26,054 nt of DNA from IMG/VR virus record IMGVR_UViG_3300025282_000211, positions 1 to 26,054 of that record; one strand, given 5' to 3'. The translations under genes were made by a program, and so were the position numbers. Under the pieces are notes generated by a model. The model saw only the letters and a list, made by a program, of their open reading frames with translations, was not told the origin of the DNA and made no database searches. This document shows, piece after piece, positions 1 through 26,054 of the stretch (position 1 is its first letter; each line of letters starts with the position of its first letter). The stretch comes from a virus.

Positions 1-30
1 GGTTTCAAACGTGGTTGCTTTTGTAGCCAT
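1..30 (-). CDS. Start of probable major capsid protein (partial)
   Basis: An ATG at 30-28 on the minus strand opens a frame reading MATKATTFET before the window ends, so only ten residues are visible. It lies 14 bases downstream of the scaffold-like gene, where tailed phages normally carry the major coat gene. The identity comes from gene order (portal, small protein, scaffold, coat) and not from homology. The short leader before the ATG is A/T-rich and lacks a clear Shine-Dalgarno sequence, which is unusual for what should be the most highly expressed gene. Confidence 0.6.
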   Translation of the reverse strand, partial: MATKATTFET

Positions 31-44
31 GATTTAATTTTTAG

Positions 45-1031
45 TTAATCCGTAAGGAGTTCGCCAAATAAGGCAGCGGCATCATGCACTTTTCCAGTGT
101 CTCTTAGCTTTTGCCTCATAGCTTTCTGCTCACGGGAGCGCACTCTTCGGGAAGTCTCCTTGTTCCCTGCTTTTGCGCTTCCGATTTTCGATTTCGCCGT
201 CTGAATCTTCTCGCCGTTGGTGAGTTGGTTGTAACGCCAAGCATCCCGTAACGCTATTAACGCCCTGTGGTCATAAATCTGACCCAGTTCTTCGTCACTG
301 AATCCTAGTGTTTTCCCATACTCTAGCAGCTTTCGCTGTTCATCGGCCTGAAGATCCGAGTCGGACCATTCAGGAATCTTTTCCAGCACCATTGTCCGTT
401 CCTGGGAAAGGCGTCTTTCCAGTTCCTCAGATTGCTGCCCCTGTAGGAGTTGCTGCATACGCACTTGTTCCTCTTGTACGGCTTGAATCTGCCCCTCCCG
501 ATCTCGCTCCATCTGCTTGAGCTTTAGCCATTGAACGGGGTCTTGTCGCTCTAGCGTATCCCAATCAATGTTCGGTTGTGCGGCAGCTTCCATCTGTTGC
601 CGAAGTTGCTGAAGCACAGACGCATACGTCTGACGCTCCTGCCCCAGAGCCGTCTGCTGGTCAGCGAACGCATTGCGTTCCTCTGCCAACGCCTGACTCT
701 TTTGTGTGAATGACGATCCCCTTTGGTAGCCCGATAAGAGTTCGTCCAGCGGAACTTGCATCTCTTTGCCGTCTACGAGTACACGGTAGGTTGCACCTTC
801 GCCTTCGGATTGTTCTTCGTCAGCTTCCTCGTCTGCGAACTCATCCACTTCATCCAAATCGTCGGATAATTCGGATTCTACCTCATGCTCTTCCAGGGAG
901 TCCTCTGCCTCAACTGGCTCGGGCTGCTCCTTTGGTTTTCCGACAAGCATCTCATTGAACGAATCTGTAATCTCGTCCATAGTGCGCTGACGGTCACTCC
1001 CTACTGGGTTGGTGACTGTTGTTTCGCTCAC
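45..1031 (-). CDS. Scaffold-like capsid assembly protein
   Basis: This 328-residue protein is probably the internal scaffold that directs coat assembly and is lost before or during DNA packaging. Residues about 36-80 are extremely acidic (runs of D and E). Residues about 105-215 are rich in Q, E, R and A in a heptad-like pattern, as in a long coiled coil. The C-terminus (about 280-315) is strongly basic, as in the coat-binding tail of many scaffolds. The start is GTG at 1031, sharing one base with the TAG stop of the upstream gene (TAGTG), with GGAG six bases before it. It sits between the portal and the presumed coat gene. No protease domain is visible. The assignment rests on composition and position, because scaffolds diverge quickly. 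Confidence 0.75.
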   Translation of the reverse strand: MSETTVTNPVGSDRQRTMDEITDSFNEMLVGKPKEQPEPVEAEDSLEEHEVESELSDDLDEVDEFADEEADEEQSEGEGATYRVLVDGKEMQVPLDELLSGYQRGSSFTQKSQALAEERNAFADQQTALGQERQTYASVLQQLRQQMEAAAQPNIDWDTLERQDPVQWLKLKQMERDREGQIQAVQEEQVRMQQLLQGQQSEELERRLSQERTMVLEKIPEWSDSDLQADEQRKLLEYGKTLGFSDEELGQIYDHRALIALRDAWRYNQLTNGEKIQTAKSKIGSAKAGNKETSRRVRSREQKAMRQKLRDTGKVHDAAALFGELLTD

Positions 1032-1288
1032 TATTTTCTCCGTTTATTAGATTTATGCTTTTTCTCTACAGCCCAATCAGCGACCAGGGTGCGAAGTCCA
1101 CGAACAACCTCATCTAGTCCCCGTCCCTGCATGAACAAATTCTCCCTAGTGTTCACCTCGTTCAGATCCGTTAGATGCCATTGTGTAACGATGCTGGCTC
1201 TTGCGGTTTCGATAACTTCGGTGAACACAGGATCTTCAAGTATCTCCTGCGCTCGCCTGCCCTTCTCTTCGCGAGTCAGGTTATTCAT
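1031..1288 (-). CDS. Small conserved-type protein between portal and scaffold
   Basis: An 85-residue protein with a likely helical, charged fold (residues 5-50 and 55-75) and a very basic C-terminus (KKHKSNKRRK). I do not recognise the family. Its ATG lies inside the last codons of the portal gene (ATGAATAA, 8-base overlap), and its TAG stop shares a base with the GTG of the scaffold gene. It is therefore translationally coupled on both sides and probably works in head assembly. The lysine/arginine-rich tail could contact DNA or the acidic scaffold, but that is inference. Confidence 0.7.
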   Translation of the reverse strand: MNNLTREEKGRRAQEILEDPVFTEVIETARASIVTQWHLTDLNEVNTRENLFMQGRGLDEVVRGLRTLVADWAVEKKHKSNKRRK

Positions 1289-3377
1289 TGTCTAGCATTT
1301 TCTTCAGGATTTCAAGGTCTACCTTGGATTGATATTTTTCTTCTGCCTCAAATTCCCTAATTGTAAGGTCACCTGCGATTCTCGCACGCTCGCGTTCATC
1401 CATTTGCTGGGCCTTAGATGCGTCCAACATGACCTTCTGCTCGGCTATGCCCAGCTTCTGTTGGTCAACCGCCGTGCGAGCTTGGATGTCCGCCATCTGA
1501 GCCTGCACCAGCAACTCTTCGGGTGTTGGTGGTGGAGGTTCAGGCGGCGGCGGTTGCCAGTCCACTGGAATTGGCTTAAAGAACTGGTCGGTGTCCTTGT
1601 AGCCGCTGATCTCCAACATCTTGGCAAGCGTGTTTCTAATGTTCCCCAGGCCGACTAATGGATTGTCTGGCCCAAGTTTTTCCATCGCCTCAGTTTGTCT
1701 GGCCGCGATGTTGTTCAGCACCGCCAGCCGCTCGTCAGTTACCCCTGATCCGAGGCCCACATTCACAGAGCAGTCCATAGAGGAGTTCCACACCCTGGGA
1801 TCCACTGGCACCCACTCGTTACGAAGGCGCACAACGCGCTCCTTGTCCTGGTGCGTGATAACAAGCCTGAGAAGTCCTTTGAATAGACGCTTAAATCCAT
1901 TCTCGGCAAACAGTCTGGCTATCATTTCCAGGTGCTGTTCGGCACCACGAATCGTGGCGGTTACAGCGGCCCTGGTTGTGGATTGAAGCACATCTGGATC
2001 CAGGCCCTGCGATGCAGCGGTCTGGCCTGTGCGTGATTCCTTCATCTGGTCCAGATACGCGACCATAGGAAACGCTTCCTTACCCAGGAACGGCACATCC
2101 AACTGCTGCACCATACCAGGCTGGCGCATCCTGATAATTGATCCTACTTCTGGGTTAAGGACATCATCAATGTCCACCATACCCTCAACCACCCCTACTC
2201 TCGGGTGGATGGCAAAGCTCAAGCTATCCAACATACCACGCAGTACAGCAGATTTAATTCTCTGGATATCCTTTGTGAGGTCGGCCAGATCGGAGCCAAA
2301 GAACAGGTGTGGCTCTGGATCGCAGGCGAACATAGCGAACGGTATCTCATCCGCTGATTCATTGTTTACAACCTTGTAACCGTCGCCAACTGTGCATACC
2401 CGTCTGAGTTCCGCTATACCGTCACCGTCATAGTCGATGTAGCACCAAGCCTCGCAATACAGAACGCGCCTGCGCTCATAGGAGGATAGTGGACTCATGG
2501 AGGATCGGTTTTTGTACCGCGCCCAATACTCGTCTGTGTCCGTAAACGCCACCTCGTCCGACAGATGCTCTTCCAGCATTTTCCTGTCATAGCCCAAGGC
2601 AACCAGGTCGGACACCGTAGCCATTGTTCTGTGGCCTACCACCATAGCGTCCTCAAGGCTAGTCGCGGCTGCGTCCACCAAGAACTCCTCGGGGGGCATT
2701 GTTTCGATCTTAACCTTATTGCGCTTGACCTTGCGTGTAATCTCAGCGTCATAGATTTGGGGCACAGGCATACCTTGTGCTTCCATCATCATGGCCTGCT
2801 CTTGGGGCACGTTAGGTGCTGGACGGGCCTCGACTGTCACAGCCTCTACGCCCTCTTCCTGAAGGATAAGTCCTAGCTCTCCCTCATCTAGATTCTCAAA
2901 CGTGTGTGTTGTGACCTCAATTGAGTCATCCCACCACCATTTAATAAATCCGCCCTTATTCATTAGCGCGTCCTTGAACACACTATAGAACAGCCCTACC
3001 GCATCGTTGTCCTGCTGGATGACGTAGTTGATGTAGTCTGTAGCCTGTTCAGCCTGTGCTACATCTTCTGGACCCTGGGGTACGAACTCCACAAACTTCT
3101 GGCTACCAAAGAACACCCTCATCATAGAGGGTAGTACGGCCTGCACGGAGTCTCTCACATCCCGACTGACTACCTGACTCCTGCCGTCCTGTTCATCACC
3201 GAACGGGTCGCCGCGATAGTACCTGGTTGACTCTGCCCTGATAGGGCTGATGTCATCGTCAATGTATTGAATAGCGTCTTCGATATATTGGCGAACTGCG
3301 ATCTGCACCTCTTCTTCTGTCATCTGCTCGGGCGGTGCGGCCCCCTCGGTCTGCGTCTGGTCTTCTGTGTAAGCCAA
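1281..3377 (-). CDS. P22-type portal protein
   Basis: A 698-residue portal (head-to-tail connector), expected to form the dodecameric ring through which DNA is packaged and ejected. Its length matches P22-like portals (about 700 residues). The N-terminal region has the characteristic stretch SQVVSRDVRDSVQAVLPSMM, followed by MRVFFGSQKFVEF. Later come the RRVCTVGDGY and DIQRIKSAVLRGMLDSL segments typical of this group. The C-terminus from about residue 600 is a proline-rich linker (PPPPEPPPP) followed by a long charged helix with Q and A repeats, like the barrel or coiled coil of P22 portals. The start is TTG at 3377; no upstream in-frame ATG is seen, AAGGA lies ten bases before it, and the next internal Met is residue 19. 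It directly follows the large terminase. Confidence 0.92.
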   Translation of the reverse strand: MAYTEDQTQTEGAAPPEQMTEEEVQIAVRQYIEDAIQYIDDDISPIRAESTRYYRGDPFGDEQDGRSQVVSRDVRDSVQAVLPSMMRVFFGSQKFVEFVPQGPEDVAQAEQATDYINYVIQQDNDAVGLFYSVFKDALMNKGGFIKWWWDDSIEVTTHTFENLDEGELGLILQEEGVEAVTVEARPAPNVPQEQAMMMEAQGMPVPQIYDAEITRKVKRNKVKIETMPPEEFLVDAAATSLEDAMVVGHRTMATVSDLVALGYDRKMLEEHLSDEVAFTDTDEYWARYKNRSSMSPLSSYERRRVLYCEAWCYIDYDGDGIAELRRVCTVGDGYKVVNNESADEIPFAMFACDPEPHLFFGSDLADLTKDIQRIKSAVLRGMLDSLSFAIHPRVGVVEGMVDIDDVLNPEVGSIIRMRQPGMVQQLDVPFLGKEAFPMVAYLDQMKESRTGQTAASQGLDPDVLQSTTRAAVTATIRGAEQHLEMIARLFAENGFKRLFKGLLRLVITHQDKERVVRLRNEWVPVDPRVWNSSMDCSVNVGLGSGVTDERLAVLNNIAARQTEAMEKLGPDNPLVGLGNIRNTLAKMLEISGYKDTDQFFKPIPVDWQPPPPEPPPPTPEELLVQAQMADIQARTAVDQQKLGIAEQKVMLDASKAQQMDERERARIAGDLTIREFEAEEKYQSKVDLEILKKMLDNE

Positions 3378-3418
3378 CGGCCCCGAGTCCTTATTGGATT
3401 ATGAAAGCCAGGTAGTAC

Positions 3419-3442
3419 AGGGGTGAGAGTGAGATCACCCCT
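3419..3442 (-). other. Perfect 8-bp hairpin at the terL-portal junction
   Basis: AGGGGTGA and TCACCCCT pair perfectly around an 8-base loop. The arm at 3435-3442 includes two bases of the terL TAG stop. There is no U-run after it in the direction of transcription, so it is not a standard intrinsic terminator. It may be an RNA stability or processing element, or slow ribosomes between terL and portal. Confidence 0.5.
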
Positions 3443-4826
3443 ATACTATACCCATCAGGTCGCGCTTGATCCTGCCCCTGTGCCTGCCGCCGCGACCACC
3501 TATAGCTGTACCTGCTTCAGAGGCGAAAGTCAACATGAAGGCGTCAGCGGCATCTGGACTCGCCACCCCACGCTTCTTTAGGTCGGCCTTAGACTCGATT
3601 TTCACCCTGCCCGTAGATGTGTAATTGTAGCGCACTGTCACCAACTCCATTTTCAGACGCTCATCCCTGGGCAGGCGTACATCCCTGGCCTCCAGCCACG
3701 ACTTGGCCTTATACCAGAGTTCCGCTCTAAGGTTCAAATAGTGCTTACCAAGTGCTGGACTCTCTGCCACGTTAATCGCGTAGGCTGGCAGTCCGAGTTC
3801 TCGGAGCCTGTCTGCGACCCCAGCACCTAATCCTATGGCGTCCACAAATATCTCCAAGGGCGTGTCTTCTGTGCTGTCATATTCAGCTTTGATCGCCCCT
3901 GTAAGTTGCATGGTGTCCAGGTTGCGCCAGATACGCACGGGTTCCGTGACCGCATTACCTCTTCTTTTACACAGAGCGGATGCGTCTGCGCCGAACCTCG
4001 CTACGTCCACACCCCATACCATCGGGCCGAACTCCGTAGGTAGCACATCTCGACTAATTGCGTCCGCGACCAACTCCTGTGGGATAACCGTATCGTCATC
4101 AGCACGGGGGAATTTTCCCAAGACCCTAACTCTGTAGGTGTTGGACTCCTCCCCGTAACGCAGGCGGCACTCTTCAATATATTCCTGAGACACCCTCGGC
4201 GTCTCCTCGCAGGACACATGGAAGGTAGTCCAGCGGTCTGCCAGTTTGTGGAAGGTGTCGTAGAAGTAGCCTGTGGAGCGCACGGGGTTTCCTGCTAGAA
4301 CCATTGTGGCGTGATGCGCGGACATGGATCCAGCAGCGGCCTCATAAACCTGCTCGGGCACGCCCGAAGCCTCGTCCGCGATAAGTAGCACATGGTCGGC
4401 GTGAATACCCTGGAGCGCGTCTGGCTGTTCTGCGCGACTGGTCCTGGCCGATATGAAGTTTCGCTCTGGATCAGAGGCAAGCTCTATGCGGTCTGCCTTG
4501 ATGTTGAATCTCTCTTTGAATTTATCAGAGGATTGCTTGAGCCATGACTTGGCCTCTGGCAGTAGCGCATCGTGCAACTGCGCTGACGTAGGTGCTGTGA
4601 TGACCACCTTGGCGTGATGGTGAGTGAACACCCACCAGAGTGCGAGCCAGGACAGGCAGCTAGTCTTGCCGACTCCGTGACCAGAGCGGATGCTGACTCC
4701 TCTATCCCCTCGGGCTACCGCCTCCATGACTTCTTTCTGCCAGGGGTCTGCCTTCGCTCCTAGCACCACCTCCACAAAGAACGCAGGATCGTCCGCGCAC
4801 TCTTCTATGAGGTTATCTACATTCAA
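3441..4826 (-). CDS. terL: Terminase large subunit
   Basis: A 461-residue packaging motor and headful or site-specific nuclease. The N-terminal ATPase has Walker A GHGVGKTS at residues 49-56 and Walker B VLLIADE at about 146-152, with Asp151 and Glu152. The C-terminal RNase H-like nuclease has WGVDVARFGADAS at about residue 270, a second acidic segment (IFVDAIGLGAG), and the final SPDAADAFMLT motif. All expected catalytic acidic positions appear present, so it looks intact. The start is TTG at 4826 with AGGA seven bases before it; no in-frame ATG occurs until residue 34. The matching small subunit is not adjacent but lies about 4.7 kb upstream in the same direction (9513-10007). Confidence 0.96.
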   Translation of the reverse strand: MNVDNLIEECADDPAFFVEVVLGAKADPWQKEVMEAVARGDRGVSIRSGHGVGKTSCLSWLALWWVFTHHHAKVVITAPTSAQLHDALLPEAKSWLKQSSDKFKERFNIKADRIELASDPERNFISARTSRAEQPDALQGIHADHVLLIADEASGVPEQVYEAAAGSMSAHHATMVLAGNPVRSTGYFYDTFHKLADRWTTFHVSCEETPRVSQEYIEECRLRYGEESNTYRVRVLGKFPRADDDTVIPQELVADAISRDVLPTEFGPMVWGVDVARFGADASALCKRRGNAVTEPVRIWRNLDTMQLTGAIKAEYDSTEDTPLEIFVDAIGLGAGVADRLRELGLPAYAINVAESPALGKHYLNLRAELWYKAKSWLEARDVRLPRDERLKMELVTVRYNYTSTGRVKIESKADLKKRGVASPDAADAFMLTFASEAGTAIGGRGGRHRGRIKRDLMGIV

Positions 4827-4838
4827 TGGTGGTTCCTA

Positions 4839-4867
4839 TTGGTAGTGTCATAGGTCATAGTTATATT
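4839..4867 (+). promoter_or_regulatory. Rightward sigma70-like promoter before the isolated plus-strand gene
   Basis: TTGGTA at 4839-4844 and TATATT at 4862-4867 are separated by exactly 17 bases (4 of 6 and 5 of 6 consensus matches). They lie 26 bases before the ATG at 4894, on the strand opposite to the surrounding late genes. Confidence 0.45.
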
Positions 4868-4893
4868 TAGGGTCACCCTGTCCCGAGAGTATC

Positions 4894-5088
4894 ATGGCTC
4901 AAAGATGGTTTCCCACATCAAACGGAAAAGGTTGGTACACATTAGACTCAGGTAATGCAGAGGACTGGTTTGAACTAATGAAGAACGCTAATGGTGTCCA
5001 GCGAATCACCTCAGTAAACCAGAGGGCGGCTGACCATCGCGTGCATCAGCAGGCGCAAGATGGCGAAGACCCAACGCCCCAAGAATAG
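4894..5088 (+). CDS. Isolated plus-strand small protein, moron-like
   Basis: A 64-residue reading frame on the strand opposite to its neighbours. The first 37 residues occupy the gap between terL and the 841-residue gene and read like a normal protein (MAQRWFPTSNGKGWYTLDSG, then AEDWFELMK). The last 27 residues overlap the 3' end of the convergent minus-strand gene by 83 bases. A promoter-like TTGGTA-N17-TATATT lies just upstream; the ribosome site is weak (GAGA). One 60-base row inside it is 42% G+C, against 60% in a terL row, so the composition differs locally. A plus-strand gene with its own promoter inside a minus-strand late operon fits a moron. No family is recognised. Confidence 0.5.
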   Translation: MAQRWFPTSNGKGWYTLDSGNAEDWFELMKNANGVQRITSVNQRAADHRVHQQAQDGEDPTPQE

Positions 5089-7531
5089 CGACTGAAGGAA
5101 GCACTTGATTATTTTGGACAGCCGTGCGTAGTCCTCGCAGTCCTTGTTCTGAAAGAATACGGAGCGCGTTCATAATATCCTGACGCACCACATCACCCGT
5201 GCGTTCAGCGTACTCCTGGTTCCGTGTAAGATTCGCAGCCGCCTTGGCGCGTAGCTCTGGCTCCAACGCTCTAGCTAACTCAGGATTCCTTAGAGTGTCA
5301 TCCAAGAATTTTGTCGTAGCCTCCCTGGACCCCTCCGTCTTCCATAAATCAGCGTAATCGACATACCCCGAATCAACCTTAACTCTCTGTAAATTCGAGC
5401 CAGGTAGAATTTCAGTAATCTCAGCACCAAGGTCGCTTCCAATACGCTTACCTAGTGTCTCACCATAGAGGCCCCAATCCTGTAGCTTCTCCACCTCGGT
5501 TGGGGTGAGTGAACGCTTATCTTTTAGGGCCTTCTCCATTAACTCGTTGATCCCTTTCGGCCTAACAAACGAGTCTTCAATTAGGTTCACTCCACGCCCT
5601 GTATCGACCACGAACATCCCCTCTCGCTCCGCGATCTTTTGAAGTGCCCTTAGTTGTTCATCGGTGGGTGATCCATCAAGAGCGATATGAAGAGAGGTGC
5701 GCTCAAGTGGGCGTGTCTGAGCGTTAGGGATTATGTGGTGCCACGCACCTGCATTTTGTGTGTCTACAAAAGCCCTTCCCCCCTCAACTGTGTCTAATAT
5801 TTCCCGAGCTTGGGGCACCACCTCACCACCCCTGCTTTGAGCTAACATACCAGCCCTGGTTCCTGGGTTGTACTCAATCCTCCCAGTATCTGGGTTCCTG
5901 AATATCCCCCTAATAGAGCGCACACCTTCTTGTATTTGCCCTGCTGCACTATAGAGAACATCTAGGCCACGCCTAGTCCAAGGTGTTTCCTCACCAAACG
6001 CCACTTTTTCATCGTAAGGTAAATCGGCCACAGAAGGGAGATGTCGTTCGTCGGGAATTTTGGGTCCACCTGGGTATGACTCAATCTCTCCAGTCCTGGG
6101 AACTTGTTCGTATGTCGCGTTAGCTGCATAGCGTGGCGAATAGTCCCCAAAATGTAGAGTGGCTTGGTCGGGTGAAATCCGCCCTGACTTAATTTGGATC
6201 CCAGACCATGCAGCGGCCTGGGCGTTCGCGTGGTTCCAATCAGTGTGACCGCCAATTTTGTTGTCATTCAAAAACTTAACCACCTCATCCATCTGCTCGT
6301 CCATGAAGGCGTGCTGCTCTCCGCTATACCCAGCGTCCCAGGGCTTCGCGGTTTTCCATTCCTTACCTTCTTTGAACACTCTCCCTTTCACGTTACCCTT
6401 GGCGTCTGTTATGGAGTCGAGCGCGGCCTTCTTACTCGGGAATCCCTTCTGGGATATATGCTCATAACCAAACGCTCGGCCCTGCCAAATATCATGGACG
6501 GCTGTTTCGGCCTGCTTTGAATCCCTAGTTAATCTTAGGTTCTCCCAGAATGGTCCTATCTTTGGGCCGAACATAACATCCTCACCTGCTACTACCCCTT
6601 CGATCTTTGGACCCATAGCACCTGGGAAGCGTCCAGCCCGTATAGGCGCACCGCCCACTCCAGCTTGGTTGAGGGCGTCTACCGCGAATCCAAGGTTGGT
6701 TGATACATCGGCTTGGGCAGATGTAATCCCTAGAATCTGTGCGACCTCGTCCTCCATACCTGGAGGTACTGCCCCCTCAATCCATCGACCAGCATCTCTA
6801 TACCAATCGCGCCCACCCATACCCTCAATTACGTTGTGGATATATTCATCACGCATATCCTTTAATGTTTCTGGGTTGTCCAGCCTTGTGGTGCCCTGGT
6901 ATCTCGGTCCACCCACATAGGAGCCGTCTGGATGCCTGTCTTTTACTTTACCAACATCCCTGGTCCTCTCTAGGTCGGTAGCAACGTCCGCGCCCCTCAT
7001 GGCGTCAATGCCCTTGGCGACTGGAGTTCCTACAACGGGCACGGCGGCTAATGCTGCTAGTCCTCCACTCACCCACTCTCTTTCTTTAAGGTAGTCAGGC
7101 ACGCGAGCTAAGTCCGCTATATCTCCTGCTATGGTGAACTCGGGCGCAATACTACCCAATAGTCCCCCTGCCCGACCCTCTGGGCTGTCTGGTACTTGCT
7201 CTTGTCCCCATTGCTCCATAGCCGCCATTCGTGGCTGCTCTTTCGGTAGCAGTCCTTGTCCGACTCTGAGCGCACCAGCACCACCACCATAAAATGCGCC
7301 CTGGGCGAAGTCGCTCACCCTGCGTGGTATGGTGGATGCGTAGGTCCCGATTCTGTTGAGCAGTGACGGGGTTGGATAAATCGACGGTTGGTCTGGGCCA
7401 CGGGGTGGTAGCTCCGTGCCCCTCTCGGGCCAGTAGTCGGGTGTCCAGCCTGTAGCGTCCTGTGCCTGTAACAGACCCTGTTGTCGCTTCCACCAATCTG
7501 GATCGCGCTGTCCTAGTAGTCCGTTAGCCAT
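5006..7531 (-). CDS. Large virion-associated, ejection-type protein
   Basis: An 841-residue protein, probably packaged in the head or ejected with DNA. The N-terminus (1-60) is rich in W, P and G. Residues about 75-130 and 153-174 are glycine/alanine-rich and hydrophobic (GGLAALAAVPVVGTP) and could interact with a membrane. Residues about 228-290 (EYIHNVIEGMGGRDWYRDAG, then ITSAQADVSTNLGFAVDAL) resemble a domain repeatedly seen in large phage proteins of unknown function. The C-terminus has another hydrophobic stretch (VLPSVAILGALGL). No lysozyme or protease motif was identified. The ATG overlaps the stop of the preceding 43-residue gene (TGATG). It lies between head/packaging genes, which supports a virion role; the exact function is inference. 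Confidence 0.75.
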   Translation of the reverse strand: MANGLLGQRDPDWWKRQQGLLQAQDATGWTPDYWPERGTELPPRGPDQPSIYPTPSLLNRIGTYASTIPRRVSDFAQGAFYGGGAGALRVGQGLLPKEQPRMAAMEQWGQEQVPDSPEGRAGGLLGSIAPEFTIAGDIADLARVPDYLKEREWVSGGLAALAAVPVVGTPVAKGIDAMRGADVATDLERTRDVGKVKDRHPDGSYVGGPRYQGTTRLDNPETLKDMRDEYIHNVIEGMGGRDWYRDAGRWIEGAVPPGMEDEVAQILGITSAQADVSTNLGFAVDALNQAGVGGAPIRAGRFPGAMGPKIEGVVAGEDVMFGPKIGPFWENLRLTRDSKQAETAVHDIWQGRAFGYEHISQKGFPSKKAALDSITDAKGNVKGRVFKEGKEWKTAKPWDAGYSGEQHAFMDEQMDEVVKFLNDNKIGGHTDWNHANAQAAAWSGIQIKSGRISPDQATLHFGDYSPRYAANATYEQVPRTGEIESYPGGPKIPDERHLPSVADLPYDEKVAFGEETPWTRRGLDVLYSAAGQIQEGVRSIRGIFRNPDTGRIEYNPGTRAGMLAQSRGGEVVPQAREILDTVEGGRAFVDTQNAGAWHHIIPNAQTRPLERTSLHIALDGSPTDEQLRALQKIAEREGMFVVDTGRGVNLIEDSFVRPKGINELMEKALKDKRSLTPTEVEKLQDWGLYGETLGKRIGSDLGAEITEILPGSNLQRVKVDSGYVDYADLWKTEGSREATTKFLDDTLRNPELARALEPELRAKAAANLTRNQEYAERTGDVVRQDIMNALRILSEQGLRGLRTAVQNNQVLPSVAILGALGLRHLAPADARDGQPPSGLLR

Positions 7532-7662
7532 CAGTGCTTAACGTTGGCTCGAAGGGCGTGCAAGTGCTGCATAGCTGCCTTAACTGTTGGGTGCGCTTTC
7601 AGTTTCTTCCATCCACTAGGTCGCTTCACTTCCACCGTCTTACCCCTCAGTCGGTAGGGCAC
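7531..7662 (-). CDS. 43-residue basic protein, coupled on both sides
   Basis: A short gene starting with GTG at 7662, two bases after the TAG of the 70-residue gene, with AGGA six bases before the start. Its TGA overlaps the ATG of the 841-residue gene (TGATG). The product begins VPYRLRGKTVEVKRPSGWKK and ends AAMQHLHALRANVKH. It is strongly basic with a probable C-terminal helix. The precise fit of start, ribosome site and stop between two genes is the main evidence, and composition looks protein-like. The family is not recognised; a nucleic-acid-binding or head-associated role is only a guess. Confidence 0.7.
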   Translation of the reverse strand: MPYRLRGKTVEVKRPSGWKKLKAHPTVKAAMQHLHALRANVKH

Positions 7663-7663
7663 T

Positions 7664-7876
7664 CTAGTTCCTGTAGCTCCTCTGGTCGATGGATGGGTAC
7701 TTCTTCTTGACCGCCCTTCTGACCTTAGACTTCTCGCCCTCGGTTCCGTGCTTGGACACCATAGCGAGTGCCATCCTCGCGTGGGCCTTGTCGTTGATCG
7801 GGTATGCCCTTTGTCTCGGGAGCGCGAACTGGCTGGTCTTGAGCTTCTTCCTTTGCTTCGCCGTTAGCTTCGCCAT
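7664..7876 (-). CDS. Small basic conserved phage protein (DUF6582-like)
   Basis: A 70-residue, lysine/arginine-rich protein. The segment FALPRQRAYPINDKAHARMA, followed by HGTEGEKSKVRRAVKKKYPSI, matches a pattern I know from short phage and bacterial proteins (FAIP...YPIHDRAHARNAL...HGT...KVRAAVKRKYP), which I associate with DUF6582. The biochemical role of that family is not established; the positive charge would suit contact with DNA or with the head interior. It is followed by a single base and the GTG of the next small gene. The family link is from memory and needs a profile search. Confidence 0.8.
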   Translation of the reverse strand: MAKLTAKQRKKLKTSQFALPRQRAYPINDKAHARMALAMVSKHGTEGEKSKVRRAVKKKYPSIDQRSYRN

Positions 7877-7979
7877 TGTCGCTCCTGAAATAAGGATGGT
7901 CTTTCAAAGTCTCAGCACAGAACACACAGGTCAACCATGAGTCTGTGGCCTCCTGGTACTGGTTACAACTCCCACACAC
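7725..7979 (-). CDS. Possible small zinc-ribbon protein overlapping the next gene
   Basis: An 84-codon frame with GTG at 7979. Its first 34 residues lie in the gap between genes and contain two Cys-x2-Cys pairs (CGSC at 2-5 and CVFC at 18-21), the arrangement of a compact zinc ribbon. The remaining residues overlap the 70-residue gene in another frame and are hydrophilic without recognisable structure. No good ribosome site precedes the GTG. The cysteine pairs argue for a real or decayed gene; the long overlap argues against the full length being functional. Confidence 0.35.
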   Translation of the reverse strand: MCGSCNQYQEATDSWLTCVFCAETLKDHPYFRSDNGEANGEAKEEAQDQPVRAPETKGIPDQRQGPREDGTRYGVQARNRGREV

Positions 7980-8016
7980 CAGCCATTCACTAGTTACGAT
8001 AAAGCACCAACGCCCG

Positions 8017-8568
8017 TTATGGATCCATGCTCAAGGTTCTCTGCTTGGAACGCTTACAAGGTCTTGTAGATGAAATGCTCCACATATCCTCTGCACCAAC
8101 CAGCACTACACGGTCATCACGGTTGTAGGTAGGCCCAACCCTCCTGTACACCTGGCTGGCTGGATCTCCCGTGCCAAGCACATTCCACAAGTGCTTGTCC
8201 GTTACATAATCTTCCTCACTCACACCATACTCGCCCATCAGGCTCTCAACAAGCTCCACAAGTAAAAATCTCCAGACCACAGTAAACGTGTCTGGGTGGT
8301 TGAATGCGATGCAGTGTGCGCCGCCATACAACCAGCCAGCCTGACCGTGGACGTTCTTCAACTCAACTGGAAAGGCATAACGCTCCCTGTCCACATTGTT
8401 CTTTACATCAAACTTCAGCACGCTACCAGACAGGTCAGAGTACACACCAGAGACATCCCAGTGCTGGTACATATCCTGGCTGCGCGTGGCCCCCACTGGA
8501 TTCAGAAGCAGCTTGGCGAATTCAGACTCCGCTTCAGAGCCTAATTCCAGATCGACAAATTTAGACAT
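8017..8568 (-). CDS. Putative PD-(D/E)XK-fold nuclease
   Basis: A 183-residue soluble protein with a probable restriction-endonuclease-like core. Visible elements are HWDVSG (Asp38), a beta strand ending FDVKN (Asp54-x-Lys56), and FPVELKNVHGQAGWLYGGAH (Glu69-x-Lys71) followed by CIAFN. The D...(D/E)xK spacing and the ELKNxxGxxGWLYGxAxxIAF pattern recall phage nuclease-like proteins, but which acidic residues are catalytic cannot be decided by eye. The C-terminus is basic. The start is ATG at 8568. A 141-base gap with repeated CTGTTAC motifs precedes it. It could serve DNA breakdown, recombination or exclusion of competing DNA; all three are inference. Confidence 0.6.
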   Translation of the reverse strand: MSKFVDLELGSEAESEFAKLLLNPVGATRSQDMYQHWDVSGVYSDLSGSVLKFDVKNNVDRERYAFPVELKNVHGQAGWLYGGAHCIAFNHPDTFTVVWRFLLVELVESLMGEYGVSEEDYVTDKHLWNVLGTGDPASQVYRRVGPTYNRDDRVVLVGAEDMWSISSTRPCKRSKQRTLSMDP

Positions 8569-8614
8569 AATTTAGTTAAAAGATTTCTTACTCTTCTTAC
8601 TTTATGTAGCGAGG

Positions 8615-8636
8615 TTGTAACGGCGTCCTGTTACAA
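8615..8636. repeat. 7-bp inverted repeat upstream of the nuclease gene
   Basis: TTGTAAC (8615-8621) and GTTACAA (8630-8636) form a perfect dyad with an 8-base spacer. The right arm belongs to the repeated CTGTTACRA element, so the site may be an operator made from two inverted half-sites. Confidence 0.45.
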
Positions 8637-8719
8637 GCCTCAGTTAGCATAGGGAATTTTTGGCTTAGATACAACACCTATAGCACTACCTGTCTGTTAC
8701 GAACCCCTGTTACAAGCCT
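8627..8719. repeat. Three CTGTTACRA-CC direct repeats
   Basis: CCTGTTACAAGCCT occurs identically at 8627-8640 and 8706-8719. A close variant, CTGTTACGAACC, lies at 8694-8705. The last two are 13 bases apart. They flank the space between the 67-residue gene (whose stop lies inside the last copy) and the nuclease gene, and may be operator or iteron-type sites. Confidence 0.55.
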
Positions 8720-8913
8720 AGCTTCTTTTTTTGAGCCGAAGTTAGAGTGATTTCGTGGCCATTAAGCCACTCAACCACAGACTCAATCGTCAGACCATTT
8801 GAAGGCTTACTCAGGGCCTCAATGCTCTCGGTCATAAGACGCCTATCCACTCCACCAAGAGTTAGGAATTTCAATCTGGATTTCATTCTCACTATCAGAT
8901 CCTGGTCAGTCAT
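8710..8913 (-). CDS. Small unknown protein, first gene after the structured gap
   Basis: A 67-residue protein (MTDQDLIVRMKSRLKFLTLG..., ending AQKKKLGL) predicted to be mostly helical and basic. The ATG at 8913 has a very good ribosome site (AGGAG, six bases before the ATG). The central and C-terminal part (LTIESVVEWLNGHEITLTSA) could be a small helix-turn-helix, but no family is recognised. It is the first gene downstream of the leftward promoter-like sequence at 9032-9060 and would be the leader gene of the late operon if that promoter is real. Confidence 0.65.
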   Translation of the reverse strand: MTDQDLIVRMKSRLKFLTLGGVDRRLMTESIEALSKPSNGLTIESVVEWLNGHEITLTSAQKKKLGL

Positions 8914-8979
8914 AAAATCTCCTGAAAATTAGAATTGATGTGTGTGGGGTACATATAGGTAGGGGGGGGTGCCCTCGGC

Positions 8980-9003
8980 TTTGGGGGGGTTCCCACCCCC
9001 AAA
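8980..9003. other. G/C-rich hairpin TTTGGGGG / CCCCCAAA
   Basis: A perfect 8-bp stem with an 8-base loop lies between the promoter-like sequence and the 67-residue gene. A second G run (8962-8969) is close by. There is no U-run on the correct side for leftward transcription, so it is more likely a leader structure than a terminator. Confidence 0.5.
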
Positions 9004-9031
9004 AAGTGTCCTGTTTTGATGACAAGTTCGT

Positions 9032-9060
9032 ATAATATCCATTATGTTACCTTGTGATAA
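9032..9060 (-). promoter_or_regulatory. Leftward sigma70-like promoter before late genes
   Basis: On the minus strand, TTATCA (9060-9055) and TATTAT (9037-9032) are separated by 17 bases (4 of 6 and 5 of 6 consensus matches). It lies immediately downstream of a cluster of stem-loops and about 120 bases before the 67-residue gene, which suits a separate start for late transcription. Confidence 0.4.
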
Positions 9061-9064
9061 CTCT

Positions 9065-9290
9065 CTAAGTCTATGCAACACAACGACTTAGTGATTCCAT
9101 GCATAAACCGTCAATGTTATTGTTACTTAACAATGGACAATTACGCAGTGATTCTGCATAAAACCCAAACCTGAACCCAGTCCTGGTTCTTGAACTGGTT
9201 TGGTCGTACAGTTCCACAAACCGTTGTGGCACAACGACTTACGCCGTCGGTTCACGCGCACGCGTGTTGGTTCGGCTCGCTGTCCGCGAG
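9065..9290. other. Cluster of stem-loops and short repeats in a non-coding gap
   Basis: The gap between the zinc-ribbon gene and the 67-residue gene (8914-9307) holds no convincing gene. It contains a run of dyads: CTAAGTC/GACTTAG (9065-9091), ATTGTT-ACTT-AACAAT (9119-9134), nested CCAAACC/GGTTTGG around GAACC/GGTTC (9165-9203), CCACAA-ACCG-TTGTGG (9214-9229), CACGC-GCAC-GCGTG (9253-9266) and CTCGC/GCGAG (9276-9290). It also has direct repeats: CACAACGACTTA at 9079 and 9230, and AGTGATTC with TGCATAAA at 9090 and 9147. Possible roles are a termination region, replication origin, packaging site or structured RNA. Confidence 0.6.
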
Positions 9291-9307
9291 TTGACCCAAA
9301 AGCCCTT

Positions 9308-9520
9308 TCACTCATTACCCGAACCTATCAACAGTGAAGACCTGTAGCTGGTCGCAGTCCATTCACCATTCCTACCGTCATCACAGTCCTTGCACACTCG
9401 GTCAGGGTTCCTACCCACTGGAGCCTGCTCACCACACTCCACGCACACCTCAATCTTCCTGACCACAGGCTTGTCACCACGATGTCCTTCAGTCACGGTT
9501 ATGAATCTCCTCTCAACCAT
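9308..9520 (-). CDS. Small zinc-ribbon protein
   Basis: A 70-residue protein with Cys26-x2-Cys29 and Cys43-x2-Cys46 (CVECGEQ and CKDCDD), a four-cysteine zinc site spaced by 13 residues, like small treble-clef or DksA/TraR-type fingers. The ATG overlaps the TGA of the small terminase gene by 8 bases (ATGGTTGA), so the two are coupled. It may bind DNA, RNA polymerase or the terminase; the sequence does not decide. It is the last gene of the replication/packaging segment before the structured non-coding gap. Confidence 0.7.
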   Translation of the reverse strand: MVERRFITVTEGHRGDKPVVRKIEVCVECGEQAPVGRNPDRVCKDCDDGRNGEWTATSYRSSLLIGSGNE

Positions 9521-10007
9521 CCACCACCTCGGCCTCGACCACTACCTCTTCATTGGCTGCTGCCAGTCTCCTGGCCTCTCTCCTGGCTGACACTCTCTTG
9601 AGCGCGTTCAGGAAGCTCTCATCATCCGTTATGATGTTCACCGTCTGATCGGGCTGCTTACCGAAGGTCGAAGGCTTGTACTTCTCTGCCATCCACTGAC
9701 GGTATGATGCTCTAAGCTTTGCTCCCTGCACACTCGTAGGGTCATCACAGTTGTCTACAATCTCCAGCCCTTCCTCGGCAAACCCTTCAGCCAGGATACC
9801 CTTAACCGTGTTCCACCTCTCAATCCTACCCTGGTCGGCCTTCAGCCACTCATAGAACACACCAGTGGACATTGTGCCCACCTCCTTCGGCAGGTTCTTC
9901 AGCAGCGGCCTGACGCCCTCATGCTCCAGATACAACTTGAATATCCTCTCCTCCCCATACGCATCCAATCTCTTAGCTGCGCTTCGGGTCATCTTCTTAC
10001 CTGGCAC
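9513..10007 (-). CDS. terS: Terminase small subunit
   Basis: A 164-residue protein that should recognise the packaging site and hand DNA to the large subunit. The N-terminal half (about 15-75) is helical with a probable helix-turn-helix. Residues about 108-125 contain the hallmark LRASYRQWMAEKYKPSTFGK, equivalent to the (R/T)RxWxxxKxxPKxYGDK segment of Sf6-type small terminases. The C-terminus is a charged helix ending in an acidic tail. The start is GTG at 10007 because AAGGAG lies seven bases before it; an ATG five codons later is the alternative. It overlaps the preceding gene by 11 bases. It is separated from terL by five or six genes and the structured gap. Confidence 0.85.
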   Translation of the reverse strand: MPGKKMTRSAAKRLDAYGEERIFKLYLEHEGVRPLLKNLPKEVGTMSTGVFYEWLKADQGRIERWNTVKGILAEGFAEEGLEIVDNCDDPTSVQGAKLRASYRQWMAEKYKPSTFGKQPDQTVNIITDDESFLNALKRVSARREARRLAAANEEVVVEAEVVDG

Positions 10008-10251
10008 GCCACTTCTCCTTGGCCCACGATTTAATCAATCCATCCAACTTGGCCTCCAGGTTCTTCCTAGAAAGCCTGTCACCAACCTCATTAAATCTCA
10101 GCGGATCGTCCACATCCAGGCCATGACCAACCAGCCCGTGGATCGCCACCTCAATCTCCTGCCTCCACTCGTCAGCATCATCCGTGCAGTCCTCCAGCGG
10201 CAGCAACTCCAGCGCACGCAGCACGGTCACGGCTCGGGTTATGTCGGCCAT
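9997..10251 (-). CDS. Small acidic unknown protein between helicase and terS
   Basis: An 84-residue protein rich in D, E and L with helical character, ending in a basic WAKEKWRAR. The family is not recognised. The ATG lies 13 bases inside the end of the helicase gene with GGAGG before it, and the end overlaps terS by 11 bases, so it is tightly coupled to both. A role as a helicase or terminase accessory is possible only from position. Confidence 0.65.
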   Translation of the reverse strand: MADITRAVTVLRALELLPLEDCTDDADEWRQEIEVAIHGLVGHGLDVDDPLRFNEVGDRLSRKNLEAKLDGLIKSWAKEKWRAR

Positions 10252-11111
10252 CTGTCCTCCTCACTCTCGTTGCCCTCGGAGATCTTCAAGGTCCGATAAT
10301 CAAAGATGATTGGTATACCGTCCGTGATCGTAGGGCCGTGCCTGTTCTTGCCGATCAGCAACCAGGTCAGGCCAGTGTGATTGCCCTCTCTTTTCGCTCG
10401 GCTGTGATCCAATAATAAAACCAAGTCACTAGATGCCTCTACGATTTGCCCACCAAAAAGCCCAGACATCCGAGGAGGGTTCTCATAGTTCGATGAGGTT
10501 GTCCTGTTGAACTGGGATAGGCACAGAATCGTGCAGCCCTTCCTGACGCCGAACGCTCTAAGCTCGCTCACCACCCTCTGGGTGGCCCTGTAGATCGTGT
10601 CCTCATCGCCCGTGTTGCATAGCTGTAAATAATCCAGAATGATGTACCTGCATCCAGCCTCGTAGCACTGCTCTGTGTACTCCACAACAGCCTTCCAATC
10701 CCCAAGCACAGTGTCGGGCACATAGAGAGGCGGCGAGCCTGAGAGCTTCTGTTTAGTCTCCAGCCATGACTGGGAGTTGAACCCTCCATGTTCCAGGGTC
10801 TTCAGGTGCGTGCCAGTGTGTAGAGCATACAGACGGGTGCTGACCTGCTGGGCTGACATCTCAAGAGAGATCAGGCCAATCGACTCCCCATGATTCAGGG
10901 CAGCGGACGCGAAGTTCAGAGCCATCGCTGATTTACCAAATCCAGCAACTCCAGCTAGGACCACGAACCATGACCTGCCTATGCCCCTGCCGCCTCCTGC
11001 GTCCCTACAGATTCTGTCCAACGTAGGCAGTCCAGTTGGTGTGGCATCGACTGGCGCAGTCTGGTGACGCTCGTACTCGGCCAGGAACTCGGGGCTGAAG
11101 ACGTTCTTCAT
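10239..11111 (-). CDS. DnaB-type replicative helicase (RecA-like domain only)
   Basis: A 290-residue ATPase matching the C-terminal motor of DnaB helicases. Walker A is GVAGFGKS at residues 54-61, the conserved GLISLEMS follows at about 79-86, Walker B is IILDYLQL at 157-164, and LSQFNR at 198-203 is the sensor motif. LLIGKNRHGPT near the end is the typical arginine-finger region. The usual N-terminal primase-binding domain of DnaB (about 150 residues) is absent, as in other short phage helicases. The ATG overlaps the upstream TGA (ATGA). It probably works with the DnaD/O-like protein at 12890-13609 as initiator or loader. Confidence 0.92.
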   Translation of the reverse strand: MKNVFSPEFLAEYERHQTAPVDATPTGLPTLDRICRDAGGGRGIGRSWFVVLAGVAGFGKSAMALNFASAALNHGESIGLISLEMSAQQVSTRLYALHTGTHLKTLEHGGFNSQSWLETKQKLSGSPPLYVPDTVLGDWKAVVEYTEQCYEAGCRYIILDYLQLCNTGDEDTIYRATQRVVSELRAFGVRKGCTILCLSQFNRTTSSNYENPPRMSGLFGGQIVEASSDLVLLLDHSRAKREGNHTGLTWLLIGKNRHGPTITDGIPIIFDYRTLKISEGNESEEDRWPT

Positions 11112-11974
11112 CTGTAGAACGCCCAGTTAGGCAGGCTCAACTCCTGTATGCCCTGCTCGTATCCAGGCCACTCGTTTGTGTCCTGGCAGTGCTTGTAGAT
11201 GGCGAGCAACTCATCTATCTCTGAGTTGCCTAAGTCCAGAGCCTCATCGGAGAACTGGAATATGGACAGGCCGAAGGGTGGAGTGGATTCGACTGTAACC
11301 ATGACGAACGCCGTCCTCTCAATCTCCCAGGGCGATAGCTCACCCCGAGCGTAGCCGCTCAAGTAGAACGCCGCCTGCCTGTAGTACCCAAAATCATACG
11401 CGCTCTTGGCGAACGCACCGCAGTCCCTGGTGGTCTTCAGGTCGGCCAGCACCGAGCCGTACTCAGAGTCCTTGGCTGGGATCGCGTCGATCCTGCCACG
11501 GCACCTCACGCCAGTCTTCTCGTCGCTCCAGAACATGGACGCCTCAGTGACAGCACCTTCATCGGGCAGCAGGAGCTTGCACGCTATCGGGTTCGACAGG
11601 ACGCTGCTCCTGATCGACAAGATCTGCTCATAGACGGCTGGAGCGATGATGCTCTCGGGCCTCCATCCCTCTTCTTCTAACTCCGCCCAGGCTTGCTTGG
11701 TTTTCTTCAATCGCCTGTCGCCCCCAGGCCCGACCACATAGTCGGTCAGGAACCTCTCATGCTCTAGAACGCAAGTATGGACCTGTGAGCCTAGCACCAT
11801 AGCAGGGGTAGGAGTCGGATCGGAGGCCAGGTAAGCCTTCAGATGTAGTGGGGATTTTTTCAGGTGATTCAGTTGAGAGTTGCTGACCTCATCGCAGGAG
11901 TAGTAACTGCTCTCATCCATCTGAGTGTCAATCTCCCACACCGACTCGTTGTAACCATCTGCGTCTGTTTTCAT
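11108..11974 (-). CDS. RecE/ExoVIII-type PD-(D/E)XK exonuclease
   Basis: A 288-residue nuclease expected to resect double-stranded ends for annealing recombination. Visible motifs, in order: NSQLNHLKKSP near residue 32, GSQVH (His66), Glu144 in VTEASMFW, RGRIDAIP (Asp163), LADLKTT (Asp178-x-Lys180), and the QAAFYLSGY motif (Gln200, Tyr204). These are the hallmarks of the lambda-exo/RecE-like group with DUF3799-type sequence. The set looks complete. It starts with ATG at 11974, one base after the stop of the ParB-like gene. The partner annealase is the Sak-like gene at 14434-15096. High G+C (a sampled 60-base row is 68%) contrasts with the ParB-like gene next to it. Confidence 0.88.
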   Translation of the reverse strand: MKTDADGYNESVWEIDTQMDESSYYSCDEVSNSQLNHLKKSPLHLKAYLASDPTPTPAMVLGSQVHTCVLEHERFLTDYVVGPGGDRRLKKTKQAWAELEEEGWRPESIIAPAVYEQILSIRSSVLSNPIACKLLLPDEGAVTEASMFWSDEKTGVRCRGRIDAIPAKDSEYGSVLADLKTTRDCGAFAKSAYDFGYYRQAAFYLSGYARGELSPWEIERTAFVMVTVESTPPFGLSIFQFSDEALDLGNSEIDELLAIYKHCQDTNEWPGYEQGIQELSLPNWAFYR

Positions 11975-11975
11975 T

Positions 11976-12890
11976 TTATAGTGATGTAAGATGGGTGAAC
12001 TTTCTGTCGCCTCTTTTGTGGTTGTAAACCTTTTCTATATGACTTAGGGCATTTGTCCATTCTTTAGGCTTATCCTGAAGACGCTGCAATAGTCCTGGGT
12101 GAGTCTCTGCCTGGGCTAAGAACACCTGCGGATCGAAGACCTCATTTTCACTCTCTGTGTGTTCGTTTCTATAGTGGAGCAAGTAGTGTAGGCTGCAAAG
12201 GTATTCACGGGTTCTCAAGTGTATAAAACGGTTTCTGTGCAGCCTGCCGTTTGCTCGCTGCCTGGGAAGAACCGAAAAGATCTTAATGAGATAGTCCAAG
12301 GTGGTGATACCTTTAGGCGCATTGGTCATATCTATCTCGCCGTTCCTGAAGAGAACCGTCAGTTTATTTTCTGTCTGGTTGCCGTGGTTCCAGGGGTTGG
12401 AAGCGTGACGCAAAAACGCATTTCTTTCTATGCTGTCTCTTCCACAAAGAAGCCCGAGCATGGAAGTGAATATGATTTTAGTGGGACCGCCTGAGTTTAC
12501 TGTGACACCCACCTCATCAAGCATTTTGTCATAATGCTCGTATAGGTTCTGAAATTGTATATAATCTCCCCTTCCATCCTCTACATAAAGTTTCATGTAG
12601 TCTGGGAGGGTGTGCGGCTTCTGTCCTGTATTCAACTGACGTATTACTTGGGTAGGTACAATGTCATCAAGCACCAAGAAAGACACTGGGAACCCACCCA
12701 ATTTGGCCGCTTCAAGCCTGTGCTGACCATCCAGCACTCGCTTGTTCTCGTCAACGATAATCGGTACAGGGTAGTACCTTTCATTGAAAGACTTCAGTAG
12801 GTCTTTCACTTTCGTTACATCGACATTTCTGTTCCCTGAGTAAAACTCAAAAATATCGTAGTCTCTCGTCTGATGAATCTGTAATGTCAT
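11976..12890 (-). CDS. ParB-like (DGQHR) protein
   Basis: A 304-residue protein whose first 75 residues form a ParB/sulfiredoxin-like domain: PVPIIVDENKRVLDGQHRLE (about 41-60), then AAKLGGFPVSFLVLDD, with DGQHR as the nucleotide-binding signature. Residues about 80-300 are not recognised and are largely helical with many aromatic and basic residues. The ATG overlaps the stop of the upstream gene (TAATG). Two sampled 60-base rows are about 32-33% G+C, against 68% in rows of both neighbouring genes, suggesting recent acquisition. Phage ParB-like proteins are often DNA-binding or nuclease-like; partitioning is not implied because no ParA is seen. Confidence 0.8.
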   Translation of the reverse strand: MTLQIHQTRDYDIFEFYSGNRNVDVTKVKDLLKSFNERYYPVPIIVDENKRVLDGQHRLEAAKLGGFPVSFLVLDDIVPTQVIRQLNTGQKPHTLPDYMKLYVEDGRGDYIQFQNLYEHYDKMLDEVGVTVNSGGPTKIIFTSMLGLLCGRDSIERNAFLRHASNPWNHGNQTENKLTVLFRNGEIDMTNAPKGITTLDYLIKIFSVLPRQRANGRLHRNRFIHLRTREYLCSLHYLLHYRNEHTESENEVFDPQVFLAQAETHPGLLQRLQDKPKEWTNALSHIEKVYNHKRGDRKFTHLTSL

Positions 12891-13609
12891 TATTCTACTC
12901 TCCAGTTTCTGCCAACAGAATGTTGTGTCTTCTTCTTCGATTTACTTATAGCCTCCAGTACCCACCGCTCGCTGCGCTCCACGTTCCTGAACAGTGACTC
13001 TGGCATCTGGTATCCCCTCACGCTCATGTGGTGCTTGCTCTTCTTGACCTCACGCAGCACCGCACGGAACAGGACCAGAGGATCGCCTGGGTGCTTGGTT
13101 AGCTGCTCGGAGTAGAGCTTCATCAGCACCTTGGTTCTTCTCTGGGTGAGCCTGGGGTGCGGCTGCTTGCCACCTAGCTCTTCAAGCCACACATCCCAGA
13201 GCCTCTGCACCTCGGCTGGAGTAGGCTTGGGCTTCGGCCTGTAGCTCTCGCCGTCCTGCCTTTCGGCCCAGTTGGTGATCTCTATCAGGGATCCCAGCTT
13301 GCCCTGGCTGATGACCCTGATCCTGCCCTCGGCCTCCAGGGTCTTCAGCATCCGACCGATCTTGGTTCGGGACCAGCGCACGATCTTGTTGCCAGTCGAA
13401 TACTCGCAGTCCTCCGAGATACGACTGAACGAGCGCAAGACCTGACCAGGCCCGACCACCACCTTCTCCGAGCCTGCACGATAGGTGAACGAGTCCGAGC
13501 CGTAGGTACACTTGAGCAGCAGGTAGGTCCAAAGTCTGAGGTCATCACTGGACCTTTTCCAGATATCGTTCGTGAGTATGTCCCTGGACAGCTTGATCCA
13601 TCCACTCAC
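12890..13609 (-). CDS. Replication initiator/helicase-loader-like protein (DnaD/O type)
   Basis: A 239-residue protein. The N-terminus (SGWIKLSRDILTNDIWKRS, then RLWTYLLLKC) is the winged-helix start common to phage replisome organisers. TKIGRMLKTLEAEGRIRVIS with a following ITNW completes the wing. From about residue 125 comes a second helical domain (AEVQRLWDVWLEEL..., FRAVLREVKK). I chose GTG at 13609 because it overlaps the TGA of the nuclease gene and follows a purine-rich site; a TTG at 13654 would add 15 residues without conserved features. It probably binds the origin and recruits the DnaB-type helicase. Start uncertainty is moderate; function is supported by fold and position. Confidence 0.75.
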   Translation of the reverse strand: MSGWIKLSRDILTNDIWKRSSDDLRLWTYLLLKCTYGSDSFTYRAGSEKVVVGPGQVLRSFSRISEDCEYSTGNKIVRWSRTKIGRMLKTLEAEGRIRVISQGKLGSLIEITNWAERQDGESYRPKPKPTPAEVQRLWDVWLEELGGKQPHPRLTQRRTKVLMKLYSEQLTKHPGDPLVLFRAVLREVKKSKHHMSVRGYQMPESLFRNVERSERWVLEAISKSKKKTQHSVGRNWRVE

Positions 13610-13956
13610 TCTCCTTCCCTCTTGGCTGTAATCACACCCCACTCGACCAGCCAATCAAATACCTCTCGCACATCCTCTGCACACAGCCAGGGGATATCTC
13701 TGAGCCTGCACTCTTCAGCGAACTGGGCCTGGGACTCCCTGAGTTTCTTCTTAGCCCTCGGTGCCTTCACCTCTATGAAAAACAGAGGCAACTGACTGCC
13801 AACGGGACCGAACACAACCAGGTCGGCAAGACCAGGGGTCATGCGAGTGCCCCCCCTGTCTTTCCGATAGCCCTGCTCAGTGCTATAGACCGAGCAGCCA
13901 AGAACCTTCAGGAACTCGATGATCTCTTTCGAGACAAGCCGCTCACTTCTCTTCAC
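13606..13956 (-). CDS. VRR-NUC type nuclease
   Basis: A compact 116-residue nuclease of the VRR-NUC (PD-(D/E)XK) group. It reads SKEIIEFLKVLGCSVYSTEQ, then a basic linker, TPGLADLVVFGP with the metal-binding Asp, and FFIEVKAPRAK with Glu-x-Lys, followed by the helix SQAQFAEECRLRDIPW. This order is typical for stand-alone phage VRR-NUC proteins, which are structure-selective or Holliday-junction-like nucleases. GTG at 13956 is preferred, overlapping the end of the upstream gene by 14 bases; GTG at 13962 is possible, and longer versions only add low-complexity serine. It probably resolves replication or recombination intermediates. Confidence 0.85.
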   Translation of the reverse strand: MKRSERLVSKEIIEFLKVLGCSVYSTEQGYRKDRGGTRMTPGLADLVVFGPVGSQLPLFFIEVKAPRAKKKLRESQAQFAEECRLRDIPWLCAEDVREVFDWLVEWGVITAKREGE

Positions 13957-14203
13957 TACCACTGCCGCTCGGGAACTGCTTGTAGAGGTGCTTGAGCGCG
14001 ACCACAATCTGGTCGTTCGCACTTTCGAGTGAGGCTATAGCAGACTTGATCGCTGTGCGTGATCCATTGTGCAGCAGGGCCTCGGGCACGCGCCCTAGTC
14101 TCAGTCCAGCACGGCGCACCTCGTCCTGCGTGGCACCGATCTCCTTGACCAGGTTGGGCAGAAGCTGCTGGGTTAGTGCCTCCAGATTAGAAACTTGGCT
14201 CAT
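13943..14203 (-). CDS. Small helical unknown protein in the recombination operon
   Basis: An 86-residue protein, MSQVSNLEALTQQLLPNLVK onward, with two or three predicted helices and a flexible serine/glycine tail ending GSGSEEK. The ATG at 14203 is chosen because it overlaps the end of the previous gene by 17 bases and begins the helical region; a frame opening further upstream would lie inside the neighbouring gene. The family is not recognised. Its position between an annealase accessory and a VRR-NUC nuclease suggests a replication/recombination role. Confidence 0.65.
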   Translation of the reverse strand: MSQVSNLEALTQQLLPNLVKEIGATQDEVRRAGLRLGRVPEALLHNGSRTAIKSAIASLESANDQIVVALKHLYKQFPSGSGSEEK

Positions 14204-14432
14204 CGGTATTCTCGGTAGGCTCCCAGGTGTCCAGCTTAACGTAGTAGGCTGACTTGTCTTTCTTCTCCAGCACATCGGCGTTAAGCCATTCCTTATCTGA
14301 CTTCGATTTCAGGAACGCAGCCAGGTCAGCGGTTTTGATACTGAGCTTGCAGATTACGAACGGAGGTGCTGCCTCTGTTCTCTCTTTGTCGGCGTACAGG
14401 CCACCAACAAATTCACCGTCGAATGATGCCAT
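14187..14432 (-). CDS. Small protein following the annealase
   Basis: An 81-residue protein with alternating strand and helix character: FVICKLSIKTADLAAFLKSK, then EWLNADVLEKKDKSAYYVKL and DTWEP. Similar short proteins often follow annealase genes in phages, but I cannot name the family. The ATG at 14432 follows the Sak stop by one base and has AGGA eight bases before it. A single-strand DNA-binding or Sak accessory role is plausible, not shown. Confidence 0.65.
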   Translation of the reverse strand: MASFDGEFVGGLYADKERTEAAPPFVICKLSIKTADLAAFLKSKSDKEWLNADVLEKKDKSAYYVKLDTWEPTENTDEPSF

Positions 14433-14433
14433 C

Positions 14434-15096
14434 TTAGGATTCCTTTATCTCGTTGAGTTCTTTAGTTAGAAAAGCGATTGCCTTGTTTACTCTGAGCAGC
14501 GGCCCACCAGCCTTCAGGACTTGCTTGCCCAGCTTGATGTCCTTGACCTTGACCTTCCTCCCGTAGGGATAGTCTGGGTCACGGCTCAACTCACACTCTG
14601 TCAGCACCTCTGACAGTTGGGTCAGCTTCGTAGCCAGGGTCTTCTTCTCCCGTCTGGCCTTGACCTCATCCCTCACAATAGGCTCGGCTGGTTTACCCTC
14701 ACCAGCACGGAAAAGGTTGAAGCCCAGGCCAGTGAGTATCGCCGTGCATTTAACAAAAGCACGCCATCGTGCATCGTTGATGTCTCTGCTCGACGGGCTG
14801 CTCTCTGGACCAGCGACTATAGCGTTGAACTTGTGATCCATCACGGGCAGGAAAACCACACGGCTGACCTCACCTATGCTGACCTTGCAGCCGACTTCAG
14901 CGGAGCCATCAGGGTACAGAGTGATGGGGTAAAACTCGTACTCGAAATCTGGGTAGTGGGATTGCAGGATCGCCATGCAATCGGACCACGGGATCCACGA
15001 TAGGGTTTGGCGACCGACCGCCCTGCTCTGGGTCCACTCACTCACATCAATAGCTGACATCGACTTCCAGATGTCTGCATAGGTTGGACTACTCAT
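14434..15096 (-). CDS. Sak-type single-strand annealing protein (DUF1071, Rad52-like)
   Basis: A 220-residue recombinase of the Sak/DUF1071 group, which anneals complementary single strands. The signature segments are LSWIPWSDCMAILQSHYPDF (about residues 32-51), YEFYPI, then VFLPVMDHKFNAI and DINDARWRAFVKCTAILTGL, followed by GFNLF. After about residue 145 there is a charged, helical C-terminus without a recognised domain. The ATG overlaps the regulator stop by 8 bases with strong GGAGG and AGGA sites upstream. With the RecE-type exonuclease it makes a Red-like exonuclease/annealase pair. It is the first enzyme gene of the leftward early operon. Confidence 0.87.
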   Translation of the reverse strand: MSSPTYADIWKSMSAIDVSEWTQSRAVGRQTLSWIPWSDCMAILQSHYPDFEYEFYPITLYPDGSAEVGCKVSIGEVSRVVFLPVMDHKFNAIVAGPESSPSSRDINDARWRAFVKCTAILTGLGFNLFRAGEGKPAEPIVRDEVKARREKKTLATKLTQLSEVLTECELSRDPDYPYGRKVKVKDIKLGKQVLKAGGPLLRVNKAIAFLTKELNEIKES

Positions 15097-15307
15097 TACT
15101 TCCTACCTCCAGAATACGGAAACTTCCTACTAGATATTCTCTGACGCACTTCGGCACTGGACTGGCACCTCTGAGCCATCGGTACACCGTGCCAGGTGGC
15201 CTCACCAGAACCCTCTCAGAATAGGCACCTACTCCTCTGCCATCAGCGTCGATGGCCTCCCTCAGAGCTTTGATGGCCCAGTCCCCTTCATGTGGATTTC
15301 CGCTCAT
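15089..15307 (-). CDS. Small HTH regulator, Cro-like
   Basis: A 72-residue protein with one helix-turn-helix: AIKALREAIDADGRGVGAYS, then ERVLVRPPGTVYRWLRGASP and VPKCVREYL. The motif TVYRWLRG is the recognition helix. Size and position next to a divergent control region match Cro- or Cox-like regulators. The ATG has AAGGAG nine bases before it. The leftward promoter-like TTGACA-N18-TATCGT lies just upstream, and dyads plus ATGTCA half-sites fill the region, so it probably regulates its own operon and the rightward cassette. No lytic/lysogenic partner (CI) or integrase is visible in this window. Confidence 0.72.
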   Translation of the reverse strand: MSGNPHEGDWAIKALREAIDADGRGVGAYSERVLVRPPGTVYRWLRGASPVPKCVREYLVGSFRILEVGSNE

Positions 15308-15342
15308 ATACTACATCTCCTTACGACAAATTTTAGCAGGTA

Positions 15343-15372
15343 ACGATAACCTATGTCAGGGTCTAATGTCAA
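15343..15372 (-). promoter_or_regulatory. Leftward early promoter
   Basis: On the minus strand TTGACA (15372-15367, full consensus) is followed after 18 bases by TATCGT (15348-15343, 4 of 6). The start codon of the regulator lies 36 bases further on. The -35 element overlaps one ATGTCA half-site and another lies in the spacer, so a protein binding these would repress it. Confidence 0.55.
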
Positions 15373-15494
15373 CTTTGGGTGCAGAGCTATCTCCTACAAA
15401 CTAAGTAGGTTACAGCACTCCTGATAAATAAGTGTCATTGGACACTTGCGTGGTTCTCCTGTCCTTATATATTCCTAGTGTGACATAAGTCACA
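15353..15494. promoter_or_regulatory. Operator-like dyads and half-sites in the divergent control region
   Basis: ATGTCA occurs at 15353-15358 and 15366-15371, 13 bases apart. CCTAC/GTAGG forms a dyad at 15393-15409. AAGTGTC-ATTG-GACACTT is a perfect 7-bp dyad at 15430-15447, and TGTGAC-ATAA-GTCACA a perfect 6-bp dyad at 15479-15494. The last two share TGTC/GACA cores with the half-sites and flank the rightward promoter at its -35 and start regions. Confidence 0.6.
15446..15473 (+). promoter_or_regulatory. Rightward promoter of the accessory cassette
   Basis: TTGCGT (15446-15451) and TATATT (15468-15473, 5 of 6) are 16 bases apart. The -35 is weak, but the position is right for the plus-strand cassette and the same TATATT -10 occurs before the isolated gene at 4894. 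The two perfect dyads overlap its -35 and probable start site. Confidence 0.42.
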
Positions 15495-15517
15495 TGGCTC
15501 TAATAGGAGATCAACTG

Positions 15518-15760
15518 ATGACCAAGGCCGACGCAAGAAAAGCAGTCCTGCGGATAGCGCAAAGCACAGTTCAACAGACTATCTACGCTGATGGGCGGCA
15601 GGAGTTCAGTGATGGCGGCAAGCTACTTAATGTCCTGTACGATTTCGTCGATGCGATATACGCGCACTACGATTCAGAAACTGCCTTTGGACTAGTAACA
15701 CGCCAAGCTCAGTGGGCCGCAGATATTTATGGTGAGTCTCTCAACCAGGAGGGGGCCTGA
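15518..15760 (+). CDS. Small unknown protein, first gene of the plus-strand cassette
   Basis: An 80-residue, mostly helical protein: MTKADARKAVLRIAQSTVQQ, then ...LLNVLYDFVDAIYAHYDSET. The start at 15518 is preferred to an in-frame ATG at 15494 because GGAG lies eight bases before it, whereas the earlier ATG is inside the TGTGAC dyad and has no ribosome site. No family is recognised. As the first product of an operator-controlled cassette that includes an antirestriction protein, it is a candidate early or anti-defence protein. Confidence 0.65.
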   Translation: MTKADARKAVLRIAQSTVQQTIYADGRQEFSDGGKLLNVLYDFVDAIYAHYDSETAFGLVTRQAQWAADIYGESLNQEGA

Positions 15761-15764
15761 GACG

Positions 15765-15974
15765 GTGCGGATAACTAAAGTTGAACGCCGACCAAACGGA
15801 ACCGTCATCACATACGACTGCGGCCACGTTGGCCGTCATAACCAGATTTACACCTACAGGGTGGGCGAAAGAATCCGTTGCTTTTACTGCGCCCAACACA
15901 TTGAGGCACTCAAGTATAACGAGAAACCCTATGAATGGTCAGCCATCACCAACCTGGTAAGGGAGCGCAACTAA
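15765..15974 (+). CDS. Small Cys/His protein, possible zinc binding
   Basis: A 69-residue protein with several strands: VRITKVERRPNGTVITYDCG, then HVGRHNQIYTYRVGERIRCF and YCAQHIEAL. The cysteines and histidines (CGH, then CFYC and QH) could form one zinc site. GTG at 15765 is preferred because GGAGGGG lies at a suitable distance; an in-frame ATG at 15729 adds 12 residues inside the preceding gene and lacks a ribosome site. Its TAA overlaps the ATG of the ArdC-like gene (TAATG), so the two are coupled. The family is not recognised. Confidence 0.6.
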   Translation: MRITKVERRPNGTVITYDCGHVGRHNQIYTYRVGERIRCFYCAQHIEALKYNEKPYEWSAITNLVRERN

Positions 15975-16918
15975 TGACCAAGAAAGAGAAGCGCAACATC
16001 AGACAAGAAGTCACCGACAAGATCGTGGATGCTCTTGAGTCAGGCACGGCACCTTGGGTCAAGCCTTGGTCCTCCACAGACGGCGCGACTGGCTTGCCAT
16101 CCAACGCAGCTACGGGCAAAGCATACCGTGGCGTGAATGTGTGGCTGCTCACGATTGCTCAGACCTTCGGTGGGTTCACATCCTCCGAGTGGCTGACCTA
16201 CAATCAGGCCAAGAAGATTGGCGGCAATGTTCGCAAGGGTGAGAAGTCTCCAGCCTACGTCATCTTCTGGAAGCAGATTCCGAAGTACGAGAAGGACGCC
16301 AACGGAAAGTTCATCCTCAATACCCAGGGCAAGAAAAAAGTCGTCGGAACTTTCTGGTTCCTGAAGTCCACGGCGGTCTTTAATAAAGATCAGGTCGAGG
16401 GACTACCGCAGCCCGAGGCAGTCGAGGTGATCGACGTTCCAGATTTCGAGCGACACCAGGTCGCAGAGAATGTCATCAACAACACCGACGCCACGATCCG
16501 CTACGGACTGAGCAAGGCGTTCTATCAGCCCAGCACGGATGTGGTTGGACTGCCCGACCGTGAAGTGTTCGACAACCCCGAGAGCTTCTACTCCACAGCC
16601 TTCCATGAGCTAGGCCACTGGACTGGGCATAGTGATCGGCTAGACCGTGATGGCATCAAGAGCCACTCGGCGTTCTTCGGCAGCGAAGAGTATGCCTTTG
16701 AAGAGTTGGTGGCCGAGCTTACCAGCGCGTTCCTCTGCGCCGAGCATAAGATCGACGGCTCGCTGCAACACCCCGAGTACATAGCCAACTGGCTGACCGT
16801 CCTCAAGAACGACAACAACGCAATCTTCCAGGCCAGCAGTCAGGCCACCAAGGCTGCGGACCTCATCAACGAAGGCAACCAAGAAGCTGCGTCAGAATCC
16901 GCTGACGCAGCAGCATAG
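15974..16918 (+). CDS. ArdC-like antirestriction protein
   Basis: A 314-residue protein with the two-domain plan of ArdC/TraC1. The N-terminal DUF1738-type ssDNA-binding domain covers about 1-130 (TDKIVDALESGTAPWVKPWS, later YRGVNVWLL, FTSSEWLTYNQAKKIGGNVR and KGEKS). A C-terminal zincin-like domain has HELGH at residues 211-215 followed by WTGH, then an EELVAELTSAFL helix with candidate glutamates. The start is ATG at 15974, overlapping the preceding TAA, with GGGAG before it; a longer frame from 15935 would run inside the previous gene. ArdC proteins protect incoming DNA from restriction enzymes; whether the peptidase is active varies. It is the best-supported defence-evasion gene here. Confidence 0.9.
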   Translation: MTKKEKRNIRQEVTDKIVDALESGTAPWVKPWSSTDGATGLPSNAATGKAYRGVNVWLLTIAQTFGGFTSSEWLTYNQAKKIGGNVRKGEKSPAYVIFWKQIPKYEKDANGKFILNTQGKKKVVGTFWFLKSTAVFNKDQVEGLPQPEAVEVIDVPDFERHQVAENVINNTDATIRYGLSKAFYQPSTDVVGLPDREVFDNPESFYSTAFHELGHWTGHSDRLDRDGIKSHSAFFGSEEYAFEELVAELTSAFLCAEHKIDGSLQHPEYIANWLTVLKNDNNAIFQASSQATKAADLINEGNQEAASESADAAA

Positions 16919-16927
16919 GAGGAGATT

Positions 16928-17293
16928 ATGAACCTGCACCAAGCAGTGAGTGCCCTGAGTGCATATCACCCGAGGATCAAGCTGCGTCGAATCCATCGCG
17001 GAGCGCACAAGGGCAAGTACGGGATCACCCTCAACTACCCTGCCGCCAAGAGGGCACGCAGGGATGGTTGGATAGAGCCTGAACAGTTCGACACCCCTGG
17101 GGGCACGCTAGGCTTCCTGGCCTATGCCACCTGGATCGGTGCCAAGGACGCTAATGGCAATGGCGGCTGGTTCGGGACCAAGACCCCTGAAGCGATCCGC
17201 AGCGAGCTTCGCTGGAAGGGACCAGTGCCGAAGCGTGGGGTGAGCGCGTGGCACCTCCCAGCCCTTGAGTGGCTCGCCAACAGGGAGGGCTGA
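16928..17293 (+). CDS. Unknown protein of the accessory cassette
   Basis: A 121-residue basic protein. The N-terminus (HQAVSALSAYHPRIKLRRIH, then GKYGITLNYPAAKRARR) resembles a small nucleic-acid-binding fold, and the C-terminus is rich in W and G (GGWFGTKTPEAIRSELRWKG). The family is not recognised. GGAGGAG lies four bases before the ATG. G+C is high (a 60-base row is 68%). It directly follows the ArdC-like gene and is likely co-transcribed with it. Confidence 0.65.
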   Translation: MNLHQAVSALSAYHPRIKLRRIHRGAHKGKYGITLNYPAAKRARRDGWIEPEQFDTPGGTLGFLAYATWIGAKDANGNGGWFGTKTPEAIRSELRWKGPVPKRGVSAWHLPALEWLANREG

Positions 17294-17295
17294 CG

Positions 17296-17394
17296 ATGTA
17301 CGGATATGACCTGGAGTTCGTGATGGTGTGCGGAGGTGTCTTCTTCCTCTTCCTGATCGTGGTTCAAATCCTCGAAAAATTCTGGAGGAAATAA
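17296..17394 (+). CDS. 32-residue single-pass membrane protein
   Basis: MYGYDLEFVMVCGGVFFLFL is followed by IVVQILEKFWRK. There is one hydrophobic segment at about 9-25 with an acidic N-terminus and a basic C-terminus, predicting the C-terminus inside the cell. GGAGG lies seven bases before the ATG. The gap to the next gene is two bases, and the end of this gene supplies that gene's ribosome site (GGAGG). The clean signals at both ends make this a real gene. It may be a membrane effector against host or superinfecting phage; lysis is less likely given the separate lysis cassette. Confidence 0.7.
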   Translation: MYGYDLEFVMVCGGVFFLFLIVVQILEKFWRK

Positions 17395-17396
17395 CA

Positions 17397-18572
17397 ATGC
17401 ACAATAAAGAGAACGGTGCGATTGGTAACGGCGTCAGCAGGATGCTCGGCTGGAATGTTAACGCAGCCGCCAAGCGATGTAAGTCTGCAATCAAGAATCT
17501 AGGGGCTGGCACTTTCCTAGACGAAGATCAGACTGCGCTCCTGTTAGGATGCACTCTAAAAGAGCTAAACAATATGCGCGTCTGGAAGCGCATTGATTTA
17601 GGTTTCTATGTTAGGTCCGAGAAACCTAGTGAGCATTACGAAAACAACAATCTCGAATACCATTATAAATTAGTTAATACGACCTATCCTTTTCAGGTGA
17701 CTCCACCGCTCCAAGCCCTGGCTGTTCACGATATTAGCAGGGTGATAGGCAGCGACACTCGGCGTGTAGCTAATGCAGTTATATGTGACGGGTTAGCCCA
17801 GATGGATGATAGGCCCTGGGCACAATGGTTGCCCAAGCGCACTGGCCTTGGTGTCAGGGCACTCAGCACAAAAGGGCTACCGTCCTTACTGAAGGGCAGC
17901 GGCATTAACCCTGACAGAGTTAAACAGCGTAGGGAACTTAATGAGCGATACGGGAAGGAGTCGAACTACTATAGGGGTCTGACTCAAGATGATCTCAGGC
18001 CCGTGCTAGAGCGGTATCCCAATCCACCAAAAATAGACCTCACTGAGTACACCCGAGTACCTTACCATGTGCCCATCACCAACGGTACACGGCAGGGTGG
18101 CACGATCACCTACAAGCTAAGTGACATTAAAAAGTTCTTAGATGACCCGTGGCCGTACAAGATCGACAGGCTCGGAAGATCGAATAAAGAAGTGATCTAC
18201 TGTATCGCTTCCGAAGGATGGAAGGACGGCTTAGTCAAGATTGGCTACGTTGATAATCGGGAAATCGTCGCCCAGAGAATGATCGACTATCGGAGTGATT
18301 CAGTGTTCCCAGGATCACCGATTGTTCACTGGGCTGTTGAGTGTGCGAGGCGTCCAGTCTTAGAAAAGCGTTTGCACAATCTGTACCTACCTAGACAGTG
18401 GAACAGCGTCGGTCCAGGGAAGTGTGGTGGTGAAATGTTCTGGGGTTCACCAAAGCGTTGGTCGCCCGAGAGGATGCTCAAGGCTGCTGTGAACATCTTG
18501 GAAGAAACTGAATCGAAGTACACCGTGCTAGACGTTCATCCCATTACCTACAAGGTGAGGAGGGCAGCTTAA
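17397..18572 (+). CDS. GIY-YIG/T5orf172-type protein
   Basis: A 391-residue protein. Residues about 264-350 form a T5orf172-like (GIY-YIG superfamily) domain: VIYCIASEGWKDGLVKIGYV, then RMIDYRSDSVFPGSPIVHWA, VECARRPVLEKRLHNLY and GGEMFWG. IYCI and VKIGY are the two characteristic strands, and Glu in LEKRLH is a candidate catalytic residue. The first 250 residues are unrecognised; VHDISRVIGSDTRRVANAVI may be a helix-turn-helix. The ATG at 17397 has GGAGG eight bases before it. A sampled 60-base row in its 5' part is 30% G+C, against 68% in the gene before, so it looks acquired. It could be a nuclease, a homing-type element or a DNA-binding accessory. Confidence 0.72.
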   Translation: MHNKENGAIGNGVSRMLGWNVNAAAKRCKSAIKNLGAGTFLDEDQTALLLGCTLKELNNMRVWKRIDLGFYVRSEKPSEHYENNNLEYHYKLVNTTYPFQVTPPLQALAVHDISRVIGSDTRRVANAVICDGLAQMDDRPWAQWLPKRTGLGVRALSTKGLPSLLKGSGINPDRVKQRRELNERYGKESNYYRGLTQDDLRPVLERYPNPPKIDLTEYTRVPYHVPITNGTRQGGTITYKLSDIKKFLDDPWPYKIDRLGRSNKEVIYCIASEGWKDGLVKIGYVDNREIVAQRMIDYRSDSVFPGSPIVHWAVECARRPVLEKRLHNLYLPRQWNSVGPGKCGGEMFWGSPKRWSPERMLKAAVNILEETESKYTVLDVHPITYKVRRAA

Positions 18573-18923
18573 ATGAGTGAGTGGATTTCAGTAGAGGACC
18601 GATACCCCGAGAAAGGCCAGAAGGTTTGGTACTTCTTTGAGAGTGAAAACCTGCCAGTAAGGATCCTAGCTCGGGGAGAGTTCTTTGGCTTTGAGGGGTG
18701 CTATGAGGGCTATGTTGATGCTAAAGGGAATGATGCGAGCATGGGGTGCAAGCTGCCAGACTGCGGCTACCGTGAAGGTTGCACGGGTATCGACTACTTC
18801 GGTAGTGAGCGTGGCGTCTTAGGTGGTGATGTTACCCACTGGATGCCAGACACTGGGCAGGAAGAAAAGCCCGAGAGGCCAGAGGTTAAGGCCCCCGATA
18901 TTTTAGCTCCCCCAGTTCAATGA
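18573..18923 (+). CDS. DUF551-like protein
   Basis: A 116-residue protein beginning SEWISVEDRYPEKGQKVWYF and containing DVTHWMP near residue 88. This frame (WISVxDRLPxxGQxV ... VTHWMPLP) is the DUF551 pattern common in phages, whose biochemical function is not known. Four cysteines between residues 43 and 69 are an addition not needed for the family and might bind metal. The ATG follows the previous stop directly. Its 3' end overlaps the convergent 98-residue gene by 38 bases; no terminator hairpin with a U-run is visible there. Confidence 0.8.
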   Translation: MSEWISVEDRYPEKGQKVWYFFESENLPVRILARGEFFGFEGCYEGYVDAKGNDASMGCKLPDCGYREGCTGIDYFGSERGVLGGDVTHWMPDTGQEEKPERPEVKAPDILAPPVQ

Positions 18924-19182
18924 CGATCTGTGCGAGGCGATACCACTCCTTGGAGTTGCGCTCATGGCCCTCCGAGGAGAGGTACTCCTCCAGCACATCA
19001 TCGGCGGTCGCACCTATGAAGAAGCAGTGCCCGTTGGGCATCTTTTTATAGTAGCCAGGGAAGGTCGCTGCCAGGTCAACGCTCTTGAGTTTGCCCACCC
19101 TGGTGGACTGGTTGCGTGTCTTGCTGACACAGTAGGATTCTACGGCGCGGTCGATGACACGCTCAAGCTCATTCTTCGGCAT
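18886..19182 (-). CDS. Unknown small protein, end of the leftward lysis-side operon
   Basis: A 98-residue protein: MPKNELERVIDRAVESYCVS, then ...FPGYYKKMPNGHCFFIGATA and a C-terminal helix EWYRLAQIVIELGELKY. No family is recognised. The ATG overlaps the winged-helix gene by 14 bases, so it is coupled to it. It is the last gene of the minus-strand run and ends inside the convergent DUF551-like gene. Confidence 0.6.
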   Translation of the reverse strand: MPKNELERVIDRAVESYCVSKTRNQSTRVGKLKSVDLAATFPGYYKKMPNGHCFFIGATADDVLEEYLSSEGHERNSKEWYRLAQIVIELGELKYRGP

Positions 19183-19429
19183 CCTGCTTCTCGGGCAGAA
19201 TGCGATAGCCCCACACCTTGCGGAGATTCCCAGTCAGACTCTCTCGCATGATCCGTACTGGCACCAAGCGACCTGTCTTGGATATGCGCTTCAGCCGTTT
19301 CCGTACAGCAGCTTCACCTACGCCAAGTAAGTCAGCCAACTCCCCTGTAGTAAACGCATCATCAGGTGCTTCGACATTCTCAATTGCCGCTTGAAGTTCT
19401 GCTATTAAATCAGCCTCAGTCATCTTCAT
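19169..19429 (-). CDS. Winged-helix DNA-binding protein
   Basis: An 86-residue protein with a clear helix-turn-helix: DDAFTTGELADLLGVGEAAV, then RKRLKRISKTGRLVPVRI, and a wing (GNLRKVWGYRILP). It should bind DNA as a regulator. The ATG overlaps the stop of the phosphoesterase gene (ATGA); a second ATG two codons later is possible. Found after the lysis and phosphoesterase genes, it may tune late or host transcription; no target is seen. Confidence 0.7.
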   Translation of the reverse strand: MKMTEADLIAELQAAIENVEAPDDAFTTGELADLLGVGEAAVRKRLKRISKTGRLVPVRIMRESLTGNLRKVWGYRILPEKQDAEE

Positions 19430-20307
19430 ATCGTCATCACGCTTGATCTCTCAGCGTTGAACAGTATGGGCATCACTTCAATCCTTCCTTCATCACAGAT
19501 CAGAAGGACGATCCCAATGTCAGCTAAAGATTCTGCTGCAATCCTATGGACATATTCGGTGGCGAACTGCCACGCAGGCATGGATACGACCCTGGTAACA
19601 CCACGGTGATCGTAGCCACTGTCCATGTATCTGTGGTTATGACTTCGCACTGCGATATCTGGAGGTCGCCTTGCGATAAATTCTGATAACGGATCTTCAG
19701 AAACAAGCATCGCTTGATACGCTTCAAGCATACGTTCTGCCCAGATATCGAATCCATACAGATTGGCGTAACCGCGAACAGTGTGCGCTCGTTGTCCCAT
19801 CCTACCGTGGTGAGCCACATCCAACCTCACACCTTCCACATCTATCCTACGCCTATAGCTGGACATGGTGCCTGTGTCAGGGTCTTTGATGATGGGCCAC
19901 AGTTGACCCTTCAGTGCCCTGGCAATTCCTTCTTCAGCATCCCCTGATCGGCCTACATGGGACGGTGTACCACGAATCACATGAACCTCTTTAGGCTTCA
20001 GTGCTAGTGGCACTCTCAAGGACTCCAACGCGCAATGCACATGGAGGCCAGTTAATGGACTGGCGATCTGGGCTGTTCGGTGGTGGTCACCATCAATAGC
20101 ATCACCATTGATGACCAAGGTGAACTTCTTTTTACCAATAATCTTCTTCGCCTGTTTCCAGGCAGACTCCCAACAGTGCCATAGCCAGTTCTGTGCGTCA
20201 CTCGGCTCGTACATCCCACCGTCATCAAGCTCTAGACCTTCAGGTGGGCACAGGCCCACGGTCGAGCCACAGTGTAGGTCACCACAGATGGCGATGATGT
20301 GAGGCAT
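19426..20307 (-). CDS. Calcineurin-like metallophosphoesterase
   Basis: A 293-residue enzyme with the ordered metal-binding motifs of the calcineurin-like family: GDLHCG at 9-14, VINGDAIDGDHH near 65-77, RGTPSHVG near 113 in place of the usual GNH(D/E), VAHHG near 165, and RSHNHR near 222 replacing GHxH. The RGTxxHVG variant is familiar from phage members. All histidine and aspartate positions expected for two metals appear present. The ATG overlaps the stop of the spanin-like gene (TAATG). The substrate is unknown; DNA, RNA, cyclic nucleotides and phosphorylated signals are all possible. No signal peptide is seen. Confidence 0.85.
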   Translation of the reverse strand: MPHIIAICGDLHCGSTVGLCPPEGLELDDGGMYEPSDAQNWLWHCWESAWKQAKKIIGKKKFTLVINGDAIDGDHHRTAQIASPLTGLHVHCALESLRVPLALKPKEVHVIRGTPSHVGRSGDAEEGIARALKGQLWPIIKDPDTGTMSSYRRRIDVEGVRLDVAHHGRMGQRAHTVRGYANLYGFDIWAERMLEAYQAMLVSEDPLSEFIARRPPDIAVRSHNHRYMDSGYDHRGVTRVVSMPAWQFATEYVHRIAAESLADIGIVLLICDEGRIEVMPILFNAERSSVMTI

Positions 20308-20948
20308 TACTTAGTGCCCCAGAGAACGTATCCCCCTGCCAGCCCTACAACCGCCAGCCACCAGTCAGCCTTCAGCCTGAGTCCCAGGCTCGGCTTCATC
20401 GCCTGCTTCAGTGCAGACACCTGTGCCTCCAACATGAAGGTCTTAATCCCTAGCTCACCCTGGACCTCGCGCAGACTCAGGATTAGTTCACTGGCCTGGT
20501 CTGCCCTCAGTGCCTCGGCCAGCTTCGTTTCACGTTCCACTACCAGCATTGAATCCAGGGTAGTGATTTGGATTTCATAGCTTCGTATGATGTCATCCAA
20601 CTTGATCGCTTGCACAGAGTCCAGGGACGCCCTCAGACTCTCAGACAGCATCTCAGAGCGTTGCCGCTCTTCTTCATGTCTACGAGCCAGCCTAGCGACC
20701 TCTCGTTCGTTAGCGAGCCTCTCAGCCTCTATCGCTGAATCAGCTTCCTGTAGCACTACGGACAGCGAGTCCGACCTCAAGACCACCGAGTCAAGCACAA
20801 TCTCTTGGACTTCGATTCTGTACTCGGCGTCCTCTGCTATTCCACGGTAGTAAGAAGCCTGCATACTCTGCTGCACCATGACCCAAGCGAGTACCAGCGC
20901 AGGCGCAGCTATCCATACCCAGGTGGGTACGAGCTTTAGGTTCACCAT
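20307..20948 (-). CDS. Spanin-like coiled-coil protein with two membrane segments
   Basis: A 213-residue protein with an N-terminal membrane segment at about 9-25 (TWVWIAAPALVLAWVMVQQ), a long E/R/L/S-rich coiled coil at about 35-185, and a C-terminal hydrophobic stretch at about 195-210 (DWWLAVVGLAGGYVLWG). The N-terminal anchor plus periplasmic coiled coil fits an inner-membrane spanin, which joins the membranes in the last lysis step. It overlaps the endolysin gene by 7 bases. The second hydrophobic end is atypical for a Rz-like i-spanin, and no lipobox for a unimolecular spanin is present. A tail-tube or structural role is the alternative, but its place after the endolysin favours lysis. 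Confidence 0.62.
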   Translation of the reverse strand: MVNLKLVPTWVWIAAPALVLAWVMVQQSMQASYYRGIAEDAEYRIEVQEIVLDSVVLRSDSLSVVLQEADSAIEAERLANEREVARLARRHEEERQRSEMLSESLRASLDSVQAIKLDDIIRSYEIQITTLDSMLVVERETKLAEALRADQASELILSLREVQGELGIKTFMLEAQVSALKQAMKPSLGLRLKADWWLAVVGLAGGYVLWGTK

Positions 20949-21388
20949 CGTGCTGGTGATCTGCGTCCTAGCATCCCACGGATGTCGATGTGCGTGAACG
21001 TGTTGTAGTTACCAATACCAAACTGATCGCTCAACGGATGTGCTTCCAGCATCGCTGCCACCTGATAGGGTTCATAGCCAACCTTCACAATGTCCGCTGC
21101 ACCACAGGTGAGGTGCATGGAATGTGCTACACCACCGATTGCATAATTGTAATCGGGATCCCGATACCATGAATTAACCAGTATGGGAGTCCGCACCTCG
21201 TATTCCCGTACCCACTCTAATACGTCTATTAGCTTAACAGCGTTTCCAAGAAGGTCGAAGGTAGGAGTAGCCAGTTCAACGCCCTTCGCCGTGCGTCCTA
21301 CGTCACAGATTTCCAGTGGTGAGAAGTTCTGTATGCCTAGCGCAGAGAGTTCCGCGCCGCAGATATCCTTCCAATCACTTCTCGTCAT
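20942..21388 (-). CDS. M15 peptidase endolysin
   Basis: A 148-residue zinc peptidase of the Peptidase_M15 (VanY / L-Ala-D-Glu type) group that cleaves the peptide cross-links of peptidoglycan. The SMHLTCGAAD motif has His92 and Asp99, and THIDIRG has His133 and Asp135; together with VNSWYRDPDYN these are the expected active-site and metal ligands. The ATG at 21388 is preferred to a frame opening at 21463, because the latter would lie inside the holin gene; the chosen start overlaps that gene by 14 bases. No signal peptide is seen, so it should need the holin to reach the wall. Confidence 0.88.
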   Translation of the reverse strand: MTRSDWKDICGAELSALGIQNFSPLEICDVGRTAKGVELATPTFDLLGNAVKLIDVLEWVREYEVRTPILVNSWYRDPDYNYAIGGVAHSMHLTCGAADIVKVGYEPYQVAAMLEAHPLSDQFGIGNYNTFTHIDIRGMLGRRSPARW

Positions 21389-21695
21389 GCTCTTGGAATC
21401 TTGAGTCGTTGTCCAAGAGATCGGGTCTGCGTGGATCTTTGGTAAGGGAAGCACCGATACCATGTGCTACTGCACCGATCTGTGGTAACAGATACTGTGC
21501 GATCCTGGGACCAGCAGCCCACGCAAGCAAGCCTGTAAATACCGAGCCGAGTAGCGCGTAGATAGCATTGCTTACATTGCCCCATAGTACGGTGTCGAAA
21601 AGAATCAACGCACCAGTGAATAACAGCGAGCCTACAAGGAGTGTCCGTGCTGCACTTACCTTGCCCTTCTCGTCAGACAGAAGCTGGCGAATCAT
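21375..21695 (-). CDS. Holin-like membrane protein
   Basis: A 106-residue protein with two membrane segments (about 18-38, TLLVGSLLFTGALILFDTVL; about 43-61, NAIYALLGSVFTGLLAWAA), a short charged N-terminus and a polar, acidic C-terminal tail. Size, two segments and position right before the endolysin fit a class II-like holin; tail-type membrane proteins of similar shape exist. The ATG overlaps the stop of the upstream gene (ATGA). Holin identity is position-based because holins share little sequence. Confidence 0.68.
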   Translation of the reverse strand: MIRQLLSDEKGKVSAARTLLVGSLLFTGALILFDTVLWGNVSNAIYALLGSVFTGLLAWAAGPRIAQYLLPQIGAVAHGIGASLTKDPRRPDLLDNDSRFQEHDEK

Positions 21696-23308
21696 CTAGC
21701 AGGTAGCACGCCAATACTTCTTAGATATTCTTCGTCTTCTTCTTCTGTGCTGGGCAGTAGCTCGACCCCTGAAGTGGGTTGGGTAAAGTCCTGAAGCCTA
21801 GCACCAGTACCCTGTCCTTCAGGTTCCCAGGCTTCTGATCTCATTGCTGGAGTGATCCCACTAACCCTCATGCCTCTTGCGAAGTCTGCCGCTGCGCGTG
21901 CAGGTGGAGCAATTCCTGACGCTACTCGGCCTGCGCCGTGCGCCACTTCTCCTACTAGCCTGGGACTGGATGAAGCTAAATAACCCATAGTGCCTACAGG
22001 ATTAGTGGTGAGGCCAGTTATGCCTGCTCCTCCCACCAATCCTGAAGTGACCCTCTGCATACCCACAGGCGTGGCTGGATTCATTGCCCTTCCAGAAAGC
22101 TCGTCCATCAACCCAGGCGCAAGCTCGTCCAACATATCACCAAGGCCACCCATATCTGTATTCACGTTCTGGCGAGTCGCCTGCATCATCCTTCTAATGG
22201 CTTGCATCTCCGTTTGGTTACGCCCTGCGCTGAAGGCGTTCCTCATTTCACGTTCATAGGTCTTCAGTTGATGGTAGTCAGCCATCATCTCGGCGTATAT
22301 TGGATCTACCTCGCCTAGATGGTCGCCTATCTGCCTAACCAGAGATGAGGTAACGGCTTCTGCTGGATCTAACTCTCCTGCTGTGCGTGTGATTAACTCA
22401 TCAATGTCTTTTTTGAGGATGTCTACATCCCCTAATAACGTATCATCCTTTTCGATAAATTCTTGGAGTAGCTTCTCTGCCTGATCCAAGCGAGCGTGAA
22501 CGGGACCACGCGCTTGACCACTAGTGGTTTTTGGGGGACGTAGATCATCTATAAATCCCTGTATCACATCCGTGTCTATTTGTGTGTTGGCTAGACTTCC
22601 TTCAGCGGCTCGGTATTGGTTGCGCCTCCTGGTCCCTATTGCATCAAGTTGTTCATTTAATCTTCCATATAAGTCTGAAGGTAAGCTCCTACCTCTCAGG
22701 CCCTGTCTGAATGATTCTCCACTGGTGCCACCCTCAAGGCCCGTCTGAATAGCTCTACCAACAGTACCACTACCAGTTCCCGTGGTTACCCCAAGGACGT
22801 TCCGTGCGCCTGCTGTTGAAAGTTGCCCACCACGCTTTAGTAGTTCTCCTGTGCCCCTCATGGCTAATGAGGCTGGATCTAGGGTGTTACTAACCCTCCC
22901 AACTCGGGACGAGATAGAACCAACCCGTCCACCCATCTTGCCGAGTAAACCACCACCTCCACTTGCCAACCCAAGAATGTCGGACACTATGCCCACAGGA
23001 TCGTCACGGAATGTGCGTGCGATATTACTGACTCCACCGTACCTCTCCCCGAGGTAGTCGCCCACCGCTTGCCTAGCCGAAGGGTCTTCCCCAACCAGTG
23101 ACAGGAGGCCCTTAACGGTTTCTACGGGGTGTATAAACGGGTGGGATAGATCCTTGATAAGCTGCTGTGCGGAGCCAGGTAGGTTGCGGACTAGTTGCTC
23201 CCCATACATTCCTACACGTTTGCGTCCAGTAGGCTCATAGCCACGCTCTTCCATCTGCTCGCGTGTGGGAATCCCAAGACCCCCAGCAGTGAATCCACCG
23301 TTAGCCAT
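21692..23308 (-). CDS. Internal-virion/ejection-type protein
   Basis: A 538-residue protein rich in G, R and L. The N-terminal 100 residues are amphipathic; residues about 103-127 (DDPVGIVSDILGLASGGGGL) and 415-440 (SGLVGGAGITGLTTNPVGTM) are glycine-rich hydrophobic stretches that could insert into a membrane. The middle (about 220-390) is a helical, charged region likely to be coiled coil. No enzymatic motif is recognised. It starts with ATG overlapping the previous TAA (TAATG). Large glycine-rich proteins before a lysis cassette in podovirus-like phages are often ejected with DNA; that is the best, inferred, function. Confidence 0.65.
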   Translation of the reverse strand: MANGGFTAGGLGIPTREQMEERGYEPTGRKRVGMYGEQLVRNLPGSAQQLIKDLSHPFIHPVETVKGLLSLVGEDPSARQAVGDYLGERYGGVSNIARTFRDDPVGIVSDILGLASGGGGLLGKMGGRVGSISSRVGRVSNTLDPASLAMRGTGELLKRGGQLSTAGARNVLGVTTGTGSGTVGRAIQTGLEGGTSGESFRQGLRGRSLPSDLYGRLNEQLDAIGTRRRNQYRAAEGSLANTQIDTDVIQGFIDDLRPPKTTSGQARGPVHARLDQAEKLLQEFIEKDDTLLGDVDILKKDIDELITRTAGELDPAEAVTSSLVRQIGDHLGEVDPIYAEMMADYHQLKTYEREMRNAFSAGRNQTEMQAIRRMMQATRQNVNTDMGGLGDMLDELAPGLMDELSGRAMNPATPVGMQRVTSGLVGGAGITGLTTNPVGTMGYLASSSPRLVGEVAHGAGRVASGIAPPARAAADFARGMRVSGITPAMRSEAWEPEGQGTGARLQDFTQPTSGVELLPSTEEEDEEYLRSIGVLPAR

Positions 23309-24993
23309 TATCTACCGCCTTCAATTTTCTGGGCCAGGGCAACAATTAGTGGATGCTCTTTGTCCATCCCCTTGCGTGTGAGCCTAGCAGCAACGGCTAT
23401 CGCCTCAACCCTGTTGAGATCCCGTACATCATCCTCAACAACCTCGGCCAACTGAACGCCACTTAGTCCAGCATAGTCCTCGGCTGATATAGCTGCGCCA
23501 GCCATATTCGACTGACCACCGTACTCGGCCATTCCTAGCTTCATTTGCTTATACTCGGGGCTGTTGTCCATCGCCCACTGCTCAAATCCCTGCATACCTC
23601 TGTGGAGTGCGAAGTATTGCGACTGAAGTTCCTTCACTACACCAGTACGCATAGTCTGGGCTGCGAGGCGTTGAATCCTTCTGGCGTTCATTTCTTCAGA
23701 TAGGGACATATTGTAGGCAGCGTCCACTAGACGATTACCTTCACGTTCCGTGAACTGCGCCCCTAGTGTCTCCCTTAGACCTTCAAAGACAATACTCCTA
23801 ACTAAATCCAATGCCTGTGCTGCATCGTCGTTCAAGACTGCCAGCACCTTGTCCCCTCCTACGGCGTGCAATGTACCCCAGTCTCTGCCTGTTATGCTCT
23901 GACCTGATGCTAACAGGGCTTGGACTTCCTCTAGGGTTTCCATCTTCGTATAGAAGTTACTACGGCCAAGGGAGGTCCAAGCGGCGATGTCCTTGGCTAC
24001 TTCTATGTCCAAGGCCCTCTGCCCAGGGGTAATCACCCCCAACGACAATGCCATTTGCTGTGCGCCAGTAGGATAGGGTTGGTCCCGTGTCCAGTTCGGA
24101 TCTTCTGCTCTCGCCTGGGCCTCAATCTGTTCCAACTTCCACTGAGACTCATATCCCCTGGCCTCCGCTCGCGGTTGTGGGAACAAGCCACGCTCGGCAT
24201 CAGCAAGCTCTTGCTTCAGGGCTTCGTTATCGGGATCGCCCCTTAGTCTTGCTCTCAACTGTGTTATGTACTGTTGCTCCTGAAGGGGACCGCTCGTACT
24301 ACCGTAGCCACCTTTGTTCTTTAGCTGGGCCGTAAGCAAGTCTGCCGCCGCTTCCTTGGGCATATCCGTGTAGATTTTACGTTGCTCTGGATCTGTGATT
24401 TCAAGGAGATCCAACATCGACTCTACAGACTGACCTGCTCGTAGTGCCTCCTGAACATCAAGCCCCACCCTGGTCGCCTCTAGGTTGATTCTTTGCTGCT
24501 CTCGCGCTTCGCGTGATTGGAGGAGTTCCTGTTCGTCCCCATACCTCTGGGCCTCCGTGTAGCCCTTCTGGCCGAGCATCAGCCCTTGGCCGAGGGATCC
24601 CAGGAAGGTCGCTCCAGGTTGTGAAGCGGCCTGCATCATGCCTGCGCCTGCCGAAGTCATACCTGCGCCGACACCAGGGCGTCCGAAGAATCCTGGTTGC
24701 TTGGGTGCAGGGGGAGGTGCCTGTCTGTTGAGTTGAGGGGCATACGGGGGCATTGAGGGCGGTGGTGTGCCTGCAAGTTGCTGCTGAAAAATACTCTTAA
24801 CATCTGGGGGCGGACTAAGCTGGTCACGCCATCCAAGCTGGGCCTGTGGCGATAAGCCACCAGGACCACCAGTCATGGGCCTTACACCGTACCCAAGTCT
24901 GCGTCTGCGTGGATCGTTCTGGAGCATGTTGTTGCGTACACCACGGCTACCGAAGTGTCCACGGGTAGCGTCTAGAAATCTCATTCTAGCCAT
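23308..24993 (-). CDS. Structural or internal-virion protein, proline-rich N-terminus
   Basis: A 561-residue protein. The N-terminus is basic (MARMRFLDATRGHFGSRGVR), followed by a proline/glutamine-rich stretch (about 55-105) and a glycine/alanine/methionine-rich segment (about 105-150). The rest is largely helical and hydrophilic, with repeated E/Q/R/L patterns. No known domain is recognised. It is joined to the genes on both sides by TAATG overlaps, so all four genes of this block are co-translated. Probably part of the tail or internal core. Confidence 0.6.
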   Translation of the reverse strand: MARMRFLDATRGHFGSRGVRNNMLQNDPRRRRLGYGVRPMTGGPGGLSPQAQLGWRDQLSPPPDVKSIFQQQLAGTPPPSMPPYAPQLNRQAPPPAPKQPGFFGRPGVGAGMTSAGAGMMQAASQPGATFLGSLGQGLMLGQKGYTEAQRYGDEQELLQSREAREQQRINLEATRVGLDVQEALRAGQSVESMLDLLEITDPEQRKIYTDMPKEAAADLLTAQLKNKGGYGSTSGPLQEQQYITQLRARLRGDPDNEALKQELADAERGLFPQPRAEARGYESQWKLEQIEAQARAEDPNWTRDQPYPTGAQQMALSLGVITPGQRALDIEVAKDIAAWTSLGRSNFYTKMETLEEVQALLASGQSITGRDWGTLHAVGGDKVLAVLNDDAAQALDLVRSIVFEGLRETLGAQFTEREGNRLVDAAYNMSLSEEMNARRIQRLAAQTMRTGVVKELQSQYFALHRGMQGFEQWAMDNSPEYKQMKLGMAEYGGQSNMAGAAISAEDYAGLSGVQLAEVVEDDVRDLNRVEAIAVAARLTRKGMDKEHPLIVALAQKIEGGR

Positions 24994-25424
24994 TATGCGA
25001 ACCTCCTGCTTCTACCAGCGTAGCCAGGTAGTCCAATATTCGTCATCGGTCCCACTGGCTCTCGGCGTCCCCCTGCTAGAAGCATTTCACTGGCTCTCCC
25101 GAACCCAGATGCCAGTGCGTTCCTTTGGTCCCTTTCTTCCCTCTCCCTGCGCCTTCTCTCTTCCTCTGTCTCCGTGACAGAAGCACCTAGTGAATCATAA
25201 ATGTTTCCATCCACAACATCCCAATCAAGAGAACCAGTGAATCCACTCTGCCGAGGGGAAGCACCTGACTGCATGGGAGGGGCACCTGGTGGTTCAGGAT
25301 AGGGGCCTGGTTCTAAAAGTCCCATTGGAGCTTGGGACTGAAGAGCCTGCCCAACCGCGCTACCAAATCCTGGTGAGCCATAACCTGGAAATCCGAACTC
25401 TGGGTGCCAAGGTTGATGAGCCAT
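24993..25424 (-). CDS. Small glycine/proline-rich virion protein
   Basis: A 143-residue protein. The first 60 residues are rich in G, P and S (PEFGFPGYGSPGFGSAVGQA), the middle has a short acidic region, and residues about 85-105 are a charged helix (ETEEERRRREREERDQRNAL). The end is basic (GYAGRSRRFA). No family is recognised. Linked by TAATG overlaps on both sides to the S74 protein and the 561-residue protein, it probably belongs to the same virion assembly. Confidence 0.6.
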   Translation of the reverse strand: MAHQPWHPEFGFPGYGSPGFGSAVGQALQSQAPMGLLEPGPYPEPPGAPPMQSGASPRQSGFTGSLDWDVVDGNIYDSLGASVTETEEERRRREREERDQRNALASGFGRASEMLLAGGRREPVGPMTNIGLPGYAGRSRRFA

Positions 25425-26054
25425 TAGACCGCCTCAAACTGGACGCCGATAGCGTCATAGTTCACGCGATAGAAACCGTCCTGTATCTCTACGGCATCTG
25501 GACGCTCGACCATCACCTCTTGGGCCATGACGCCCTTGTAGCGGTTGTCTCTGCCCAGGTAGTTGAACTCGTAGGTCTTAAAGCCGTTCTCCATACCGAC
25601 GTATTCTATGTTGTCTTTGATTCTGGCATCACTACCGAACGCTCCTGCCTGTGCTGCGACACCAGCACCAGCGAGTAACCCACCACCAATCTGACCCCAT
25701 ACCGAAGGCTTACGCTGATACTGCACCTGCCCTGGCGTCGGTTGCATGGCCTGTAGGAACGCAGCTTCGTCTGCGAAGCCCTCCTGGCTTCTGAGCCACT
25801 GCTCGTAATCAGCCGCTGCTTGCATCTGCTGACGCTGTTCCTGGGTCGCACCCATTTGCTGTAACTGCTGTGCGGCTGCGTATGTCGCTGCCTGCTCGTC
25901 CATACCCTGACGGCCAAGCTGTTGAGCCAGAGCCATCTGTTGCTCTCTGAACCTGGCTTGGTCATCCATGCCCATGCCCTGCGCCTGTAGACCCATTCTG
26001 GAAAGCTCTTGTCTACGCAGGAACTCGTTTTGAGCCTGCTGCTGTGCAGAGGTG
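25424..26054 (-). CDS. Protein with C-terminal S74 intramolecular chaperone (5' end outside window)
   Basis: The visible 210 residues stay open to the window edge, so the start is beyond 26054; an internal ATG at 25996 is not the likely start. The first part is glutamine/alanine/methionine-rich and helical. A glycine/alanine linker (GGGLLAGAGVAAQAGAFG) leads to SDARIKDNIEYVG, the conserved start of the Peptidase_S74 chaperone domain, then YEFNYLG, YKGVMAQEV and VNYDAIGV. In known S74 proteins the serine of SDxRxK performs self-cleavage after trimerisation. Here it would release about the last 70 residues. It may assemble a tail spike, fibre or internal core; the helical head differs from classical beta-helix spikes. 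Confidence 0.8.
   Translation of the reverse strand, partial: TSAQQQAQNEFLRRQELSRMGLQAQGMGMDDQARFREQQMALAQQLGRQGMDEQAATYAAAQQLQQMGATQEQRQQMQAAADYEQWLRSQEGFADEAAFLQAMQPTPGQVQYQRKPSVWGQIGGGLLAGAGVAAQAGAFGSDARIKDNIEYVGMENGFKTYEFNYLGRDNRYKGVMAQEVMVERPDAVEIQDGFYRVNYDAIGVQFEAV

Follow-up and report, generated by a model that had tools for sequence, protein, structure and literature searches.

A putative dif-like XerCD recombination site in a conserved non-coding block beside the terminase genes of an integrase-less tailed phage

The window, which is the whole stretch of DNA analysed here, belongs to an ocean phage, and its record is linear and 26 kb long. It was found to contain an SU10-type portal gene (1281-3377) followed by TerL (3441-4826), and the terminase small subunit (TerS) was found on the minus strand at 9513-10007 (PF20901, E 1.8e-11; phrog_1482). 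Two further minus-strand ORFs flank a gene-free gap at 8914-9307. The ORF at 9308-9520 encodes a small Cys-rich protein that is Zn-ribbon-like by its sequence and without a Pfam or PHROG family match, and the ORF at 8710-8913 encodes a 67-aa protein with a homologue at the equivalent position in the related phage G153 (41% identity). The original prediction of a gap without genes next to terS was borne out, and the ORF listing for 8914-9307 contained inner ORFs of just 50-62 aa, which were unconvincing. An 841-aa ORF at 5006-7531, between the conserved block described below and TerL, gave no Pfam or PHROG match at E 0.001 and has a homologue in the relative G152 (38% identical). The gap at 8569-8709 was also found to be non-coding and contained GTTACAAGCCT in two direct copies (8630 and 8709), an arrangement that is rare by chance.

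The stem-loops and the direct repeats that had been claimed for the gap were both present. The direct repeats comprised ACAACGACTTA at 9080 and 9231 and G-runs at 8963 and 8983, and the repeats were found to be conserved in relatives; their absence there would have spoken against the original prediction. The fold of the region was better than that of dinucleotide shuffles, with z -3.1 on the plus strand and z -2.0 on the minus strand. Such folding and the many hairpins are what a structured non-coding RNA on a minus-strand transcript would give, but the better fold belongs to the plus strand and the genes here are on the minus strand, and palindromic DNA sites yield such folds regardless. Covariation was found to be absent, as 10 relatives gave an RNAalifold covariation term of +0.62 with 1 of 38 pairs compensatory, and an Rfam search of the region returned no match. 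The proposal of a structured RNA was thus not supported, and this reading is extremely improbable.

The G/C hairpin was found at 8983-9000 (GGGGGGGTTCCCACCCCC), and the relatives contained a G-run/C-run counterpart, GGGGGAAAAAAGACCCCCCC, at the equivalent position. Contigs of the same species from other samples end at 8998 and 8967, within the G/C runs at 8963-9000, and these contig ends are an assembly break at the hairpin. The recurrence of the hairpin in relatives, and the presence of TGTC..GACA-TTTTT on the minus strand just past the core of the site described below, are in line with the suggestion of an early-operon terminator followed by a late promoter. Against this, both sigma-70 and terminator patterns occurred at chance level, and conservation was centred on the core and the palindromes rather than on a terminator. 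The sequence that had been called promoter-like did not stand out either, since its patterns were found 2 times against 2.3 expected, and it shares bases with the arms of the site described below. A terminator with a late promoter is therefore highly unlikely to account for the region, though such elements may be present as a minor component.

The strongest feature of the gap, a 28-bp dif-like site on the plus strand at 9025-9052, had not been recognised in the original prediction. It was found to contain a predicted XerC arm at 9025-9035 (AGTTCGTATAA), followed by the central region TATCCA at 9036-9041 and a predicted XerD arm at 9042-9052 (TTATGTTACCT), all on the plus strand, in the 11-6-11 layout of bacterial dif. 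A PWM was built from 43 published bacterial dif sites, of which 41 were taken from the table in PMC2731167 and two were seed sites from PMC3025954. The core scored 28.95 bits with this PWM, followed by 3.5 bits for the next unrelated site of the window, and 28.5 bits when the arms alone were scored (13.5 + 14.6 in a separate scoring). In 10 Mb of simulated DNA the best score was 18.2 bits, and zero sites equalled the core. A blastn search with 42 nt around the core against 72,556 plasmids, which is independent of the dif matrix, matched 664 records, 623 of them from Acinetobacter, whose plasmids are known for many Xer (pdif) sites. Because the match extends to each dif arm and to the spacing of 6 bp, and the simulation gave nothing as good, 9025-9052 is judged from its sequence to be a dif-like target for recombination by XerC/XerD. 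The plus strand also contained a second Xer-like site at 9096-9127, made up of TCCATGCATAA, a 10-bp spacer and TTATTGTTACT. It scored 9.0 bits in the window and 11.8-12.8 bits in relatives, for a 95% level of 9.6 bits in random 300-mers, and the pair was conserved in several relatives with a spacer of 10-11 bp. This weak second site barely rises above the chance level.

Conservation peaks at the core, which belongs to a conserved non-coding block at 9002-9275. This block contained the core followed by about 220 bp on the XerD side, possibly serving as accessory sequences. The block was 82.8% identical at the DNA level to phage G153 (the contig of L017) over 290 aligned columns. For the proteins, the identity between G153 and the window was 51% for TerS, 41% for the 67-aa protein and 78% for TerL, and the TerL DNA was about 70% identical. 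As the DNA identity of the block exceeds that of its neighbours, the non-coding DNA is under stronger constraint. Two copies of the palindrome TAAGTC..GACTTA were found on the XerD side of the core, along with further conserved motifs. The copy nearest to the core, at 9066-9090, is conserved in relatives, and the second copy, at 9217-9241, contained CAAACCGTTGTGGCACAACGACTTA.

The TAAGTC half was also found to recur near dif-like sites in other phages. Among 49 non-redundant viral contigs with dif-like sites, ACTTAG was present 20-29 bp past the XerD arm in 7, and in 6 the XerC arm was preceded by CTAAGT at a distance of about 30 bp, for an estimated chance expectation of about 0.1-0.2 cases per 10-bp bin. 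Phage C72C1 contained a motif of the ACTTAG/CTAAGT type at the matching offset from its site. In the phage contigs L031, L039, L023 and L029, the palindrome TAAGTCSTTRTG..CAAGGACTTA was found in pairs, 52-53 bp apart, around a GGGGCGGCCCC-like stretch, and several of these pairs were located upstream of TTGACA..TATAAT promoters. In L031 such pairs recur several times in 6 kb (for example at 3702-3779).

A Planctomycetota host, suggested by the palindrome, was examined in an in-depth host-genome search that covered Planctomycetota. A matching dif was found in 3 of 149 genomes, which was not above the reversed control, and the chromosomes of this phylum contained the palindrome GTAAGTC..GACTTAC sparsely, in 15 of the 149 genomes. 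Because the dif matches did not exceed the control and the palindrome was rare, this host is unsupported. In L043, GTAAGTC..GACTTAC at 1640 starts at the stop codon of a gene. The contig L042, binned as Candidatus Nealsonbacteria, encodes a protein of flagellin/hook-like type and also has several palindromes of the Planctomycete type, and it may be mis-binned.

Contigs of the same species were identical, and more distant relatives were reached through an alignment of TerS. Six of them (L014-L019) contained a gap of 400-500 nt between TerS and a similarly positioned small ORF, with strong DNA conservation in the gap. A dif-like site was found at the equivalent place in nine relatives (L013-L016, L019, L022, L028, L032 and L036), and the sites of the relatives scored 19-29 bits with the PWM. 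Phage C72C1 (OQ984150, 34.9 kb), for which a literature search found no publication, contained a site at 19397-19424 adjoining TerS (23.5 bits). The XerC arm TTGTCGCATAA is common to C72C1, L013 and the published Magnetospirillum dif (other strand; PMC2731167), and this sharing suggests that the phage arms follow the host lineage.

No recombinase of the phages themselves, of either the tyrosine or the serine type, was found to accompany the site in the relatives searched. In profile searches in which the controls were detected, Phage_integrase (PF00589) was found neither in the window nor in 8 relatives, and Resolvase (PF00239) was found in none of 6 records including C72C1. The recombinase-free relatives include G152 (35,352 bp), which contained an exact 127-bp end repeat, so that its genome looks circular and complete. 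The site is not universal, as no good site was found in cultured relatives with a related TerL or portal, namely the HTVC010P group, Venkman and phiM5, and the site was also missing from the cultured relative HTVC106P. In the cultured pelagiphages examined, of the HTVC010P type, no site was found near TerL. In the contigs L066, L068, L074 and L162, dif-like sites adjoin a TerL related to that of the HTVC010P pelagiphages, which are abundant (57% for L066).

The breadth of the site class was assessed by a gene-blind DNA pattern scan of viral contigs with TCGYATAAYNNNNATTATGTTAMC, which matched at least 119 viral stretches where, by estimate, a few at most were expected by chance. When phage records were searched by blastn with 32 nt from a typical site, most matches were weak and the best were in microviruses. 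In all 36 listed contigs with a window-like TerL, the site was found 37-802 bp upstream of TerL, in the gene order terS-site-terL or site-terS-terL. Further TerL branches, including the phrog_2 and phrog_38 types in PHROG searches, were also found to adjoin the site, and these branches supplied the TerL and TerS models for the distance counts. The site was located within 1 kb of a terminase gene in 93 of the 98 listed contigs with a recognisable terminase and inside the gene in none of the 98. In the non-redundant set of 35, a distance of at most 1 kb was found for 30 sites, against 44% under random placement, and a distance of at most 300 bp for 25 sites, against 29%. The orientation of the site relative to TerL was mixed, with 64 opposite and 21 the same, and exceptions to the adjacency were L176, L098, L104 and the microvirus-like L117. 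Common ancestry and the shortness of the contigs may account for part of the adjacency. In L117 (5.3 kb) a gene for a major head protein of phrog_514 lies at about 0.9 kb from the dif-like site, and this contig is probably a microvirus using dif.

The position next to TerS, the repeats and palindromes, and the adjoining of terminase genes across the class would also be expected of a packaging element (pac/cos or a TerS-binding site) or a replication origin that merely resembles dif. The match includes each dif arm and the spacing of 6 bp, however, at a score that nothing in the 10-Mb simulation equalled, and the same arms were found alongside divergent TerL and TerS families. The GC skew contained no switch at the region, which counts against the origin that had been proposed. 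For the proposed packaging site the neighbourhood was right, but the element itself is a predicted Xer site and not a demonstrated pac/cos, and a packaging element or origin as the whole explanation is improbable.

The central bases were found to change faster than the flanks and the arms. Between close relatives, at 5-10% flank divergence, the 4 free central bases diverged by 0.247, followed by 0.077 for the flanks and 0.047 for the free arm positions; this was not seen above 20% flank divergence. In L028 and L036 the region is 97% alike and the centres differ (TAACCA and TATCCA). Xer-type recombination requires identical centres in both partners. A centre that drifts between fixed arms fits a site that recombines with another copy of itself and would be harder to reconcile with a host dif as the partner. 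It points to circularisation or the resolution of dimers rather than to integration at dif, although the hosts may differ between these phages, so that it is not decisive.

The main rival use of the same site would be as an attP, with the phage lysogenising through XerCD integration at the host dif as filamentous phages and micro-phages (IMEX) do. The identity of the core as dif and the lack of a phage integrase in relatives would suit this, and Xer-dependent integration is known in filamentous phages, microviruses and the non-tailed Asemoviridae (PMC5357621, PMC7062461, PMC3091885, PMC9966536). C72C1 also has an annotated repressor and no annotated integrase. The variation of the centre between close relatives stands against integration, since the dif centre varies little within a species (PMC2731167), and the terminase-side position would be left unexplained. 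A single full-strength site was found in 45 of the 46 whole virus records searched, and no integrated copy or attL/attR pair was found among the 46. The record with two sites, G186, was rejected as an attL/attR case, as its sites come from near-identical overlapping contig ends. Integration as the main role is thus rather unlikely, and it could serve as an alternative or additional use.

The site shares features with several known systems. The bacterial dif has the same 11-6-11 layout, and the XerC arm TTCGTATAA and the XerD arm TTATGTTA are as in the Acinetobacter dif GATTCGTATAATGTATATTATGTTAAAT (PMC2731167). The phage site differs from bacterial dif in its location beside terminase genes, its centre TATCCA, its outer XerD bases CCT and its neighbouring palindromes. 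The Acinetobacter pdif modules are the closest plasmid sequences by blastn, but the phages contained one site each and no pairs flanking mobile modules. The cer site of ColE1 and the psi site of pSC101 likewise contain a dif-like core and a roughly 200-bp non-coding accessory stretch. The accessory DNA of cer and psi lies on the XerC side of the core, whereas the phage block lies on the XerD side, and the phage centre is 6 bp, whereas the cer centre is 8 bp. cer and psi use ArgR, ArcA and PepA sites, and the analogy of the phage block with cer is one of block length and position. cer measures about 280 bp in all, of which its accessory DNA takes up about 180 bp (PMC5357621), and the block at 9002-9275 likewise contained a core with adjoining conserved, possibly accessory DNA.

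The attP sites of IMEX (CTXphi, VGJphi, TLCphi and GGI) and the dif-using microviruses and Asemoviridae likewise combine one dif-like site with no recombinase of their own. The phages described here also contained a dif-like, attP-type site in the absence of their own recombinase (PF00589 absent in 8 and PF00239 in 6), but they are tailed dsDNA phages with a terminase, and the centre varies between close relatives. In P1, Cre acts at lox, beside pac, to circularise the genome. The location by the packaging functions is alike, as was found in the 93 of 98 listed contigs within 1 kb of TerL or TerS, and so is the proposed role of circularising through redundant copies. The phages differ from P1 in that no phage-encoded Cre-type recombinase was found and the site is asymmetric and dif-like rather than loxP.

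Taken at a probability of about 0.55, the locus would be a dif/cer-like site for the host XerCD, by which an integrase-less tailed phage could convert its genome to a circle or to monomers next to the packaging locus. The dif-like site in a conserved block, the recombinase-less phages and the nearby terminase are seen in the sequence. The host XerC would bind 9025-9035 and the host XerD would bind 9042-9052, and the block could act as accessory DNA that biases recombination towards pairs of copies carried by the same molecule. A site beside pac would stay within the terminal redundancy, so that a headful-packaged, terminally redundant genome would carry the site at both ends and could be circularised by XerCD. 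In the case of a dimeric circular form, the same XerCD reaction would resolve it to a monomeric circle.

The hijacking of Xer is already known for filamentous phages, micro-phages, some non-tailed phages and plasmids, and no description of a terminase-linked Xer site in tailed marine phages was found in the literature outside subscription journals. A wider proposal, held tentatively and at somewhat less than even odds, is that many marine integrase-less tailed phages use one terminase-side dif/cer-like site and the host XerCD instead of a Cre-type recombinase, an accessory palindrome accompanying the site in some of the groups. If true, this would explain the circularisation or persistence of integrase-less phages, and the XerCD arms would be usable for host prediction.
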